A stretch of 64,000 nt of DNA from Spirochaetota bacterium (GCA_004297825.1 SCSX01000071.1:1-64000); one strand, 5' to 3'. Shown: positions 1 to 64,000, numbered from the stretch's first letter. Numbers and translations are program-made. The notes: a model not told the origin generated them from the sequence alone.

Positions 1-57
1 CATCTCGCCCGACGCCTTGAGCACCAGCACGTCGCTCCCTATCCCGATACTAAGCAT
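1..57 (-). CDS. Start of an unidentified gene, cut by the left edge
   Basis: The reverse strand is open from an ATG at 57 to the window edge (19 codons, beginning MLSIGIGSDVLVLKASGEM). An in-frame stop lies just before the ATG, so the start is at or inside this ATG. An AAGGA sits directly against the ATG with no spacer, which is too close to be a good ribosome site. A GTG a few codons in, preceded by GGGAG, is an alternative start. It follows nadB on the same strand after about 100 bases and could be its downstream neighbour. Too little is present to assign a function. Confidence 0.35.
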   Translation of the reverse strand, partial: MLSIGIGSDVLVLKASGEM

Positions 58-156
58 TCCTTATCACTCAGATGATTTGTCGTGTGCGCACAGATACTGA
101 AAAATACACCCGGCGGGCGCCGGACTCAAGGCATTTTTCGGGTTTTCACCGGGGGA

Positions 157-1872
157 TCACACCCGGGACACGGGGCCGTCCGGCGAAGGAAAGGAGATGC
201 CCTCCAGGGATATCATCGCCGGCTCCTGCCCGGTACGCAGCACCACGCTCTTTCGCAGCCCCTCGACCGGCTCGGGGTAATCGGTGTTGTAATGCAACCC
301 GCGGCTCTCCTTGCGCGTAACGGCTCCCCGTATGATGAGCTTGGCGAGCGTCGCGAGCGTCCGCAGCTCCACAAGCCGGGCCGACACGGTACTGCGCCGG
401 TAGTAGTCCTTGATCTCCTCGTCCAGGAGCAGGATGCGGCGATACGCCCTCTGCAGGCGCAGGTTGGAGCGCACGATGCCCACGTAGTCCCACATGAGGC
501 GCTTCACGTCCTCCACGTTATGCTGGATGAGGATCCACTCCTCCAGGTCGAAGGTTCCCTCCTTGTTCCAGTGCGGGAACTCGGGAATGCGCGTATCGGC
601 CCCCGCCGCCGTCGAATTGTCTCTCAGGTACTCGTACGCGCAATGGGAGAACACGACCCCTTCGAGAAGGGAATTGCTCGCCAGCCGGTTTGCCCCATGA
701 ACGCCCGTGCACGCGCACTCGCCCGACACGAAGAGGTTCCTCACGGAGCTTCGCCCGTACAGGTCCGATACCACGCCCCCGCACAGGTAGTGCGCGGCCG
801 GGACCACGGGAATGGACTGCCGGGAAATGTCGATCCCGCGCTTCAGGCAGTGGGAATAGATGTAGGGGAAGCGCTTGAGGAGAAAATCCCCGCTCTTGAA
901 CGAGATGTCGATGTAGACGCAGCGCTCGCCGGATTTTTTCAATTCCCAGTCGATCGCGCGCGCGACAATATCGCGCGGGGCGAGTTCCTTCATGGGATGG
1001 ACGCCGTCCATGAAGCGCTCTCCCTTCCTGTTCAGGAGGATCGCCCCTTCACCGCGCACCGCCTCGCTTATAAGGAAGGAACGTCCCTGCTGGTTTTCTA
1101 TGAAGAGCGTGGTGGGATGGAACTGGATGAATTCCATGTCCGCGATCATCGCCCCCGCGCGGTAGGCCATCGCGATGCCGTCCCCGGTCGCGATCTCCGG
1201 GTTCGTGGTATGAAGGTACACCTGTCCCGCCCCGCCGGAGGCGAGGAAGGTGGTGCGGGAATTGAATATGTGCACGGCGCCCGTCGCGTTTTCAAGGATA
1301 TAGGCCCCGAAGCAGGTGACCGGCTCGTCCTTCCCCGGGCGCGTATCAGGATGCGCGAGACCAAGCTGGTGTTCCGTCAGGAGGTCGACCGCGGTATGAT
1401 TTTCGAAGATGGTGATGTTGGGAATGGTGGAAATCTTGTTCAGCAGGGCGTTCTCGATCTCCCGGCCGGTGAGATCGGTCGCGTGGACGATGCGGTTCCG
1501 GGAATGCCCCCCCTCCCTGCCCAGGTCAAGGACCGTCTGCCCGTGCTCGTCGCGCGTCGTGGAAAAATGGGTTCCCCATTCCATGAGCTCCCTGACGCGC
1601 TCCGGGCCCGTCTTGACGAGTATCTCGACGGCCCGGGGGTTGCACAGCCCGGCGCCCGCACGAAGGGTGTCCTCGATATGGCTCTCGAACTCGTCGCCGG
1701 GTGCGATAACCGAGGCTATCCCGCCCTGCGCGTAGTTGGTGTTCGAGTCGAAGTCTTTTTTCTTCGTGACGATATTGACCGTGCCCAGCGTCGAGGCCTT
1801 GATCGCGAACGTGAGGCCCGCAATGCCGCTGCCGATAACCAGAAAATCGGAATAGAATCGCCTGGAAGTCAT
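157..1872 (-). CDS. nadB: L-aspartate oxidase
   Basis: A 571-residue FAD flavoprotein of the succinate dehydrogenase/fumarate reductase flavoprotein family. It oxidises L-aspartate to iminoaspartate, the first step of de novo NAD synthesis, in the cytoplasm. The N-terminal dinucleotide-binding fold (SDFLVIGSGIAGL, then IVTKK) is clear. It is followed by the conserved NYAQGGIASV segment, QFHPTT, SEAVRGEGAIL and CGGVVSDLYGRSSVRNLF, then the C-terminal helical domain. Length is close to the usual 530-570. The open frame extends upstream to a TTG at 1908, but the ATG at 1872 starts right at the FAD fold and is preferred, although no strong Shine-Dalgarno is visible. nadA and nadC are not in the window. 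Confidence 0.93.
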   Translation of the reverse strand: MTSRRFYSDFLVIGSGIAGLTFAIKASTLGTVNIVTKKKDFDSNTNYAQGGIASVIAPGDEFESHIEDTLRAGAGLCNPRAVEILVKTGPERVRELMEWGTHFSTTRDEHGQTVLDLGREGGHSRNRIVHATDLTGREIENALLNKISTIPNITIFENHTAVDLLTEHQLGLAHPDTRPGKDEPVTCFGAYILENATGAVHIFNSRTTFLASGGAGQVYLHTTNPEIATGDGIAMAYRAGAMIADMEFIQFHPTTLFIENQQGRSFLISEAVRGEGAILLNRKGERFMDGVHPMKELAPRDIVARAIDWELKKSGERCVYIDISFKSGDFLLKRFPYIYSHCLKRGIDISRQSIPVVPAAHYLCGGVVSDLYGRSSVRNLFVSGECACTGVHGANRLASNSLLEGVVFSHCAYEYLRDNSTAAGADTRIPEFPHWNKEGTFDLEEWILIQHNVEDVKRLMWDYVGIVRSNLRLQRAYRRILLLDEEIKDYYRRSTVSARLVELRTLATLAKLIIRGAVTRKESRGLHYNTDYPEPVEGLRKSVVLRTGQEPAMISLEGISFPSPDGPVSRV

Positions 1873-1926
1873 AGCGGAGTGTAGCGTGTCGCCGGGGGAG
1901 GGTGTCAACTGTAATTTAGCCGGACG

Positions 1927-2949
1927 TTACCAGCACGCGCAGATGACGCGATGGGTCTTGTTGCACTTGGAAGTCGCGGAGCTTATCCATTCCGTATCGG
2001 TCTTGTTCTTCTTGCCGATCATGCCGTCCTGGCCACCGGTGGCAACCGTCCATCCGCTGCAATTATTCGTCAAATCGGAGTTGCCGGCCGCATTCGACCC
2101 GGACCACCAGTTGCCCGAGCTTATCCCTGATTTCGCCAGCGTTTGTTCCAGGTCGCCCCCATCGAAAAGATCGCCCCAATTCGCCGCGATCTGGTCGGCC
2201 TTTTTCCCGGACGGACCCCGGATGGCCCGGTCGGTGGGCACAGCGTAATTGGCGGGCATGTCGGCAATCTCGTCCGCCGCGTCGATGCTGATGAACGCGC
2301 GTATAGTGTCGCACGGCATCTCGTCATAATTCTCGGATTTAATAACCCGGCATAGCGAATCGGCCTTCTCCCGCGAAGTGCCCGGTATGGGATTTACGAG
2401 ATCCGATACAAGGTCGCCCGCCACCTCGTCCGTGGAAAAGAGAAACACCAGGTTCGCGGGATGCGTAGTACTGCGGGTGGACATATAGGAGGAGCGATTC
2501 CCCGATTCGTCGCGCACGACCACATTGAAATAGTACCGGGTGCCCGCAACAAGTCCGGAAATCTGGACGGTGCCTGTCGCAGGAGTCCAATCCCTCACCA
2601 GAGTAAGCGAAGCCTCGTTCGCGTCGATCTCCCCAACGGTGCGGAGATTGTTGATGTGCGAGCGGTATACGCGGTATTCGAGCGATCCCTGCGGGGTCTT
2701 CATATCGGTCGCCTGTTCCCAAGAAAGTTCGATCGAGGTGAAGGTACGGTCTTCCATCGCGATGATGCTGTATCCCCCGGGCACGGGGTATCCCGCATAC
2801 TGGCCGTCACGCTCCAAATCGTTGACCTGCTCTACGTCCTGGCGCATCCCGTCTTCGCAGAAGAGGAAGATCGATATAAACAGGAGCGGGATGAGCGGGA
2901 CACGTCGCCATGTGTTCGGGGACGGTCGGGAAGAAGTGGGAGGGTTCAT
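1927..2949 (-). CDS. Lipoprotein with FN3 and C-terminal DUF1554 domains (copy 2)
   Basis: A 340-residue exported protein. The N-terminus is basic, then a hydrophobic run ends FISIFLFC-ED, a plausible spirochaetal lipobox. Residues ~60-170 form a fibronectin type III domain (ELSWEQATD, YRVYRS, GLVAGTRYYFNVVVRDESGN). The last ~125 residues match DUF1554, known mainly from Leptospira: an AFISIDAAD start, NWGDLFDGG, NWWSGS, NCSGWTV and a WIS...CN...VICACW end. It directly follows a paralogue with the same architecture (19-base gap), so the two are probably co-transcribed. Surface or periplasmic location is inferred; the function of DUF1554 is unknown. Confidence 0.8.
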   Translation of the reverse strand: MNPPTSSRPSPNTWRRVPLIPLLFISIFLFCEDGMRQDVEQVNDLERDGQYAGYPVPGGYSIIAMEDRTFTSIELSWEQATDMKTPQGSLEYRVYRSHINNLRTVGEIDANEASLTLVRDWTPATGTVQISGLVAGTRYYFNVVVRDESGNRSSYMSTRSTTHPANLVFLFSTDEVAGDLVSDLVNPIPGTSREKADSLCRVIKSENYDEMPCDTIRAFISIDAADEIADMPANYAVPTDRAIRGPSGKKADQIAANWGDLFDGGDLEQTLAKSGISSGNWWSGSNAAGNSDLTNNCSGWTVATGGQDGMIGKKNKTDTEWISSATSKCNKTHRVICACW

Positions 2950-2968
2950 ACGCTACCGGTCCCGTTCC

Positions 2969-4069
2969 TCACCAACACGCACAGAGTAGGCGCTGCGGCG
3001 TATTACAATTCACATTGTCGTCGGAGATCCAGTGCGAATCGGCCATGGTCTTTTTTCCCATTCTTCCGAAGGCGGAATTGTTGCCCACCGACCAGCCGTT
3101 GCAATTGTAGCCCTGGGTGGTGCCGGTCGGATCCGTCGCGAAGCTTCCATCCCCCAGGGAGCCCGACCACCAGTCCTGTCCGGCGATATCCGCGGCCAAC
3201 AAATCGTAGGCGAGCTCATCCGCATCGAAGAGATCGGCCCAGTTGTCCGCGACCTTATAGAACGCCGGGCCCGGCCCGCGCACCGGCTGGTCAACGGGCA
3301 GGCCAAATGTTTCCGGCATCCCCTTGATAGAGTCATACCCCGCCGTATTGGAAACTATTTCCCCCGTGCTGATAAACGCGTGCACTGCGGTGCAGGGAAG
3401 GTCCGCGAAGTCGTTCGCCCTCACCGCGACACAGATCGCGTCGAGATGGTCCCGGATGGGAGTACCAACAACCGACGTCGTCACGAGGGTGGTAACGGGG
3501 ACCGGTACGGCCATGAGGTTGCCGTTGTACGTATCGCTTGGGGAAAAAAGGAAAATTCCGTTCGCGACCAGCGTCGCGCCGGAGGTTGATGTGTAGGCCG
3601 CTCGATTTCCGTCGGCATCTGTTACAACCACATTGAAGTAATAGCTGGTGCCGGCAATGAGGCCGGTTATATTGAACGTGGAGAGCGCATACGAGTCGGC
3701 GGCCAGGAGTACGGTGGAAAGATTCGCGTCGATATCTTCAAGGGTGTGAATGTTGTTGATCTTGGAACAATACACCTGGTACCGGAGCTCAGCCGGCAGC
3801 GTAACCGTATCTATCCCCGGGAGCCATTTCAGTTGTAGTGAAGTGAACGTGATAGCGGAAATGGTGATCGCGCCGCCGTTCCCTGGTTCGGGAAAGCCCT
3901 CGGCCGAAGAGCCTTCCTCACGCTCCTGGTCGTTTACGGATTCGACATCCCTGCTAAAGTTGTCCTGAAAGCAGCCAAACGGAACAAGAAAACCACATGC
4001 CAGAAGCACCGCGAAGAACGCGGCGGTGAGCCTTCTAACCGTATGTTTCCCTGGACGCATTCGCTTCAC
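2969..4069 (-). CDS. Lipoprotein with FN3 and C-terminal DUF1554 domains (copy 1)
   Basis: A 366-residue paralogue of the next gene downstream. The signal peptide ends LVPFGC-FQD, a good lipobox. A short acidic linker shares the DVESVND-ER-E pattern with its partner. The FN3 domain covers ~60-165 (LQLKWLPGID, YQVYCSKINNIHTLEDIDAN, GLIAGTSYYFNVVVTDADGN). The DUF1554 domain fills the C-terminal ~130 residues (AFISTGEIV, NWADLFDADEL, DWWSGSLGDGS, NCNGWSVG, HWISDDNVNCN and the terminal LLCACW). The paired cysteines near the C-terminus are conserved in both copies and probably form disulfides. It appears to be first in a two-gene operon. An outer-membrane lipoprotein role is inferred. Confidence 0.82.
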   Translation of the reverse strand: MKRMRPGKHTVRRLTAAFFAVLLACGFLVPFGCFQDNFSRDVESVNDQEREEGSSAEGFPEPGNGGAITISAITFTSLQLKWLPGIDTVTLPAELRYQVYCSKINNIHTLEDIDANLSTVLLAADSYALSTFNITGLIAGTSYYFNVVVTDADGNRAAYTSTSGATLVANGIFLFSPSDTYNGNLMAVPVPVTTLVTTSVVGTPIRDHLDAICVAVRANDFADLPCTAVHAFISTGEIVSNTAGYDSIKGMPETFGLPVDQPVRGPGPAFYKVADNWADLFDADELAYDLLAADIAGQDWWSGSLGDGSFATDPTGTTQGYNCNGWSVGNNSAFGRMGKKTMADSHWISDDNVNCNTPQRLLCACW

Positions 4070-4214
4070 GCTTTCATCTTGACGTTCCCGTCACGCTTAG
4101 ATTTGCTAAGTACGCAAACCAGAATAATATACTACATTTCCGGGGAAGAGACAAGTTTTCCAGCACTTTTAATTATAATAAATGTATTTTTTTATAAAAA
4201 AGGGCCTCTTTAGT

Positions 4215-4613
4215 CTAAAGGTAACGGAAATGTGCCATTGCCTCGGCTTCGAGGTTGAAAATCAGGACCAGCTTCTGGAGATTGATGGTTTTAAGTACGG
4301 TCTTGATTTCCGGCTGGATGTTGAATATCGCGATTTCCCCGTTTTTCGGGCTCATGAGCTTGGAGGCGTTGATAAAAACACCAATCCCGGAGCTGTCCAG
4401 CTGCTCCACGTTTTTCATATCGATTACGATCTTTTGCGCCCCCCCGCGGATAATGGTCTCGAGAAAGGCGGTCAGCGCGGCGCCCGTGTTGAGGTCGATC
4501 GACGGGGCATTGATATTGACCCTGAAAATGTACAGATTGTAGTCGATCGCCGTGGCGGCGATGGGCGAGAGCCGGATGATTTCGAGTTCAAGTTCCACCG
4601 AGGCCTCCGGCAC
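4215..4613 (-). CDS. STAS-domain anti-sigma factor antagonist
   Basis: A 132-residue single-domain STAS protein related to SpoIIAA/RsbV. The phosphorylatable serine region is intact: KIVIDMKNVEQLDSSGIGVF, where the second Ser of DSS is the usual kinase target. The typical IFNIQPEI strand and final helix follow. It begins with GTG at 4613, directly after the TGA of the preceding STAS gene, so the two should be translationally coupled. Such proteins switch partner anti-sigma or kinase proteins according to phosphorylation; no cognate RsbW-type kinase is present in this window. Cytoplasmic. Confidence 0.85.
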   Translation of the reverse strand: MPEASVELELEIIRLSPIAATAIDYNLYIFRVNINAPSIDLNTGAALTAFLETIIRGGAQKIVIDMKNVEQLDSSGIGVFINASKLMSPKNGEIAIFNIQPEIKTVLKTINLQKLVLIFNLEAEAMAHFRYL

Positions 4614-4994
4614 TCAAACGATGCGCAAATATTCGATGACATCGGATTCGAAGCTAAATATTTTTATAAAGCGCTGCAGGCTCACGACCTTGAAAATCGC
4701 CTCGATGTCCGGCGGCACATTCAGTATCACGAGATCGCCCTTGTGCTGGCGGATGAGCTTGGTCGCGTTGATGATGATGCCGATGGCCGAACTGTCAATC
4801 TGTTCAAGGTCCTTGAGATCCACGACGATCTTCCGGGCGCCGCCGGCGACGAGCGTTTCGAGGAGGATCCTGAGGCTTTTTGAGCTGCTCAGGTCGGCGA
4901 TCTTTCCGATCTCTATTTTAAACGCAAGCGCGTTGTAATCGATTTTATCGGTCACAAGCTTTGCGAAATTCAGGACCTGCACATTGTAGCGCAT
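4614..4994 (-). CDS. STAS-domain anti-sigma factor antagonist
   Basis: A 126-residue STAS protein, upstream partner and paralogue of the next gene (shared pattern GGA-KIV-D-K-EQ-DSS-IG). Residues ~60-75 carry the phosphoacceptor motif IDSSAIGI. The fold continues with NATKLIRQHKGDLVILNV and ends FESDVIEYLRIV. The ATG at 4994 is chosen because the STAS fold needs the whole reading frame. Two antagonists in tandem suggests they feed one switch or compete for one kinase; this is inference. Regulation is not visible beyond shared transcription. Confidence 0.85.
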   Translation of the reverse strand: MRYNVQVLNFAKLVTDKIDYNALAFKIEIGKIADLSSSKSLRILLETLVAGGARKIVVDLKDLEQIDSSAIGIIINATKLIRQHKGDLVILNVPPDIEAIFKVVSLQRFIKIFSFESDVIEYLRIV

Positions 4995-5211
4995 CGTATC
5001 GACCCCGGTTTCATGTCATGCCCGCAGCCTCAAAAGTATGCCCCGGAATCCGGCGAATTCAAGCTTTTTTTAGGGAGCCATGCGCGAACCGTATCCGGGT
5101 GTGAATTAAGTTTCAGACGTTTCGCATTGAGAATCTATGAAAATGTTAATATTTTCAGACCCTCATTCGTATTCATTTCATACGCTCCACGTTTTCTCCG
5201 GAGGATACGGA

Positions 5212-5679
5212 ATGCTGCGAACGAGCATCAACATGAGAAACGATATCTTCTTTAAGATAAGCATCGCCACAGTCCGGCTTGGGAAATCTCAACGCGAGGT
5301 CGTGATTATGCTTCTTAGCCGCATACGGGGCGATATCGATCACTTCCAGGGGGGGTTTACCCTAGTGAAGTACCAGCCGCGCGATCCCCGGAAGCTTTGG
5401 CATTGTTTTCCGATTTCCTTCAGGGAGGCTGAGAATGAGCTTGTTTCGGATTTTCGTAAGCTTGGTAGGTTCTCCGTCTCCTACCTGGTGGCGATCGCCA
5501 CGGACCGATATCTGGACGAAATATTGCAAGGCAAGAAAAACAGGCATAACTATGCAAAGTTTTCTCACTATGCCATCGGCCAGAGGATCGAAAATGGCGT
5601 CATTTGCTGGGAATTGTACTGGGGAGACCCCGGCGACACGCCGAAGCGGAAAATACACCGCCGTATCAGCACCGACTAA
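5212..5679 (+). CDS. Uncharacterised small protein, copy 1 of a two-copy family
   Basis: A 155-residue protein; the ATG at 5212 is chosen because of a strong GGAGG seven bases upstream. No named family is recognised. It aligns along its length with the protein at 52695-53183. Shared features are an N-terminal strand-helix segment with LG-S-REVV resembling ribbon-helix-helix proteins; a central F--V-YQ; a block E-ENELVSDFRKL--FSVSYLVAIATDRYL against E-DYEWVTDARKF--ESVSFIVVWAIEKYL; HNYAKFSHYAIG against HNYRFTNYILAF; and a closing CWELYWG against CWMICWG. DNA binding is a guess based on the N-terminus. It stands alone between unrelated genes. Confidence 0.72.
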   Translation: MLRTSINMRNDIFFKISIATVRLGKSQREVVIMLLSRIRGDIDHFQGGFTLVKYQPRDPRKLWHCFPISFREAENELVSDFRKLGRFSVSYLVAIATDRYLDEILQGKKNRHNYAKFSHYAIGQRIENGVICWELYWGDPGDTPKRKIHRRISTD

Positions 5680-5792
5680 GGCATCTACCCGAAAATTAAT
5701 TCACACCCGCCTTCACGCGGCCCATGGACGAAGCCCGGAATTCGCCGTATATTAATCGTGACGATTCGGGGCGACTGCCCGGGAGGATGCGC

Positions 5793-5972
5793 ATGGAAAC
5801 TATGACATCGATCGAATATACCTGTGAAGAGTGCGGAATGTCGTTCAGCTGCGAGAGCGATAGGGCGGACCATGGGTGCTGTCATGAAGCGTATGCGGGC
5901 GAGACGGAAAATTGCCCGCGGCCGGGAAAAGAAGCGGGTGTGAAGGATGCGCAACCCCGGACCCGGCGCTGA
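5793..5972 (+). CDS. Small zinc-ribbon-like protein
   Basis: A 59-residue peptide. The ATG at 5793 is six bases after GGGAGG, a far better start than those further upstream. The sequence YTCEECGMSFSCESDRADHGCC has CxxC followed by a His and a Cys pair, consistent with binding one metal ion. The C-terminal half is polar and probably disordered. Function unknown. It lies alone in an intergenic stretch and is GC-rich like the rest of the genome. Confidence 0.5.
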   Translation: METMTSIEYTCEECGMSFSCESDRADHGCCHEAYAGETENCPRPGKEAGVKDAQPRTRR

Positions 5973-6146
5973 ATCATTATGTTCGATAATTAATTTTGAA
6001 ACCGCGTTCACTATTCGTATCTTGAAGGACTATAGCCATGATTCAACCGCACGCCCGCATATGAGTGGTTGAATCACAGCCCACGCTTATTAAACATTTG
6101 CCGCAGGACGGACGCATTCGCCGGCGGCGTTATATTGGAGAACACT

Positions 6147-6539
6147 ATGAATCCCGTCATACACTTCGAAATGCCCGCCGAAAAGCGGGAGCGCATGGCT
6201 GCCTTTTATTCCCAGGTTTTCGACTGGAAGACCCAGCTCCTGGGCCCCGATATGGGGGACTACGTACTGGCCACCACGACCGAGAGCGATGGCGACGGCC
6301 GTCCCGTGAAACCGGGGGCGATCAACGGGGGCTTCTTCCCGAAAACGGACGACATGCCGGCGCAATTCCCCTCGATCGTGATCGGGGTCGACGATATTAA
6401 AGAGCACATGAAAAAGGTGACGAAGGCCGGGGGAACGGTGCTCGGGGAACCCATGGAAATACCGGGCATAGGATGGTACGTTTCCTTTATCGACACGGAG
6501 GGCAACAGGGTGAGCATGCTGCAACCCTCCGCGATGTAG
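6147..6539 (+). CDS. VOC (glyoxalase/bleomycin-resistance) family protein
   Basis: A 130-residue vicinal-oxygen-chelate protein. The start at 6147 has GGAG with a six-base spacer. It shows the paired beta-alpha-beta-beta-beta modules: PVIHFEMPAEKRERMAAFYSQVFDW (first module, with the typical FY--VF-W) and IVIGVDDIKEHMKKVTKAGGTVLGEP (second), ending GWYVSFIDTEGNRVSMLQP. This matches the CFC-like VOC subgroup often annotated as lactoylglutathione lyase-like or PhnB-like. Substrate is unknown; many members are not true glyoxalases. Monocistronic and cytoplasmic. Confidence 0.82.
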   Translation: MNPVIHFEMPAEKRERMAAFYSQVFDWKTQLLGPDMGDYVLATTTESDGDGRPVKPGAINGGFFPKTDDMPAQFPSIVIGVDDIKEHMKKVTKAGGTVLGEPMEIPGIGWYVSFIDTEGNRVSMLQPSAM

Positions 6540-6575
6540 GCCTGGATCGGAAAATACGCGCGATGCGAGCCGCGC

Positions 6576-7790
6576 TTACAGCCGTCGCACGATCTCCGCA
6601 ATCATCCGCGCGGCGGCGGCGGTTTTTTCACAATCGACGATATCCGGGTTGTCGGCTTCCGTGTGGGTGAGAGCTTGGGTTTCCATTCCCGCGGTAAGCC
6701 ACAGGGAGCTTACCGCTATCGCGGGCACGCCATACTGCATAAAGATGCTGTGATCGCCTTGGGGCCACTCGGGACCGGTGACTGCACCGGAAGCCTCGCG
6801 TATCACCCCTTCCGCCGTCTCCCGCACATGGTCTGGAGTTCCGTAGAACGAGAAGGCCGTATCGCCCTCCATATATCCCGCGCCGTCGATATTGATATTC
6901 AACATGATCCCGCCAAACCTGCCTTCGTTCTTCCGGATGAAATCCATCTGCCCCGGGACCGCGTAGTAGTCCTCGCCGTTGAACGCAGCGAGCTCAAGCT
7001 GAAAACCGCCCGTGTAGTCGCGCAGGAGTTCCGCGGCGAGCAGTAGAATCACCACCCCGGTCGCGTTGTCGATTGCCCCGGGGGTTCCCTTCTTGGCATC
7101 GATATGCGCGGTGAGAACGATTCGTTTCGCCCCGGAGACACGCCTGAGAGCGGTGACGTTGAAGGCCTTGTCCGGCCTTCTGGCCGCGGATGAGCGAATC
7201 GTAACCATCCCTCCACTGTGCGCAAGAAGTCGCGCTCCCTCAACGTCGGTCATATACACCGACGGGATGTCGAAGTCCCCATCCTCGATGAGTGGGAATG
7301 GATAGGCGCCGCCCGCGAGCGCTGAATTTCTCCCCGTGGCGCAAATGATCACCGCGGGATTCTTATGTTCGAGGAGCGAGATTATCATGCGGTGACTTTC
7401 AGGATTGTAGAAGATAAAGTTCTTGGGCATAAGCTGTTCACGGGCTATCTCCCCGTGGAGAAGGACCGCCTTCCCGCGGAGCTCCGCTCGTTCCAGTTCA
7501 TGAACGCTTGATACGCGGACAAGTTCCGCCTCCTCGATCGAGCATCCTCTGGAGTAGGGGCTCGCCTGGACGTGGAACGAATCCCCGCGGAACGTGAGCC
7601 CCGCCGCGCCTCCATCCCAGTCCACAACATCGAGTGCATCCGTCTCGATTTCCCATCCAAACGAGGACGCTGTTCTTTCGAAGAATTCCGTCGCCTCCCT
7701 GTTTCCGCGACTGCCCACGGCACGGTTCCCTACCCGGCGGCAGAGAACGTCCAGGTGGCATGCGGCCTTTTCTACAAGCGTGGTATTCAT
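6576..7790 (-). CDS. M28-family metallopeptidase
   Basis: A 404-residue zinc peptidase. The ATG at 7790 follows AAAAGGAG at good spacing and replaces an upstream in-frame start at 7829. An N-terminal helical part is followed by a protease-associated-like insert (~60-190) and the catalytic M28 core. HIDAKKGTPGAIDNATGV holds the first His-x-Asp and the bridging Asp; FNGEDYYAVPGQMDF holds the Glu pair region; the metal-binding C-terminal His lies near PEWPQGDHSIFM. No clear signal peptide is seen, so a cytoplasmic role is likely. An AraC regulator lies 81 bases upstream on the same strand and may be co-transcribed. Confidence 0.85.
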   Translation of the reverse strand: MNTTLVEKAACHLDVLCRRVGNRAVGSRGNREATEFFERTASSFGWEIETDALDVVDWDGGAAGLTFRGDSFHVQASPYSRGCSIEEAELVRVSSVHELERAELRGKAVLLHGEIAREQLMPKNFIFYNPESHRMIISLLEHKNPAVIICATGRNSALAGGAYPFPLIEDGDFDIPSVYMTDVEGARLLAHSGGMVTIRSSAARRPDKAFNVTALRRVSGAKRIVLTAHIDAKKGTPGAIDNATGVVILLLAAELLRDYTGGFQLELAAFNGEDYYAVPGQMDFIRKNEGRFGGIMLNINIDGAGYMEGDTAFSFYGTPDHVRETAEGVIREASGAVTGPEWPQGDHSIFMQYGVPAIAVSSLWLTAGMETQALTHTEADNPDIVDCEKTAAAARMIAEIVRRL

Positions 7791-7871
7791 GGCATATCTC
7801 CTTTTGGTTTTTCCGGATACCTGCCACAATGCTGAAAATACCGATTGTATAAAAACGCCATTTCGTAGAAT

Positions 7872-8639
7872 TCACATCGCCCGTGAAAATTCCAGCGGGG
7901 TGAGTCCGCACAGCCTCCTGAATTCCCTTATGCAATGGGACTGGTCGTAGAAGCCGGCCTCAAGGGCTGCCGTGGTCGTGTCCCGGTGCCTCCCGAGCAG
8001 CGCGATACAGTGTTCGAACCTCACTATCTCCGCATATTTCTTGGGCGATAGCCCCGTGCGCTCGCGAAATATCCTCTGCATGCTTCGTTTCGAAAGGTCG
8101 AACCGCTCCAGGCTCTTGTGCGGAACGGTCGTCCCCCTGCTGTGTTCGATTTCGTCGACACACGACCTGACGAAGTAATCGCCGCAGCACGCGTCTCCTG
8201 CCGTTTTCAGGAGAATAAACTTCTCAATTACCGCGATGCGGGAGGGATCGTCCACGCAATCCAGGAACTCCTCCTCCAGATCGCTCCATTCGCACACGAC
8301 TTCGGCAAGCCCGACGGTTAAGTCCGTGATCTCGTGCACCGGCAGGCCAAGGACCCTGAACGCTGCATGGGTGTGCAACACGGCCCCGATCATCCCGCAT
8401 GAGCCGCCCGCGGAAACATGGCTGTAGGAAGTCTTCTGCCCGCACAAGGCGAAACGCGGATGTATCAAAGCGGATCCGGAGGGCAGCGTATCGATAAAAG
8501 GATCGCCATAGTGGAAAATGACCTGGATGCGACCAGTAGGATACACGAGCTCCGAGTGAGCCGCATCAAGGCTGGAGAGCGCCCAGAAGCAGCTCACGAA
8601 TTCCGCCAGACGCGGAGACGGGGTGTATGTAATGACCAT
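7872..8639 (-). CDS. AraC-family transcriptional regulator
   Basis: A 255-residue regulator starting at an ATG preceded by GGAGG. The N-terminal ~150 residues match the sensor type found in many helix-turn-helix 18 regulators (FVSCFWALSS, then YPTGRIQVIFHYGDPF, and GAVLHTHAAFRVLG). The C-terminal ~100 residues carry two helix-turn-helix motifs: LSKRSMQRIFRERTGLSPKKYAEIVRF and TTTAALEAGFYDQSHCIREFRRLCGLTPLEF. The ligand is unknown. It is the only regulator near the M28 peptidase and may control it. Cytoplasmic. Confidence 0.87.
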   Translation of the reverse strand: MVITYTPSPRLAEFVSCFWALSSLDAAHSELVYPTGRIQVIFHYGDPFIDTLPSGSALIHPRFALCGQKTSYSHVSAGGSCGMIGAVLHTHAAFRVLGLPVHEITDLTVGLAEVVCEWSDLEEEFLDCVDDPSRIAVIEKFILLKTAGDACCGDYFVRSCVDEIEHSRGTTVPHKSLERFDLSKRSMQRIFRERTGLSPKKYAEIVRFEHCIALLGRHRDTTTAALEAGFYDQSHCIREFRRLCGLTPLEFSRAM

Positions 8640-8698
8640 CTCAAACCTCCCGTTCGAGCATCATTCTCCCTGGATACGACCGTCGCCAGAAATTTTTT

Positions 8699-8721
8699 GC
8701 ATACCCCGCTTTGGGGTATGC
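8699..8721 (-). terminator. Stem-loop after the RND efflux gene
   Basis: A perfect nine-base stem GCATACCCC / GGGGTATGC around a five-base loop, eight bases beyond the RND stop codon. There is no T-run on the efflux-gene strand (AAAAAATTT follows), so it may work as a weak or factor-assisted terminator or protect the 3' end. It also separates the efflux operon from the AraC gene. Confidence 0.6.
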
Positions 8722-8728
8722 GTAGAGC

Positions 8729-11700
8729 CTACTTCTTTTTTCTGGACGTGTCGCGCCTGACCGGGCCCGTCACCGCAAGGGGCATATCATCGCCGGCGAA
8801 TGCCAGGTCGCCGTGTTTCCGTTCGAATTTTTTCAGGTCGTTCACGATCTCGTGGGCGATGCTGTCCTCGCCGTTAGTATTATCGGCCCCCGCCCCCTGC
8901 TTCTCCGGCGCGGGACGGAACTTGCTCTCGATCGACTCGCGGATCCTGTCGATGTATTCGAACACCGCGGGAACCACGAGCAGCGTGATGAGCGTCGACA
9001 CCACGAGCCCGCCAATGATCGCGATACCCATAGATACCCGGTACTTGGCCGCCTCGCCCACGCCCAGCGCGACGGGAAGCGTGCCCGCGAGCATCGCGAA
9101 GGTCGTCATGAGGATGGGCCGAAGCCTGATCATGCCAGCCTTGATGATCGCGTCTTTCCGCGGGAGTCCCGCGCGCGTACCCTCCAGCGCGAAGTCCACC
9201 AGCAGGATGGAGTTCTTTGTCACAAGCCCCAGGAGCATTACGACCCCGATCATGCAGTTCATGTCCATAAGCTTGCCCGTGATGAACAGCGCGAGGAACG
9301 CGCCGGACATCGCCGGCGGCAGGGCCAGGAGAATGGTCACCGGCGTGATGAATGATTCATACAGGCTGGCCAGCACCAGGTAGATGAACACGATCGAGAG
9401 CATGAACGCGAAGCTGATATTCTTGATCATGTCCTCGAATGCGTCGGCCCGCCCCACGAAGCCATAGGTCACGCCCTGGGGAAGACCCAGGTCCTTTTCG
9501 AGTATCTGGCGCGTCTTCCCGATCGCGTTTCCATCGGCACCCCCCGGCGCGATGTTTGCGAGGATCTGGATGATGCGCGAGCGGTCCTGCCTCAGGATCT
9601 TCGCCGGCCCGGTTGTGTTCACGCCAACGGCGATCGCCGAGAGCGGAATTACCTTCTGCTTCATGTTGGGGATGCGGGTCTCGTTGTACACGCGCTGGAG
9701 GTCGCGCTGGTCGGGCTGCAGCCTCATGCGGATGTCGTACTCGAGATCCTGGGACTTGTCCTTGAATTTGCCCACCACACCCCCTTCCACCCGGTAGCGC
9801 AGCTCCGCGCCCGCGGTCCTGTGAGAGACGCCCAGCATCTGCATCTTCTGCTCGTTCAGCTGCACCTGGAACTCGGGCTTGCCGGTCTGGAAGCTCGTCG
9901 TTATCTCCGTCAGGTCAGGGATTTCCTTGAGCTTATCCATCACCTTGAGCGAGTACTGGTGGAGGACCTCGAGGTCGTCTCCCGACAGATTCAGGATGTA
10001 GGGCTTGTTCCCGGATCCCCCGGCCGAACGCGTGTAGTTATCCAGGGAAGGATTGGCGACCGCAAACTGCTTTTCCTTCAGGAAACCGCGAATCTCCTCT
10101 TTGAGCTGGTTGGTCGTCCGATTCCTCTCCGTGCGCGGCACCATGAATACGCCGATAGAGGCAAGGTTGTATTCACCCTGGTCATTACCTATCTGGATAT
10201 TCATGTGGTGAAGCTCGGGGACGGTCTTGATTTTATCCGCGATCTTCTGGGCCAGGTCCTGGGTTCCGTAGATGCTCGTCCCGGGAGGCATCTCGATGCT
10301 GACGATGAACTCGCCCTCGTCGGGATCGGCCTGGAATGTCTTGCCGATAACGAAAAACGCGCCGATGCTCAGAAAAAACACCAGTGAAGTAATCCCGACG
10401 ATCTTCATCGGGTTGTTGACGCTGTAGTTGATGAGCTTGGAATATACCTTGTCGGTCCGATCTTGAAAAGCGTCGAACTTCCGCACCAGAATGTTCTTCG
10501 CTTTGCCGCCCTTGCCCGCAAAATAAGCAGACAGCAACGGTGCCACGGTGAGCGCGTCGAAGAGGCTTATCGACATCGCGAACACGACCGTGAGACCAAA
10601 CTGCTTGAAAAACCTGCCCACGATGCCCTGTAGAAAGCCTATGGGCAGGAATACGGCAATGACCGTAAGCGTAGTCGCGATGACCGCGAGCATCACCTCC
10701 TTGGTTCCGTGCTCGGCCGCCTTCATCGGGTGCATCCCGGACTCGAGCTTTCGGAAAATGTTCTCCCTCACCACGATCGCGTCGTCCACCAGGAGTCCCA
10801 CCGTGAGCGAGAGGGCGAGCAGGGTCATGATATTCACCGTGAAATCCATGAAGTACATGATGACGAAGGCGCCCAGGAGCGAGTTGGGTATCGCAACCCC
10901 CGTGATGATTGTCGATCGGAGGTTGCCCAGGAAGAGGTATACCACGACCACGGCCAGGAGTATGCCTATGATCATGGTTTCCTTAACGTCGTCGACGTTG
11001 CGCCTGATATACTTGGCGGTGTCGTACACGAAGACAAGCTTGGGATCTCCCTTCGTCGCCTTGATAATCGCGTTCACCTTGTCGATGCGCTTCAGCACCC
11101 CATCGGTGACCGCGACGCTGTTGGTTCCCGACTGCTTGAAGATATCGATCACCAGTGCCGGTTTTTGTTCGAACTTCATCTCCTTGGCTTTCTCGCCGCC
11201 GAACATCCGCTTGAAGAATCCGGGCTGTTCCCCCTGTTCTTCGATGGGGTAATACAGGTAGGAGATGGTCTTCACCTCTTCGGCGTCGTCGCGAACGACC
11301 CCCAGTTTTTCCAGGGTGATCGCGTTGGAGACGTCGTTCTCGAAACTGATTACGGATTTCTTGATCTGCTCGATGTTCGTGAACTCGCCAATCGTCCTGA
11401 ACAGCGTGGATGTCTGCCCACGATCATATTTGCCCACCGGGATGTTCGCGCCGGTGTTCTTGAGCTGGTTTGCCACCGTGATCGCGGAGATCTCGTACGC
11501 GTTCAGCTTGTTAAGGTCGAGCTCCACCTGTATCTCCCTGCGCCGGCCGCCGGATATGCGCACTTCGCCCACCCCGCTCACCTGCTCGATGACGGGCTTA
11601 ATCCGCTCTTTCACCAGGTCGTACATCTCCGTGGGCGGGAGGTCTCCCGTCACCGCCAGGGTGAGTACGGGCATGTCGGTGAAGTCGAACTGGCGTATGA

Positions 11701-12082
11701 GAGGTTCCTGCTCGAGATCGGTCGGCAACTCTCCGCGCGCGATAGAAACCTTCTCGCGCACCTTCTCTTCGGCGTAACGCACCTGCGTCTCGTAGGTAAA
11801 TTCAGCCACCACGACCGAGAGACCCTCGAGGTTCCTCGATGTGAGCCTCTTGATCCCCGCGATGGTACTCATCTGCTCCTCGAGGGGCTTGGTGATCAGG
11901 TTCTCTATCTCCTCCGGCGTGGCGCCGGGATAGATGGTGGTCACCGTCACCACCGGAAAGTCGATGGGAGGAAAAAGGTCCACCCCCAGCCTATTGAAAC
12001 CAATAATGCCCGTGACCAGAATCAGGATCACGATGCACCCTATGAGGATAGGCCGCTTGATTGCCAGCCGCGCTATATTCAT
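8729..12082 (-). CDS. RND (HAE1/AcrB-type) efflux transporter
   Basis: An 1117-residue inner-membrane pump, somewhat longer than AcrB (1049). The N-terminus (RLAIKRPILIG, then RLGVDLFPPIDFPVVTV and YPGATPEEIE) is classical. The proton relay is intact: the Asp pair in TVGLLVDDAIVVREN of TM4 and the Lys in GLVTKNSILLVDFA of TM10. Two large periplasmic loops and twelve membrane segments are inferred from the family, and the C-terminal ~80 residues are polar. The start has AAGGAG seven bases upstream and is four bases after the TolC stop. Substrates probably include drugs or lipophiles. No periplasmic adaptor gene lies in the operon. Confidence 0.93.
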   Translation of the reverse strand: MNIARLAIKRPILIGCIVILILVTGIIGFNRLGVDLFPPIDFPVVTVTTIYPGATPEEIENLITKPLEEQMSTIAGIKRLTSRNLEGLSVVVAEFTYETQVRYAEEKVREKVSIARGELPTDLEQEPLIRQFDFTDMPVLTLAVTGDLPPTEMYDLVKERIKPVIEQVSGVGEVRISGGRRREIQVELDLNKLNAYEISAITVANQLKNTGANIPVGKYDRGQTSTLFRTIGEFTNIEQIKKSVISFENDVSNAITLEKLGVVRDDAEEVKTISYLYYPIEEQGEQPGFFKRMFGGEKAKEMKFEQKPALVIDIFKQSGTNSVAVTDGVLKRIDKVNAIIKATKGDPKLVFVYDTAKYIRRNVDDVKETMIIGILLAVVVVYLFLGNLRSTIITGVAIPNSLLGAFVIMYFMDFTVNIMTLLALSLTVGLLVDDAIVVRENIFRKLESGMHPMKAAEHGTKEVMLAVIATTLTVIAVFLPIGFLQGIVGRFFKQFGLTVVFAMSISLFDALTVAPLLSAYFAGKGGKAKNILVRKFDAFQDRTDKVYSKLINYSVNNPMKIVGITSLVFFLSIGAFFVIGKTFQADPDEGEFIVSIEMPPGTSIYGTQDLAQKIADKIKTVPELHHMNIQIGNDQGEYNLASIGVFMVPRTERNRTTNQLKEEIRGFLKEKQFAVANPSLDNYTRSAGGSGNKPYILNLSGDDLEVLHQYSLKVMDKLKEIPDLTEITTSFQTGKPEFQVQLNEQKMQMLGVSHRTAGAELRYRVEGGVVGKFKDKSQDLEYDIRMRLQPDQRDLQRVYNETRIPNMKQKVIPLSAIAVGVNTTGPAKILRQDRSRIIQILANIAPGGADGNAIGKTRQILEKDLGLPQGVTYGFVGRADAFEDMIKNISFAFMLSIVFIYLVLASLYESFITPVTILLALPPAMSGAFLALFITGKLMDMNCMIGVVMLLGLVTKNSILLVDFALEGTRAGLPRKDAIIKAGMIRLRPILMTTFAMLAGTLPVALGVGEAAKYRVSMGIAIIGGLVVSTLITLLVVPAVFEYIDRIRESIESKFRPAPEKQGAGADNTNGEDSIAHEIVNDLKKFERKHGDLAFAGDDMPLAVTGPVRRDTSRKKK

Positions 12083-12086
12083 GTGA

Positions 12087-13613
12087 TTACTCCTTTACCT
12101 GCTTGATGTATTTTTCCACGTCCACGTTGTATCGCTCGAATATCTCGTTCTTCGATAAATCAAGGCGCAGGAGCGCCACGTTGTAGGTGATGAGCGCCTC
12201 GAGCTCGCGCTGGCGCGCCGCCACGACCGTGTCCAGCGCCGTCTTTATATCGAGCGACTTCACCTTTCCCTGCCGGAACTTGACCATGATCTGCTGGTAA
12301 TACGCCTCCGATTCGTTGCGCATCAGCCGCGACTTGCCGAGCACGCCGTGCTGCAGCTTCACCATGTCGTATTTCGAGTACACGTCGTCCCGCACCTCAA
12401 GCTTGAGGTTTGCCACCGCGAGCTCCGACTGCTTGATTTTAAGGTATGCGTTCCTTAAATTCGTCTCCGCCTCGCTGTCTCCAAGGGGGTAGCTCATCTT
12501 GAGCCGCACGTTCCACCCGGGATAATCCCCGGTAACCGTGTCGCCATATGCGCGCGCTATGCTCTCCTGTTGTCCCAGCGTCGTCCCCCCGAAACTGAGC
12601 GTGAGGGAAGGGAGCATGCCGTTTTCCTGTATCGAGAGCTCTTTTTTCGCGCTGTCGAGCTGCATCAGCGCGTTCCGGTAATCGACGCGTTTGATGAACG
12701 CCGTCTTCACACCCGCGTCGGGATCCAGCTCCGGGAGCGTTTCCACGAGGTCGGTCACGCCCTTAACCTTCGTATCGGGGGGCATGTTGAGCGTGCGCAG
12801 GAGCTTCCTGACCGCCTCCTTGTAGGACTGGCGCGCCATGTCGAGCTTCGACTCCGCCCCCGCGACGAGCGCATTGAACTGGTTCAGGTCGTAGCCCTCG
12901 GCCAGCCCATAGGCGAAGTTCTGCGCGATGATGTTGCGCACCTGGGTATTGCTTTCGAGCTCCAGCCGCGCGTTATCCGCCGCCGAGCGCTGCAGGCTCA
13001 CGTTCCAGTAATCCACGAGCGTCGTCACCACGAGCCCCGCGAGCTGATCGATTATGGCCAGGCGCTGCATGGTGGTCGTGTTTTTTAGTATCCCCGCCTG
13101 TGCCCGGTCGTTCACGCCAAAGGTGTTTTTCAGAAGCTCCTGCTGGAGATTCACAAACAAGGCCGGCTTATGTAAAGGGGGCTGTTTGGGAATATTGAAG
13201 TCAGCTATGCCGGGATCGTTGCCGTCAAAATATATCTCCTTTACCCCGGCGGACAGGTTCGTACCACTTGAAAAATTCTTGGATATGCTTGCGACCGCAT
13301 CCCATTGATATTGCTTATCTCCGGAGAAAACCGACATACCCGATGCCGGAGTCTTCTGCCACATATACCCGCCCTCGGCGGAGATCGTGGGCGCGTATTT
13401 CTTGTCGAACCTTTTCTCCGCGCTGTCGCTCATGATCACGTCGTATTTCGCGGCCCGCAGGCTCAGGTTGTTCTGGAGCACCAGGTCTATCGCCTGTTCA
13501 ATCGTAAAGGACGCGCCATCGTCGGCGTCTTTCTCCTGCGCGTATCCTGCAGTGTACACGACGAGTACCGCGCCCGCGCACAGCACCGCGAGCGAATATC
13601 GTAGGCTAGTCAT
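12087..13613 (-). CDS. TolC-family outer-membrane efflux protein
   Basis: A 508-residue outer-membrane factor. The signal peptide is residues 1-25 (ending TAGYAQ). Two repeats of the TolC-type helical hairpin follow: TIEQAIDLVLQNNLSLRAAKYDV opens the first, and LMQLDSAKKELSIQENGMLPSLTL lies in the second. It should form the trimeric exit duct for the adjacent RND pump. Its start overlaps the end of the TetR gene by eight bases and its stop lies four bases before the RND start, so the three genes are one operon. The missing adaptor must be encoded elsewhere. Confidence 0.9.
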   Translation of the reverse strand: MTSLRYSLAVLCAGAVLVVYTAGYAQEKDADDGASFTIEQAIDLVLQNNLSLRAAKYDVIMSDSAEKRFDKKYAPTISAEGGYMWQKTPASGMSVFSGDKQYQWDAVASISKNFSSGTNLSAGVKEIYFDGNDPGIADFNIPKQPPLHKPALFVNLQQELLKNTFGVNDRAQAGILKNTTTMQRLAIIDQLAGLVVTTLVDYWNVSLQRSAADNARLELESNTQVRNIIAQNFAYGLAEGYDLNQFNALVAGAESKLDMARQSYKEAVRKLLRTLNMPPDTKVKGVTDLVETLPELDPDAGVKTAFIKRVDYRNALMQLDSAKKELSIQENGMLPSLTLSFGGTTLGQQESIARAYGDTVTGDYPGWNVRLKMSYPLGDSEAETNLRNAYLKIKQSELAVANLKLEVRDDVYSKYDMVKLQHGVLGKSRLMRNESEAYYQQIMVKFRQGKVKSLDIKTALDTVVAARQRELEALITYNVALLRLDLSKNEIFERYNVDVEKYIKQVKE

Positions 13614-14340
13614 TGAGTGTTCCTCCTATCTGGTCCTCTTTGATTTTCCGTATAAATTCGTCAAGATCCACGCACACCTCGGGCGGAATCGGCGGCACCG
13701 GGAGCGTTCCGCCTTCTGGCCGGAGGCCCTTGAAGCTCTGGCTCACGATATATTCGTAAAGCCGTTCCCCCCCCTTCTCCCCATAGAGCCTCTCCTCGTA
13801 GGGAGATCCCTGGAAGGTCTCCCTGTTGTTCGAAATGAACATCAGGAACATTATCATCTGCAGCACGAACAGGAACGGGTTTCGCGTCTCGAACACCCCT
13901 TCCGCCACGCCCTCCTCGATGACCTTCACGAGGCGCTCAAAGCGCGGAATCAGGTAATCCCGGAACAGCGGGTTCAGGAAGCGCCTGCCCTCCGCGACCT
14001 CGCGGGAGATAATCCTGTTCATGTCCGGGTCGGTCGCCTCGGTATACAGGCGCACCAGGAGATAGATCGCCGCGTGCAGCTTCTGGGGGGCGGTCATGCT
14101 GAACTTCTCGAAATCGTGCTGCTCCAGTTCACTGCGCTCGAGCCCGAAAAGCCGGTAAAGCACCTGCTGGTAGAGATTCTCCTTGCTGTTGAAATAATAG
14201 TGAATGAGCGCCTGGTTGGCGCGCGCTTTTTTCGCGATGGAGCTCATGCGCGCACCCGCGTACCCCTTGCCGGCGAATTCCTTTTTTGCCGCCCAGAGTA
14301 TCCGCTCCCTGGTCTCATGCTGTTCGCGCTCGTTGCTCAT
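13606..14340 (-). CDS. TetR-family regulator of the efflux operon
   Basis: A 244-residue repressor. Residues ~8-60 are the TetR DNA-binding domain (TRERILWAAKKEFAGKGYAG, then SSIAKKARANQALIHYYFNSKENLY). The C-terminal ligand domain is all-helical. It is the first gene of the TetR-TolC-RND operon, overlaps tolC by eight bases and lies below an A/T-rich palindrome (14428-14443), which suggests negative autoregulation released by a pump substrate. That regulatory scheme is common for such operons but is inference here. Confidence 0.9.
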   Translation of the reverse strand: MSNEREQHETRERILWAAKKEFAGKGYAGARMSSIAKKARANQALIHYYFNSKENLYQQVLYRLFGLERSELEQHDFEKFSMTAPQKLHAAIYLLVRLYTEATDPDMNRIISREVAEGRRFLNPLFRDYLIPRFERLVKVIEEGVAEGVFETRNPFLFVLQMIMFLMFISNNRETFQGSPYEERLYGEKGGERLYEYIVSQSFKGLRPEGGTLPVPPIPPEVCVDLDEFIRKIKEDQIGGTLND

Positions 14341-14427
14341 TGCCGCACTTTCCCGACCTTCATCGAATTTCTCCCGTCCCCGGTCTTCTTTTTAAAGCGA
14401 GGGGGGTCTGATATAATCATCGCATTA

Positions 14428-14443
14428 AATTAACCAGTTAATT
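14428..14443. promoter_or_regulatory. Palindromic operator candidate upstream of tetR-tolC-RND
   Basis: A perfect inverted repeat AATTAAC-CA-GTTAATT lies about 90 bases upstream of the TetR start, in an A/T-rich stretch that also contains a -10-like element on the reverse strand (ATTATATCA). It is the only strong dyad between this operon and its neighbour and is the best candidate for the TetR binding site. The remainder of 14341-14630 holds no convincing gene. Confidence 0.5.
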
Positions 14444-14630
14444 AAATTAAGCAATTAGTTTCAAACCGGCAACCCGGTCAAGGAAAATTTTTTATTTTCC
14501 CGGCCCCAGGATGTAAATAATTGGAAAATGGCTGCGCCGCCCGGGTCGATAAAATAAAAAGCGGAATTCCGGGGAACAGGGCCGCGACCCCATCCCCCGG
14601 GACCTACTATCGAGCCGATTATTCGCCTTC

Positions 14631-14924
14631 CTATGTGGTCTCGCCGGTTTTTCGTTTCCCGTGATCACTGTCGTACTCCTGCCACTTTTCCGAGATGTTC
14701 GACGGCATCACGAGCCCGAAAAACGCCGAGGTGAGCACCACAAGTCCGCCGATTGCGATGGAGCCGATCACAATACCCGTCACCATTGCCGGGGACAGCA
14801 CCCCTCCGAAATTTAGGATCACGAAGGGCACGCCTGTGGCAAAGACCACCCCTCCGATGATTCCCGCGACGCTGGTGGCGCCGCCTCCGCCGAAATTAAT
14901 TCCTTTCACGTCGTGATCATTCAT
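14631..14924 (-). CDS. Small two-helix membrane protein downstream of an ECF sigma factor
   Basis: A 97-residue protein with two hydrophobic segments (~18-42, glycine-rich, and ~48-72) and a charged C-terminal tail (EKWQEYDSDHGKRK). The start has AAAAGGAG and lies 13 bases after the sigma-factor stop, so it is almost certainly co-transcribed. It lacks the Zn-binding HxxxCxxC motif and the N-terminal cytoplasmic domain of typical anti-sigma factors. Its position suggests a role linked to the sigma factor (membrane anchor or target). No family recognised. Confidence 0.65.
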   Translation of the reverse strand: MNDHDVKGINFGGGGATSVAGIIGGVVFATGVPFVILNFGGVLSPAMVTGIVIGSIAIGGLVVLTSAFFGLVMPSNISEKWQEYDSDHGKRKTGETT

Positions 14925-14937
14925 GATTTTTCTCCTT

Positions 14938-15447
14938 TTATTTCTCGATTCGCAGCGCGATTCTCAGGGCGATGAGCGCATACCGGCACCGGCTTGCGGC
15001 CGTGTTCATGGAGATATGCATCGCCCGCCCAATCTCCCTGAACGTCAGACCGCCGTAGTACTTGAGACGCACCACCGCCTGCTGATGGGAAGGCAGACCG
15101 AGAATTGCTTTTTCCAATTCCCAGCTGGATATCACAAGGTCCTCATCCGGGCTGTATGACGGCTCGGGAATCCCCTGTGCCCGGAGCGCTTCCGGTTCCA
15201 GGGACACGAACCGCCTCCTCCGCGCCCTCTGCTTGAGAGCATTGAGCCAGACCGCGCGTGCCGCGTACGCCTGCAGATCGCGCACCATGCCTTCACCATA
15301 GGCCTGCCACACGGCAACGAGCGTTTCCTGGACCACATCCTCGGCATCGAGCCTGTCTTTCAGGATCGACTCCGCCATGCGGATAAGCTTTTCACGGGCA
15401 CCGGCGATTTCCCGTTCAAACCCTGCATGTAAATCAGATTCAGTCAT
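14938..15447 (-). CDS. ECF-type RNA polymerase sigma factor
   Basis: A 169-residue sigma-70 family protein with region 2 (RMAESILKDRLDAEDVVQETLVAVWQAY) and region 4 (LPSHQQAVVRLKYYGGLTFREIGRAMHISMNTAASRCRYAL). The arginine-rich linker KQRARRRRF follows region 2. The start has GGAAAG before the ATG. It forms a two-gene unit with the small membrane protein downstream. No standard anti-sigma gene is adjacent, so the switch is unknown. Cytoplasmic. Confidence 0.9.
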   Translation of the reverse strand: MTESDLHAGFEREIAGAREKLIRMAESILKDRLDAEDVVQETLVAVWQAYGEGMVRDLQAYAARAVWLNALKQRARRRRFVSLEPEALRAQGIPEPSYSPDEDLVISSWELEKAILGLPSHQQAVVRLKYYGGLTFREIGRAMHISMNTAASRCRYALIALRIALRIEK

Positions 15448-15849
15448 TCTCTTTCCTTCTGTAGGATGGATCCAAGCGCAGGATATTTTTGTCTAAATGC
15501 ATGAAATATAATTGCTGACCCGTGATTTTTTTCTATTGGGCTCATGAACCATTTTGCTTTTTTAGCCACATTGATGCATAACAATGCCTATTTTCGCGTT
15601 AGGGTGGCCGATAAGCCCTCATCGTGGGGGAAGCATATCTGTATCCGTGTGAATCGGCGGCTAAGAATCTTTTCCACCACGAACGCGGCAAGGGCGAAAG
15701 AATATCGGACCCCCGGCCTTTTACACGCCTCTGCCGTAGCCTGACAGCCGGCCATGGTTTACCCGAAAAGATATTGACGAACGCGTCCCGGCGCGGAAAA
15801 AGTGTGCGTATCTCTTGAGCCCAATCAGCATCGCAGAGCAGGAATTCAA
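15448..15849. other. Intergenic region, no convincing gene
   Basis: About 400 bases between divergent genes. An open frame of 66 codons at 15544-15744 has no ribosome site and no recognisable sequence and is not called. The left part is A/T-rich and probably holds the sigma-factor promoter. One copy of a short motif TATCGGACCCCCG lies at 15703-15715, and a 10-base inverted pair (15534-15543 and 15816-15825) brackets the region. Confidence 0.6.
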
Positions 15850-17004
15850 ATGAAAAAAATCATCCATGGACTCATACTCGTCGCGCTGGTCGCCGCGGCT
15901 GCCCCCTCGTTTTCAAAGACCGATACCGGCAAGGCGGTCGATCCCTACTGGAACGACCTTGCGCGCTTCCTCGCGGGGCTCCCCCAACGCCAGGAGAGCA
16001 GCTTCCTGCCCCTCACCGGACTCGACGTCTACACCCAGCACGCGTCCGCGATGGAGTGGTTCTGGACGCTGGTTAAAAAGGAAAACGAGGGTTTCATCAT
16101 TCCCTGGCGCACCCAGTACGTACCCTCCCGGGTGAAGGGCACCATGGGCTTTTACCCGTTCAGCGGCGCCGATTTCATCAACCTGTACACCTTTTATCCC
16201 GACTGCCCCTCCTACCTCATGATGGCGCTCGAGGAGCCGGGCGCCATCCCGGAGCCGCTCAAGCTCAACGCCAACGAGCTCGCCTACGGGCTTCAGTCGG
16301 TCCAGCGCGCGATATCGACGATCGCTTCGCAGAACTACCTGCAGAGCGGCATCATGGCGCGGGAGATGGCGAACAAGTATATCGAGGGGGTGACCCCTTC
16401 CCTCCTCATTTTCGTCGCGCGGCTCGGGTTCACCGTGACCGATGTTTCCCTCGTGGGAATCGGCCCCAAGGGCGACGTGGAGCCCCTTGACGCACAGGGG
16501 CTTATCGGCGGGTCAAAGCCGGCCGTCTACGGAAGCAGGATCATGTTCATGGTGCCCGGCGAAACCGCCGCCCGGAGCCTGGTCTACCTCAAGGCGCGGC
16601 TTCACAACAGCATACTAGCCAAGGGCACGCCCGAGGGAAAGTTTTTCGATAAAATGAAGCACATGAACATGATCACGAAATCGGCGGTCTACCTGCTGCA
16701 TACCGAATGGCTTCTCGACGTGGCGCGCCATTTCATGGACAGGAGCGATATCATCATCCAGGACGATTCGGCGATACCCTACCGGTATTTCGACCCGGCC
16801 CAGTGGGAGATACTGTTATTCGGGACCTACTCCGCGCCGGTTGCGCTCTCGGACCTTCCAAACCCGCCCCAGCAGCCGGACCTCGCCTATGCATACTCGA
16901 TTGGCAGCACGCCGCTTGCCTTCAATTTCGGGTACGGGGTCTGGATGGGACGCGGGAAGTCCAACCTCCTGCGCGCGGTCCGGAAAAGCAAAGGGAAAGA
17001 ATAA
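15850..17004 (+). CDS. Exported protein of unknown function
   Basis: A 384-residue protein. The start at 15850 (AGGA six bases upstream) gives a clean signal peptide: MKKIIHG, a hydrophobic core, then an Ala-rich cleavage region ending near PSFSK. The mature part contains PYWNDLARFLAGLP, aromatic-rich segments (GFYPFSGADFINLYTFYPDCPSY) and a predicted helix-rich middle, with no lipobox. No family is recognised. It is probably periplasmic or surface-associated. A strong stem-loop follows the stop. It stands alone and faces the FecR lipoprotein gene tail to tail. Confidence 0.75.
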   Translation: MKKIIHGLILVALVAAAAPSFSKTDTGKAVDPYWNDLARFLAGLPQRQESSFLPLTGLDVYTQHASAMEWFWTLVKKENEGFIIPWRTQYVPSRVKGTMGFYPFSGADFINLYTFYPDCPSYLMMALEEPGAIPEPLKLNANELAYGLQSVQRAISTIASQNYLQSGIMAREMANKYIEGVTPSLLIFVARLGFTVTDVSLVGIGPKGDVEPLDAQGLIGGSKPAVYGSRIMFMVPGETAARSLVYLKARLHNSILAKGTPEGKFFDKMKHMNMITKSAVYLLHTEWLLDVARHFMDRSDIIIQDDSAIPYRYFDPAQWEILLFGTYSAPVALSDLPNPPQQPDLAYAYSIGSTPLAFNFGYGVWMGRGKSNLLRAVRKSKGKE

Positions 17005-17021
17005 GCGCGCCAGGGTCCCGG

Positions 17022-17064
17022 CCGCGATCGCACGCGTTCGATATATAACTATGTGCGATCGCGG
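17022..17064 (+). terminator. Long perfect stem-loop after the exported-protein gene
   Basis: Twelve-base arms CCGCGATCGCAC and GTGCGATCGCGG pair perfectly around a 19-base A/T-rich loop, 17 bases after the stop at 17004. There is no T-run directly after it. A second hairpin AGAATCGG-CCCCCG-CCGATTCT (17072-17093) follows and overlaps the end of the convergent FecR gene. Probably a bidirectional transcription end; a palindromic repeat is an alternative. Confidence 0.55.
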
Positions 17065-17091
17065 ATACGGGAGAATCGGCCCCCGCCGATT

Positions 17092-17733
17092 CTATTCCGC
17101 CTTCCCCCAATCTATCTTGACACCAATGCTGGAAGCAAGCTCTTCCATCTTCGCGTCGGTATGATAGAGCATCCCGGCTTCCTTATCCTTGATTTTGCCG
17201 TCCACACGCTCGTAATACGCTGCCTTGTGGTGCGCCGCCGATATCACCGTCTCCTTCCCCTGGCCTTCCGCTTTGTACGCCACCTTGCCGTTGCAGGTGC
17301 AGGTGTAGGTCTTGTCCGGGGTTTCGGCGTTGATACAGAAGGCCGTGCCGCGTATTCCCGCCGCCACCGTCTGTGTCGTCACACGGAATTCCTTCACCTT
17401 CTTCAGGTTTTTCAAAAGGGCGCCCATGGACCCCGATTTCAACTCCAGGAGCCCGTCCCCTTGCGTGAGCTTGAATACCAACAAGCTTTCTTTCCAGGTT
17501 TCAATGACGTTCTGGCCGTCCACGATAATCCGGCACTTTGCGTCTTTTTTCGTCTCTATGACATCGCCAAATTTTACCGTGTCGTTCGCCTTCGCGAGCT
17601 TTCCGTTAACGGTCACCTCCCCCACGGCTATCGTTATGGTCCCCGTAATCTCTCCCGGCTTCCCGGCCTTGCCGCACGCGCTAAAAACCACACAACACGC
17701 CAGGGCGACCCCGGCGGCGATACATTTTTTCAT
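17092..17733 (-). CDS. FecR-domain lipoprotein
   Basis: A 213-residue lipoprotein with signal peptide and lipobox VFSAC-GK. The mature part is a FecR-like beta domain: GEVTVNG, DTVKFGDVIETKKDAKCRIIVDGQNVIE, then FRVTTQTVAAGIRGTAFCI, which carries the characteristic V--GIRGTxF motif. The C-terminal end is helical (KMEELASSIGVKIDW). No FecI-type sigma factor or TonB receptor is adjacent, so it is probably a stand-alone envelope protein of the spirochaetal FecR-lipoprotein type rather than a siderophore sensor. It is read towards the exported protein gene and shares its terminator region. Confidence 0.85.
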   Translation of the reverse strand: MKKCIAAGVALACCVVFSACGKAGKPGEITGTITIAVGEVTVNGKLAKANDTVKFGDVIETKKDAKCRIIVDGQNVIETWKESLLVFKLTQGDGLLELKSGSMGALLKNLKKVKEFRVTTQTVAAGIRGTAFCINAETPDKTYTCTCNGKVAYKAEGQGKETVISAAHHKAAYYERVDGKIKDKEAGMLYHTDAKMEELASSIGVKIDWGKAE

Positions 17734-17947
17734 AACCGACCTCCATTTAATATATGTTGAAAGCAGCCTTTCAGAGCATCTCTACCCGGGGCCGGATTGG
17801 CTAACGATGAGGCCCGGTGTTGCAATTTTTCAACAGTGTGATTAATTCTCTATACTTACCCTGGAATCGCCCTGATGCCCCAAAGCACCCCCTCGTTACA
17901 AGTACTCGAAATTCCAGGAGTTACACTATTTTAGAAAAAATACCCTG

Positions 17948-17965
17948 TTGGCACGACAATTGCTT
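17948..17965 (+). promoter_or_regulatory. Sigma-54 (-24/-12) promoter
   Basis: TTGGCACGACAATTGCTT matches the sigma-54 consensus TGGCACG-N4-TTGCW at every defined position, with the GG and GC exactly ten bases apart. Transcription should start near 17977 and run rightward into the 53-aa membrane peptide (18011) and the glycosyltransferase (18223). Its use needs an RpoN holoenzyme and an enhancer-binding activator, neither of which is encoded in this window. Confidence 0.8.
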
Positions 17966-18010
17966 AACTATCCCGTACACGGCCCCAAGGGGCTTTGAGA
18001 GGTAAACACC

Positions 18011-18172
18011 ATGAAGTTCAGCGTACTCGAGATCTTCTTCATCTTCTGGCTCAGCGCCTTCCTGTGGGTGCTCGTCGAGTACATACACCAGCGGCTCAGC
18101 AAGCGCGACCGCGCGCGCCGCGCGATGCAGTCCTATGAGAAGGACCGGAAAGAAGATACTTTCGCCGCGTAG
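18011..18172 (+). CDS. 53-residue single-span membrane protein
   Basis: A small gene beginning ATG at 18011 with AGAGG eight bases before it. It lies ~35 bases after the predicted sigma-54 start and ends 50 bases before the glycosyltransferase start. The product has one hydrophobic segment (VLEIFFIFWLSAFLWVLVEY) and a strongly basic tail (HQRLSKRDRARRAM), which by the positive-inside rule is cytoplasmic. Function unknown. Likely co-transcribed with the glycosyltransferase and possibly a membrane anchor for it. Confidence 0.72.
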   Translation: MKFSVLEIFFIFWLSAFLWVLVEYIHQRLSKRDRARRAMQSYEKDRKEDTFAA

Positions 18173-18222
18173 CCGGATTCATGCTGCGTCGGTCAACGAC
18201 TTCGACACTAAAGGAATATACA

Positions 18223-19587
18223 ATGTCACGCGATAAAATGTCAAATAAGAACAAGACGGCGCCCCGGGAGTACGGCCCGGCCGCGGGCAGGGAGGGGGCG
18301 CTTTCTGCATTTTTCTCCATGCCCACGTTTTCGGCCCTGAAGCTCTTCTTCCTCCAGGACGGACAGCTTGTTAGGAACCTCAAGCCCCGCGAGGAATCCG
18401 CGGAGGAAAAGCGCATACTCTGGTTCACGGACACGTTGAACGACCTGAACGGTCCTTCCGTGACCCTCAAGAAGCTCGGATGGCTCGCCCACAAACGTGG
18501 GATGAACCTGCACCTGGTTTCATCGCTGCTGCCCGGGGAGATTACGGCGGAGCTTCCCCCGAACGTGATCAACCTGCCGCACCTGCTGTCGTTCAAGCTT
18601 CCCTATTACGACAAATACACCATAAAGGTGCCGGCCTTCCTGAGATCGCTGAAGATCATCAGGGAATACAAGCCCACGGAAATCTACATTTCGACGCCCG
18701 GGCCCGTTGGCCTCTTCGCCATGTGGGCGGCGAATATACTCAAGGTGCGTAAAATCGCCATCTATCATACCGACTTCTACCTCCAGTCGCAGGCGATAAC
18801 GAAAAACAGCTTCATACCGCCCGTCATAGAGCGGGCTATCCGCTGGTTTTACGACTCCATGGACGACGTCAGGGTCCCCACCTATGAGTACATGGACATT
18901 CTCGAAGGGCGCGGATACGACCGTTCGCGCATGCACATTTTCAAGCGCGGCATCGACGCCAGGTACTTCTCCATGCGGGAACGCGGCAAAACCACGCTCA
19001 TGGAGAAATTCGGCGTCCGCGACGGCATCACGATGATTTTTACGGGCCGTATTTCCAAGGACAAGAACCTGGATTTCCTGCTCGACGTGTATCAGGTGCT
19101 CAGGAAGAAACACGAGAACCTCAACCTGCTCCTTGTGGGCGACGGACCGGACCTTCCCGAGATGAAGACGCGCATGAAGGACTGCCCCAGGGTGGTGTTC
19201 ACCGGCAAGCTCGGCCAGGCGATTCTGCCCGAGATATATTCCGGTTCGGATATTTTCGTCTTTCCGAGCGTCTCGGACACGTTCGGCATGTCGGTTCTCG
19301 AGTCCCAGGCGTGCGGACTGCCCGGCGTGGTTTCCGATTCGGGCGGCCCCAAGGAAATCATCATACCGGGCAGCACCGGTCTCGTGGCCCGATCCAGCGA
19401 TCAGGCGGACTGGGTTGAAAAGCTGGAATACATGATCCGGCTCATCACCTCGGATTACGAGGCCTATCTGGACATGAAAGACAAATCCCGCAGCAATGCG
19501 GTGGAAAATTTCGACTGGGAATCGGTCCTCAATGAGCTCATGGGCGCAACAGAGCCCTTCGAGGCCAGAAAAACCCATATCGCTTAA
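18223..19587 (+). CDS. GT4-family glycosyltransferase
   Basis: A 454-residue GT-B enzyme; start at 18223 with AAGGA seven bases upstream. The N-terminal domain opens with RILWFTDTLNDLNGPSVTLK (a glycine-containing acceptor-side loop) and IYISTPGPVGLFAMWAANIL. The C-terminal nucleotide-sugar domain has MIFTGRISKDKNLDFLLDVY, LLLVGDGPDLPEM, VVFTGKL and the E-x7-E region FGMSVLESQACGLPGVVSDSGGPKEII. It resembles mannosyl/glucosyl transferases that act on diacylglycerol or phosphatidylinositol. Donor and acceptor are not determinable here. Control by sigma-54 is predicted. Peripheral membrane location is likely. Confidence 0.9.
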   Translation: MSRDKMSNKNKTAPREYGPAAGREGALSAFFSMPTFSALKLFFLQDGQLVRNLKPREESAEEKRILWFTDTLNDLNGPSVTLKKLGWLAHKRGMNLHLVSSLLPGEITAELPPNVINLPHLLSFKLPYYDKYTIKVPAFLRSLKIIREYKPTEIYISTPGPVGLFAMWAANILKVRKIAIYHTDFYLQSQAITKNSFIPPVIERAIRWFYDSMDDVRVPTYEYMDILEGRGYDRSRMHIFKRGIDARYFSMRERGKTTLMEKFGVRDGITMIFTGRISKDKNLDFLLDVYQVLRKKHENLNLLLVGDGPDLPEMKTRMKDCPRVVFTGKLGQAILPEIYSGSDIFVFPSVSDTFGMSVLESQACGLPGVVSDSGGPKEIIIPGSTGLVARSSDQADWVEKLEYMIRLITSDYEAYLDMKDKSRSNAVENFDWESVLNELMGATEPFEARKTHIA

Positions 19588-19620
19588 CGCAACCTTCCCC
19601 TTCTCATTTTTCTTCCCGTC

Positions 19621-19678
19621 CCCTCGGCGGGAAGCCTTGTTTGAACGGCTTCCCGGCGCGGGGAGGGACCATTTTTTT
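19621..19678 (+). terminator. Stem-loop terminator after the glycosyltransferase
   Basis: A perfect nine-base core stem CGGGAAGCC / GGCTTCCCG with a ten-base loop, extended outside by CCCC/GGGG. It is followed within about ten bases by seven T residues (ATTTTTTT), as in intrinsic terminators. It ends the sigma-54-driven unit. Confidence 0.65.
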
Positions 19679-19679
19679 A

Positions 19680-19709
19680 TTGACAAACACCTCAGATTTC
19701 GTCGATAAT
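19680..19709 (+). promoter_or_regulatory. Strong sigma-70 promoter with long leader to the M23 gene
   Basis: TTGACA and GATAAT separated by 18 bases, directly after the terminator T-run. The next gene starts at 19926, so the transcript would have a leader of roughly 210 bases with no convincing open frame. No known riboswitch was recognised in the leader. This also describes the 19588-19925 intergenic stretch. Confidence 0.6.
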
Positions 19710-19925
19710 GGCGCTGGTGGGGCATTCGCGATATCGCCGCAGATACAGAATTCGTTCCCTGGGATAACGCGCTTCACCGGCCGGGCCATCCTGCCGATCA
19801 GGCTAACTAGAAGGCACATTCATCCGGAAGCCCGGTTTCCCGTTTAACGTGGACGGTAATTAAACATCTTCGGACGACATGCGCTTGTTTTCGAAGATAA
19901 TCCTGTGTGTGTGATAAGGACAAAA

Positions 19926-20663
19926 ATGAAACGAATCGCTATTATACTACTCATGATCCTTGCGTTAGCTGCGGCCGCCGGCGCCGCGGAGAAAATCTTC
20001 CCGGATACCAGCAATTTCCAGGAATTCAGGGGGAAAGTAGGCCGCTGGGTTCTCATGCCTTCCCAGTATTCCATACCCACCACGGCGCGTGAATACGGCA
20101 CATCGGTGGAGGATATCTACGCCGTTAACGGCCTCGCCGCAAACGCGGTGATCGGCAATGAATACCTGTTTGTTCCCTATACCCAGGCCTTCATCGACCT
20201 GCTGAAGACCAGAAACATTGTGCGTACCGGGATTGAAACCACGGACGACGAGTTTATCTGGCCGGTCGAGCAGGTGGTGAATATATCTTCGGTGTTGGGC
20301 GTCAGGGGCGGATTTTTCCATACCGGGATCGATATTCCGGCCGGTACCGCGAGTCCCGTACGGGCGAGCATGGGCGGCCGTGTGATCTATTCGAGCTACA
20401 TGGGCGGATACGGCCATACCGTCGAGATCGAGCATCGAAACAACTTCATCACGCGCTATGCCCACAATTCGGTCAACATGGTGAAGGTCGGGGATTTCGT
20501 GAGGAAGGGTCAGATAATCGGCTACGTGGGAAGTACCGGGATGTCGACGGGCAACCACCTCCATTTCGAGATACGATGCATCAACATCCCTCTCGATCCG
20601 CTGGATTTTCTCCCTGAAAATGAAACGGTAAAGCTCATCCATACGATCAAGAACTGGAAGTAG
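19926..20663 (+). CDS. M23-family peptidase (LytM/NlpD-like) with a LysM-like segment
   Basis: A 245-residue exported protein; start at 19926 with AAGGA. The signal peptide is about 20 residues (ILALAAAAGA-AE). Residues ~45-85 resemble a LysM unit (YSIPTTAREYGTSVEDIYAVNGL, then IGNEYLFVPY). The M23 domain follows with zinc motifs FHTGIDIPAGT (HxxxD) and NHLHFEIR (HxH) and the glycine-rich GYGHTVEIEH. All metal ligands appear intact, so it may be an active peptidoglycan endopeptidase of the periplasm rather than only an activator. It is followed closely by the PHP gene. Confidence 0.88.
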   Translation: MKRIAIILLMILALAAAAGAAEKIFPDTSNFQEFRGKVGRWVLMPSQYSIPTTAREYGTSVEDIYAVNGLAANAVIGNEYLFVPYTQAFIDLLKTRNIVRTGIETTDDEFIWPVEQVVNISSVLGVRGGFFHTGIDIPAGTASPVRASMGGRVIYSSYMGGYGHTVEIEHRNNFITRYAHNSVNMVKVGDFVRKGQIIGYVGSTGMSTGNHLHFEIRCINIPLDPLDFLPENETVKLIHTIKNWK

Positions 20664-20690
20664 CTCTTGGCCGGGCCGCTCGGATCCGAA

Positions 20691-21587
20691 ATGAGCGCGC
20701 GCATCGACCTTCATATCCATTCACGATACAGCGAGGACGGAGATTTGCCGGTCGCGGACCTGTTCGCGCTCGCCGAATCGCGTGGTCTTGCCGCCATTTC
20801 CATCACCGACCATGATTCCATCGAATCCATTCCCGACGCCCGCGCATGCTCCGGGACGTCGCCGGTTCACTATGTCCCCGGCGCGGAAATAACCACGGTC
20901 CTGCCCGAGGACGGCTCCCAGCAGCATATCCTTGGATACTTTATCGATCCCGCTTCTCCTGACCTCCAGGCAATCCTGAAAACCATACAGGAGTATCGGA
21001 CCGCCATTGCCGTGAAGCGCATGGAAGCACTCCGGGCGCAGGGCATCTTCATGGACGCCGACAGGGTATGGAAGATGGCGGACGGCCGCGCCCCCGCGGC
21101 GACCTCAATCATGCGGGAGGCTATCGGCGCCCCGGAGAACGCGGGGCTCGATTTCCTGGAAACCTACCGGACGGGACCAAAGAGCGACAATCCGCTCATG
21201 AATTTTTACCGGGACTATCTGGTCGAGGGAAAACCCGGTTATGTGAATTTCGAATCCATCCCCACGGCCCGGGGTATCCGGGCAATACTCGACGCGGGGG
21301 GGATACCGATTCTCGCGCATCCCGTGTTCGTCAAGAACCGCTCGCTCCTCGATGTGATTGCGGGCAATGGGATCATGGGTATCGAGGCCATATCAAGCTA
21401 TCACTCCCCGGAGGAAATCGAATTTTTCACGGCATATGCCCGTTCCCGCAGGCTGCTCATCACGGCGGGGTCGGACTTTCACGGGCCCACCACGAAGCCC
21501 AAGGTGGCCATGGGCGGAGTCGAGAACAACTATCTCCAGCTTTACCTGGATCTGCGTGAGGCCCACGAGGCGATGCGCGCCAAATAA
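20691..21587 (+). CDS. PHP-domain phosphoesterase
   Basis: A 298-residue cytoplasmic metal-dependent phosphoesterase of the polymerase and histidinol phosphatase family, of the YciV/RNase AM-like type. Metal motifs are all present: RIDLHIHSRYSEDGD, ITDHDSIE, PGAEIT, ILAHPVF and GSDFHGPTTK. The start at 20691 begins directly at the domain. Likely activity is phosphate removal from 3',5'-bisphosphonucleotides or 5'-end trimming of RNA, by family analogy. It is 27 bases after the M23 stop and probably shares its transcript. Confidence 0.87.
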   Translation: MSARIDLHIHSRYSEDGDLPVADLFALAESRGLAAISITDHDSIESIPDARACSGTSPVHYVPGAEITTVLPEDGSQQHILGYFIDPASPDLQAILKTIQEYRTAIAVKRMEALRAQGIFMDADRVWKMADGRAPAATSIMREAIGAPENAGLDFLETYRTGPKSDNPLMNFYRDYLVEGKPGYVNFESIPTARGIRAILDAGGIPILAHPVFVKNRSLLDVIAGNGIMGIEAISSYHSPEEIEFFTAYARSRRLLITAGSDFHGPTTKPKVAMGGVENNYLQLYLDLREAHEAMRAK

Positions 21588-21620
21588 AAGGGCGATGTGC
21601 CGCGCACATCGCTCCCCTCG
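21586..21620 (-). terminator. Intrinsic terminator of the DGDG protein gene (copy 1)
   Basis: On the reverse strand a GCGATGTGC / GCACATCGC stem with a three-base loop is followed by CCTTTTATTT. It lies directly after the stop at 21640 and touches the convergent PHP stop codon, so it may serve both genes. Confidence 0.75.
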
Positions 21621-21639
21621 TTTCAACCTGGTTTCCGGG

Positions 21640-22596
21640 CTATTTTTTCTCGGCGGGCAATTCGAGATCGTATTCGCGGATAATATCGCTGTCCTTGGGG
21701 AAGGTTTTCAGGATATGCTCTTCTTCCTCCTTGGTGCCAAAATAGGCGTCATTGGTGAGACTACCGATTATATCCTGTATATCCTTTTGCCTGTTATTGT
21801 AGATGAATATGATGTTGGGCCCCGAATTATAGCCCCAGGTGAAACCGTCCGGAATATCCACGTAGAATATTTCGGCCACTCCGTCGCCGTCCGCGTCTTC
21901 CGCGTAATAAACCTTTTCATCGATCGTTTTTCCCACGACGGTGATTCCGTATTTCTGGACCTGCGCCGCACCAAGGTAGGTCGGCTTGGGCAGGGGAAAC
22001 CTGTCCACGATGAGACCCGATTCGCGGCGGTCCCGCATAAGCTGCCTGAAGATGGCCACGTGCTTTTTCAGCAGCGCATTTCTCACCGAGATAAAAAATG
22101 ACCCGAAGTTTCTCTCGACGAAATCCTTGGTTTCCCCCTTGGTTTCGGCCCCGGTCTCCGCTTTAACCTCTTTCCTGCTCTCCGCAACCGGCTTGACTTC
22201 ATCGGTATTCTTGAGCAATTCCACCCTGCGTTCCGTGACCCGGATAAAGTCCGGCTTGTTGTCGATCTTGTTGGGCCAGAGGTCGCCCAATAACTTGTTC
22301 TCCATCTCGAGGATCAGGCGCTGAGTCTGCACATCCCGGAGGTTATCGTAGCCGTCCTTGATGAGATAGATTTTTCGATCCTTGATTATCAGCAGCGTAG
22401 CAAGGCTCGGGTCCAGCAAGGGCGACACATCCTTTTCAACCTGCTGGTATGCTATCCGGTCCTCATCGTAGCGGGAGATCTTTTCCACTTCAATGTTTTC
22501 AAACTGGATGTCCTTCGCATTACCCCTGATCCCGGTGATCGCCACGCACAGGATCGCCGCAACAAGCGCCAGCCCGGTTTTATGTACCACTCGCAT
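21640..22596 (-). CDS. Exported DGDG-motif protein of unknown function, copy 1
   Basis: A 318-residue protein; the start at 22596 has GGGAGG and gives a signal peptide of about 27 residues (ending near TGIRGNAK). It is a paralogue of the protein at 57855-58745: both have SRY-EDR--YQ, VSP, a D-KIYLI-DGYD-type strand, NKI--KPDFIR, DADGDGVAEIFYVDI-DGF-WG--SG-NIIFIYNN and IGSL. The DxDxDG stretch resembles a calcium-binding loop. A ~40-residue Glu/Lys-rich insert (PVAESRKEVKAETGAETKGE) near residue 145 is specific to this copy. No named family recognised; periplasmic location is inferred. Confidence 0.75.
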   Translation of the reverse strand: MRVVHKTGLALVAAILCVAITGIRGNAKDIQFENIEVEKISRYDEDRIAYQQVEKDVSPLLDPSLATLLIIKDRKIYLIKDGYDNLRDVQTQRLILEMENKLLGDLWPNKIDNKPDFIRVTERRVELLKNTDEVKPVAESRKEVKAETGAETKGETKDFVERNFGSFFISVRNALLKKHVAIFRQLMRDRRESGLIVDRFPLPKPTYLGAAQVQKYGITVVGKTIDEKVYYAEDADGDGVAEIFYVDIPDGFTWGYNSGPNIIFIYNNRQKDIQDIIGSLTNDAYFGTKEEEEHILKTFPKDSDIIREYDLELPAEKK

Positions 22597-23094
22597 GTAC
22601 CTACCTCCCTGTATCCTGGAAAAGGACCTTAACCGTCTCACCATGAGTAAAATCCTTTTACGCTGTGTGAGCCTTATGTCCTGAAGCCTAGTACCGTGCG
22701 ACACGTTTGTCAAATACTTTCTTCACGCCTGCAAGGTCCGTACAATGCCACGCCTGCCTGCATCTTTGCCGGCGGATATTTCCGCGGGCGCCTGGAATAC
22801 GCAGCCCGTTCCCCCCCGGGAGAAAAGTATCACCCGCGTTTGCCGATCCGGGGCCGAAACCCGCCCCGAATTTCACGATGTCACTTTTTAGGCGCCACCC
22901 TGTAAATATTATTGACATTATAAATTAAATATTATATTACAATAATACTTTATGTTTTTTTGCGCAGGCCACAAAATTGAATTGCCAGCGACCCGCCTGT
23001 CGATTTTTCCTGTGTGCCGGGTGAGCACTTCGGATATTATTGCGATTCGGATTCGATCAGCCATATTTATCAATGAGTCATAGGAACCCCTCTA
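22597..23094. promoter_or_regulatory. Intergenic region with a sigma-70-like promoter for the GntR gene
   Basis: About 500 bases between divergent genes. The right half is very A/T-rich; TTGACA at 22912-22917 is followed after 17 bases by TATTAC, within a run that also contains TATATT, pointing rightward to the GntR gene (leader about 150 bases). A 76-codon reverse frame at 22688-22918 has no recognisable product and is not called. Confidence 0.45.
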
Positions 23095-23847
23095 ATGGAT
23101 AAAAAAGCGAAAGGCGTAGATATCAAGATTAACCGGATCGAAAAGGCGCCGGACATTCCCAGCATGGTAGTAAACCAGGTGGTTGAACTCATAGGCACGG
23201 GCATCCTGAAGGTGGGCGATCGTCTGCCCTCCGAGCTCGAGATGACGCGACGTTTCGGGATCAGCCGGATTTCGCTCAGGGAGGCAATGAAGCTCCTGGA
23301 AGCGAAGGGATTCATAGAGTCACAGGGACGCAAGGGTAAATATGTGAGGTCGGTGGTGGATAACGCGATCAGGTCTCCCATCGAAGGCCTCATATCGGTC
23401 GATCATCGCAAGATTTGGGAGCTTATAACCGTACGAAGAATCCTCGATTCCGAGGCGGCTGCGCTGGCTGCCCTTTCGGCAACCGAAAAGCAGATCCGCA
23501 AACTCAGGAATTTCAAGGAACAGGCCGACAACCTGGGCGTGGACAACCTCATGGTGACCCGCGAGGGCGGGAAGCTGTACGGGGAATTTTATAACGACCT
23601 GTATGATGCCACGAACAACACCATCTTTACCCACCTGCTGAAATCGATTTCTATTATTATCCGCGGCGTTCTGCCGTATAGCCGGGAAAAGCTCATTAAG
23701 GTCAAGGGAAGCGGGAAGGCCATTTATGATCATCACATCAAGATCGTTCAGGCCATTGAATCCCGCGATTCATCGCTCGCCAAGGAACTCATGGTAATCC
23801 ATATTAATTACATAGATAAGAGCCTCCAGAAAGCGCTCAAGGAATAG
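23095..23847 (+). CDS. GntR/FadR-family transcriptional regulator
   Basis: A 250-residue regulator. Residues ~20-85 are the winged helix (VVNQVVELIGTGILKVGDRLPSELEMTRRFGISRISLREAMKLLEAKGFIESQ). The C-terminal FCD-type ligand domain is all helices, with RRILDSEAAALAAL, the metal-ligand-like Asp/His region around FYNDLYDATNN, and YDHHIKIVQAIESRD. Ligands of such regulators are usually organic acids or acyl compounds. No adjacent catabolic genes indicate its target; the following gene is on the opposite strand. Confidence 0.9.
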   Translation: MDKKAKGVDIKINRIEKAPDIPSMVVNQVVELIGTGILKVGDRLPSELEMTRRFGISRISLREAMKLLEAKGFIESQGRKGKYVRSVVDNAIRSPIEGLISVDHRKIWELITVRRILDSEAAALAALSATEKQIRKLRNFKEQADNLGVDNLMVTREGGKLYGEFYNDLYDATNNTIFTHLLKSISIIIRGVLPYSREKLIKVKGSGKAIYDHHIKIVQAIESRDSSLAKELMVIHINYIDKSLQKALKE

Positions 23848-23924
23848 GCGTCCTTCCGCTACACCCGCGCCCGGCTCTGGCACTGTATTAATACGGGGGG
23901 GCCGATTAACCGGCAGTTCCAATG

Positions 23925-24473
23925 TTACGGCTTTCCCGTGAATCGGGCCCTGTCGCGTTGCTCCGATTCAATTCTCGCTTTTTCCCTCTCCGCAAGTTCA
24001 CGCTCCCTGACGGCGGCGAGCACACTTTTAGTCTTTGCGAATTCCTCCATGCCCAGAAGCTTCCAGTTGCCGTTTCCCCGTTCCCGGGTGACAAGGTTTA
24101 TCTTCGCATGCTGTATCACCGCCCTCACGGTCTGGACTACCCAGGTTGAAAAAAATACGACCAGCCCCCCGCCGATAAACATCCATTCGGGCGCCATGAA
24201 GGGGGACCGGCTCAGGCTCACGATCTGGCCTATGGAAAGCGCCCCGAGAAGCAGCACAAGACCGAATCCGGCCGTCGCCAGCGTGAAAAAGAAACGGCCT
24301 ATACATTCACGCGCCCCGAGGAAATCCTTCCAGCCCAGTTCGATCCGGTGCTGCATGGAATTGTCGAGGTCGAGTCCCGTTTTGGGCTTCAGGGCGCCCC
24401 CCGGTCTCACGGCGCGCTCCTCCCGTTCAATGGTTATTCTTACGCTTGTGAATTCAGACGAATAAAGTTTCAT
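23925..24473 (-). CDS. Membrane protein of unknown function
   Basis: A 182-residue protein; the ATG at 24473 lies after a GGAGGAG run. A polar N-terminal ~55 residues are followed by two hydrophobic segments (FFFTLATAGFGLVLLLGALS and WMFIGGGLVVFFSTWVVQTV) and a charged, helix-forming C-terminal ~60 residues (VLAAVRERELAEREKARIES) that could form a coiled coil. Both ends should be cytoplasmic. No family recognised. It sits alone, convergent with the GntR gene. Confidence 0.62.
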   Translation of the reverse strand: MKLYSSEFTSVRITIEREERAVRPGGALKPKTGLDLDNSMQHRIELGWKDFLGARECIGRFFFTLATAGFGLVLLLGALSIGQIVSLSRSPFMAPEWMFIGGGLVVFFSTWVVQTVRAVIQHAKINLVTRERGNGNWKLLGMEEFAKTKSVLAAVRERELAEREKARIESEQRDRARFTGKP

Positions 24474-24607
24474 GGTGCCCCGCTCCTCCGTTCGAATCGA
24501 GTTCATTGATAATCATTTACGCATGGAATGTAAACCGCTATTTTCATGGCACATGACGCGTGTAACCGCATAATCCGTAAATAGCATAGAACCGGGGAAT
24601 TCGGCGC

Positions 24608-24635
24608 TTGACTTTTTCCATTTTCGCCTTAAACT
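24608..24635 (+). promoter_or_regulatory. Sigma-70-like promoter before trxB
   Basis: TTGACT and TAAACT with a 16-base spacer, ending ~80 bases before the thioredoxin reductase start. It is the best promoter candidate for the three redox genes that follow. Confidence 0.45.
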
Positions 24636-24717
24636 TATTTAAGGCACGTGCGCAACCCCGGGGATTACCTCCCCGGTTTCGCCGGCCCTTCATCCGGCAG
24701 ATCCATCCGAGGCAACT

Positions 24718-25698
24718 ATGGACTTCAACTTGAATCTGGGCGCGCTCACCAGCGAGCACAAGGCGGTCGCCCTCGACCCAAATCGCGTCTATGACGTGCT
24801 TATCATAGGGGGCGGGCCTGCCGCGTTAACGGCCGCCGTGTATTGCATACGGAAGGGTGTATCGACGGGCCTGGTGACCATGGATTTCGGCGGACAGGTC
24901 GCCGAGACGGCCGCGGTAGAGAATTACATGGGATATAAATACATCGAGGGCATCCAGCTCACTGAGCGCTTCAAGGAGCAGGTCCAGCAGTTCGAAATCG
25001 GCATCTCGCAGGGCAGGAAGGCCCGCGCGATAAAGAAGGGCTCGCCCGTGACCGTCACGCTCGATGACGGCGGCATGTTCAGGGCGCGGACCCTGATAAT
25101 CACGACCGGCAAGAGCTGGCGAAAGCTCGGTGTGCCGGGCGAAATGGAGCTTGCCGGCAGGGGGGTCGCGTACTGCGCCATCTGCGACGCCCCGCTGTTC
25201 GCGGGCAAGCGCGTCCTGGTCGTCGGGGGCGGAAATTCCGGAGTCGAAGCCGCCATCGATCTCGCGAAGATCGCCCAGCATGTGACCCTGATCCTTCATT
25301 TGCCGTATCTCTCCGCCGACAAGGTCATGATCGACGTGCTTGCAAGGTTTGAAAATATTACCATCCTTTTCGAGCATTCGATAAAAGAGATTCAAGGCTC
25401 ATTGAGCGTCGAACACGCGGTCATCCGTGAAATGAAATCCGGTTTGGAGAAGGTTTTGGACGTCCAGGGCGTTTTTGTGGAAATAGGCCTGATCCCGAAC
25501 ACGGATTTCGTGAACGGTCTCCTTGAAATGAACACCGCTGGAGAGATCGTGGTAGATGCCTCATGCAACACGAACGTACCGGGGATCTTCGCCGCCGGCG
25601 ATGTGACCTCGGTTCCGTACAAGCAGATTATTATCGCCGCGGGCGAAGGCGCCAAGGCCGCGCTTTCCGCCTGTGACTACCTTATGAAAAACGACTAA
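24718..25698 (+). CDS. trxB: Thioredoxin reductase (TrxB/AhpF-C-terminal type)
   Basis: A 326-residue FAD/NADPH disulfide reductase. It has an FAD-binding GGGPAALTAA motif, FGGQVAETAAVENY, the redox pair YCAICDAP (CxxC), the NADPH fold VLVVGGGNSGVEAAIDLA and the C-terminal FAAGDVTSVPYKQIIIAAGEG. GAGG precedes the start. The adjacent downstream gene (19-base gap) is a double-thioredoxin-fold protein, so the pair corresponds to the two halves of AhpF encoded separately. It may reduce that protein rather than, or besides, an ordinary thioredoxin. Cytoplasmic. Confidence 0.88.
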   Translation: MDFNLNLGALTSEHKAVALDPNRVYDVLIIGGGPAALTAAVYCIRKGVSTGLVTMDFGGQVAETAAVENYMGYKYIEGIQLTERFKEQVQQFEIGISQGRKARAIKKGSPVTVTLDDGGMFRARTLIITTGKSWRKLGVPGEMELAGRGVAYCAICDAPLFAGKRVLVVGGGNSGVEAAIDLAKIAQHVTLILHLPYLSADKVMIDVLARFENITILFEHSIKEIQGSLSVEHAVIREMKSGLEKVLDVQGVFVEIGLIPNTDFVNGLLEMNTAGEIVVDASCNTNVPGIFAAGDVTSVPYKQIIIAAGEGAKAALSACDYLMKND

Positions 25699-25717
25699 CG
25701 CACGAAAGGAGACAACC

Positions 25718-26359
25718 ATGGGCATACTGAACGAAGAAGTTAAAAAGCAGCTCACCTCGATCCTCAGCCAGCTCAAATCCAATGTCGGGATAGCCTATTT
25801 CACCCAGGAATTCGAATGCCCGACCTGCAGGGACACGCACGTGTTTCTCGATGAGCTCACCGCTCTCTCACCCAGACTTTCGTTGGTGTCCTACGAATTC
25901 AGGAAGGACAGCGCGCGGGCGAAAGAACTCGGGGTGGAACGCATTCCCGCGGTCGTCCTCCTTGACAACGACGGAAAGGACACGAGGATCAAGTTCTACG
26001 GATTTCCCGGCGGGTACGAGATCAACTCATTCCTGGGCGCAATACTCGAGGTTTCGGGAATCAAGGAATCGCTCCCGCAAACGCTGTCCGCACGCATAGC
26101 GAAGATAAGCAAGGATACCCACATCCAGGTATTCGTGACCCTGGGCTGCCCGTATTGCCCGGCAGCGGTCATGACCGCGCACCGTCTCGCGCTCGAAAAC
26201 CCGAAGATCAGGGCCGATATGGTCGAGGCTTCCACGTTTACGCCGCTGGCGATCAAGTACAACGTAAGCTCGGTGCCTAAAATCGTGATCAACGATAGAG
26301 TCGAGTTAATCGGCGCCCAACCCATCGAAGCCATTCTCGATGCGATTGAAAAACTATAA
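25718..26359 (+). CDS. Protein disulfide oxidoreductase with two thioredoxin folds
   Basis: A 213-residue glutaredoxin/PDO-like protein. The first fold carries CPTC (about residue 31, FECPTCRDTHVF) and the second CPYC (GCPYCPAAVMTAHRLA). Both folds have the cis-Pro region (ERIPAVVLL and SSVPKIVIN). In AhpF the equivalent N-terminal domain keeps only one CxxC, so two intact pairs point to a PDO-type electron carrier of the kind known from thermophiles and anaerobes. It should receive electrons from the adjacent TrxB-type reductase. Ribosome site GAAAGGAG. Cytoplasmic; no signal peptide. Confidence 0.85.
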   Translation: MGILNEEVKKQLTSILSQLKSNVGIAYFTQEFECPTCRDTHVFLDELTALSPRLSLVSYEFRKDSARAKELGVERIPAVVLLDNDGKDTRIKFYGFPGGYEINSFLGAILEVSGIKESLPQTLSARIAKISKDTHIQVFVTLGCPYCPAAVMTAHRLALENPKIRADMVEASTFTPLAIKYNVSSVPKIVINDRVELIGAQPIEAILDAIEKL

Positions 26360-26387
26360 GCTGCCAAACTGACAACCGGATAAACCC

Positions 26388-27731
26388 ATGAAAACCGGAA
26401 AAACGGCCTTTTACCTCGTGTGCCTCACCGCTGCGCTCGCGATTCTGCCCATCGCCTCGTTCCCGGGTATGCCGGAAGGGCACTACGAACTCTCCCGTTT
26501 CATCGCGCCCGAGGTGTGCGGCGGCTGTCACGACACTATCTATGAACAGTGGAAAAATTCACTCCACCACCTCGCGCAAAGCGACAGGGTGTACCGCGCG
26601 GCCGCCTTTTACTACCTCGAGGGGCTCACCGATCGGGATGAAATTGCGGAAGCGGAATCGTGCGTGAAGTGTCATACGCCTGTGGGCTTTTTTTCCGGGT
26701 TCCCGGTTAAGACCTCGGAAGAGAAAGAGGGGAAAGTCGCCGGCATAGCGGCGCAGGGCGTGCAGTGCGATTTCTGCCACTCGGCTACCGGCGCCAGGAC
26801 GCTTTTCAACAATAACATTCTCCTGGATCCGGGTCATGGGGAATCCAGGCCGGGAACGAAGCGCGGACCCTTCGCCGATTCCAGGTCGGACTATCACGTG
26901 AGCGCGCATTCGAAATTTCATACCGGCCCGGAGATATGTGCGGTGTGCCACGATGTGCGTCATGTCGTGTATGGAACGAAGCTCGAGACCACCTACGAGG
27001 AATGGCAGGCCAGCCCCTATAACTCGGCCGACTCCTCGAAGAGGCTCGTATGCCAGGATTGTCACATGTACCAGCGGCCGGGGATACCCGCGACGGGTTC
27101 GACGAAACGGCCGAAAAATCCCGGGCTCGCCTCCGCCGACGGTCCCGCGCGCGAACATGTGTTCACCCACTTTTTCGTGGGCGGCAACAGTTTCATTCCA
27201 TCGGGATCCGGGGACAAGGTCAAGGCCGCGATGGCGGTAGAGCGCCTGCAGAACGCAGCCGTGCTCGATCTCGACGTGTCCGCGGCACGCGCGGGCTCGA
27301 TCGTCGTGACGGTTAAAAATACCGGGGCCGGTCATTCCCTCCCGACGGGACTCACCGACGTGCGCCAGGTGTGGCTGCAGGTGCGCGTGACCGATGAATC
27401 AGGCGCCCCCGTCTTCGAGACGGGGGTCCCGGACGCGAACGGGTATCTCCCCGACGGTACAATCTTGTATAACACCGTCTTTGGCGACGGGAAGGGGAAT
27501 CCCGTGGAGAACATCGCCAAGGCGCGCGAGGTGCTGAAAAACAGGCGCGTCCCCGCCGGGGGATCACTTTACGAGACGATAAGCGTTTCTCCCCTCGCGG
27601 GTAAAAGGTTTTTCGTGGAAGCGAAACTTCTGTACGCGGTCGCGTCGCAGAAACTGCTCGACAGGGTGGCGGGCAAGGGGACGATCAGGGTTCCAATCGT
27701 CACCATGGCGGAAATCAAAAAATCCATTTAA
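26388..27731 (+). CDS. Five-haem c-type cytochrome
   Basis: A 447-residue exported protein with an N-terminal signal peptide (~residues 1-25, LAILPIASFPG). Five CxxCH haem sites are visible in the first ~220 residues: CGGCH, CVKCH, CDFCH, CAVCH and CQDCH. The arrangement resembles the cytochrome c554 / multihaem family. The C-terminal ~190 residues form a beta-rich domain (LDVSAARAGSIVVTVKNTGAGH, SLPTGLTDVRQVWLQVRVTDESG) with an invariant-looking GAGHSLPTG motif. Likely a periplasmic electron carrier or terminal reductase; substrate unknown. It follows the disulfide oxidoreductase by 28 bases and may share its transcript. Confidence 0.85.
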   Translation: MKTGKTAFYLVCLTAALAILPIASFPGMPEGHYELSRFIAPEVCGGCHDTIYEQWKNSLHHLAQSDRVYRAAAFYYLEGLTDRDEIAEAESCVKCHTPVGFFSGFPVKTSEEKEGKVAGIAAQGVQCDFCHSATGARTLFNNNILLDPGHGESRPGTKRGPFADSRSDYHVSAHSKFHTGPEICAVCHDVRHVVYGTKLETTYEEWQASPYNSADSSKRLVCQDCHMYQRPGIPATGSTKRPKNPGLASADGPAREHVFTHFFVGGNSFIPSGSGDKVKAAMAVERLQNAAVLDLDVSAARAGSIVVTVKNTGAGHSLPTGLTDVRQVWLQVRVTDESGAPVFETGVPDANGYLPDGTILYNTVFGDGKGNPVENIAKAREVLKNRRVPAGGSLYETISVSPLAGKRFFVEAKLLYAVASQKLLDRVAGKGTIRVPIVTMAEIKKSI

Positions 27732-27734
27732 TAA

Positions 27735-27770
27735 AAAGGGGGGGATCCTCTTCCGAAGACCTCCCCCTTG
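27735..27770 (-). terminator. Intrinsic terminator of tRNA-Leu
   Basis: On the reverse strand AAGGGGGAGG pairs with a C-rich arm and is followed by CCTTTTTAT, directly after the tRNA 3' end. It also lies just past the stop of the convergent cytochrome gene. Confidence 0.75.
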
Positions 27771-27776
27771 TGCTAT

Positions 27777-27860
27777 TGCCGCGAAAGGGACTCGAACCCC
27801 CACAGGCTTGCACCTACTAGGTCCTGAACCTAGCGCGTCTACCAATTCCGCCATCGCGGC
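27777..27860 (-). tRNA. tRNA-Leu (anticodon CAG)
   Basis: The reverse strand folds into a cloverleaf: acceptor GCCGCGA/TCGCGGC, a D arm containing TTGGTAGACGC, anticodon stem CTAGG/CCTAG with loop TTCAGGA (anticodon CAG), a long variable arm typical of leucine tRNAs, and a T arm with TTCGAGT. The discriminator is A and CCA is not encoded. Confidence 0.95.
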
Positions 27861-27871
27861 AGCGTTGAATC

Positions 27872-27899
27872 TCTATAATATATGCGGGCTTTTTGTCAA
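27872..27899 (-). promoter_or_regulatory. Promoter of tRNA-Leu
   Basis: On the reverse strand TTGACA is followed after 16 bases by TATAGA, ending 12 bases before the tRNA 5' end. A perfect -35 and short leader are as expected for a stable RNA gene. Confidence 0.65.
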
Positions 27900-27906
27900 T
27901 TTAATT

Positions 27907-29163
27907 TTAGACCCGTTCCTGGGCTATCAAATCCTCGTAGAGGTCCCGCGCGCGAATAAGGCGGGCCCTGCCGTCCGGCATGATGAGCGCTTCGGCGGGA
28001 AGACGGCGGGAATTGTAGCGCGAGGCCATCGACATGCCGTACGCGCCCGCCGACATCACCGCGAGATAATCCCCCTGCCCGGTGAGCGAGACCTCGCGAT
28101 CCTTCGCGAAAAAATCCCCCGATTCACACACCGGTCCCACCACGTCCGCCTTCTCCGTCCCTTCGCGCAGGACGCAATTGAGAATGTGCTGGTAGGCATT
28201 GTAGAGCGAAGGCCTGATCAGGTCGTTCATCGCCCCGTCGGTAATGAGGAATGTTTTTCCGCCGCTCTTCTTTTTATAAAGCACCTTTACGATGAGTACG
28301 CCGTTGTTACCGGACAGATACCGTCCCGGCTCCACGATGAGCCTGAGACCCAGCGGGGCGATGCGCTTCCCGATCTCGCCCGCGAGCCTTTCAACGGGAA
28401 ACGATTCCTCGTCCTTATAGCGAATGCCGAAGCCCCCCCCGAGATTGATATTTTCGATGGAGTCGAATCCAAGCCCGCGGAGCTCGCCGATCAGCACGAT
28501 CTGCCGGTCGAGCGCGTCGATAAAAGGCTCCACGCGCGCTATCTGCGAACCGATATGCGCATGAATACCGCGCAGCCTGACCCCCGTAAAGCCCTTCAGG
28601 GCATCCAGGTTTTCCTTCAAGTGCTCGATCGCGATCCCGAACTTGTTTTCCTTCTTGCCCGTGGTAATGTACTGGTGGGTGTTCGCGTCCACGTCCGGAT
28701 TGATGCGGATCGCGATATCGGCGATCATATTTTTCCCCAGCGCGATCCGGTTGATCTCGCCGATTTCCAGCATCGATTCGCAGTTGAACATGAGGATTCC
28801 CGTGTCCAGGGCGTACCCGATTTCCTCGTCGGTTTTCCCCACGCCCGCAAACACGATCTTCCGGGGGTCCGCCCCCGCGGCCAGCGCCCGGTAAATTTCC
28901 CCGCCCGATACCACGTCCATCCCCGAACCGTGGGCCGTCATTATTTTCAACAGGTTAATATTCGGGTTGGACTTGATCGAATAACAGATAAGGTGTTCCA
29001 TGCCCGAGAAGGCGCGGTCGATCTCCTGGAACCGTTCCACAAATCCGCGCTCGGTATACACGTAGAGCGGTGAGCCGAATTCGGCCGCCACGGTGCGAAG
29101 GGCGACGCCTTCGCACACCAGCTCCGAACCCCGGTAGGTGAAGTATTCACCAAAACTGTTCAT
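27907..29163 (-). CDS. lysA: Diaminopimelate decarboxylase
   Basis: A 418-residue PLP enzyme converting meso-diaminopimelate to L-lysine in the cytoplasm. The fold-type III barrel starts with SPLYVYTE. The PLP lysine lies in CYSIKSNPNINLLK. Conserved GSGMDVVSGGE, INLGGGFGIRY, EPGRYLSGNNG, the substrate Cys region VGPVCESGDFFAKDR and the terminal GAYGMSMASRYNSRRLPAE are present. Length matches the family. Its ATG overlaps the stop of the greA-type gene (ATGA), so translation is coupled to it, an unusual pairing of transcription factor and lysine synthesis. Confidence 0.95.
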   Translation of the reverse strand: MNSFGEYFTYRGSELVCEGVALRTVAAEFGSPLYVYTERGFVERFQEIDRAFSGMEHLICYSIKSNPNINLLKIMTAHGSGMDVVSGGEIYRALAAGADPRKIVFAGVGKTDEEIGYALDTGILMFNCESMLEIGEINRIALGKNMIADIAIRINPDVDANTHQYITTGKKENKFGIAIEHLKENLDALKGFTGVRLRGIHAHIGSQIARVEPFIDALDRQIVLIGELRGLGFDSIENINLGGGFGIRYKDEESFPVERLAGEIGKRIAPLGLRLIVEPGRYLSGNNGVLIVKVLYKKKSGGKTFLITDGAMNDLIRPSLYNAYQHILNCVLREGTEKADVVGPVCESGDFFAKDREVSLTGQGDYLAVMSAGAYGMSMASRYNSRRLPAEALIMPDGRARLIRARDLYEDLIAQERV

Positions 29164-31871
29164 GGCACGTATTTCTCGATCGCGACGATCCTGAGCGCGC
29201 GAACCTCTTCGCCCAGCTTAAGGTCCACCACCTCGCCCGGCTTCCTACCGAGCAGCACCATGCCTATCGGGGAGCGGTAGGAAAGTATGCGTTTTTCATA
29301 ATCGGCGTCCCACGGCCCGAGCAGGGTATACGTATTCTTTTCCCCGGTCGCTACCTCTTCGACGACGATATTTGTCCCCACGTTCACGCTTTCGGTGGAA
29401 ACCATTTCCAGGTCCAGTATCTCCGCTTTCTTTATTTCGTTCTCGAGCTTGTTTATGGCCATTTTCAGAATTGTCTGCTTCTCCATCAGCGTATTGTATT
29501 CCACATTTTCCCTGATATCGCCCGAAACGTCGGAAACGCCGGCGAGCTCCTTGGTAAGCGTGGGCATCTCGGAGTTGATCATGTGGTTGAGCTCCTGCGT
29601 GATCCGCGCGTAGCCCTCCCTTGATACGAGAATTTTTTCGACATCGAACTTCCATTCTTCGGTTTCGCGCGCCTGGACCGCGGTTTTCACGCTAAATTCC
29701 GGGAACCTGGTGCGTATTATCGCGAAAAAGCGGTCTCGCTGCGATTCCTCGATATAAGAAACGCCCGCGAGCATATCGTATACCTTGCCGACAAAGCTCT
29801 GTGGCATTGTCGCGACAATTTCCTTGAGAACCGCGGCCTCGTTGTCAAACAGGATATCAACCGCCATGTTTTTCATGCGATTGCCCTTCGCCTCGATCTT
29901 TTTCAGCTCGTTCATGAGCCTGAAATAGGTGAGAAGCAACGCCTCGCGCGGATAATCCAACCATTCGTAATCCCAGACCCTGCTCATGAGACTGCGTGCA
30001 ACCCAGAGGAATATTTCAGGGTATTGCTTGGCCCCGGTGATCACGCGATCGATAAAGCTGTTGATCACGTTGTACGCGTGATTCTGGATGAGGTTGTTCA
30101 TGATGTACTTGTGGATTCGTACCGGGGTTTCGAAGAGAATTTCGGACACTACGTGCGTCCAATCCTCGCGCGATTCCATTATGATATTCACAAGGTCCTT
30201 CTTATAATCGTACGAGGTGATCTTGATCGACAGCAGCGGAATTTCCTGGCTTTCCTTGATGTATTCGACAAGCTTCGCCCGTACCGCGTCGAGCTTGAGT
30301 TTCTTGGCGTCGACAAACTTGGAAAAGCCGCGCAGGATGAAGTAGGAGAGTATCTGCTTGGTGGGCGAACCCTCCTTGACCTGCTTGGTGTAATAATCGA
30401 TGAAATACTGCGCGATCTCCGGGCTTTCGGCCGCCTCCACGTTATTGACGAACTCGAGCGCAAGGTCCGTGCGCCCGCTGAAGTTGGGGGCGTTCGTAAA
30501 CCTGTCGAGAAGCTCATCCGCGTAGGTGACGGGTTTTTCCCTCATGAATATGTGATCCTTCTTCTTTTCAGAGGTGCCGAAACGCGGGTCCTTCTTGATG
30601 TCGGTGCGCGCCTTGCTCCACCACTTGGACCAGTTCTTCTGTTCGACGTATTTCGGGATGAGAAGCTTCTTTATCTCGGTTACCGAAATTTCGTTATTGA
30701 ACGATTTTATCAGTATTTCGAAAAACTGGAGGAAATCCTCCTTGAACATGAGCCTGAGCGCCTCCGGATCCTCGAACTCCACTACGAAAAGATGATCCTG
30801 CTTGATGGGCGTGAGCGACTGGAGCGCCATGGGTATGGACATGCGATGGTCGCTCTTGTCCCTGAAATTGATGACGAGGTATTCACTGTCGATTTCATTG
30901 ATATTCCCGATTCCCCAGGAACGGTGATAGGCGTAGTTCCCCTTGTCGAACACGATATTCTTCTCAAAATCCTGGATAGCGTGCCTGACCGGTATCTTGA
31001 AGTTGCCCAGGCGCGAGATTTTAAGAAACTGCTGGTATTGGGAATGGGTACCATATTTTTTTTCGTAAAAGCGTATCAGCTCCCGGCGCGCCGACGAATC
31101 TTCCGGAAGATAATCCAGAATCTTCTTGATAATATCGATGGACTGCCCGGGGTTTTCCTCGTCGCGATACTTATGCAGCAACGATTTCAAGAGGGTGGCG
31201 GCAAGATCCCGCTGTTTGGCGTCAACGAGCATGCGTTCGATGCGCTCGAAAAACTGGATATCGCTCCATGATACGGACACGAGCTTGTTCCACAGCTCCG
31301 ATATCTCATCATACTGCCCGTTTTTAATGAAACCCTCTATTGAGAGCTTCATGAATTGAATGCTCTTTTCCGGATCGTCCTCGATTATCGCGAACGCGAG
31401 CTTCTTGGACACTTCCGCGTCGAAACGGTCGATGCGAAGCAGGTTCTCCCAGATCGGGATGGCCTCTTTATTGCGCCCCAATTTTTCCAGGCCGGTCGCG
31501 AGCGCCTTGAGCGCGACGCGGTTTTCACCGTATTCGAGCACCCTTTCCGCGATTCGTTGTACAACCGCCCATTTGTGATGGTCGAGGAACAGCTCGATGA
31601 GCTTGCGCAGGTGGACCTTGTCCTCCAGGCGGTCAAGGTGGTAGCCGATAAGCCCCACGATATAGGACGCGGTGATGGAGTCGGGATGATCCGCTATGTG
31701 GGACCTGCAAACATCCTGGGTCTCGTTAAACAGCCCCTGTCCGATAAGGTTATTGAACAGGTCATCCAGGATCTTGAATTTCGATATGCCGATGTCCTTC
31801 GGCTCAATGCGGCCCCATAGCTCTTCTTTGAACAGCGAATTGAGTTTTTCCAGCAGTTTTTCATTTTCCAT
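29160..31871 (-). CDS. greA: Giant GreA-type transcription elongation factor with long N-terminal helical extension
   Basis: A 903-residue protein. Only the last ~160 residues are GreA/GreB: an N-terminal coiled coil (NHMINSEMPTLTKELAG ... MEKQTILKMAINKLENEIKKAEIL) and the globular C-domain (EVATGEKNTYTLLGPWDADYEKRILSYRSPIGMVLLGRKPGEVVDL). The first ~700 residues are helical, with TPR-like segments in the first ~250. This size and layout is typical of spirochaetal GreA. GreA rescues backtracked RNA polymerase; the role of the extension is unknown. The ATG at 31871 is chosen; a GTG 15 bases upstream is possible. Its stop overlaps lysA. Confidence 0.88.
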   Translation of the reverse strand: MENEKLLEKLNSLFKEELWGRIEPKDIGISKFKILDDLFNNLIGQGLFNETQDVCRSHIADHPDSITASYIVGLIGYHLDRLEDKVHLRKLIELFLDHHKWAVVQRIAERVLEYGENRVALKALATGLEKLGRNKEAIPIWENLLRIDRFDAEVSKKLAFAIIEDDPEKSIQFMKLSIEGFIKNGQYDEISELWNKLVSVSWSDIQFFERIERMLVDAKQRDLAATLLKSLLHKYRDEENPGQSIDIIKKILDYLPEDSSARRELIRFYEKKYGTHSQYQQFLKISRLGNFKIPVRHAIQDFEKNIVFDKGNYAYHRSWGIGNINEIDSEYLVINFRDKSDHRMSIPMALQSLTPIKQDHLFVVEFEDPEALRLMFKEDFLQFFEILIKSFNNEISVTEIKKLLIPKYVEQKNWSKWWSKARTDIKKDPRFGTSEKKKDHIFMREKPVTYADELLDRFTNAPNFSGRTDLALEFVNNVEAAESPEIAQYFIDYYTKQVKEGSPTKQILSYFILRGFSKFVDAKKLKLDAVRAKLVEYIKESQEIPLLSIKITSYDYKKDLVNIIMESREDWTHVVSEILFETPVRIHKYIMNNLIQNHAYNVINSFIDRVITGAKQYPEIFLWVARSLMSRVWDYEWLDYPREALLLTYFRLMNELKKIEAKGNRMKNMAVDILFDNEAAVLKEIVATMPQSFVGKVYDMLAGVSYIEESQRDRFFAIIRTRFPEFSVKTAVQARETEEWKFDVEKILVSREGYARITQELNHMINSEMPTLTKELAGVSDVSGDIRENVEYNTLMEKQTILKMAINKLENEIKKAEILDLEMVSTESVNVGTNIVVEEVATGEKNTYTLLGPWDADYEKRILSYRSPIGMVLLGRKPGEVVDLKLGEEVRALRIVAIEKYVP

Positions 31872-32185
31872 AAGCCCTTCCCGCACTTATGCTCCTTGCG
31901 GTGCGATAAGCATAGATATTATTCTTCCGATTACTTGACACTTCAATTTGAAATGCCGGTTTTCGCGGAATTTTTTTCCGCCGATGGAATACTATCACCT
32001 CTGTTCAATCTCTCGACTTCGGATCGTAACGTATGCACCTAAGATTTCTCGGGACCGCGAACAGGAAACCAATCGCCACGCGTTCCCAACAGGAGGGACA
32101 TTATTCAAGTCAGCAGAAAGCCTGTATTACTACTACATACAAATTTACTGATAATTGCTATTTTTGCAAGCACTTTATTAATACA
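31872..32185. other. Intergenic region before greA
   Basis: About 310 bases with no convincing gene, between the greA start and the flaA terminator. A/T-rich segments on the reverse strand near 31910-31950 (AATAATATC) may be the greA promoter. Nothing else was recognised. Confidence 0.5.
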
Positions 32186-32211
32186 AGCGCCCATCGTTAC
32201 CGATGGGCGCT
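32186..32211 (-). terminator. Terminator of the flaA operon
   Basis: A perfect 11-base stem AGCGCCCATCG / CGATGGGCGCT with a four-base loop, 28 bases after the flaA stop. On the reverse strand it is followed by TGTATTAAT rather than a pure T-run. Confidence 0.75.
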
Positions 32212-32238
32212 GTTGAATTCAGGAGTGAATATCTGCGA

Positions 32239-33105
32239 CTACTTGGGGGTATCCGTCTTGGTTCCCCCGCCTGTCGAGTCGCCAAACGCCTTGTGGAGCG
32301 CCTGGCCGTCGAAGTTGACCTCGAATACGTCGGTGAGAATCTTCACCTGGTCGAAGAACATGAATACTTCTTCGGGGCCGGTATTCGGCGTCGAGCGGAT
32401 TACAAACCGCACGATCTTGGTCACCTTGGTCTGCGGGTATGACTGGACTTCCTGGGGTATAAACGACGGGATATCTACTTTAAGAGGTCTCCATCCTACG
32501 AAGTTAATGGACCCGTATTTCAGTATGTGCACGTCTCCCTTGAAATCCTTCACCCATACTTCAAGCGTGTAATCGTTCCCACGCCCATGGGCCCATATCG
32601 AAATCCCCTTCGCACGCCCGGGAAGCTGGATGGCACGCTCCTGGATATTGGTACCCGTCCGGGGATCGAAGGTAAAAACCGCCTTCGTGGGATCATCCCA
32701 CTGGGTTTCAAGCGGGGGAAGGAGATGCACCGAGTTGCCCACGTCGGCGTATTTGAATCTGAAATGCACGCCGATACAATTCTTCTTCTCCAGTCCCCTT
32801 TTATCCGCGGACCAGCGCTCGGGTATGAGGTCGGAAGGCCCCCCCTCTATAAGCTTGAGGTCCAGGACCGGGATGGGATTTTTCTTCTCATCCGCGATCT
32901 TCTTGGGGGTGGATTCGATCGTCCAGTCCTTGATCGCCTCGAAGTCCTCGACCACGACCGCTTTCAGCTCGTTTTCGCTGATATCAGCGGGAACGTTAGT
33001 GTTCAGGCGGGAGTACGCCCCCTGGGGCATCGCGGTTCCCGCGATAACCAGGGCCGCGCAGCACACCAGCACCGCCAGAATTTTATTATAAGATGACTTA
33101 TTCAT
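32239..33105 (-). CDS. flaA: Flagellar filament outer-layer (sheath) protein FlaA, second gene
   Basis: A 288-residue FlaA-family protein with signal peptide (residues 1-~30, ending near MPQGAYS). Family features include VVVEDFEAIKDWTIEST at the mature start, the strand AKGISIWAHGRGNDYTLEVWVKDFKGDVH, GSINFVGWRPLKVDIPSFIPQ, and VFMFFDQVKILTDVFEV near the end. FlaA coats the FlaB core of the periplasmic flagella of spirochaetes. It follows a second flaA gene by 33 bases, as in the Leptospira flaA2-flaA1 pair. The ATG at 33105 is preferred over a GTG one codon earlier, with GGAGGG upstream. Confidence 0.9.
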   Translation of the reverse strand: MNKSSYNKILAVLVCCAALVIAGTAMPQGAYSRLNTNVPADISENELKAVVVEDFEAIKDWTIESTPKKIADEKKNPIPVLDLKLIEGGPSDLIPERWSADKRGLEKKNCIGVHFRFKYADVGNSVHLLPPLETQWDDPTKAVFTFDPRTGTNIQERAIQLPGRAKGISIWAHGRGNDYTLEVWVKDFKGDVHILKYGSINFVGWRPLKVDIPSFIPQEVQSYPQTKVTKIVRFVIRSTPNTGPEEVFMFFDQVKILTDVFEVNFDGQALHKAFGDSTGGGTKTDTPK

Positions 33106-33138
33106 CACATCCCTCCTTCTTCAATATGCCGTTCAATT

Positions 33139-33912
33139 TTACCAGGTATCCTTGATAGACTGGTCGCCGGTAAATTCAGACATGTCGGTAACCACCCTCA
33201 GGTTATCCAGGTAGAAGTAGAAAGTGCCGGGCATTTCGTACTGGTCGCTCTCCACGAAGAAAGAGACGAAGTGGAGGTTCTTGTCGAGCATGGCATAGCT
33301 CGCCGACTGCGGAAGCCATCCAGGAACGACGACGGACATCTCCCTCCAGCCCCAGAAATCGAGTCTTCCGACCTTCAGTTTGTAGAGGTTTCCCCGGTAG
33401 TCCCGGAGTTTCACGAACAGGGTATGGCGGAATTTACGCCCCAGAGCCCATACCTTGATCTCCTTGGCCTTGCCGCGGATAATATATTCATTTGGCGGGG
33501 ACACCTCGACACGGTCGTACCCGCGCTCGAGATAATAGGTCTTCACGCCAAGAACGAAATCGTTTTTATGGGTATTGCCGTTTTCGTCCTGCAGTTCTCC
33601 GGGGAATTCGCCCGGATCGCCTTTGTCATTCACCATCTCGCCCTTCTCGTTCACCGGGCGGGGTTTGCCGGGTATCTTGCGGATTTTTGTATCACCCAGC
33701 GGGCATGTGGAATTCGCCCTCCAATCCTCGGACGCCTCGAAATCGTTCAACCAGTCCGTAACAAGGCCGGTCACCTGCTTTCTCTCGGTCTTGCCCGCCG
33801 TGTCGGTTTTCGCCGCATCCTGCGCATGTACACTTACATTGCCGACACCAAGCAGCAGCACGAGACCGCTGACCAGAACCGCCAATATAATCGACTTGGC
33901 CTCCCCTTTCAT
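33139..33912 (-). CDS. flaA: Flagellar filament outer-layer (sheath) protein FlaA, first gene
   Basis: A 257-residue FlaA-family protein, paralogue of its downstream neighbour. The signal peptide is residues 1-~31 (GNVSVHAQD). Mature features include TDWLNDFEASEDWRANST, AKEIKVWALGRKFRHTLFVKLRDYRGNLYKLK, GRLDFWGWREMSVVVPGWLPQ and FYFYLDNLRVVTDMSEF. AAAAGGAG precedes the ATG. Exported across the inner membrane and assembled on the periplasmic flagellar filament. Order and spacing suggest a two-gene operon ended by the hairpin at 32186. Other flagellar genes are not in the window. Confidence 0.9.
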   Translation of the reverse strand: MKGEAKSIILAVLVSGLVLLLGVGNVSVHAQDAAKTDTAGKTERKQVTGLVTDWLNDFEASEDWRANSTCPLGDTKIRKIPGKPRPVNEKGEMVNDKGDPGEFPGELQDENGNTHKNDFVLGVKTYYLERGYDRVEVSPPNEYIIRGKAKEIKVWALGRKFRHTLFVKLRDYRGNLYKLKVGRLDFWGWREMSVVVPGWLPQSASYAMLDKNLHFVSFFVESDQYEMPGTFYFYLDNLRVVTDMSEFTGDQSIKDTW

Positions 33913-34023
33913 TTTTAACTCCTTTTAAAAACGATATTGTTAGCCAGAAAATTGCTATAATGAAGAACCATCAATGTAAAGCCGAGTGCATAAAGACACT
34001 ACATCTGATCCTTTCTTATAGAT

Positions 34024-34066
34024 GTATCGGCCATTTTAGTAAAGAAATTTATATAAAAATGCCGAT
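34024..34066 (-). promoter_or_regulatory. Dyad containing a possible sigma-28 promoter for flaA
   Basis: On the reverse strand TAAA (34051-34048) is followed after 16 bases by GCCGATAC (34031-34024), close to the flagellar sigma-28 pattern TAAA-N15-GCCGATAA. Near-symmetric arms ATCGGCCATTTT and AAAATGCCGAT also make it a dyad, so it could instead be an operator. It lies ~110 bases upstream of flaA. The rest of 33913-34261 holds no gene. Confidence 0.35.
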
Positions 34067-34261
34067 CAATCAAGAATTAATTCCAGCGTACCCCTTGCCG
34101 CGCACGGTGCGCAGCCTTTCGAGGCGATTGCGACTATTCCGAGTATAAACACCGTTTTTATAGATGTCAAGAAAATATTCCCCTGCCGGGAGGGCGACCG
34201 CCGGGCCCGCGCGAAGGCGTTATACGACATAATGAAGCCTCCGTGCCGCCGTACGCTTCGT

Positions 34262-34744
34262 TCAACCCTGCCCCGCTTTCGCCTTCCTGAGTCCCCGCAC
34301 CGCCATGCCCCGGATTACGCCCATATCCGATCCCACGTAGTATTCGTCACCCACGATGGTGGTGGGCACGCCCTGCGAGGTGCCGCTCTTCCCCGGCACT
34401 TCGACCCGTTTTTTGCCCTCCAGCGTGCTCACCAGCAGTTCCTGGTTGGCCGCGTCATGCCATACCTCGTATTTTAGCACTTCCAGCCCGGGGTAGCTTT
34501 CGGAGAGGGATTCGATATCCGGCTTGATCCTGTTGCAGTGGGTGCATTCCTTCCCGTAGAAGAAATGAAGCACGACCTTGCCCGTCGCGGTTTTTTCCGC
34601 CACCGGCTGCTCCTGTTCCGCCTTCTTTCCGGGGGCATTATCCGAAGCTTCCTTTGAACAATGGACGCCCGCACCGGCCAGCGCGATAAGAATCAGGGCG
34701 CAGATACACAGCCTGGAGGTTTCGCGCTTGCGGTATATTCCCAT
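34262..34744 (-). CDS. Thioredoxin-like lipoprotein
   Basis: A 160-residue envelope protein. The signal peptide ends AGAGVHC-SK, a lipobox. A ~30-residue charged linker leads to a small thioredoxin-like domain: KVVLHFFYGKECTHCNRIKPDIESL with CTHC as the active pair, and GVPTTIVGDEYYVG with the cis-Pro. It should face the periplasm and act on protein disulfides or carry electrons. The partner is unknown; no DsbD-like membrane gene is nearby. It follows the outer-membrane barrel gene by 28 bases and may be in its operon. Confidence 0.82.
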   Translation of the reverse strand: MGIYRKRETSRLCICALILIALAGAGVHCSKEASDNAPGKKAEQEQPVAEKTATGKVVLHFFYGKECTHCNRIKPDIESLSESYPGLEVLKYEVWHDAANQELLVSTLEGKKRVEVPGKSGTSQGVPTTIVGDEYYVGSDMGVIRGMAVRGLRKAKAGQG

Positions 34745-34772
34745 AACCTGCCGTTCCCCCGCCGGATTAAGC

Positions 34773-35858
34773 TTAAAACTGTACGCGTACGCCGAGCTGG
34801 GCGTTGATATCCCTGAGATTGTAGAGGTTGGCCATCGTTTCGGCCGTAATCTTGATCAGCCAGAGGTTGAGCTCCAGACCCACGATGTAAGTTGGGATCA
34901 CGTAGTAGGGGTTATAGCCGTTGCGGGATGTGAACAGCATCGTACCTACGGGGTTCGTTCCTCCCGAACCGGTATAACTCGGATCATTACATACCAAATC
35001 ACCCGCCGCATCGAAATTTATGATGAAATACCCATAATTAGCAGATATGCCAAATCCCGTATATGGTTGAAATATTCCAAAAACCTCAAAGTACGCGATA
35101 GCCTGGGTTGTAATGCCGAATATTCCCCATAATACCTTGCCCTCATAATCGCTGCCAAAATCCAGAGGAATTACCTGAATGGGGCCCCAGTTGACCTCGG
35201 CGTCGTAAGTGGCATCGTAGTTACCTTGTACCCTGATATTACCATACATCATATCAAAACCGGCTGAAATAGTAAGCCCGCCAAAATTGAACAGGAAGGG
35301 GAGGAGCGTCTGCTTTCCAAAAAGCTGGTACCTGAATTTTCCACCGGTTGAGATGATGTTGTAGTGTGTTAATTCGGCGATATCGGTTTTAACGCCGGGG
35401 TCGATTATCGACTTGTTTAATACGAACAATTTTCCAAGGATATCCGTTTTTTCGCCCAACCCGAGACCAAAGTTCAGTACCGCGTTTGGTGTGATTCCCG
35501 GCATCGTGCCGTTATTCGAGGCGGGGTCGTTTTTATCAAAGAATCGCATATTCGTTCCGCCCATGCCCAGCGCTATGCCAAATTGCATATGGGGAAAGCT
35601 TCCAATATGTGATTCTCCGACCGGGTAACCCGTTAAATTTGCCATTGCGAAGGAATTTGAAATGAAAGGGCCATTTTTATTGACGATATCATCTACCTGT
35701 TTCTCCAAATCCTCCTGGCCGTCGACCGTAATAGTTCCACCTCCGGAAGTAACTACAACCTTCGTGCCTGCATAAACGTTAAGCGTTAGCAAACTGATCG
35801 CGAACACAAAGCAACAGCCTCGGTATCTGAAATTGCTTTTTTCGATTGGTTTCACCAT
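34773..35858 (-). CDS. Outer-membrane beta-barrel protein of unknown function
   Basis: A 361-residue exported protein with a basic N-terminus and a signal segment to about residue 31 (LLTLNVYA-GT). The remainder is rich in alternating hydrophobic strands, Gly, Tyr and Asn, and ends in a C-terminal Phe (QLGVRVQF), the usual outer-membrane insertion signal. A segment GGGTITVDGQEDLEKQVDDIV near the mature start may be a periplasmic plug or linker. No named family is certain. Its start lies just downstream of the tpx terminator hairpin. Adhesin or porin roles are possible but unproven. Confidence 0.75.
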   Translation of the reverse strand: MVKPIEKSNFRYRGCCFVFAISLLTLNVYAGTKVVVTSGGGTITVDGQEDLEKQVDDIVNKNGPFISNSFAMANLTGYPVGESHIGSFPHMQFGIALGMGGTNMRFFDKNDPASNNGTMPGITPNAVLNFGLGLGEKTDILGKLFVLNKSIIDPGVKTDIAELTHYNIISTGGKFRYQLFGKQTLLPFLFNFGGLTISAGFDMMYGNIRVQGNYDATYDAEVNWGPIQVIPLDFGSDYEGKVLWGIFGITTQAIAYFEVFGIFQPYTGFGISANYGYFIINFDAAGDLVCNDPSYTGSGGTNPVGTMLFTSRNGYNPYYVIPTYIVGLELNLWLIKITAETMANLYNLRDINAQLGVRVQF

Positions 35859-35878
35859 AGTAACACCCGGAAATCAAA

Positions 35879-35903
35879 ATTGCTACTCCTGAAGTGTAGC
35901 AAT
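35879..35903 (-). terminator. Terminator of tpx
   Basis: ATTGCTAC and GTAGCAAT form a perfect stem with a nine-base loop; on the reverse strand TTTTGATTT follows. It lies ~40 bases after the tpx stop and ~20 bases before the barrel gene start, so it could also affect that gene. Confidence 0.65.
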
Positions 35904-35941
35904 CATGGAGCCTCCTGTCAATGGAAATACCCGTATGCGTA

Positions 35942-36451
35942 TCAGGCCCCCAGCCGTTTCGCCTCCGCCAGCACCGGGGCGTAATCGGGCTCCGTACCCA
36001 CCTCCTTCACGATCTGGATGTAGGAAATTTTCCCTTCCTTGTCGACGACGATCACGCCGCGCGCGAGCAGGCCGAGCTCCTTGACGGTCATGCCGTATTT
36101 CTGACCGAATTCCCGGTCCTTGAAGTCGGAGAGCGTGGTGACGTTGTCGATCTTGAAAGAATCGCAGAACCGCCGCTGGGCGAAGGGGAGATCCATCGAG
36201 ATCGTGAGAATTTTCGCGCGGAGCTTGGACGCCTCTTCGTTGAAGCGTTTGGTTTGCAGCTCGCACACCTTCGTGTCGAGCGAAGGCACCACGCTCAGTA
36301 TGACCACCTGTCCCCTGAAAGAAGAGAGCTTCACCGGTCCCAGGTCGATATTGAGTGCGGTGAAATCGGGCGCCATATCGCCCACCTTTACCTCGTTTCC
36401 GGCCAGCGTGACCGGGGCGCCTTTGAAAGTAGTTATTCCCGTACGTTCCAT
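35942..36451 (-). CDS. tpx: Thiol peroxidase (atypical 2-Cys peroxiredoxin)
   Basis: A 169-residue peroxiredoxin that reduces alkyl and hydrogen peroxides using thioredoxin. The peroxidatic Cys is in VVPSLDTKVCELQ and the resolving Cys in FAQRRFCDSF, the spacing expected for Tpx. The N-terminal FKGAPVTLAGNEVKVGDMAPDF and the middle GQKYGMTVKELGLLARGVIVVDKEG also fit. Length matches the family. The start is at ATG 36451, with GGAGG-like sequence before it. Cytoplasmic, probably fed by the TrxB system encoded elsewhere in the window. Confidence 0.94.
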   Translation of the reverse strand: MERTGITTFKGAPVTLAGNEVKVGDMAPDFTALNIDLGPVKLSSFRGQVVILSVVPSLDTKVCELQTKRFNEEASKLRAKILTISMDLPFAQRRFCDSFKIDNVTTLSDFKDREFGQKYGMTVKELGLLARGVIVVDKEGKISYIQIVKEVGTEPDYAPVLAEAKRLGA

Positions 36452-36581
36452 GTGTTCCTCCGGGGGGTATCGATGTCAGAATGCCTTAAATTACTGAACA
36501 TCCGGATACTTGTCAACCGACGGGGCTGCATGGCACCGATCCCGTGCAGGATCGAAGGCAATCCGGGATGTCGTGTCGAAA

Positions 36582-36597
36582 ACCGATAACTATCGGT
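36582..36597. repeat. Dispersed palindrome ACCGATA-AC-TATCGGT (copy 1)
   Basis: A perfect palindrome between tpx and the NlpC/P60 gene. The 14-base core CCGATAACTATCGG recurs at 57712-57725, also intergenic, and partial copies (ACCGATAACTATCG-like) are found inside the genes at 54819 and 52823. Confidence 0.6.
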
Positions 36598-36617
36598 GCC
36601 TCGTACAGGCTCATACG

Positions 36618-37109
36618 TTAGGGTTTTTTCGGGTCTTTTTGAGGGGCCGGCTCTTCCAGGAAGGCAGCCGCGCCCACGAGCTTATCCTTCCAGTAGTACT
36701 GGTCGATGACCGCGATGGATACCCTGCCCCCGGGGCTGGGGGCGTGGATAAATTTCATGTCGCCCAGGTAGATGCCCACGTGCGAGACGCCCTGTTTGTA
36801 TACGTCGAAGAACACGAGGTCGGCGGGCCTTGCTTTCTCGATGGGGATCTTCGCGCCCTTCAGGTACTGGGCGGGCGCGGTGCGGGGAAGCCTTATGCCG
36901 TTCTTCTCGTACACGTACTTCACGTATCCGGAACAGTCGAAGCCTGCCTCCGAGGACCCTCCCATGACATAGCCGACGCCTAAAAGCTTGTGCGCCGTCG
37001 CGAGGATATTTGCCCGAACCTGGGCGGGGGCGAGCGCCTGTGCGGAGAGAAGCGCCGCTGCGCAGATGGCCGCGAAAATTATCGAAAGGGTAGTAAGGAT
37101 ATTTTTCAC
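36618..37109 (-). CDS. NlpC/P60 family peptidoglycan hydrolase
   Basis: A 163-residue exported cysteine peptidase. The GTG at 37109 is chosen because it gives a standard signal peptide (MKNILTTLSIIFAAICAAAL...AQA); a longer TTG start at 37145 would bury it. The catalytic triad is visible: Cys in GGSSEAGFDCSGYVKYVYEK, His in GVSHVGIYLG and the polar third residue in KFIHAPSPGGRV. It should cut D-Glu-meso-Dap links in the periplasm. It lies 67 bases after the periplasmic phosphatase gene on the same strand and may be co-transcribed. Small size and no extra domain. Confidence 0.88.
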   Translation of the reverse strand: MKNILTTLSIIFAAICAAALLSAQALAPAQVRANILATAHKLLGVGYVMGGSSEAGFDCSGYVKYVYEKNGIRLPRTAPAQYLKGAKIPIEKARPADLVFFDVYKQGVSHVGIYLGDMKFIHAPSPGGRVSIAVIDQYYWKDKLVGAAAFLEEPAPQKDPKKP

Positions 37110-37176
37110 CGGCAGTCGGTCCCGATCCGGGCAGGCTTTTCCCAAACGTGCATGTCCGCGATTCCACTCAGGGAAA

Positions 37177-37755
37177 TCACAGCCCGGCCCTCTTTTTCAG
37201 GGAGTCGATATCGAGCCCCCCGAGATACTTGATTATATTCGTCCATACCTCGTGGTATCCGAAACCGCCCTCCGTCATCTCGCGGATCGCCTCGTCCTTC
37301 GTCCAGCCCTGGACCGCGACGCGGTAGATCGCGCACAAGAGTCCCGTGCGATCCGCGCCGTGCATGCAGTGGACGAAGACGGGGGTGCGCGCGGGGTCGG
37401 TCGCCATTTTCAGGAAGCGCACGATGTCCTCGTCCTCGGGATGCCAGGCCTTCATGTAGATGTGCTCGTAGGACATGCCGAGTCCCGTGATCATCATCGC
37501 GTCCGAGTGGAAGGAGCGCAGGTTCACGATCGTCCTGATGCCCTGTCCCTGCAGCTCCAGGAAGCCTTTCGTCTCCGGCTGTGCGCCGCGGTACAGTGCA
37601 TCGCTTACCCTGTGGAAATTGGGAAGCCCTTCCCGGACAATGGGCTGTGCCCACGCGGCCGGGCGGACCGGCGGCTCGCTTTTCGCGGGGAGCGCGGCGC
37701 AGGCGATGAGTATCCCGATCCCCGCAAGAATTCCCCGAACGAAACCTGTTTTCAT
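37177..37755 (-). CDS. Exported dual-specificity/tyrosine phosphatase-like protein
   Basis: A 192-residue protein with a signal peptide (GILAGIGILIACAALPAKS). The catalytic P-loop VHCMHGADRTGLL fits HCxxGxxRT, with the general-acid Asp probably in the KAWHPEDEDIV loop. YRGAQPETKGFLELQGQGIRTIVNLR matches the start of DSP/PTP-like domains, including inositol- and tyrosine-phosphatase relatives. It is exported, which is unusual for a housekeeping phosphatase. The start at 37755 is preferred among three close Met codons. It forms a likely operon with the NlpC/P60 hydrolase. Substrate unknown. Confidence 0.82.
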   Translation of the reverse strand: MKTGFVRGILAGIGILIACAALPAKSEPPVRPAAWAQPIVREGLPNFHRVSDALYRGAQPETKGFLELQGQGIRTIVNLRSFHSDAMMITGLGMSYEHIYMKAWHPEDEDIVRFLKMATDPARTPVFVHCMHGADRTGLLCAIYRVAVQGWTKDEAIREMTEGGFGYHEVWTNIIKYLGGLDIDSLKKRAGL

Positions 37756-38048
37756 ACCCATATGCTCCGTCTCCATTATCAGAATTATTTTATCGGAACG
37801 CGATTTTTCAGCAATAACAAATTTTCGGCCGGACCCGGGCGCGGCGGACGAAGATACCGGCGCATAAATACCTTTGACTTTTTAATACGCGCGCGGTAAG
37901 ATCATCTCCGGGAGAAAAGCAGGGGGGCCGATACGCCATCGCCCCGCCTGTCGGCGCCCGCGGAGACAGGTGCCGGCAGGGCCCGTGCGCGGAATCGACG
38001 CCGGTTTTTTCCCGCGTCACGCTCGTCGCATGGAAAAGGAGACCGGTC

Positions 38049-38723
38049 ATGGAACAGCTGCACCAGGAATATATCGACTACTACCGGGCGCGCCTCAAAA
38101 AGTACGAGAACAATCCCCACTACAAAAATTCATACGAGACGGAAAAGGCGCTCTTTGATGCGATTAGCGGCGTCGCGGAGCTCAAGGATTTCCGTGACGT
38201 GCTGTTCAAGAACAACCTGCACAACAAGAATGCCGTGGCGCTCGTGAAGGACCAGGAGACCCTGCGGCAGGAAATGTACGGGGCGATCAGGGAGACCGTG
38301 CGCGCGAAGGGCTCCGCCGATATACTCGCCGCGCTTCCGGGGATCACCGACGTGAACGCGCTCACACAGCGCGTGACGGAGCTCGGCCTCGCGAACTCCG
38401 ACGAGATCGCGCTCGACCTCATGACCGATTACTTCTACCAGGATTTCCTCCAGCTCGAGTGGATAGAGGTGCTGGAAAAGGGCGAGTACCCGTCGCGCTG
38501 GAAGTCCGACGTCAAAGAAGGCATCGAGCGCTGGAAGGATTCGCTCCGGAAAAACTGGACGGACTCGATCCTCCCGGCCGCGCGTAAGATCAAGCCCGAT
38601 TACAAATTCGACTACGCGCTCCTCCGGGAGGACCGGCACCGGAGGAAGATACCCGTAGGCGACGAGACGCTCGCACGCAGGATCGAACAGCACAAGAAAA
38701 TTGTCGGCGATATCATTTCATAG
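38049..38723 (+). CDS. Soluble protein of unknown function, first of a pair
   Basis: A 224-residue protein with AAAAGGAG before the ATG at 38049. No signal peptide or membrane segment. It is charged and mainly helical by composition (YIDYYRARLKKYENNPHYKN, KEGIERWKDSLRKNWTDSIL), with a basic C-terminus (LREDRHRRKIPVGDETLARR). No family recognised. It lies 12 bases before the next gene, also unknown, and the two are surely one operon. The 270 bases before it, shared with the divergent phosphatase gene, contain no further gene. Confidence 0.75.
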   Translation: MEQLHQEYIDYYRARLKKYENNPHYKNSYETEKALFDAISGVAELKDFRDVLFKNNLHNKNAVALVKDQETLRQEMYGAIRETVRAKGSADILAALPGITDVNALTQRVTELGLANSDEIALDLMTDYFYQDFLQLEWIEVLEKGEYPSRWKSDVKEGIERWKDSLRKNWTDSILPAARKIKPDYKFDYALLREDRHRRKIPVGDETLARRIEQHKKIVGDIIS

Positions 38724-38735
38724 AGGCGGAACGCG

Positions 38736-39869
38736 ATGGCTGTTGAAAAGGAAATGGCGGGACAGATCCTGAATCCCTTCAGGCAGATGGTAAAGGACGC
38801 GGAGGACCGCGGCGTCGCCGCGGATGGGCTCGCCGAGCTCAAGGGAATTATGGCCGCGATGGAAAAATACGGGGAGGAGATGGACGAGGCCTCCGCGTTT
38901 TCAATGAAGCTCTACAACGACGGGTACTACACGAAGTTCAGCGGGCTTTATACGAAGCTCGTCACAGCGCAGGCCATGAACGCGCCCTATGACGACGCGG
39001 CATTGCTGAAGCAGTCGGTAGGCGCGATGGAAAATTCCTACAACCAGCTGAAGGACAATCCGGACCACGTCCACCTGCTGGGACCGGTTAAAAAAGCGAT
39101 CGAGATCGGGAAATCCGGCGTATCGTACCCCGTGTTCCTGCGCACGTGCGAGGAGCAGGGCATTTACGAAATGATGAAGTCCGGAAACGACAGGCCCGTA
39201 ATCGAATTCTACATCCACGTCGCCGACGTCATGTTCGATCCCGTACGAAAGAAGATGAACGAGGCGATCCTCGCCAAGTGGGAGGAGCTCGCGAAGGCGA
39301 GCGCCTTCGGGCGGCCTGACCCGGTGGAATTCGGGATGTGGCGCTACACGATCGAGTGGCAGTACGAGCCCGCGATCGCGAAGTGGAAGGCGATCTACGA
39401 GGCGTGGGAGCGGCTGCTGGACATCGTGCACGACTGGCGCGATTCCTTCTGCGCCTTCGCCCCGTATGACGAGCGCTGGGCGGACCCGCGCGGGAAGGAC
39501 GCGACCATGGAGAACATCGCCCGCACCCAGGGATGCAATCCAGGCTACCTGCAGGTGCGCGAGGCCCAGTTCAAGGAATACTTTGGCATTGACTGGAACG
39601 GCATCTTCACCCACGTGACGTACCTGAACGAGCAGAAGGCCGGGCGTATCTGGTACTCGGAGGAGAACCTGGCGCTCTTAAAGGCAGCCTACCCGCTCTG
39701 CAAGCCGGGCGGAAAGCCGTCGGGCGATATCATCGCGAAGACGGAGACCATGTTCAAGAACAAGACCTACACCTCGAAGGAGAATGTCACCGGCGAGAAC
39801 ACGAAGAAGTCCCCATACGAGTTCAAGAGCTTCGCGGAATTTGCGAAAAAGTACGGGGCGGGGGGGTAA
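38736..39869 (+). CDS. Soluble protein of unknown function, second of a pair
   Basis: A 377-residue protein without signal or membrane segments. It is rich in aromatic and charged residues: SYNQLKDNPDHVHLLGPVKK, EFGMWRYTIEWQYEPAIAKW, YEAWERLLDIVHDWRDSF, EYFGIDWNGIFTHVTYLNEQ. The last ~50 residues are Lys/Thr/Gly-rich. Only three cysteines are present and no metal or nucleotide motif was recognised. It follows the first unknown gene by 12 bases. The pair may form a complex. Codon use and GC content match the surrounding genome, so recent transfer is not suggested. Confidence 0.75.
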   Translation: MAVEKEMAGQILNPFRQMVKDAEDRGVAADGLAELKGIMAAMEKYGEEMDEASAFSMKLYNDGYYTKFSGLYTKLVTAQAMNAPYDDAALLKQSVGAMENSYNQLKDNPDHVHLLGPVKKAIEIGKSGVSYPVFLRTCEEQGIYEMMKSGNDRPVIEFYIHVADVMFDPVRKKMNEAILAKWEELAKASAFGRPDPVEFGMWRYTIEWQYEPAIAKWKAIYEAWERLLDIVHDWRDSFCAFAPYDERWADPRGKDATMENIARTQGCNPGYLQVREAQFKEYFGIDWNGIFTHVTYLNEQKAGRIWYSEENLALLKAAYPLCKPGGKPSGDIIAKTETMFKNKTYTSKENVTGENTKKSPYEFKSFAEFAKKYGAGG

Positions 39870-39934
39870 TTTATTCATATCATACTTCGACTCTCGCGAT
39901 AACGTTTCTGTTGGCCGGGGAATTGCGAGCCGCG

Positions 39935-40327
39935 TTAACTTTTCCCCGATTCGTCTCTCTCCTTGAAAACCTCCTTCGCCGCATAAAGCCCATTGAGCGC
40001 CGCCGGGAATCCGGCATACACGGCCATTTGCATGATAACCTCGACGACCTCCTTCCGGGTACAGCCGACATTGAGCGCTCCATGAATATGAACCCTCAAT
40101 TGTGGTGCGGCATTGCCGAGCGCCGTCAATGCGGCAACGACCGCAATTTCGCGCGACTTGAGGTCAAGGCCGGGACGCGAGTAGATGTCCCCGAATGGAA
40201 ATTCGATCAGCAAGCGGGCAAAGTCCGGTGCGATATCTTTTAGACCTTCAATTACCCTTTCACCTGCTTCCCCGTCCACTTCCTTGAGCTTTTCCCAGCC
40301 ACGTTGATATCTATCCTGCATATCCAT
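39935..40327 (-). CDS. Carboxymuconolactone decarboxylase family protein
   Basis: A 130-residue AhpD-like-fold protein. [58 protein letters not shown] covers the whole CMD domain; the [12 protein letters not shown] stretch carries the His and Cys of the PcaC-type site. It has one Cys rather than the CxxC of AhpD, so peroxidase-reductase activity is unlikely. A role in aromatic degradation is not supported by neighbours. GGAGG-like sequence precedes the ATG. Cytoplasmic, probably an oligomer. Confidence 0.85.
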
Positions 40328-40455
40328 CCTTCTCCTCCGTACTCATTCTCCGCATCCTGTATTGCACGACCACTCATCGCACTAAAAATCGCGCGGGCAG
40401 TGTTTGAAGGCTCCCCTGAAAAGCTCCAGGAAAACAGAGAAATCACTGACCGTAG

Positions 40456-41610
40456 TCACGTACCCTCGTTCAAAATATTAATATAGCTTACATACGCGAA
40501 CAGGCGGTTCCTCCTTTTTCCGGTCACCTCCCGAACAAGCCCCAGGCGAACCAGGTGATCGAGCGAGGCCTTGACTGTATTCGGCATTAGCCCGGTCGAT
40601 TCGCACGCCCTGGGAATGGAGATGATCGGGTTTTGCAACAACGAATGGTGCACCCGGAGTATCGAACCCGCCGCCCTGCCGACCGTCTGGATTGTACGGC
40701 GATCATCTTCGGCCATCTTTGAGAGGCGCCGGGCAGTAGCCACAGACAGGTCCGCGGTTTCTTTTACCGCCGTGAAGAAAAATTCAAGCCAGCTCTCCCA
40801 GTCGCCTTCTGTCCTCACCTTTTGTAGAATTTCGTAGTACGCATCCCGATGAGTCTTGAAATATAGGCTTAAATAGAGCATGGGGTCTTTGAGAATTTTC
40901 TCATGACACAGGAGAAGGGTGATGAGCAGTCTGCCAAGTCGACCGTTCCCATCCAGGAAGGGGTGTATCGATTCGAACTGAACGTGGGAGAGTGCCGCCT
41001 TTATGAGAACAGGCATCCGTTGTGGCTTGTCGTGAAGAAACAATTCCAGGTCGCCCATGCATTTTACCACTTGGTCGGGAGGGGGCGGCACATAGCGCGC
41101 ATTTCCCGGTCGCGTTCCGCCGATCCAGTTCTGACTTGTCCGGAATTCCCCGGGATCATTCTCCGCGCCTCTGCCTTTCTTTAAGAGCTCCGCGTGCATC
41201 TCTTTTATAAGACGCAGGGACAGCGGGAAATCCGATTTCAGCCGTTCCAGTCCATGGTTCAAGGCCTTTACATAATTGAGCGATTCCCTGACATCGTCAA
41301 GGGGTACGCCCGGCACGCCATCCATTTCGAAGAGCAGCAGATCGGACAGCGAGGATTGCGTGCCCTCGATCTGGGAGGACAGCACGGCCTCTTTCCTTAT
41401 ATAAGTATACAGGAAAATCACCGCATCGGGCAACAGCATTGCAACACTGTCGAGACGGCCCAGGGAGATCAGGGCCTGGTCCATGTGATCCTGAAGCATG
41501 GGGTTTATTTCCAGCGGCGGGCGAGGAGGCAAAGGGTCCGGAAGAAAAGCCTGGTAGGATTCCCTGCCGCTTTTAATAGTGAGCCAATTGCCTGTTTTTA
41601 TACGTTTCAT
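40456..41610 (-). CDS. Fic-domain protein with C-terminal helix-turn-helix
   Basis: A 384-residue Fic protein. The active-site loop HPFLDGNGRLGR matches HxFx(D/E)GNGRxxR exactly, so it should be a competent AMP-transferase. An N-terminal inhibitory helix motif SSQIEG fits (S/T)xxxE(G/N), the intramolecular (class II) type. The last ~80 residues look like a winged helix (ISIPRACESTGLMPNTVKASLDHLVRLGLVREVTG). The ATG at 41610 starts the usual domain; an earlier in-frame ATG at 41670 adds 20 residues inside the promoter region. A striking palindrome lies ~45 bases upstream, suggesting autoregulation. Target proteins unknown. Confidence 0.92.
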   Translation of the reverse strand: MKRIKTGNWLTIKSGRESYQAFLPDPLPPRPPLEINPMLQDHMDQALISLGRLDSVAMLLPDAVIFLYTYIRKEAVLSSQIEGTQSSLSDLLLFEMDGVPGVPLDDVRESLNYVKALNHGLERLKSDFPLSLRLIKEMHAELLKKGRGAENDPGEFRTSQNWIGGTRPGNARYVPPPPDQVVKCMGDLELFLHDKPQRMPVLIKAALSHVQFESIHPFLDGNGRLGRLLITLLLCHEKILKDPMLYLSLYFKTHRDAYYEILQKVRTEGDWESWLEFFFTAVKETADLSVATARRLSKMAEDDRRTIQTVGRAAGSILRVHHSLLQNPIISIPRACESTGLMPNTVKASLDHLVRLGLVREVTGKRRNRLFAYVSYINILNEGT

Positions 41611-41651
41611 ACCTGTAATGAGTAATTGCAAAATATGCACTACTATTTTCT

Positions 41652-41704
41652 TTATTGCAAGATAATACATTATCTTGCAATAACATTCTTTTTATTGCAA
41701 GATA
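41652..41704 (-). promoter_or_regulatory. Perfect palindrome plus third half-site upstream of fic
   Basis: Two 15-base arms, TTATTGCAAGATAAT and its exact complement ATTATCTTGCAATAA, flank a two-base centre (41652-41683). A third copy of the half-site, TTATTGCAAGATA, lies at 41692-41704. On the reverse strand a TTGCAA in this palindrome is followed after 17 bases by CATATT, a possible promoter whose -35 would be covered. Best explained as the operator of the Fic protein's own winged helix. Confidence 0.7.
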
Positions 41705-41711
41705 TTTAAAA

Positions 41712-41823
41712 TAGACCTGCTGCGAAACTGCCGTCTCGCGCTCGCAGGGAACCCCTGCGGAGGGGCTTTTAAGGGGCTTCGTTCCTTAAATCCCGTAAAA
41801 AATTGAGTTATGCAATAAGTCTA
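41712..41823. mobile_element. MITE-like 112-bp element
   Basis: The ends are imperfect 18-base terminal inverted repeats: TAGACCTGCTGCGAAACT (left) and, read inward from the right, TAGACTTATTGCATAACT (13 of 18 identical). Inside are a CGCAGGG-AAC-CCCTGCG hairpin and no coding capacity. The end sequence resembles the terminal repeats of some IS families; the mobilising transposase is not in the window and no clear target duplication was seen. The rest of 41611-42021 holds the Fic operator and no gene. Confidence 0.5.
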
Positions 41824-42021
41824 TTGCAATTGAAAGGCCCTATCCGGTAGTTCTGCGGTTATCTCGGAAACCGCGCCCACACACGGTGATAAAGCACCTG
41901 GACAGGTGTTGATTAGTATACTGCTTGCCTGCTGTCTGCCGGGTGTTAATCTGGCACCGATTTCGGAACATTGAGAAGAATTATTCCAGTAATAAAATAT
42001 GTAATCACTCAAGGAGCTCAT

Positions 42022-42630
42022 ATGAAACGAATATTTCAAATTATTTCAATCGTTTCCCTGCTCGTGTTTACCGCTGCCTGTTCCAGCGCTAACAAGACGG
42101 CGGAAAGGCCGGCGCCGAATATCAATCTCCAGAAGGTAGAAACCGGGAAACAGATTCTTGTCGTGTATTATTCCAAAACCGGGAATACCGAACGCGTCGC
42201 ACGCGACATCGCGGGATCATTGGGCGCGGACATCGAGAAGCTCCTGGATAAAAAGGAACGAACCGGCTGCCTGAACTATTTGATCGCGGGAAAGGACAGC
42301 ATGCGGGAGAACGCCACCGAGATCGAACCGGAAAATTTTGACGCCTCGAAGTTCGACATCGTCATCATGGGCTCCCCGGTATGGTCGTGGAACATGACGC
42401 CCGCGATCAGGACATACATCGAAAACAATAAGGGTAAATTCAAGCAGGTGGCGTTCTTCGTAACGTCAGGCAATACCGACATGAAAGAGGTGCTCCCCTA
42501 TCTAGAAACCATTAGCGGCAAAAAGGCCGTTGCCTCGACGGGATTCAACTCGAAGGAGCTGAAGGATGACGCACTCTACGCTCAAAAAATCACAAAGTTT
42601 CTTGAGAGCTTTGCCGGGAAAAGCAGGTAG
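42022..42630 (+). CDS. Flavodoxin-fold lipoprotein
   Basis: A 202-residue lipoprotein; AAGGAG precedes the ATG at 42022. The lipobox is VFTAAC-SS. After a ~25-residue linker comes a flavodoxin-like domain: ILVVYYSKTGNTERVARDIA is the FMN phosphate loop, VIMGSPVWSWNMTPAIRTYI the second flavin loop, and FFVTSGNTDMKEV the third. Export of a flavodoxin is uncommon; it probably works in electron transfer or flavin-dependent reduction at the outer face of the inner membrane. It is followed by an unrelated oxidoreductase gene after 94 bases. Confidence 0.87.
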   Translation: MKRIFQIISIVSLLVFTAACSSANKTAERPAPNINLQKVETGKQILVVYYSKTGNTERVARDIAGSLGADIEKLLDKKERTGCLNYLIAGKDSMRENATEIEPENFDASKFDIVIMGSPVWSWNMTPAIRTYIENNKGKFKQVAFFVTSGNTDMKEVLPYLETISGKKAVASTGFNSKELKDDALYAQKITKFLESFAGKSR

Positions 42631-42724
42631 ACTATATACTATTGCATCGATGGACATGAGGCGATATCGGAACTATATTTTCTTTAAGCTTAATCACATC
42701 GATCATTGTGAAGGGGGAACAACA

Positions 42725-43735
42725 ATGCAGCGGGAAACCAACAGGCGCATTCTCCTTGTGAAACGGCCCCGGGGAATGCCCGACGGCAGCTGTTTCACGC
42801 TTGACGAATCCCCCCTGCCGCGGCCGGAAAAGGGCCAGGTGCTGGTTCGTACCAAATATATTTCCGTCGATCCCTATATGAGGGGAAGGATGACCGAGAA
42901 GAAATCCTATCTTCCGCCCTTCGCGCTGAACGAAGCGATGAGCGGAGGGGTCGTGGGCGAGGTGGTCGAATCCCTTTCCCCGATCCTCGCCCCGGGAGAT
43001 TTTGTATTGGGATTTCTCCCCTGGCAGGAGTACGTCGTCGCACTGGACACATCCCTGCAAAAGCTCGACCCTGCCCGGGCGCCGGTCAGCACGGCCCTCG
43101 GGGTGCTGGGCCTCACCGGGCTCACCGCGTATTTCGGTATGATCGACATCGGCAGGCCCGCGCCCGGGGAAACCGTCGTGGTATCGGGCGCGGCCGGCGC
43201 CGTGGGGATTATCGCGGGTCAGATCGCGAAAATAAAAGGATGCCGCGCCGTCGGCATCGCCGGGTCCGACGACAAGACCAGGTATCTCACCGACAGGCTC
43301 GGCTATGACGCCGCGATTAATTACAAGACCGTTCCGAACCTGGAAAAAGCCCTGGCATCCGCATGTCCCAAAGGCGTAGACATTTACTTTGACAATGTCG
43401 GCGGTACTATTTCCGATGCAGTGCTTTCGCAGATAAACAACAATGCCCGGATTCCCCTGTGCGGCCTGATCTCGTCCTATAATGATGAAGCCGAATCCAC
43501 GGGACCGCGCATCCAGAGGCTCCTTCTCACTCGCACCGCGCTGATGAAAGGCTTTCTCGTTTTCCAGTACGCCGACAGGTACGAACAGGCGACTGCAGAG
43601 CTCGCGGCCTGGGTCAGGGAAGATAAATTGAAATATTCGGAAACCATAGTCGAAGGGCTGGAAAACGCGCCGCGGGCTTTCATGGAATTATTCGAGGGGA
43701 AAAACCTGGGGAAGATGCTGGTGAAGGTGAGTTGA
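42725..43735 (+). CDS. NADP-dependent oxidoreductase (zinc-independent MDR, CurA/prostaglandin reductase-like)
   Basis: A 336-residue medium-chain reductase; the start at 42725 follows AAGGGGG. Family marks include RILLVKRPRGMPDGSCFTLD, YISVDPYMRGRM, AMSGGVVGEVVES, GLTGLTAYFGMIDIG, the NADPH fold VVVSGAAGAVGIIAGQIAKIKG and the DIYFDNVGG substrate-side segment. No catalytic zinc cysteines. Such enzymes reduce alpha,beta-unsaturated ketones or aldehydes and often aid detoxification. Length fits the family (~340). Cytoplasmic; regulation unknown. Confidence 0.9.
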   Translation: MQRETNRRILLVKRPRGMPDGSCFTLDESPLPRPEKGQVLVRTKYISVDPYMRGRMTEKKSYLPPFALNEAMSGGVVGEVVESLSPILAPGDFVLGFLPWQEYVVALDTSLQKLDPARAPVSTALGVLGLTGLTAYFGMIDIGRPAPGETVVVSGAAGAVGIIAGQIAKIKGCRAVGIAGSDDKTRYLTDRLGYDAAINYKTVPNLEKALASACPKGVDIYFDNVGGTISDAVLSQINNNARIPLCGLISSYNDEAESTGPRIQRLLLTRTALMKGFLVFQYADRYEQATAELAAWVREDKLKYSETIVEGLENAPRAFMELFEGKNLGKMLVKVS

Positions 43736-43780
43736 GCGACGGGGACATCCCGGTAAATCCTCGTCGACAAATGGCCGTGA

Positions 43781-44830
43781 ATGGGATACACGCGGGTGAT
43801 TATGGGCTTTCGCGTTTTTGCAGCAGCTATGACGGTGTACATCTCGATGTGGTTGTGCGCGCATGATGCGTTTCCGCTGGAGGTGCAGCCGGAAACAGAT
43901 TCACCGGCCATACGCGAAGTGAGACCCGCACTCCCGAATCCGGTGATCGCCGGTCTTTACTCCCTCCTTTTTCCAGGCGCCGGATATTATTACAGCGGCG
44001 ACTCGTTCAAGGGCACGCTGACCGCTCCGCTGATTCTTCCGATGACATCATATTATTATATAACGACGGATACCTTTACAAAAAAATCCATCAAGGCAAA
44101 CGCTTACCTTATATCCCGTGACCTGTATTTCTATACGGTATTCGACGCGTACCAGGAAGCGCGGGAGAACAATCCCGGTTATAATTCCGTTTTGAATATT
44201 AAGCACAGCACGGCGTTTGAAATGTACACCGCTCCTTTCCAGATCGATAATTACAGGATACCGTCGCTCATACTCGCGCTGCCCGTGTACTACCTGGCGC
44301 GCGATCTCTCTAAAAAAGGAGTGCACCATTCCATTACCTCAAAGCGATTGGCGTATGCGCTCCCCTTGATTGCCGCCGAATCGGTAATGATCGGCGTGGG
44401 CGAGGAATCGCTCAGCCGCGGTTTTTTCTTTTCCGCTTTTTCGCAGGCCACCAGCTCGGTTGCGCTGGGGAATATCCTCCAGGCAACGGATTTCGGCCTG
44501 CGGCATACGGATATGATGGCGTCACGCGGCTTCAACGCATTCCCCTACGGTGTGGGCACTGTCGCATTTTATACCCGCAGAATCGATATCGACAGGGAAT
44601 ATGTCGCTAAAAATTCAGAAAGCGCGAATGCCACGGACTCGCAATACTTTTTCAGTACCTTTTTATTCGGATTGTACAATGGATTGATTACCGGGAGCAG
44701 GGCGGATGGAATCCTGACCGCGATCGCGATCCATTCGATGTGGGACATGATCCTGATTACGCGCGATCTTCTCGTAACCGGCACGACGGGGAAAATCTAC
44801 CTGGAGATAGCGGTGCCGTACCGGTTTTGA
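43781..44830 (+). CDS. CPBP-family intramembrane protease with DUF5683-like N-terminus
   Basis: A 349-residue membrane protein. Residues ~50-80 (NPVIAGLYSLLFPGAGYYYSGDSFKG) resemble the DUF5683 membrane module. The C-terminal ~190 residues carry the CPBP (CAAX protease-like) core: VGEESLSRGFFFSAF is the EExxxR motif and IAIHSMWDM contains the later conserved His. About six membrane segments are expected. In bacteria these proteins process or protect against small peptides; the substrate is unknown. The first 33 residues form a signal-like hydrophobic stretch. Start choice between 43781 and 43802 is uncertain because neither has a good ribosome site. Confidence 0.75.
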   Translation: MGYTRVIMGFRVFAAAMTVYISMWLCAHDAFPLEVQPETDSPAIREVRPALPNPVIAGLYSLLFPGAGYYYSGDSFKGTLTAPLILPMTSYYYITTDTFTKKSIKANAYLISRDLYFYTVFDAYQEARENNPGYNSVLNIKHSTAFEMYTAPFQIDNYRIPSLILALPVYYLARDLSKKGVHHSITSKRLAYALPLIAAESVMIGVGEESLSRGFFFSAFSQATSSVALGNILQATDFGLRHTDMMASRGFNAFPYGVGTVAFYTRRIDIDREYVAKNSESANATDSQYFFSTFLFGLYNGLITGSRADGILTAIAIHSMWDMILITRDLLVTGTTGKIYLEIAVPYRF

Positions 44831-44864
44831 CTCATGAAAATTGAGCGGACGCACACGCTGTGGG

Positions 44865-44882
44865 ACCGATACCTGTATCGGT
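44865..44882. repeat. Palindrome between convergent genes
   Basis: ACCGATAC-CT-GTATCGGT, perfect eight-base arms, lies between the stops of the CPBP and chemoreceptor genes. It resembles other CCGATA...TATCGG palindromes in the window and may act as a shared transcription end. Confidence 0.5.
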
Positions 44883-44900
44883 TCGCGCACGTCTTTTACG

Positions 44901-46451
44901 CTAGGTGCGCACCGCCATCGTCATGAGATTGAGGGTCATGTCCGAAATCTCCTTTGATGCCGCCGCAAGATCCTGCGAACCACCGGCGAATGTCTGCGTA
45001 CTGCTGTTAATTTCGGCTATGCTCTTGACGACTTCTTCAAGGGCGGCTCGCTGCTCACTTGACGCATTCAGCACATTGTTCGCTTCCATGAATACGCTGC
45101 CCAGGGATTCCCGGGCGGTGGAGTTCAGCTCAAGGTCCTGCCCGGTCAGGTCGACGACGAGATCGATGCGCGCGCCGAACTCTGAAATGCACTCTATCAT
45201 GCCGTTGAGCGAGTTGATGAAGACCTGGAGCCTCCCATAAACGTCGTTCATCGATTCATTGCTCAGCGTGAACATCGAGTTGATCGACTTAAGGTTGAGT
45301 GAGGTATTGTCGGCCAGCTTGCCGATTTCGCTCGCGACGACCGCGAAACCCCGGCCGTATTCGCCCGCGCGCGCGGCCTCTATCGCGGCGTTGAGCGAGA
45401 GCAGGTTTATCTGGTCGGATATGTCTTCGATGATGCCCACGGTGTCCCGGACATCCTTGAAATTCGACGTCGCCGTCGACATGACATTCAGCACCTTTTC
45501 GATTTCGCTCCTGGAGCGCTCCACCATCTCGTTGAGCCTGTCCCGGATGTCCAGGGCGTCCTTCATTTTCTCTCCCTCGGTGGTGACGATGCCGTGCAGG
45601 CTTTCCATGTCGTCGCGTACCTTTTCGGAAAGGCCCACCTGTTTCTTGACCATGACGAAGATGCCTTCGCTGCTCGCGGCGACTTCCTCGATGGTGGATG
45701 TTATTTCCTCGATGGACGCGGCCTGCGATTGCGCGTTCAGGGAAAAGGCCTGGATGGTCTTCGCCATCTGTTCGGTCGAGGCGGCAAGCTGCATGGCTAC
45801 CTCATTCGTGCGGCTGAGCAGGTCGCTGATCTGTTCACGGCTGCGGATGCTTTCGCCAAGGGTGAGTTTTATGTGCTCGTTGGATTTTCGGCTGTTCCGG
45901 AGTATCGAGATACACACAACTCCCAGGATGATCATTGCAACCGAACAGTCGATAAGATAGCTGTTTGCCTCCGCCTGGTTCATGAGCCCTATCGACAGGG
46001 TATATCGGGTAAAAACATAAAGAATGACACCATTGAAAACAGTGTACAGGGTAATCGAGAGGGCATTTGTCAGAAGCGATGCCATTCCGATAAGCGGAAA
46101 AATAAGCACGATAGCGTCGATGACGCGGACAACGGGGAGCGTAGTCGCTGTCGTGAACATTACGGCCCATACGATGGCCATCATCGACACCATCATGATG
46201 TGTGCAGCCAGGGTATTATGGCTCTTGCGAGCGAGCATGAACACGAGAAGTAAAATGGCTTCTAAAAACAGTATTCCGAGTATGGTGAAATCAAGGAATT
46301 TCTTCCCCTGAACTGCCATGAAAAAAATGGCCATTGCCAGGATAAGGGGCGCCGTAGTAAAATAAATAACGACGATCGCCTTGACCTTCTGCTGATCCCA
46401 AAGCTCCCGGCTTTCGTAATCCCCGAATAATAGGTGTCTTATCCTGCCCAT
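44901..46451 (-). CDS. Methyl-accepting chemotaxis protein with six-helix membrane domain
   Basis: A 516-residue chemoreceptor. Five or six hydrophobic segments fill residues ~20-185 (e.g. [40 protein letters not shown]), with little extracytoplasmic loop, so it may sense membrane or internal signals. The rest is a long coiled coil containing the kinase-control tip [20 protein letters not shown] and [19 protein letters not shown]. No HAMP domain was identified between the membrane and signalling parts. It should couple to CheA/CheW and the flagella whose FlaA genes are nearby in the window. Solitary gene. Confidence 0.9.
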
Positions 46452-46749
46452 AAAGCCTCCTGCGCCGAGGTTTGTGTTAGGCTGTTACCTGCATCTGATA
46501 AAAATTTGTTTTGCCGGCTGTGCCATGTGCTGTATGGCTCTCACTTAATGAATGTGGTTCATTTGTTGAAAAGCAGTCAAGTCATTAATTCTGATATTTT
46601 CAAGAAGTTGCATGGACGCAAGGATGCGCATGCACCACTATGGGCCGAACATTTGGACCGATTTTGTCTGGATTGCTTCGAGAACGCCCCCTGGGGAGGT
46701 GGTAATAAATTGATTGCAGTATTAGTGTTTCGTATATTATGTAACAAGT
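46452..46749 (+). promoter_or_regulatory. Intergenic region with promoter of the toxin-antitoxin pair
   Basis: TTGATT (46710-46715), a 17-base spacer and TATATT (46733-46738) form a good promoter ending just before the toxin GTG at 46750, so the transcript would be almost leaderless. The rest is lower in GC than the genome. A reading frame beginning near 46550 (with DRFCLDCFENAPWGGGNK) runs into the toxin region but is not recognised and not called. Confidence 0.5.
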
Positions 46750-47013
46750 GTGGAAGTACAATTAACGGACAAGGCCGTAAAGCAACTCGAGAAAATTGCG
46801 GTGGACAACAAAGCCGATGCCGCCCGGATTGTTGAAAAGACCGGAGGTTTTGCCGGCAATCCGAGGCGAAAGCATGATGTTAAAAAACTTAAAGGCCAAT
46901 TTGAAGAGCTGTTCCGGCTTAGGGTGGGCGACTACCGCGTTATTTTCACCATACAAGAAGACATAATGATCGTCGTCGGCATCAAGCGTCGCCAGGGGGC
47001 ATATAATGATTGA
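46750..47013 (+). CDS. RelE/ParE-family toxin
   Basis: An 87-residue protein starting with GTG, with no ribosome site upstream. The sequence VQLTDKAVKQLEKIAVDNKADAARIVEKT followed by KKLKGQFEELFRLRVGDYRVIFTI and IVVGIKRRQGAYND is the RelE fold; the Arg and Tyr residues in FRLRVGDYRVIF are those typical of ribosome-dependent mRNA cutting in this superfamily. It overlaps the antitoxin start by eight bases and comes first, the reverse of the usual order. Cytoplasmic. Confidence 0.85.
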   Translation: MEVQLTDKAVKQLEKIAVDNKADAARIVEKTGGFAGNPRRKHDVKKLKGQFEELFRLRVGDYRVIFTIQEDIMIVVGIKRRQGAYND

Positions 47014-47200
47014 ACCACAGATAATAAAAGAAAACGGGAAACCGAAAGCGGTGATTATTGACTACAAGGAATACCTGAAGTTGAAGGAACTCCAGGAGGA
47101 AAAAGGAGACTACAGGGATGGAATAAAATCGCTGCGGACGACGAAAAAACTGCATAAGCTTGATGATGTATCCAGGCGATTGGGGATAGATAAAAAATAG
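47006..47200 (+). CDS. Antitoxin of a RelE-type pair (Phd/RelB-like)
   Basis: A 64-residue protein. The start (EPQIIKENGKPKAVIIDYKEYLKLKELQEEK) matches Phd/YefM-type antitoxins, where the GKP-AVII-Y-EY-KL stretch is typical. It appears shortened at the N-terminus compared with full Phd proteins, so its DNA-binding part may be reduced. The C-terminal ~30 residues (KSLRTTKKLHKLDDVSRRLG) are charged and should wrap the toxin. Its ATG lies inside the end of the toxin gene, which couples translation. Confidence 0.78.
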   Translation: MIEPQIIKENGKPKAVIIDYKEYLKLKELQEEKGDYRDGIKSLRTTKKLHKLDDVSRRLGIDKK

Positions 47201-47204
47201 CCCC

Positions 47205-47972
47205 CTATACCCCGTACTCCATAACAAGCGGCGCATGGTCCGAGAACCATTTCTCTTTGTACACCGACGCGGAAACGACTTTGTCAGTTAGTCCCGGCGT
47301 GATCACCTGATAGTCTATCCGCCACCCCACGTTGTTCTCCCGCGCGCGGCCGCGGTTCGACCACCAGGTGTATTGGTCGGCCTCCTGGTTGACGACGCGG
47401 AAGGCGTCCACGAAACCCGCGTCCCCATAGAGCCGGTCCATCCACGCACGCTCCTCCGGCAGGAAGCCCGAGTTCTTCTGGTTGCTCCTCCAGTTCCGGA
47501 TGTCGATATTCCTGTGGGCGATGTTCCAGTCTCCGCACAGGACGTATTCCCGGCGCGACCGGCGCAGCTTCATTAAAAATTCCATGAACCGGTCCATGAA
47601 CGCGTACTTCACGGCCTGCCGCTCGTCGCCGCTCGTACCCGAGGGCACGTAGACCGATACGACGCAGAGCTTCCCGAAGCGCGCCTCGATGTAGCGGGCC
47701 TCGTCGTCCATCTCCTTCCAGTCGAGACCGTAAATCACCTTGTCGGGCTTTTCTTTCGTGTAGAGCGCGACGCCGCTGTAGCCCTTCTTTTGTGCGCACA
47801 TGTAGAAGGCGTGGTAGCCCTCGGGATGGAAGGCGGCGTCTTTCACATGGTCGTCCGTGAGACGCGTCTCCTGCAGGCAGATTACGTCCGCCTTCTGTTT
47901 ATGCATCCATTCATAAAAGCCCTTCGACGAGGCGGAGCGCAGCCCATTGCAGTTGAGCGTGATTATTTTCAT
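47205..47972 (-). CDS. xthA: Exodeoxyribonuclease III / AP endonuclease
   Basis: A 255-residue DNA-repair enzyme that cuts at abasic sites and removes 3' blocks. Family residues are all present: TLNCNGLRSA, the metal Glu in ICLQETRL, SVYVPSGTSG, CGDWNIAHRNIDI with the catalytic Asp/Asn, NSGFLPEERAWMDRL, YTWWSNRGRARENNVGWRIDY and the final WFSDHAPLVMEY with Asp-His. It is of the exonuclease III / ExoA type with a double-Asn-bearing site. Tail-to-tail with the antitoxin gene (four-base gap). Cytoplasmic. Confidence 0.95.
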   Translation of the reverse strand: MKIITLNCNGLRSASSKGFYEWMHKQKADVICLQETRLTDDHVKDAAFHPEGYHAFYMCAQKKGYSGVALYTKEKPDKVIYGLDWKEMDDEARYIEARFGKLCVVSVYVPSGTSGDERQAVKYAFMDRFMEFLMKLRRSRREYVLCGDWNIAHRNIDIRNWRSNQKNSGFLPEERAWMDRLYGDAGFVDAFRVVNQEADQYTWWSNRGRARENNVGWRIDYQVITPGLTDKVVSASVYKEKWFSDHAPLVMEYGV

Positions 47973-48008
47973 CGATACCCTTCCGGCAGAGATTCGTGCG
48001 CCCTTTAT

Positions 48009-48626
48009 TTATTTTACCAGCGCGGCGTAGATGACCGCCTTCGAGGCCATGGCGATACTGATGAAACAGGCCATGGCGGCGATATAGGCGAGCGCGAGCA
48101 GGAGCATTCCCACCGTGCCCAGGTACTTGAATATGAGCCCGAGTATCGCCATCGCGATACCGACCGCGAGCCCCGCCAGGATGAACAGCACGAGCCTTCC
48201 CAGGAAAATGGTCCATTTCTTCCCATAGGTGAGCGTATTGCTCTTGTTGATGGCGTCCATGGGAGAAAGCTCCTTGTCGATTACGAGCAGGATCGCCAGG
48301 CTCCATGAAAGTCCGATAACGATTCCGGGAATGACGAAAAACATAATCCCAATCCAGATTCCCATCTGGATGAACGATGCGACCAGGAAGAATTCGCCCA
48401 TCCGCTTCCTGAACACGGGATCGAAAATTTCCGTCATTGAGATGGGCTGGTCCTTCGCCATCTTGGTGGTGATGCCCACGAACAGGCCGATCGTGGTGCC
48501 GACATTAAGGTAGGGTATCCAGAGCGTGAGTATCCACAGCACCACGTTTACGAGCAGCGGCACCATGTTCTTGAGACCCTTCGCGAAACTCTGTTTGACG
48601 ATCATATCAACGGCTAGAGTATCCAT
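48009..48626 (-). CDS. Integral membrane protein of unknown function
   Basis: A 205-residue protein; the true start is ATG 48626, eight bases after GGAGG, well inside a much longer open frame. It has about five hydrophobic segments: MVPLLVNVVLWILTLWIPYL, FLVASFIQMGIWIGIMFFVI, PGIVIGLSWSLAILLVI, FLGRLVLFILAGLAVGIAMA and GMLLLALAYIAAMACFISIA. The pattern PGIVIGLSWSLAILLVIDKELSPMDAINKS resembles membrane proteins of the DUF975/glycerophosphoryl-diester-associated type. It shows no enzyme motif. It lies 36 bases upstream of xthA on the same strand. Confidence 0.75.
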   Translation of the reverse strand: MDTLAVDMIVKQSFAKGLKNMVPLLVNVVLWILTLWIPYLNVGTTIGLFVGITTKMAKDQPISMTEIFDPVFRKRMGEFFLVASFIQMGIWIGIMFFVIPGIVIGLSWSLAILLVIDKELSPMDAINKSNTLTYGKKWTIFLGRLVLFILAGLAVGIAMAILGLIFKYLGTVGMLLLALAYIAAMACFISIAMASKAVIYAALVK

Positions 48627-48959
48627 AGTTGTATCCTCCTTGCGATTTTTTTTGCGCGAAGCGCTGCGCACGAACCTGCCGGCCGGATGCCTATGCGGTC
48701 TCCGGCGTATCGAACCGGGTATGGACACACACACTAATACCTGTATGATACCATGATCCGGTGCGAAGTCAAAACAAATATGCGCGCCGGCCTCCCGGTG
48801 AAAAAATATTGATTTTAAACCAAGCCGTTCTATATTGGTTTTCACACGCAGGAAGAGACGATTCCCTGTGTGCTCGTATCGGCCCCCGATCCCCCGGAAA
48901 GAATGGAAGGGGCGGGCTGCGCCGATACGCATGTCCGGCCGGGAGTGATGCGAGGCGCC

Positions 48960-49604
48960 ATGATCGTAACGAGCAAAAAGGATCCGCAGCAGGTGAAGGC
49001 GTACGCCGGAAACGCGAAGCGCCTCGTGATAATAGGCTGCTCCGAGTGCGCGGCCGTGTGCCGGACGGGCGGTTCCGAGCAGGTGAAGGAAATGGCCGAA
49101 CTTTTCGCCGACCGCGAGGTGCTCGCCACCATCTCGATCGAGTCCCCCTGCGACAAGCGGATCACCGCGCGCGACCTCAAGCGCATCGACGAGGAGATCG
49201 CCGGTGCGGACGCCGTCATCGCGCTCACCTGCGGGAGCGGCGTACAGGCCATCGCCGAGGTGACGGGCCGCGAGATTATCGCCGCGCTCGACACCCACTT
49301 CCTGGGCATGGTGGAGCGGCTGGGAAAATTCTACGAGCGCTGTTCGCACTGCGGGAGCTGCATCCTGAACGATACGGCGGGAATCTGCCCCGTCACCCGC
49401 TGTCCCAAGTCCATGCGCAACGGCCCCTGCGAGGGAATCCAGGACACGAAATGCGAGGTCTTCACGGACCGCGAGTGCGTATGGCACACGATCTACGAAA
49501 AGCTCAAAGAGCGCGGACAGCTGGAACGCTTCACTGTTTACCACGAGCCGGTCGACTGGTCGAAATGCATGAGTCCGCGGGAGGAACTATGGGAGCGCAG
49601 TTAG
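48960..49604 (+). CDS. metV: Methylene-tetrahydrofolate reductase C-terminal (MetV-type) cysteine-rich protein
   Basis: A 214-residue protein with the MTHFR_C domain of acetogenic methylenetetrahydrofolate reductases. The N-terminal half has GCSECAAVCRTGG. The C-terminal part is a dense cysteine cluster: ERCSHCGSCILNDTAGICP, then RCPKSMRNGPCEG and DTKCEVFTDRECVW, matching the iron-sulfur/zinc-binding MetV signature CxxCGxC...CP...NGPC. The start at 48960 (GAGG) is chosen; longer frames lack support. It overlaps the next gene by 16 bases, within a four-gene operon. Expected role is partner of MetF in methylene-THF reduction, perhaps passing electrons from ferredoxin. Cytoplasmic. Confidence 0.82.
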   Translation: MIVTSKKDPQQVKAYAGNAKRLVIIGCSECAAVCRTGGSEQVKEMAELFADREVLATISIESPCDKRITARDLKRIDEEIAGADAVIALTCGSGVQAIAEVTGREIIAALDTHFLGMVERLGKFYERCSHCGSCILNDTAGICPVTRCPKSMRNGPCEGIQDTKCEVFTDRECVWHTIYEKLKERGQLERFTVYHEPVDWSKCMSPREELWERS

Positions 49605-50134
49605 CCACGGTCGCTATCAAGTACCTCCCCGCCCTGAACGACATGGCCAGGGACCGCGAGATCATCGCGCGCGGCGCGGGACGCGGCGAAACGCTCCTCG
49701 TGGGGGAATACGGCATTCTCTCCCCCCTGGGCATGTTCCAGGAGCTGAAAAAAATTCACGCGGGCAAAATCTTCCTGGAACTCATCACCAGCACCAAGAA
49801 CCGCGACCTGGCGCGCTCGTTCCTGGCGACCGCCGCCGCCTCCGGGTTCGACGGCGTGGTGATCGCGACGGGCAAGCTTAATAAGGAAGACTACATGGCG
49901 CGCCCCGTCTACGACATCGATCCCACCCAGGTGCTCAAGATGGCCATCGACATGAAACAGGCGGGAACGCTCCCAAAAGGGTTCGCGATCGCGATCCGCA
50001 CCGCTTCGGGATGCTGCGCGGTGATCGAGCGCGCGCGCTATCTTGTCGACAACGGCGTTGAATTCCTCGCCGCACATGGGGAAAAGATGGAAGAATTCAA
50101 GAACCTCACCGTCCTCATCGAAGAAATCAAGTGA
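49589..50134 (+). CDS. Short MetF-like (half-barrel) protein
   Basis: A 181-residue protein beginning ATG after GGGAGG at 49589, overlapping metV. It resembles the middle of methylenetetrahydrofolate reductase: LLVGEYGILSPLGMFQELKK, FLELITSTKNRDLARSFLATAAASGFDGVVIATGKLN, then PVYDIDPTQVLKMAIDM, where the DRNR-type strand and the VxDxDxxQLL helix of MetF seem recognisable. Full MetF enzymes are ~290-310 residues; here the N- and C-terminal strands of the barrel are missing, yet the frame is intact with a proper start and stop. Whether it binds FAD is unknown. It may only work as part of the MetV complex. The assignment is tentative. Confidence 0.5.
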   Translation: MGAQLATVAIKYLPALNDMARDREIIARGAGRGETLLVGEYGILSPLGMFQELKKIHAGKIFLELITSTKNRDLARSFLATAAASGFDGVVIATGKLNKEDYMARPVYDIDPTQVLKMAIDMKQAGTLPKGFAIAIRTASGCCAVIERARYLVDNGVEFLAAHGEKMEEFKNLTVLIEEIK

Positions 50135-50165
50135 CGTTGGATACCCAGGAAAGACCGATGCGCCG

Positions 50166-52082
50166 ATGAACCAGCTTGCGGAAAATACCCCCGGGAAGGT
50201 GATCCTCGCCATGGGCAACGAGGCGGTCGTGCGCGGCGGCCTCGAGGCGGGGCTTGGATACTTTAGCACCTATCCCGGCACCCCCGCCTCCGAGATAGGG
50301 GTCGAGTACATGAAGCTCCGCGCGGAGTTCCCGCACATCCACGCGGAATTCAGCGTGAACGAGCACGTGGCCGCGCACGGCGCCCAGGGGGCCAGTTGGG
50401 CGGGGATCCGCTCGATGGTCACCATGAAGCACGTGGGCATGAACGTCGCCGCCGAGGTGCTCCATTTCGCGGGCTATACCGGTGTGAAGGCGGGCTTCCT
50501 GGTGGTGGTCGGGAGCGACCCGGGCGCCACGAGCTCCACGAGCGAGCAGGACGACCGCTGGTACTCCCTGCACACGCACCTTCCCATGCTGGAACCCGCG
50601 TCCATCCAGGAGGCAAAGGATTTCACCCTGCGCGCGTTCGCGCTCTCCGAAAAATACAACGTCCCCGTCGTCCTGAACGCGCCCAGCAAGCTCTGCCACA
50701 ATATCGGATCACTCGCGTTAGGCTCACTTCCTACCGATGTCGCGGTAAAGGGAAGGTTCGAGCGGAACCCCGTACGCTACATCAATCTCTTCGCGGGTTC
50801 GGTCGCTAATCACCGCAGGGTGATCGAGAGCGCGGCGGCACTGCAGGCGACCGCCCCGTCGCTGGGATTCAACCGTGTTTTCCCCGGTACAGGGAAGACA
50901 GGGTTTATCTCCTCGAGCATCAACTTCCAGTACCTCATGGAATCCCTCGCGCTTCTCGGCGTCACGGACGCGCCGGTTCTCAAGCTGGGGCTCACCTTTC
51001 CCATCAACGCGGACGAGGTGGCGTCCTTCGCGAATGGCCTCGAGAGAATCATCATCGTGGAGGACCTGGAGGGATTCGTCGAGTTCCAGGTCAAGAGGCT
51101 CCTGTATGACCGGAACGTACGGATCCCGATCAGGGGGAAGGAAATCTTTCCCGCGTACGGCGAGCTCGACCCCGATGTAATATCGGACCTCCTAGGCCGT
51201 GAGCTTTCAAAGCCGCTTCCCGCGCGCATCGGACGGGCACGGGAACTTTCGGGAAAACTCACGAAGGACCTCCCTCCGCGCCAGGGCGCGTTCTGTATCG
51301 GCTGCCCGCACCGCGCGACGCTCTACTCGATCGTAAAGGCGACGGACCGGAAGGTGATCTTCGCCGGGGATATTGGCTGCTACACGCTCTCGTGCCTCCC
51401 GCCCTTCCGCGCGTTCGACTGGGTCACGTGCATGAATTGCGGCGTAGGGATCGCGCAGGGCATGCTCCAGAAGATCGAGGGCGAGGACGTGATCGCCTAC
51501 GTGGGCGACTCGACGTTTTTCCATTCGGGAATTCCCGGGCTCATTAACGCCGTGCAGCAGAATGCGGACATGGTGCTCGTGATCCTCGACAACAAGTGGG
51601 TCGCGATGACCGGCCACCAGCCCAGCCCCACCACGGATGTCGCGATCGACGGATCGAAGATGAAGCCGGTGGACCTCAAGGGGCTTCTCAAATCCATAGG
51701 CGTTTCGTACGTCCGGACCGTCAATCCCTTCAACATAAAGGCCTCGACCGCGGCCGTGAAGGACGCCCTTCGCGTGAAAAAGGGGGTGCGCGTCGTTATC
51801 GCCGAACAGGAATGCGCTTTGCAGCACGGGCGCCGCGTTGCACGCAATCCGTACGATTTCGAGGAATATCACCAGATCGACCCGGGGCGCTGCCAGAAAT
51901 GCAACGAGTGCTACATCGAACTGGGCTGCCCGGCGATACGAAGAAAGGATTCGGGCGCCGATTATTACTATTACATCGAGGAGACGGCCTGCCTGGACTG
52001 CGGCGCGTGCCGCGACCTCTGCCCCAACGGCGCGATCGTACGCACCGAGATTCGGCGCATGAATAAGGCGGCGGCGAAATGA
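50166..52082 (+). CDS. iorA: Indolepyruvate:ferredoxin oxidoreductase alpha subunit
   Basis: A 638-residue enzyme subunit; start at 50166. It turns aryl pyruvates (or other 2-oxoacids) into acyl-CoA with reduced ferredoxin. The N-terminal pyrimidine domain has GNEAVVRGGLEAGLGYFSTYPGTPASEIG. The TPP domain shows GDIGCYTLS, CMNCGVGIAQGM and VGDSTFFHSGIPGLINAVQQ with LVILDN. The C-terminus is a two-cluster ferredoxin: CQKCNECYIELGCPAI and CLDCGACRDLCPNGAI. It is the third gene of the metV operon (31 bases after the MetF-like gene) and overlaps iorB. Oxygen-sensitive; cytoplasmic. Confidence 0.93.
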   Translation: MNQLAENTPGKVILAMGNEAVVRGGLEAGLGYFSTYPGTPASEIGVEYMKLRAEFPHIHAEFSVNEHVAAHGAQGASWAGIRSMVTMKHVGMNVAAEVLHFAGYTGVKAGFLVVVGSDPGATSSTSEQDDRWYSLHTHLPMLEPASIQEAKDFTLRAFALSEKYNVPVVLNAPSKLCHNIGSLALGSLPTDVAVKGRFERNPVRYINLFAGSVANHRRVIESAAALQATAPSLGFNRVFPGTGKTGFISSSINFQYLMESLALLGVTDAPVLKLGLTFPINADEVASFANGLERIIIVEDLEGFVEFQVKRLLYDRNVRIPIRGKEIFPAYGELDPDVISDLLGRELSKPLPARIGRARELSGKLTKDLPPRQGAFCIGCPHRATLYSIVKATDRKVIFAGDIGCYTLSCLPPFRAFDWVTCMNCGVGIAQGMLQKIEGEDVIAYVGDSTFFHSGIPGLINAVQQNADMVLVILDNKWVAMTGHQPSPTTDVAIDGSKMKPVDLKGLLKSIGVSYVRTVNPFNIKASTAAVKDALRVKKGVRVVIAEQECALQHGRRVARNPYDFEEYHQIDPGRCQKCNECYIELGCPAIRRKDSGADYYYYIEETACLDCGACRDLCPNGAIVRTEIRRMNKAAAK

Positions 52083-52714
52083 TCCGCTACGATATTCTCA
52101 TCTGCGGGATCGGCGGCCAGGGGGCGATCACCCTGGGCACCGCGCTCAAGCTCGCGGCGATCCGCGCCGGCCTCGCGGTCGTGGGTGCCGAGCGCCGTGG
52201 CGGGGCCCAGCGCGAAGGCGTCGTAACGAGCAACGTGCGTTATATTGGAACCATGCCAGGCGATTCCCCGAACGAGCGGGCATTCGAGGTGTCGGGACTC
52301 ATCCCCACCGCCGGGGCCGATATGCTCATCGCGATGGAGCCGCTCGAGGCGCTGAGACACGCGCACTTTCTGCATAAGGATTCGGTCGTGATCGTGAATG
52401 ACTTTCCCCTCATCCCCGTTTCGGTGCGCAACGGCGATTCCGTCTACCCACCGGTTGAATCGATCTACGCACGACTGAGGGAGTTCACGCCCCGCGTGCA
52501 CGTTTTCAACCTTGATGAAATTTCCCGGGAGCATTTCCAGTCCTTGAGACAGGTCAATACCATCTCGATGGGGCTCGCATTTGCGCTGGGCAGCCTTCCC
52601 GTGCCGCGCGAAGCGCTGCTGGAAACGATCAGGGAACAGTTTCCGGATTTCGCGAAGAATTCGCGTGCGTTCAACCTGGGTGCGGAGCTCGCTGCTAAGG
52701 GATCTGGTCGATAA
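52079..52714 (+). CDS. iorB: Indolepyruvate:ferredoxin oxidoreductase beta subunit
   Basis: A 211-residue partner of IorA, of the 2-oxoacid:acceptor oxidoreductase gamma/CoA-binding family. It opens ILICGIGGQGAITLGTALKLAA, with RGGAQREG a few residues on, then GADMLIAMEPLEALRHAHFL. The start overlaps the iorA stop (ATGA), so the subunits are made in equal amounts. The 3' end overlaps the oppositely oriented gene at 52695 by 20 bases. IorAB is usually found in anaerobes and archaea, so it supports an anaerobic or facultative lifestyle. Confidence 0.93.
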   Translation: MIRYDILICGIGGQGAITLGTALKLAAIRAGLAVVGAERRGGAQREGVVTSNVRYIGTMPGDSPNERAFEVSGLIPTAGADMLIAMEPLEALRHAHFLHKDSVVIVNDFPLIPVSVRNGDSVYPPVESIYARLREFTPRVHVFNLDEISREHFQSLRQVNTISMGLAFALGSLPVPREALLETIREQFPDFAKNSRAFNLGAELAAKGSGR

Positions 52715-53183
52715 GGAGTCTGGTCGGAGTTGCCATGGGTGGCGTTTTCCCTCCTTTTCCCCAGCAAATCATCCAGCAAAACGCACTTTGAGTATCTTGA
52801 AATGCTAAGATATAATTGGTGAACCGATAGTTATGGGTGAATTTTTTTATAGCATGGCGTTTCCCAGGTTTTCGTTTCAGGATTAAATACTTTTCGATGG
52901 CCCAGACGACGATAAACGAAACAGACTCCTTTAAAAACTTCCTTGCATCGGTAACCCACTCGTAGTCCCGTTCGTTAAGACACACGCTCATCGCGGACCG
53001 AACCCCCGGCATAGTTCGCTCCTGGTATCGCACCGGCACGAATCCCGCTGCGTTCCCGGCCCGCTCCTGCATCGCGCCCTGTATCAGATTCCTGACAAGC
53101 CAGCTCCGGGGAATTCCCACCGATTTCGCCAGCTCGGTAAGGAGCTTCCGATACCTCAAGCTGATGTTTATAGTCGTTTCCAT
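52695..53183 (-). CDS. Uncharacterised small protein, copy 2 of a two-copy family
   Basis: A 162-residue protein with GGGAGG before its ATG. No named family. The N-terminal ~40 residues (TINISLRYRKLLTELAKSVG, then WLVRNLIQGAMQ) look like a ribbon-helix-helix: a beta strand and two helices. The middle aligns to the gene at 5212: FVPVRYQERT against FTLVKYQPRD, DYEWVTDARKFLKESVSFIV against ENELVSDFRKLGRFSVSYLV, HNYRFTNYILAF against HNYAKFSHYAIG, and CWMICWGK against CWELYWGD. The final 20 residues are read through the end of the convergent iorB gene. Possibly a DNA-binding regulator. Confidence 0.75.
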   Translation of the reverse strand: METTINISLRYRKLLTELAKSVGIPRSWLVRNLIQGAMQERAGNAAGFVPVRYQERTMPGVRSAMSVCLNERDYEWVTDARKFLKESVSFIVVWAIEKYLILKRKPGKRHAIKKFTHNYRFTNYILAFQDTQSAFCWMICWGKGGKTPPMATPTRLLIDQIP

Positions 53184-53375
53184 ACTGTACGCCTCCCGAA
53201 GACAATTTCCGTATCTAATAGTACTTATACGATCCGGGGGACGGATTTCGGCATGATTTCCGACGTAGGTGAAAATAAATACGCGCGCCGACGAATGCCC
53301 CGGTCGGGCTGATTAAAATCAGCGCCGGCCGCACTCAAATGCCTGAGTCTATTTTCGGGGAAGCCTGCAGCGCTT

Positions 53376-54353
53376 TCAATACCCGTATTTTTTCAGAATA
53401 TCCGCGGGCGGAGCGGGAAGCACCCGTCCCTGGTAGGCGAGCAGTTGGTCGCAGCGGTCCGTGAACAGCCCGTCCGCGCCAAAAAAGGAGAAAAGCCTGA
53501 AATGCGCCAGCTCGTTTATGGTGTAGACATGCACAAGGAGGCCCTTCTTATGCGCCTTGCCGATATTCCAGGGAAACGCAAGATATCCGACCGGACCCAC
53601 ACCGGAATGCGCGGAAGCACGCTCCACCAGCGATGCCCAGGATTCCTTTTTCGCCATATCTTCATCCACCAGGTACGAGCGCGGTATCGAGGGCGCAAGC
53701 TCCTTGAGCCTGTCCAGGCTTCCCGAATCGAACGACTGGAAGATGAGCGCGCCCTTTTTCGCATTAGGCCCTATCCAGCCCCGGAGGGCGAGGATTTCGA
53801 CGATCAGCTTCTCGATGCCCGGTGAGCGCTCGGGTGACTTCGTCTCCAGGTAAAGCCCTATCTTATTCGCGCCGCCCTCGGCGATGGCGACGGCCTCTTC
53901 AATAGTAAGTATCTTCTGGTCCGCATACGCCGGACGCGCCCTGTCGGGATATTGTTTATTAAACCAGGAACCGGCATCCAGCCTCTTCAATTCACCCAGG
54001 TTGAATGCGGAGATGAACTGCTTTTCACGGCCGGGAAACACCTCTTTCACGTTCGTGGTACGCTCGAGCGTATCGTCATGGAAGGCGACTATCGCGCCGT
54101 CCTTCGTGCGCTGGAGATCGAGCTCCAGGTAATCGGCGCCCAGGTCGCGGGCGAGAATAAAGGCGGGGGCCGTCTCCTCCGGGGCCAGGTACGAGGCCCC
54201 CCGGTGCGCGATAACCGCCGGGCAGGGAATACCGAGTTTCGCCGCGGCATCGCGCCCCGGCTGCACGTCCGCCATGATGCGCGCGATGCCCAGCACGACG
54301 ACGACAAGCGCCGCCAGTGTCACCAGTATGCCCGCCCCCACTTTCATCTTCAT
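53376..54353 (-). CDS. Glycerophosphodiester phosphodiesterase, membrane-anchored
   Basis: A 325-residue GDPD; the start at 54353 has GGAGG eight bases upstream. A single N-terminal hydrophobic helix (VGAGILVTLAALVVVVLGIA) acts as signal or anchor. The catalytic domain has AHRGASYLAPEETAPAF, LELDLQRTKDGAIVAFHDDTLERTT (with the metal-binding E-x-D and catalytic His), YLETKSPER and HVYTINELAHFRLFSFFGADGLFTD. It should hydrolyse glycerophosphodiesters to glycerol-3-phosphate in the periplasm. Length includes a ~20-residue insert in the barrel. Monocistronic. Confidence 0.92.
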   Translation of the reverse strand: MKMKVGAGILVTLAALVVVVLGIARIMADVQPGRDAAAKLGIPCPAVIAHRGASYLAPEETAPAFILARDLGADYLELDLQRTKDGAIVAFHDDTLERTTNVKEVFPGREKQFISAFNLGELKRLDAGSWFNKQYPDRARPAYADQKILTIEEAVAIAEGGANKIGLYLETKSPERSPGIEKLIVEILALRGWIGPNAKKGALIFQSFDSGSLDRLKELAPSIPRSYLVDEDMAKKESWASLVERASAHSGVGPVGYLAFPWNIGKAHKKGLLVHVYTINELAHFRLFSFFGADGLFTDRCDQLLAYQGRVLPAPPADILKKYGY

Positions 54354-54552
54354 CGCACCGTCCTCCCTGATGTTTATCGACGCATGCCGCGCCCCTAGCC
54401 CGCCCTGTGTAACGCATACACCCCCGCGTGTAAAGTCACTTTTCAAGCGGGCACACATGGGGGCGCGCGGCGGGCGCAGATAAAACAGGTGACAAACGTG
54501 CGGATTCCCCGACAATGATGCACCATGATCATGAGGCACCGGGACGTCCGCT

Positions 54553-55695
54553 ATGCTGGATAAAATACTCATTTTTCTGATCTTCTTCGGCGCGGGGCTT
54601 GCAGCCATCATTGCCGTGGGCCAGATGATCGAACGTCCAAGGAACGCGGGCAACTACATCCTTTCACTGCTCCTCCTGTGCATCGCCGTCTGGCAATCCT
54701 ACCACGGCTTCATGGTATCGGGGATCCTCGCGGAATATCCCCATCTCGCCTTTCTGCATGCGCCTTTTCTCTATTTCACGGGCCCCCTGCTGTACTTCTA
54801 TTTCCGATTCCTCACGGACGATAGTTATCGGTACCGGCTGATAAACATCCTCCACTTCATTCCCGGGCTGCTCATCACCCTCCTCCTGAGCCCGTTCTAC
54901 ACGCTGGACGCCCAGACGAAGCGAGAGCTCCTGGTGAACCCGATCCGGCTCAGCCGGGACGGGCCCGTCGTGACGGTCTATGCCATCATCATCCTGCTCA
55001 TCGTCGTTTCCATGATCATCTATATGGCGATATTCCTTAAAGACAGCGCCTCCCTGATGCGCGCGCGCCTGATTCGAATCGGGAGGATCACCTTCCTCTC
55101 GCTGGCCATCATGGCGCTCACCTTCCTGGCCATATTCACCTATTTCGCGGGCTTTCTGCTCTACAACGTGTACGATTTCAGTCACGGCTTCTACGAGATC
55201 GTCATCAAGACCATATCGCTCATGATGTGCGCCTTCGTCCTGCTCGTCTATTACATGGGGCGCAGATACCCCCGGTACACCCTCCAGGCGCGGGAAGGCG
55301 CGAGAAAAATTCGCTACGAAAATTCGCGCATCCAGGGCCTGGACGTCGATGCGGTGATGGACCGCCTCCTTCACGCGATGAATACCGATAAAATCTATAC
55401 CAGGGAGGACCTGAGCCTCGCGCTCCTTGCCGGGGAGCTCTCCATCGCGCCCTACCAGCTTTCGCAGATATTGAACGAGCGCCTGAATAAAAACTTCAAC
55501 GCCTTCGTGAACGAATACCGTATCCGGGAGGCGCAGGGGCTCCTTACGACCGACCCCGAGCGTTCCGTGACATCGGTCACCTACGCGGTCGGGTTCAATT
55601 CACCTTCATCCTTTTACGAATGGTTCATCAAGTTGACTGGCCTGACCCCCGTGAAATACCGGGAAAACCAGGGCCGCCGGAAATCCCGCTCGTAG
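54553..55695 (+). CDS. Membrane-embedded AraC-family regulator
   Basis: A 380-residue protein with seven predicted membrane helices in the first ~235 residues (e.g. ILIFLIFFGAGLAAIIAVGQ, YILSLLLLCIAVWQSYHGF, VVTVYAIIILLIVVSMIIYM) and a C-terminal AraC domain. The latter has LSLALLAGELSIAPYQLSQILNERLNKNFNAFVNEYRIREAQ and SVTSVTYAVGFNSPSSFYEWFIKLTGLTPVKYRE, both helix-turn-helix units. It therefore combines a membrane sensor with a DNA-binding output. Signal and targets are unknown; the acyl-CoA synthetase gene follows ~275 bases later on the same strand. Confidence 0.9.
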   Translation: MLDKILIFLIFFGAGLAAIIAVGQMIERPRNAGNYILSLLLLCIAVWQSYHGFMVSGILAEYPHLAFLHAPFLYFTGPLLYFYFRFLTDDSYRYRLINILHFIPGLLITLLLSPFYTLDAQTKRELLVNPIRLSRDGPVVTVYAIIILLIVVSMIIYMAIFLKDSASLMRARLIRIGRITFLSLAIMALTFLAIFTYFAGFLLYNVYDFSHGFYEIVIKTISLMMCAFVLLVYYMGRRYPRYTLQAREGARKIRYENSRIQGLDVDAVMDRLLHAMNTDKIYTREDLSLALLAGELSIAPYQLSQILNERLNKNFNAFVNEYRIREAQGLLTTDPERSVTSVTYAVGFNSPSSFYEWFIKLTGLTPVKYRENQGRRKSRS

Positions 55696-55720
55696 CGCAT
55701 GGACCCGGAGCGCCGGTTTC

Positions 55721-55766
55721 GGGGTCCGATACGCACCGCCCCGGACCGACCCGCGTATCGGACCCC
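55721..55766 (+). terminator. Long perfect stem-loop after the AraC gene
   Basis: GGGGTCCGATACGC and GCGTATCGGACCCC (14-base arms) flank an 18-base loop, 26 bases after the stop. No T-run follows, but the stem is very stable. The right arm contains one copy of the TATCGGACCCC motif found at other intergenic sites. Confidence 0.6.
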
Positions 55767-55971
55767 GCTACTCTTTGCCCGATGCCCTTTCGGTGCCCGA
55801 ATCTTGGAAAACAAGCCGGGAATTTTCCGCGCAATTTGCTTTCCGGAATCATAATCCAAGATGACAAAAACCGCATGCAGGTCCAGGCTATGATCCGGGG
55901 CGTGAGCCCGGCCGCGGCCCATGCCATGCCGCCGCGCATCCAAAATCGCCATTATTTATAGGAGGCACATA

Positions 55972-57672
55972 ATGCATGACCCCAAGAAAGACCAGCGTTC
56001 CCGGGAGATGTACAGGGAAATGCTGCCCAACCTCGCCGATTACATCTCAAAGTACGCACGGGATAACGCGGCGGGCATCGCCATCATCGAGCACAATACG
56101 GGGGAATCCGTGTCGTGGAAGCAGTTCAATACCTCGGTTGCGGCGTTCTCCGCGAAGCTCCTCTCGATCGGTCTCCGGAAGGGGGATATCGTAGCCACGA
56201 GCCTGCCCCTGCTCAAAGAGCATATCTACCTTATGTACGCGTGCTTCCGGATCGGCATTATCATCTCGCCCCTCGACCTCCGGCTCAAGACCGCGGAGAT
56301 CCAGTACTGCCTTGACAAGCTCAAACCAAAGGCCTACTTCTTTTTGGGGAAAACCCCCGTCGCCGATTTCCGCCCCATGATCCAGGAGCTCATGCCCAAA
56401 TCCCCGTACGTGAAGCAATGGGTCCAGTTTCAGAAGGAAGCGAACCTCATTATCCCCGGCGCCGTGGGGATCGCTGCGTTCGTCAAGGACATCAAGAAGG
56501 TATTCATCCTGTCCATGCTCACCGGAAAGGTCGGCCGTGCGCGTAAAAAGGTGGTGAAACGCGATCCCTGCCTCATCATTTTCACGACAGGCTCCACGGG
56601 ATCGCCCAAGCCCGCGCTCCTGTGCCATGAAAACATCATTATCCAGAATATCGGGCTCGCAGTCGCCTTCGAGCTCGAAGCCAGGGACAGGATGCTCGTC
56701 AACCTCCCGCCTTCCCACGTGGGGTGCACGACCGAGCAGCTCGCCACGACCGTGTTCGGCGGGGGGACCATGGTCATCCTTCACATCTTTGACGCGAAAA
56801 TGAGCCTGGAAGCCGTGCAGAAGCACAAGGTGACGGTCATGGGACAGATACCGGCGCTGTTCAATATGCAATGGCGCCTCCCGGAATTCTCCTCGTTCGA
56901 CCTTTCCACGCTCCGCTTCGTCCTCTACGGGGGCCAGGCGGTGTCGAAGGAATTCCTCGTAAAGATGAAAGCCATGTCCCCGCGGATAGGGACCGGGCTG
57001 GGGCTCACGGAAACCGCGGGCTTCGTCACCTACACGAACCCGGACGCCGGCGTCGAGGAGATCACCCAGGGGATCGGCTTCGACAGCGTCCTGTGCCCCA
57101 TCAGCGTGCGCGAGCCGGTAAAGACCGACCGCACTGCCGGAGCGGTCAAAGCCCCCGGCGAGATCGGGGAGATCTGCTTCTCCGGCCCGCAGATATTCCT
57201 GGGCTACATGAACGATCCCGAGAACACCGCGAAAACCATCACCTCCGACGGCGTATGCTACACTGGGGACCTGGGCTTTTACGACGACAAGGGGCTCCAC
57301 TTTTCGGGCCGCGCCAAGCTCGTCATCAAGCCCAAGGGTTACCAGGTGTATCCCGAGGACGTGGAGACCCACATCCACAAGAAACTCAAGGACAGCGTGT
57401 CGATGGTCGCGGTCGTGGGTGTCGATCACGAGGTATTCAGCGAGGGGATCATGGCCTTCGTGGAGAAGCTGGACGGCAGGGAGGTGAGCGTGGAGATGGT
57501 TATGAAGGCGTGCGACGACATATCGTCCTATTCACGCCCCTCGCACGTGGTCATCCTGGGCCCCGCGCAGATGCCGCTCAACCGTGTGGCCAAGACGGAC
57601 TACCTGACTCTCAAGGAGAAGGCGAAGGACATCGTCGCCGAGCTTCGCGGCCAGGGGAAGTGGGACCGATAA
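55972..57672 (+). CDS. AMP-forming acyl-CoA synthetase/ligase
   Basis: A 566-residue ANL-superfamily enzyme; GGAGG lies six bases before the ATG at 55972. The ATP loop is IIFTTGSTGSPKPALL, followed by GLGLTETAGF, YTGDLGFYDDKGLHFSGRAK and VIKPKGYQVYPEDVE. The catalytic lysine is in the C-terminal NRVAKTDYLTLK. The substrate pocket gives no clear identity; fatty acids or aryl acids are both possible. Because it lies 3 kb after iorAB it might act on the arylacetates produced from aryl pyruvates, but this is only contextual. A strong terminator follows the stop. Cytoplasmic. Confidence 0.9.
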   Translation: MHDPKKDQRSREMYREMLPNLADYISKYARDNAAGIAIIEHNTGESVSWKQFNTSVAAFSAKLLSIGLRKGDIVATSLPLLKEHIYLMYACFRIGIIISPLDLRLKTAEIQYCLDKLKPKAYFFLGKTPVADFRPMIQELMPKSPYVKQWVQFQKEANLIIPGAVGIAAFVKDIKKVFILSMLTGKVGRARKKVVKRDPCLIIFTTGSTGSPKPALLCHENIIIQNIGLAVAFELEARDRMLVNLPPSHVGCTTEQLATTVFGGGTMVILHIFDAKMSLEAVQKHKVTVMGQIPALFNMQWRLPEFSSFDLSTLRFVLYGGQAVSKEFLVKMKAMSPRIGTGLGLTETAGFVTYTNPDAGVEEITQGIGFDSVLCPISVREPVKTDRTAGAVKAPGEIGEICFSGPQIFLGYMNDPENTAKTITSDGVCYTGDLGFYDDKGLHFSGRAKLVIKPKGYQVYPEDVETHIHKKLKDSVSMVAVVGVDHEVFSEGIMAFVEKLDGREVSVEMVMKACDDISSYSRPSHVVILGPAQMPLNRVAKTDYLTLKEKAKDIVAELRGQGKWDR

Positions 57673-57711
57673 TACCCGGCCCCGGGGTGCGCCCGCTTCC
57701 CGCCCCGGATA

Positions 57712-57725
57712 CCGATAACTATCGG
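57712..57725. repeat. Dispersed palindrome CCGATA-AC-TATCGG (copy 2)
   Basis: Second exact intergenic copy of the 14-base palindrome, 40 bases after the acyl-CoA synthetase stop and just before its terminator. Two exact copies of a 14-mer are not expected by chance in a window of this size. Confidence 0.6.
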
Positions 57726-57755
57726 GGCGCTTAAAAGGCAGGGACCTTACGCACG

Positions 57756-57789
57756 ACACCCCGCGGAATTCCGCGGGGTGTTTGCTTTT
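57756..57789 (+). terminator. Intrinsic terminator of the acyl-CoA synthetase gene
   Basis: A 26-base perfect palindrome (ACACCCCGCGGAA and its complement) followed by TTTGCTTTT. It ends transcription before the convergent DGDG protein gene. Confidence 0.85.
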
Positions 57790-57854
57790 CCGGTCAGGAA
57801 GCCCGGCCGTGCCGGCCCGGGCGCCTGGGTTATGTACCGATACGCCCTCGCATC

Positions 57855-58745
57855 CTACTGGTTCCGCTCGAGCGGCGTGATGTCGTCGATAACGTTGAAT
57901 ATATCCTCGTCGCCGGGGAAGGTTTCTATCATCGCCTTTTCCTCCCCCACGCTCCCGCGCACCGCCTCGAACGCGAGCTTGCCGATGAGCGTTTCGATAT
58001 CCTTGTCGGTATTATTATAAATGAAGATGATGTTCGCCCCGGAATCGATTCCCCAGTCGAATCCGTCCCTGAACGTGACCGTGAACGTCTCCGTGACCCC
58101 GTCCCCGTCCCCGTCCTCGCAGGAGTACACGACGCCCGTGATGGTCTTGGCGTGCGCGCTCATGTAGGTCTTTCTCACATTCTCGCTTTCCTTGGCGGTC
58201 AGGTTCACCATGATGGGATGAACGTCGATCACGAGCTCGGATTCCGTGCGGTTCTTCATGAGCTGGTGAAAGACCTCGATATGCCGCTTCAGCAGCCTGT
58301 CGCGCGCCGTCTTGAAGAATGGGCCGAAATTCGTGGTGACAAATTCCTCGTTCGAATTTTCGAGCTTGATCTGCCTCCGGTCGAGGATGCGGATGAAATC
58401 CGGCTTCCCATTGATTTTATTGATCCAGAGATCCTCGTTGGGGACGTAGCGGTTTTCAATGACGTTTACCGCGCGTTTGCGGTCCACCTCCGTCGATACA
58501 TCGTAGCCGTCGACGATAAAATATATTTTACTTTTTCTGATGACAAGAAGCGTTTCGCGTGAATTTTCTATAAAGGGACTCACGTTCTTGTCGATGCGCT
58601 GATAGCACACCCTGTCCTCGCTGTATCTCGACACCTTGGAAGCATCCAGCACGCTGAATGTCTTATCCGTAGAGTAGACATTCGCTCCCGTAAGGATGAC
58701 CGCGCACAGCACCGCGCACACCGCCGTTCGTCTCATTGTTTTCAT
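57855..58745 (-). CDS. Exported DGDG-motif protein of unknown function, copy 2
   Basis: A 296-residue paralogue of the protein at 21640-22596. The start at 58745 (AAGG eight bases upstream) gives a signal peptide (TAVCAVLCAVILTGANVYS). Shared elements: KVSRYSEDRVCYQRIDKNVSP, KIYFIVDGYD, INKINGKPDFIR, FGPFFKTARDRLLKRHIEVFHQLM, and CEDGDGDGVTETFTV with FDWGIDSGANIIFIYNN and IETLIGKL. It lacks the Glu/Lys-rich insert of copy 1. The repeated D/G stretch looks like a calcium-binding loop. No named family. A divergent MORN lipoprotein gene starts 336 bases away. Confidence 0.77.
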   Translation of the reverse strand: MKTMRRTAVCAVLCAVILTGANVYSTDKTFSVLDASKVSRYSEDRVCYQRIDKNVSPFIENSRETLLVIRKSKIYFIVDGYDVSTEVDRKRAVNVIENRYVPNEDLWINKINGKPDFIRILDRRQIKLENSNEEFVTTNFGPFFKTARDRLLKRHIEVFHQLMKNRTESELVIDVHPIMVNLTAKESENVRKTYMSAHAKTITGVVYSCEDGDGDGVTETFTVTFRDGFDWGIDSGANIIFIYNNTDKDIETLIGKLAFEAVRGSVGEEKAMIETFPGDEDIFNVIDDITPLERNQ

Positions 58746-59081
58746 GTTCAATACCTTATTAATCCACCTGGGTGAACTATGGGTTTTCCTGATGAATATA
58801 TCGGTATCCCGTAGGAATGCATGAGCATAATTCGTCGTTTTCCGCCTGAATTTCCACACCCCCACATATCGGCCCCCGGCCAAAAAATACCCCGGATTTA
58901 AAAATTTAATTGATAAATATATACCGTTCAATTATGAAAACGGTAATCCTTTATATATAGAAAACCTACAAGGATTATTGATATTCATATTTGTATGGGT
59001 TTGCGGAATCGTCGGCACCCTTTTACTTCGCGCGGGGAAACCGGCTACGCCGCGTACAATACATTCCCCAGGAGCACCGCC
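58746..59081. promoter_or_regulatory. Divergent A/T-rich intergenic region
   Basis: Between the DGDG protein and the MORN lipoprotein. The stretch 58900-58990 is A/T-rich (TTTATATATAG, GATATTCATATTTG) and must hold one or both promoters. A TATCGGCCCCCGGCC motif lies at 58867. No gene is seen. Confidence 0.5.
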
Positions 59082-61130
59082 ATGAAATTAACATGCGTAT
59101 CCCTTGCGACCGCGTGCATCCTTTTTTCCCTTTCATGCGACACGGGGGAGGGAAACCGCAAAGACACGAAGCTGCCCCCGGCCAGGGGGCTCTCCGAGGA
59201 CCGCGTGGAAAAAACCCCGACCGACGCGCACGACGAAAACCGTCCCGAAAAGACCGTTGAGGACACCGCCAGGACGGATCAGGAAGTAAAGGAACCCGAG
59301 CACAAGAAGGGGGAAACCTTCAAGGGTGTGCTTCGCTGGGGCAAGTTCAAGTACGAGGGCGATATCAGGAACGGCAAGGCCCATGGCAAGGGTAAGCTCT
59401 ACGAATACGACGACGCGGGAAACCTGATCCGTACCATAGAGGGTACGTTCGGAAAGGGCTCCCCAAAAGGAGAGATGACGGTCACTACGTTCGGGCCCGG
59501 GGGAGCCGTGACCTCCACCTTCACCGGCACCATGAAGAACCTCGAATACGAAAAAGGGACGCTCACCACCCTTGGCGAGAACGGAAAGCCGCTGCACGTG
59601 TACCAAGGCGAATTCGCGGACGGCAAACCCTCCGGAACCGGCACACTCAAAACCTATGACGCGGAGGGCCGCCTCCTTTCCGAGTACTCGGGCGAATTCG
59701 CGAACGGGAAAACGGAAGGCGCGGGCACCCTGCTCTCATACGACGCGGACGGGAAACTCGCCTCGAAAATCGAGGGGAGATTCATGGACGGCCGGCCGAG
59801 CGGCGACGGCGTCATGTACGAGTACGATAAGAAGGGCCGCCTCGTCAGGAAAATCGCCGGGCGGTTCAAGGGCGGAAAAATCGCCGGCAAGGCCACGATC
59901 GCAAGCTTCGACGAACAGGGACGGGAGAGGATCAAGTACGAGGGAGAGGTCCAGGACGGCGTGCCCTGGGGCAAGGGGGTGCTTACCACCTACGACGCGA
60001 ACGGCGCGCTCATCGAGAAGATAACGGGAGAGTTCAAGAACGGCAAGGCCGAGGGAGAAGCGACCATAATCGCATACAGGGACGGACAGGTCGTCTCGGA
60101 ATACAAGGGGGAGACCGCGGGCGGAAAACCCGACGGCAGGGGAACGCTCACCCTTTTCGACGGCAAGGGCGGCGTTACCAGCGTCTACGAGGGCAAGTTC
60201 AAGGACGGGCTCTCCCACGGCGAGGGCACCCTGCTCACCTATGACCAGGGCGGAAACCTCACGAGCCGCTATATAGGGATGTTCGCGGGCGGGAAAAAAC
60301 ACGGCCACGGCTCGGAATTCTTTTATAATCCCGCCGGGAAGCTCGTCAGGAAATACCTGGGCATGTACCGGGAGAACGCCATGCACGGTGAGGGGGTCGT
60401 GTTCGTGTACAACGAGAAGGGCGCGCTCGTCTCCCAGTACATTGGACGGATGGTCGAGGGGCGATACGAGGGCGACGGTGCGCTGATGCTCTTCGATGAA
60501 AACGGCAAGCTCGTGTCCCGCTACATAGGCCAGTTCAGGGACGGGGCCGCGCACGGCGAGGGATCCTTCTTCACGTTCGGGGCGGACGGCAAGGTCAAAC
60601 AAAAGTTCTTCGGAACATGGCAGTCCGGAAGGCAGCGCGAGGAAAAGGCGCTCGTGTACGGCGAGGGAGACAGTTACTCCGGGGAATGGAAGAACGGCAA
60701 GAAACACGGCCAGGGGATATATATCTGGGGAAAAAAATCCAAGTGGTTCGGCGCGAAGTACACGGGGGGATTCCAGGATGACAAAACGAACGGGCAGGGC
60801 TCGCTCATCCTCCCCTCGGGCGACAAGTACGTGGGCGGATTTCTCAACGGGCGCATACAGGGAGAGGGCGTGTGGTATTATGCCGACGGCTCCCGCCTCA
60901 TAGGATGCTTCGTCAACGAGAAATGCGAACAGGGCAAGGGGCTCAAAATCTGGCCCGACGCGACACAGTATATCAGCGCCCTCGACAGCTATTACCATAG
61001 CGAGAAGAACGCATACATGCCGATAGGCGACGGCCAGCGATATCCCATGAAAACCCTGGCAGACCGGACCCGCAACGGCAACGGCACCTATACCTGGGAG
61101 CCCGACGAACCGGTGGAAGAGCCGGAATAG
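59082..61130 (+). CDS. Giant MORN-repeat lipoprotein
   Basis: A 682-residue lipoprotein; the start at 59082 has CCAGGAG. The lipobox is LFSLSC-DT (Cys ~19), then ~65 charged residues. From about residue 88 come some 15 tandem 28-residue units of the pattern Y-G-F-NGK--G-GTL--YD--GKL-S-, each a MORN core with a 5-residue spacer. Three to four canonical 23-residue MORN units follow (YSGEWKNGKKHGQGIYIWG, YTGGFQDDKTNGQGSLILPS). The last ~55 residues are different (KIWPDATQYISALDSYYHSE). MORN repeats bind lipid or protein surfaces. Surface or periplasmic location is expected; a role in shape or envelope organisation is inference. Confidence 0.9.
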   Translation: MKLTCVSLATACILFSLSCDTGEGNRKDTKLPPARGLSEDRVEKTPTDAHDENRPEKTVEDTARTDQEVKEPEHKKGETFKGVLRWGKFKYEGDIRNGKAHGKGKLYEYDDAGNLIRTIEGTFGKGSPKGEMTVTTFGPGGAVTSTFTGTMKNLEYEKGTLTTLGENGKPLHVYQGEFADGKPSGTGTLKTYDAEGRLLSEYSGEFANGKTEGAGTLLSYDADGKLASKIEGRFMDGRPSGDGVMYEYDKKGRLVRKIAGRFKGGKIAGKATIASFDEQGRERIKYEGEVQDGVPWGKGVLTTYDANGALIEKITGEFKNGKAEGEATIIAYRDGQVVSEYKGETAGGKPDGRGTLTLFDGKGGVTSVYEGKFKDGLSHGEGTLLTYDQGGNLTSRYIGMFAGGKKHGHGSEFFYNPAGKLVRKYLGMYRENAMHGEGVVFVYNEKGALVSQYIGRMVEGRYEGDGALMLFDENGKLVSRYIGQFRDGAAHGEGSFFTFGADGKVKQKFFGTWQSGRQREEKALVYGEGDSYSGEWKNGKKHGQGIYIWGKKSKWFGAKYTGGFQDDKTNGQGSLILPSGDKYVGGFLNGRIQGEGVWYYADGSRLIGCFVNEKCEQGKGLKIWPDATQYISALDSYYHSEKNAYMPIGDGQRYPMKTLADRTRNGNGTYTWEPDEPVEEPE

Positions 61131-61178
61131 CGGCGCCGGGAATTATCTGCTTGCAATAATGTGCCGTTCCCGTGCATC

Positions 61179-62129
61179 ATGCGGCGCATGATCAGGAGGA
61201 CGCTTCGTAAAATCGGCGCCGCGGCGCGGGCATATTTCGCCACCCTCAACATGAGCCCGCAGGCCTACCGTGTGGTGCACACCCTTGAATCGCGCGAACG
61301 CGCGGCGGGGCCCGGCAAATCGACGCCGCCTTGGGTCCATGTCCTGCTTTTCGTCATCACCCTGGGCACCACCACCATGGCCGGCTTTTCGATGGACGGC
61401 ACCCTTTCTTCCGCCGTCTCCTTCTCCCTGAGCATAATGACGATACTCCTCGCCCACGAGATGGGGCATTACCTGGCCGCGCGCCGCTTCGGGGTGCGCA
61501 CGACCCTGCCCTATTTCATCCCCTTCCCTTCCATCGTGGGGACCATGGGCGCGGTGATCAAGATCAAGTCCCCCATCACCGATACGCGGGCGCTCCTCTA
61601 CATAGGCGCGATGGGCCCGGTCGTGGGCTTCGTGCTGAGTCTCGCCGCGTCCGCGTACGGAATCTCCGTCTCCCCGATAGTGCCGCTCCCTTCCGGGGGC
61701 GAGGGCGAGGTGCTCATATTCGGCGATTCGCTGCTGGTCCGCGGGCTCACCCTGGCCATCCACGGGCACATCCCGGCGGGTTACGACATCCTGCTCTCGC
61801 CGGTTGCCTTCGCGGGATGGATCGGCTTCCTCATTACCAGCCTGAACCTCATGCCCATGGGGCAGCTCGACGGCAGCCACATACTGTACGCGCTCATAGG
61901 CAGGGCGCAGCTCTATTTCGGCTGGGCGGTGTTCCTCGCGCTCGCGGGGCTTTCCTTCATCTGGCCGGGGTGGATCGTGTGGGTGCTCATGGCGCTCTTC
62001 TTCCTTATGGTGGGCCATCCGCCGGTCCCCGGGGGCCGGGAGCTTTCGGCCGGGGAAAAGCTGCTCGGCTGGTGTTGTGTCGGGATATTCATCCTCACCT
62101 TCATTCCCGTTCCCATCGATTTCATCTAA
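61179..62129 (+). CDS. Site-2 protease family (M50) membrane protein
   Basis: A 316-residue intramembrane zinc protease. The first motif ILLAHEMGHYLAARRFGV (HExxH) and the second NLMPMGQLDGSHILYALIG (LDG) are both present, with a conserved GPVVGFVLSLAAS segment. There are seven to eight hydrophobic segments; the 40-residue N-terminal part is cytoplasmic. These enzymes cut membrane-bound regulators such as anti-sigma factors or remnant signal peptides. No PDZ domain. The start is uncertain: ATG 61179 and 61188 or GTG 61161, all without a clear ribosome site. Confidence 0.87.
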   Translation: MRRMIRRTLRKIGAAARAYFATLNMSPQAYRVVHTLESRERAAGPGKSTPPWVHVLLFVITLGTTTMAGFSMDGTLSSAVSFSLSIMTILLAHEMGHYLAARRFGVRTTLPYFIPFPSIVGTMGAVIKIKSPITDTRALLYIGAMGPVVGFVLSLAASAYGISVSPIVPLPSGGEGEVLIFGDSLLVRGLTLAIHGHIPAGYDILLSPVAFAGWIGFLITSLNLMPMGQLDGSHILYALIGRAQLYFGWAVFLALAGLSFIWPGWIVWVLMALFFLMVGHPPVPGGRELSAGEKLLGWCCVGIFILTFIPVPIDFI

Positions 62130-62308
62130 CGTCACCGGCCTCATATGTCCCGTTGAAAACCGACTGGAGTATCGGACCCCCGCTTTCTTTCGCGCCGTAA
62201 TCCCCGTATTCAATGCGCGCCGCCGGATCGAAAAAAGCTTGCGCCCGGCCGGGCACCTGTCCTAGCATTCGAACCGCATGTGCAAATTTCAGCCGTACGG
62301 AGGTTCCC

Positions 62309-63136
62309 GTGAAACACCCCGCCGCCCTGCTCATTCCCGCGATCCTCTGCGCGATCCTCGCCTCATGCTCCCGGGCGCAGTACAAGTATGTGACCGCCGA
62401 TTCGCTCGTGTGCCGCCAGGAGCCGCGTGTGGGGGCGCCCGTGGTGAACGTGCTGCCCTACGGGACCAGGGTCTCGATCACGCGTGCCGACCGGGAGGAC
62501 TCGATCGGGAATCGCAGGGGCACATGGTACTGGTCCGCGGATATCGGCGGCTACCTGTTCGGCGCGTTCCTGGCCGACGCACCGCCCCCCGCGGGAAAAT
62601 TTTCGATGACGCTCGTGCTGGGCGGCACCGGGTTCGAGGTCTTGAAGGAGCTCTATTGCGCGCTCCCGGCGATGGGCGGCGGTGATACGGCTGAGAAGCT
62701 CACGCTCGCGGATAACAAGGCCGTCATGGAGCGCATCGCGCGCTTCGAGGGCGGTACCGCGAAAACGATCGAAACGGGAACCTATGAGGCGACCGGCGCG
62801 AAGATCGAGATCCGTTTCACGCACCGGGAAAGAACCCCGGGCGGCCTGTCCATACCGGGCCTCAAGGCGCCCGCGGTTGCGCGCGAGGAAATCCAAACCC
62901 CGATGACGCTTCACTACTCGGACAAGGCGGCGGGCTTCCTCTCGAGGGAGGCGCTCGACACGCTCACGGACGCGTCGTGGCGCCTGGATTACAACTCGTG
63001 CACCGTGGTCAAAAAGCTCCAGGATAAATGCGACGCCGCGACGATCAAAAGCGTCGAGAAGGGCGCGCTTCCCTATACCGACGAGAAAAACCTGAAATCC
63101 GTAATAAAGGGCTATTTCTGCAACCGGCTCAAGTAG
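62309..63136 (+). CDS. Lipoprotein with SH3-like domain
   Basis: A 275-residue lipoprotein starting with GTG; the GGAGG five bases upstream makes this start certain, although an ATG-initiated longer frame exists. The lipobox is AILASC-SR. Residues ~25-75 form a bacterial SH3-like domain (YVTADSLVCRQEPRVGAPVVNVLPYGTRV, GTWYWSADIGGYLFGAFLAD). A second domain of ~150 residues (KIEIRFTHRERT, MTLHYSDKAAGFLS, YNSCTVVKKLQDKCDAATIK) is unidentified. The SH3 part may bind peptidoglycan. No partners are identified. Confidence 0.8.
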   Translation: MKHPAALLIPAILCAILASCSRAQYKYVTADSLVCRQEPRVGAPVVNVLPYGTRVSITRADREDSIGNRRGTWYWSADIGGYLFGAFLADAPPPAGKFSMTLVLGGTGFEVLKELYCALPAMGGGDTAEKLTLADNKAVMERIARFEGGTAKTIETGTYEATGAKIEIRFTHRERTPGGLSIPGLKAPAVAREEIQTPMTLHYSDKAAGFLSREALDTLTDASWRLDYNSCTVVKKLQDKCDAATIKSVEKGALPYTDEKNLKSVIKGYFCNRLK

Positions 63137-63169
63137 GTGTGCGCGGGGCGCCGATTCGCCTCCCGGCCT

Positions 63170-64000
63170 TCAGCCGGGCTCGTCCGGGTGATCGCTGAGC
63201 ACCACGCAGTTGCGCCCGCGATCCTTGGCGACGTACAGCGCCCTGTCGGCGCGCTCGTTCAGGTTGAGGGCGCTGTTCGCAAGGGGGTATGCCGCGATCC
63301 CGCAGCTGAAGGTCACGCGGAAATCGCCGGTATCGGACTTCTGGCGTATCATGCCGAAACTCTCGCGAATGTCGTCCATGATCTTCACCGCGTCCTCCGC
63401 ACGGGTGTTTGGCAAAATCACCGCGAACTCCTCCCCCCCGTAACGCCCGATCATATCGATGCGCCGCAGCCGTTCGCGGAGGAGGCGCGACAGGCTTTTC
63501 AGCACGCGGTCGCCGGTGAGGTGCCCGTGGGTATCGTTCACCTCCTTGAACCGGTCGATGTCGATCATGGCGAAGCTGAGAATCGAGTTCTGCCGCCGCG
63601 CGCGGTCCACCTCGATCTGCAATTGTTCCTTGATGCGGCTGTGCTTGAGGAGACCCGTGAGGCTGTCGCGCTCCATGAAGGATCGCAGCGTCCGGTACCG
63701 CTGGACCTTGCTCTGCACCGACGCGATGAGCCGCGCCGGGGCTATGGTCTTCGGGATAACCTCGTCGGCGTAAATCCCGTCCCCGAATCCCCTGAACTCC
63801 GGGCTCGCCGAAAAAAACACGATGGGTATGCTCACGAACGCCTCCTGCTGCCGGATGACCGAGGCCAGCTCCAGCCCGTTGCAGCCCGGCATACTCAGGT
63901 CCATGAGGATGAGCTCGGGCTGGAATTCCACCAGCGGCTTCATGATTTCAAGGGGATTGGTCAGGAACGAGCTGAATATGCCGGCCTCGTGGAGCATGAC
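63170..64000 (-). CDS. Response-regulator diguanylate cyclase (partial, cut by right edge)
   Basis: The visible 276 residues are in frame to the window edge, so the gene continues beyond it. The first ~110 residues are the end of a receiver domain (VEFQPELILMDLSMPGCNGLEL with the phospho-acceptor Asp; IPIVFFSA). The GGDEF domain follows: DRDSLTGL-like ERDSLTGLLKHS, MIDIDRFKEVNDTHGHLTGDRVL and GRYGGEEFAVILPNTRA. An RRID inhibitory site lies five residues before GGEEF, so product feedback is likely. It makes cyclic di-GMP, controlled by phosphorylation from an unseen kinase. Cytoplasmic. Confidence 0.9.
   Translation of the reverse strand, partial: VMLHEAGIFSSFLTNPLEIMKPLVEFQPELILMDLSMPGCNGLELASVIRQQEAFVSIPIVFFSASPEFRGFGDGIYADEVIPKTIAPARLIASVQSKVQRYRTLRSFMERDSLTGLLKHSRIKEQLQIEVDRARRQNSILSFAMIDIDRFKEVNDTHGHLTGDRVLKSLSRLLRERLRRIDMIGRYGGEEFAVILPNTRAEDAVKIMDDIRESFGMIRQKSDTGDFRVTFSCGIAAYPLANSALNLNERADRALYVAKDRGRNCVVLSDHPDEPG

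Follow-up and report, generated by a model that had tools for sequence, protein, structure and literature searches.

What does a MetV-type protein do when its gene is joined to a shortened metF-like gene and to the two genes of an indolepyruvate ferredoxin oxidoreductase (IOR)-type enzyme? MetV-type subunits are the electron arms of the methylenetetrahydrofolate (methylene-THF) reductases of acetogens; how these enzymes are wired, and from what they draw electrons, is still a matter of debate. The question is raised by a locus in a Spirochaetota genome, within the 64,000-nucleotide stretch that was analyzed here (the window; GCA_004297825.1, SCSX01000071.1:1-64000). The initial annotation took the four genes for one transcription unit and suggested that in it IorAB is coupled, directly or through shared ferredoxin, to the reduction of methylene-THF during the fermentation of aryl amino acids. 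The idea of one electron-transfer unit holds up, with its gene order conserved; the folate chemistry fares less well, for reasons given below.

The four genes form one compact unit on the plus strand of the window, and both their boundaries and their spacing were confirmed as first described. They are metV (48960-49604, 214 aa), the short metF-like gene, whose product we call sMetF (49589-50134, 181 aa), iorA (50166-52082, 638 aa), and iorB (52079-52714, 211 aa); metV and sMetF overlap by 16 bases, a gap of 31 bases separates sMetF from iorA, and iorA and iorB overlap by 4 bases. Profile, fold and model matches uphold the four gene identities. Weak signals, matches to consensus only, lie on either side on the same strand: four promoter-like matches at 48722-48836, 5' of metV, against a shuffled mean of 1.5 in a consensus scan, and a terminator-like hairpin with a T-rich tail right after iorB (52729-52752). 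An alternative GTG start for metV is open at 48870, and the alignment of its relatives begins at MIVT. Elsewhere in the window, an 87-aa open reading frame (46750-47013, plus strand) resembles RelE/ParE-type toxins by eye.

The arrangement is not peculiar to this genome, as the order metV, sMetF, iorA, iorB recurs in 11 of the 393 Spirochaetota genomes sampled; one ground on which the initial annotation was to be refuted, a gene order limited to this genome, therefore does not apply. Searching these 393 genomes with an sMetF profile gave strong matches in 11 (216-260 bits) and then nothing above 34 bits, the weaker matches that are listed falling in frames as long as a full-length MetF (288-365 aa). 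An IorA search of the phylum found 11 genomes with a protein 66-79% identical to that of the window, the others being at most 41% identical among the matches listed, and the 11 genomes with sMetF are the same 11 that have the cassette-type IorA. All belong to three families (f1, f6 and f7) of a single order, and the named records that carry the cassette are uncultured Spirochaetota MAGs. Across the 46 genomes sampled from this order, MetV in the three families always lies within the cassette, except for one at a contig end (G158), and the sister families f3 and f5 hold up to four MetV, mostly adjoining a full-length MetF of the acetogen type. Among the MetV genes of sister families, those at L055, L077 and L078 had no full-length MetF found adjoining. 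A search of plasmids for sMetF gave no match, and a contig scan with a single peptide pattern, which is a weak test, saw no cassette outside the Spirochaetota. The genes flanking the cassette are not the same from family to family, so the four genes stay together as their surroundings change; for the same reason we rejected the proposal that the operon is part of a larger conserved metabolic cluster. The same order between different flanks in 10 other genomes, together with a dN/dS of 0.18-0.32 for sMetF among close pairs, argues that the four-gene unit is not a product of chance.

The least familiar of the four proteins is sMetF. Searched against Pfam, NCBIfam and the sequences of the PDB it returned only noise and no match of its own, with no PF02219 match at E ≤ 1 and the curated cut-off of that family not reached. 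Its ancestry becomes visible in profiles and models: a profile of 10 sMetFs aligns, over residues 59-161, with that of full MetF at an E value of 1e-10 (hhalign, profile-profile), and the AlphaFold2 model (pLDDT 88, pTM 0.85, seven strands) finds methylene-THF reductases (MTHFRs) as its top solved matches in a Foldseek search of the PDB, with a VIA-align Z of 13.8 against E. coli MTHFR and all of the best 18 matches being MTHFRs. These comparisons show sMetF to be a distant derivative of MetF; it has both the sequence homology and the MTHFR barrel fold, the latter in contracted form. A frameshifted or assembly-broken metF was considered and rejected, as the gene is similarly short in 11 genomes and has the low dN/dS given above, and sMetF is under purifying selection. 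It also evolves faster than its neighbors, with a mean identity among relatives of 42% against 67-73% for the adjacent genes, which could mean that its role is peripheral. sMetF defines a previously unannotated protein family.

The residues that remain were compared at the 54 positions that are invariant in 16 full MetVF-type MetFs. Only 10 of these are kept in sMetF, while 23 are changed and 21 are missing; among the survivors are an N-R pair, a VxDxD motif and several glycines. Pterin binding in MTHFR involves Asp120 and Gln183 (PMC11094777; for residue roles see also PMC3156243). The GD containing the Asp120 equivalent has become G followed by K, N, A, L, I or S in all aligned sMetFs, the Gln183 equivalent is changed or deleted in all of them, and the C-terminal part of MetF is reduced to one strand. 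Flavin binding by sMetF is a guess on our part, since the N-R pair and VxDxD motif are kept but the two invariant MetF lysines, K174 and K175, are not. The evidence on the catalytic glutamate is in conflict. In a sequence-only alignment the invariant Glu40 of sMetF stands opposite the catalytic Glu of MetF (the Glu28 equivalent, which lies where strand 1 ends), whereas the structure alignment, taken from its range only (sMetF 6-181 on E. coli 22-277), implies that strand 1 is formed by residues 9-13, which hold no Glu, and that Glu40 terminates strand 2. With the Asp120 and Gln183 equivalents and the C-terminal part lost and the data on the catalytic Glu in conflict, sMetF is not callable as a canonical MTHFR; a residual or altered activity may persist.

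MetV has kept its cysteines. It consists of an N-terminal alpha/beta domain with a GCxxCAxxC motif and a C-terminal PF12225 (MTHFR_C) domain in which cysteines are conserved (116.8 bits, 3.4e-34), and a fold search with its model gave no informative match. In known MTHFRs MetV bears Fe-S clusters, and MetVF pairs with varied electron modules such as RnfC2 and HdrABC-MvhD (PMC9430772, PMC8515935). The unit resembles these acetogen enzymes, whether two-subunit, RnfC2 or HdrABC-MvhD types, in having metV immediately 5' of a gene derived from metF and in keeping the Fe-S/Zn cysteines common to MetVF-type MetV. It differs from them in that the MetF partner is of some 180 aa and lacks the folate-site residues, metV has no full-length metF partner, and the linked module is an IOR rather than RnfC2 or Hdr. 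MetV itself also differs: where the MetV of Clostridium ljungdahlii is described with the motif NGPCGG, it retains the NGPC and has lost the following GG, and the cassette MetVs form one clade (support 99/100) on a long branch.

IorA comprises POR_N and TPP_enzyme_C domains and a C-terminal 2x[4Fe-4S] ferredoxin domain, and retains the TPP motif and both 4Fe-4S motifs (8-Cys). IorB is of the IOR beta family, with a PF01558 match of 1.2e-28. The two subunits share their two-subunit organization, TPP motif and C-terminal ferredoxin domain with indolepyruvate ferredoxin oxidoreductase, but both fall under the equivalog cut-offs (IorA 587 against 650.9 bits for TIGR03336 IOR_alpha, IorB 132 against 205.8 bits for TIGR03334 IOR_beta), they are linked to metV and sMetF, and the N-terminal domains of the cassette IorAs have residue changes in common (NEHVA in place of NEKVA, SDPG in place of DDPG). 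At no more than 41% identity among the matches listed, the cassette IorA also stands apart from the other IorAs of the phylum. The POR_N, TPP_enzyme_C and POR domains, with the TPP and 8-Cys motifs, fit the IOR-like branch of the 2-oxoacid oxidoreductase superfamily, and we class IorAB as a divergent IOR-type enzyme. The genome encodes a second IorAB (L083:1702-3850, G000 C73), without the ferredoxin domain, which adjoins a PaaK-like (phenylacetate-CoA-ligase-like) ligase and a protein recognized by eye as ACT-like. An IOR beside such an ACT-like protein and PaaK-like ligase is a usual setting for aryl-pyruvate use, and the second IOR is the better candidate for these substrates than the cassette IorAB.

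We put at about even the chance that the four genes specify a single multi-subunit enzyme, a divergent 2-oxoacid:acceptor oxidoreductase whose dedicated MetV-sMetF electron arm has a disabled folate site. IorAB, with its thiamine diphosphate and two [4Fe-4S] clusters, would oxidize a 2-oxoacid to an acyl-CoA, or run in reverse, and MetV, through its Fe-S and zinc cysteines, would dock on IorAB as a dedicated electron carrier. Having lost its folate-binding residues, sMetF would act as the partner of MetV, either as an adaptor or as a flavin relay passing electrons on (or in), so that the linked electron module here would be the IOR and the C1 end of MetVF would be lost. The overlapping or near-abutting genes and their shared order in 11 genomes with varying flanks support such an arm, as do the restriction of MetV to the cassette in the three families (but for the one at a contig end), the single clade of cassette MetVs, the lost folate residues of sMetF, the cysteines kept in MetV and IorA, and the variety of electron modules with which MetVF works elsewhere. 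Conserved operons can also encode proteins of the same pathway that never come into contact, and we infer the association of the four proteins in a complex, along with the flavin of sMetF, the way in which electrons run, the 2-oxoacid and the terminal acceptor.

A bolder, and unlikely, version holds that the four proteins constitute a new enzyme class, in which MetV would carry electrons from 2-oxoacid oxidation directly, with no soluble ferredoxin, to a flavin housed in an MTHFR barrel turned to new use. This barrel might then reduce a C1 carrier, its active site rebuilt around Glu40 as the replacement acid, or some other acceptor, possibly with electron bifurcation.

The coupling first proposed, spelled out here as one in which a ferredoxin-linked or directly 2-oxoacid-driven methylene-THF reductase would pass electrons from IorAB through MetV to an sMetF flavin for the Wood-Ljungdahl pathway, is best weighed against the genome as a whole. 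The window's genome encodes CODH, an acetyl-CoA synthase fused to a CdhD domain, FTHFS, and a separate corrinoid protein large subunit with its activator. Its only MetV is that of the cassette, and no normal metF-metV pair was found elsewhere in it, so a folate role of the operon may remain. The initial annotation had suggested looking for a full-length metF elsewhere, and one is there, of E. coli type (FAD/NADH MTHFR; the PF02219 match lies only on C84), although not as a metF-metV pair. AcsB matches above 170 bits occur in 8 of the 12 genomes of the cassette families with MetV, and as the cassette is found largely in genomes with CODH/ACS, a C1 role may likewise remain. Also in favor, the sequence-only alignment sets Glu40 opposite the catalytic Glu, the flavin-independent MTHFR (Mfr) has a Glu in place of Asp120 (PMC11094777), MetV does partner MTHFR elsewhere, and the cassette clade, which has CODH/ACS, lacks a MetVF pair. 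Against this stand the lost pterin residues and C-terminal part, the position at the end of strand 2 that the range of the structure alignment implies for Glu40, and the E. coli-type MetF, a stand-alone protein with complete barrel and catalytic residues that has the fold of sMetF, is among its closest solved structures, and is present in all cassette genomes save one assembly that is 76% complete. Nor is the cassette strictly tied to the CODH/ACS pathway, since G050 (95% complete) carries it with no AcsB match detected and G202 (80% complete) has AcsB and no MetV. The lost folate site, the separate MetF and G050 together leave direct methylene-THF reduction by the operon unsupported, and we judge this reading improbable.

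Several features of these genomes were recorded alongside. AcsB-CdhD fusions of 1159-1180 aa are encoded at L081:9429-12971 (G000 C21) and L149:8206-11685 (G112), and AcsB frames span 1085-1207 aa in the cassette families and 735-789 aa in the sister families. In G042, G107, G097 and G135 the PF02219 matches fall inside open frames that measure 606-619 aa and may represent fusions of MetF with a further domain. A 353-aa protein without Pfam match is encoded next to the CODH/ACS genes in G112 (L149:4360-5421), and a similar protein (MEIQYAEGMPRAVIDTG...) is encoded at L148:52-969 (G166).

It is similarly doubtful that MetV-sMetF lies outside the electron path and instead helps to assemble or regulate IorAB, by inserting clusters or as a ligand-binding sensor that gates the enzyme. 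The fast-evolving sMetF keeps its invariant residues at strand ends and the loops that follow, by the strand order of the model, and phylum genomes with other IORs have no sMetF, both of which would suit such a factor, but the highly conserved redox/metal cysteines of MetV fit electron transfer better. That the cassette MetV serves the stand-alone E. coli-type MetF, with sMetF a relic of its original partner that is now decaying, would suit the one MetF of this type and one MetV in the window's genome and in most cassette relatives, but is very hard to credit when sMetF is retained under purifying selection in 11 of 11 genomes and the same MetF type occurs in related non-cassette families without MetV.

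Literature searches pairing MetV with IorA or indolepyruvate, or with a truncated MetF, turned up no account of the unit. The one incidental link is an indolepyruvate oxidoreductase named among proteins that contaminated, though not consistently, purified Sporomusa MetVF (PMC9430772), an observation that we do not count as evidence. The unit appears to be a new arrangement for electron transfer, not the folate-reducing system of the initial annotation. The electron-arm reading predicts that sMetF binds MetV, perhaps a flavin too, and no folate, and the cassette suggests that MetV-MetF may be usable as a portable electron-transfer module beyond folate chemistry.
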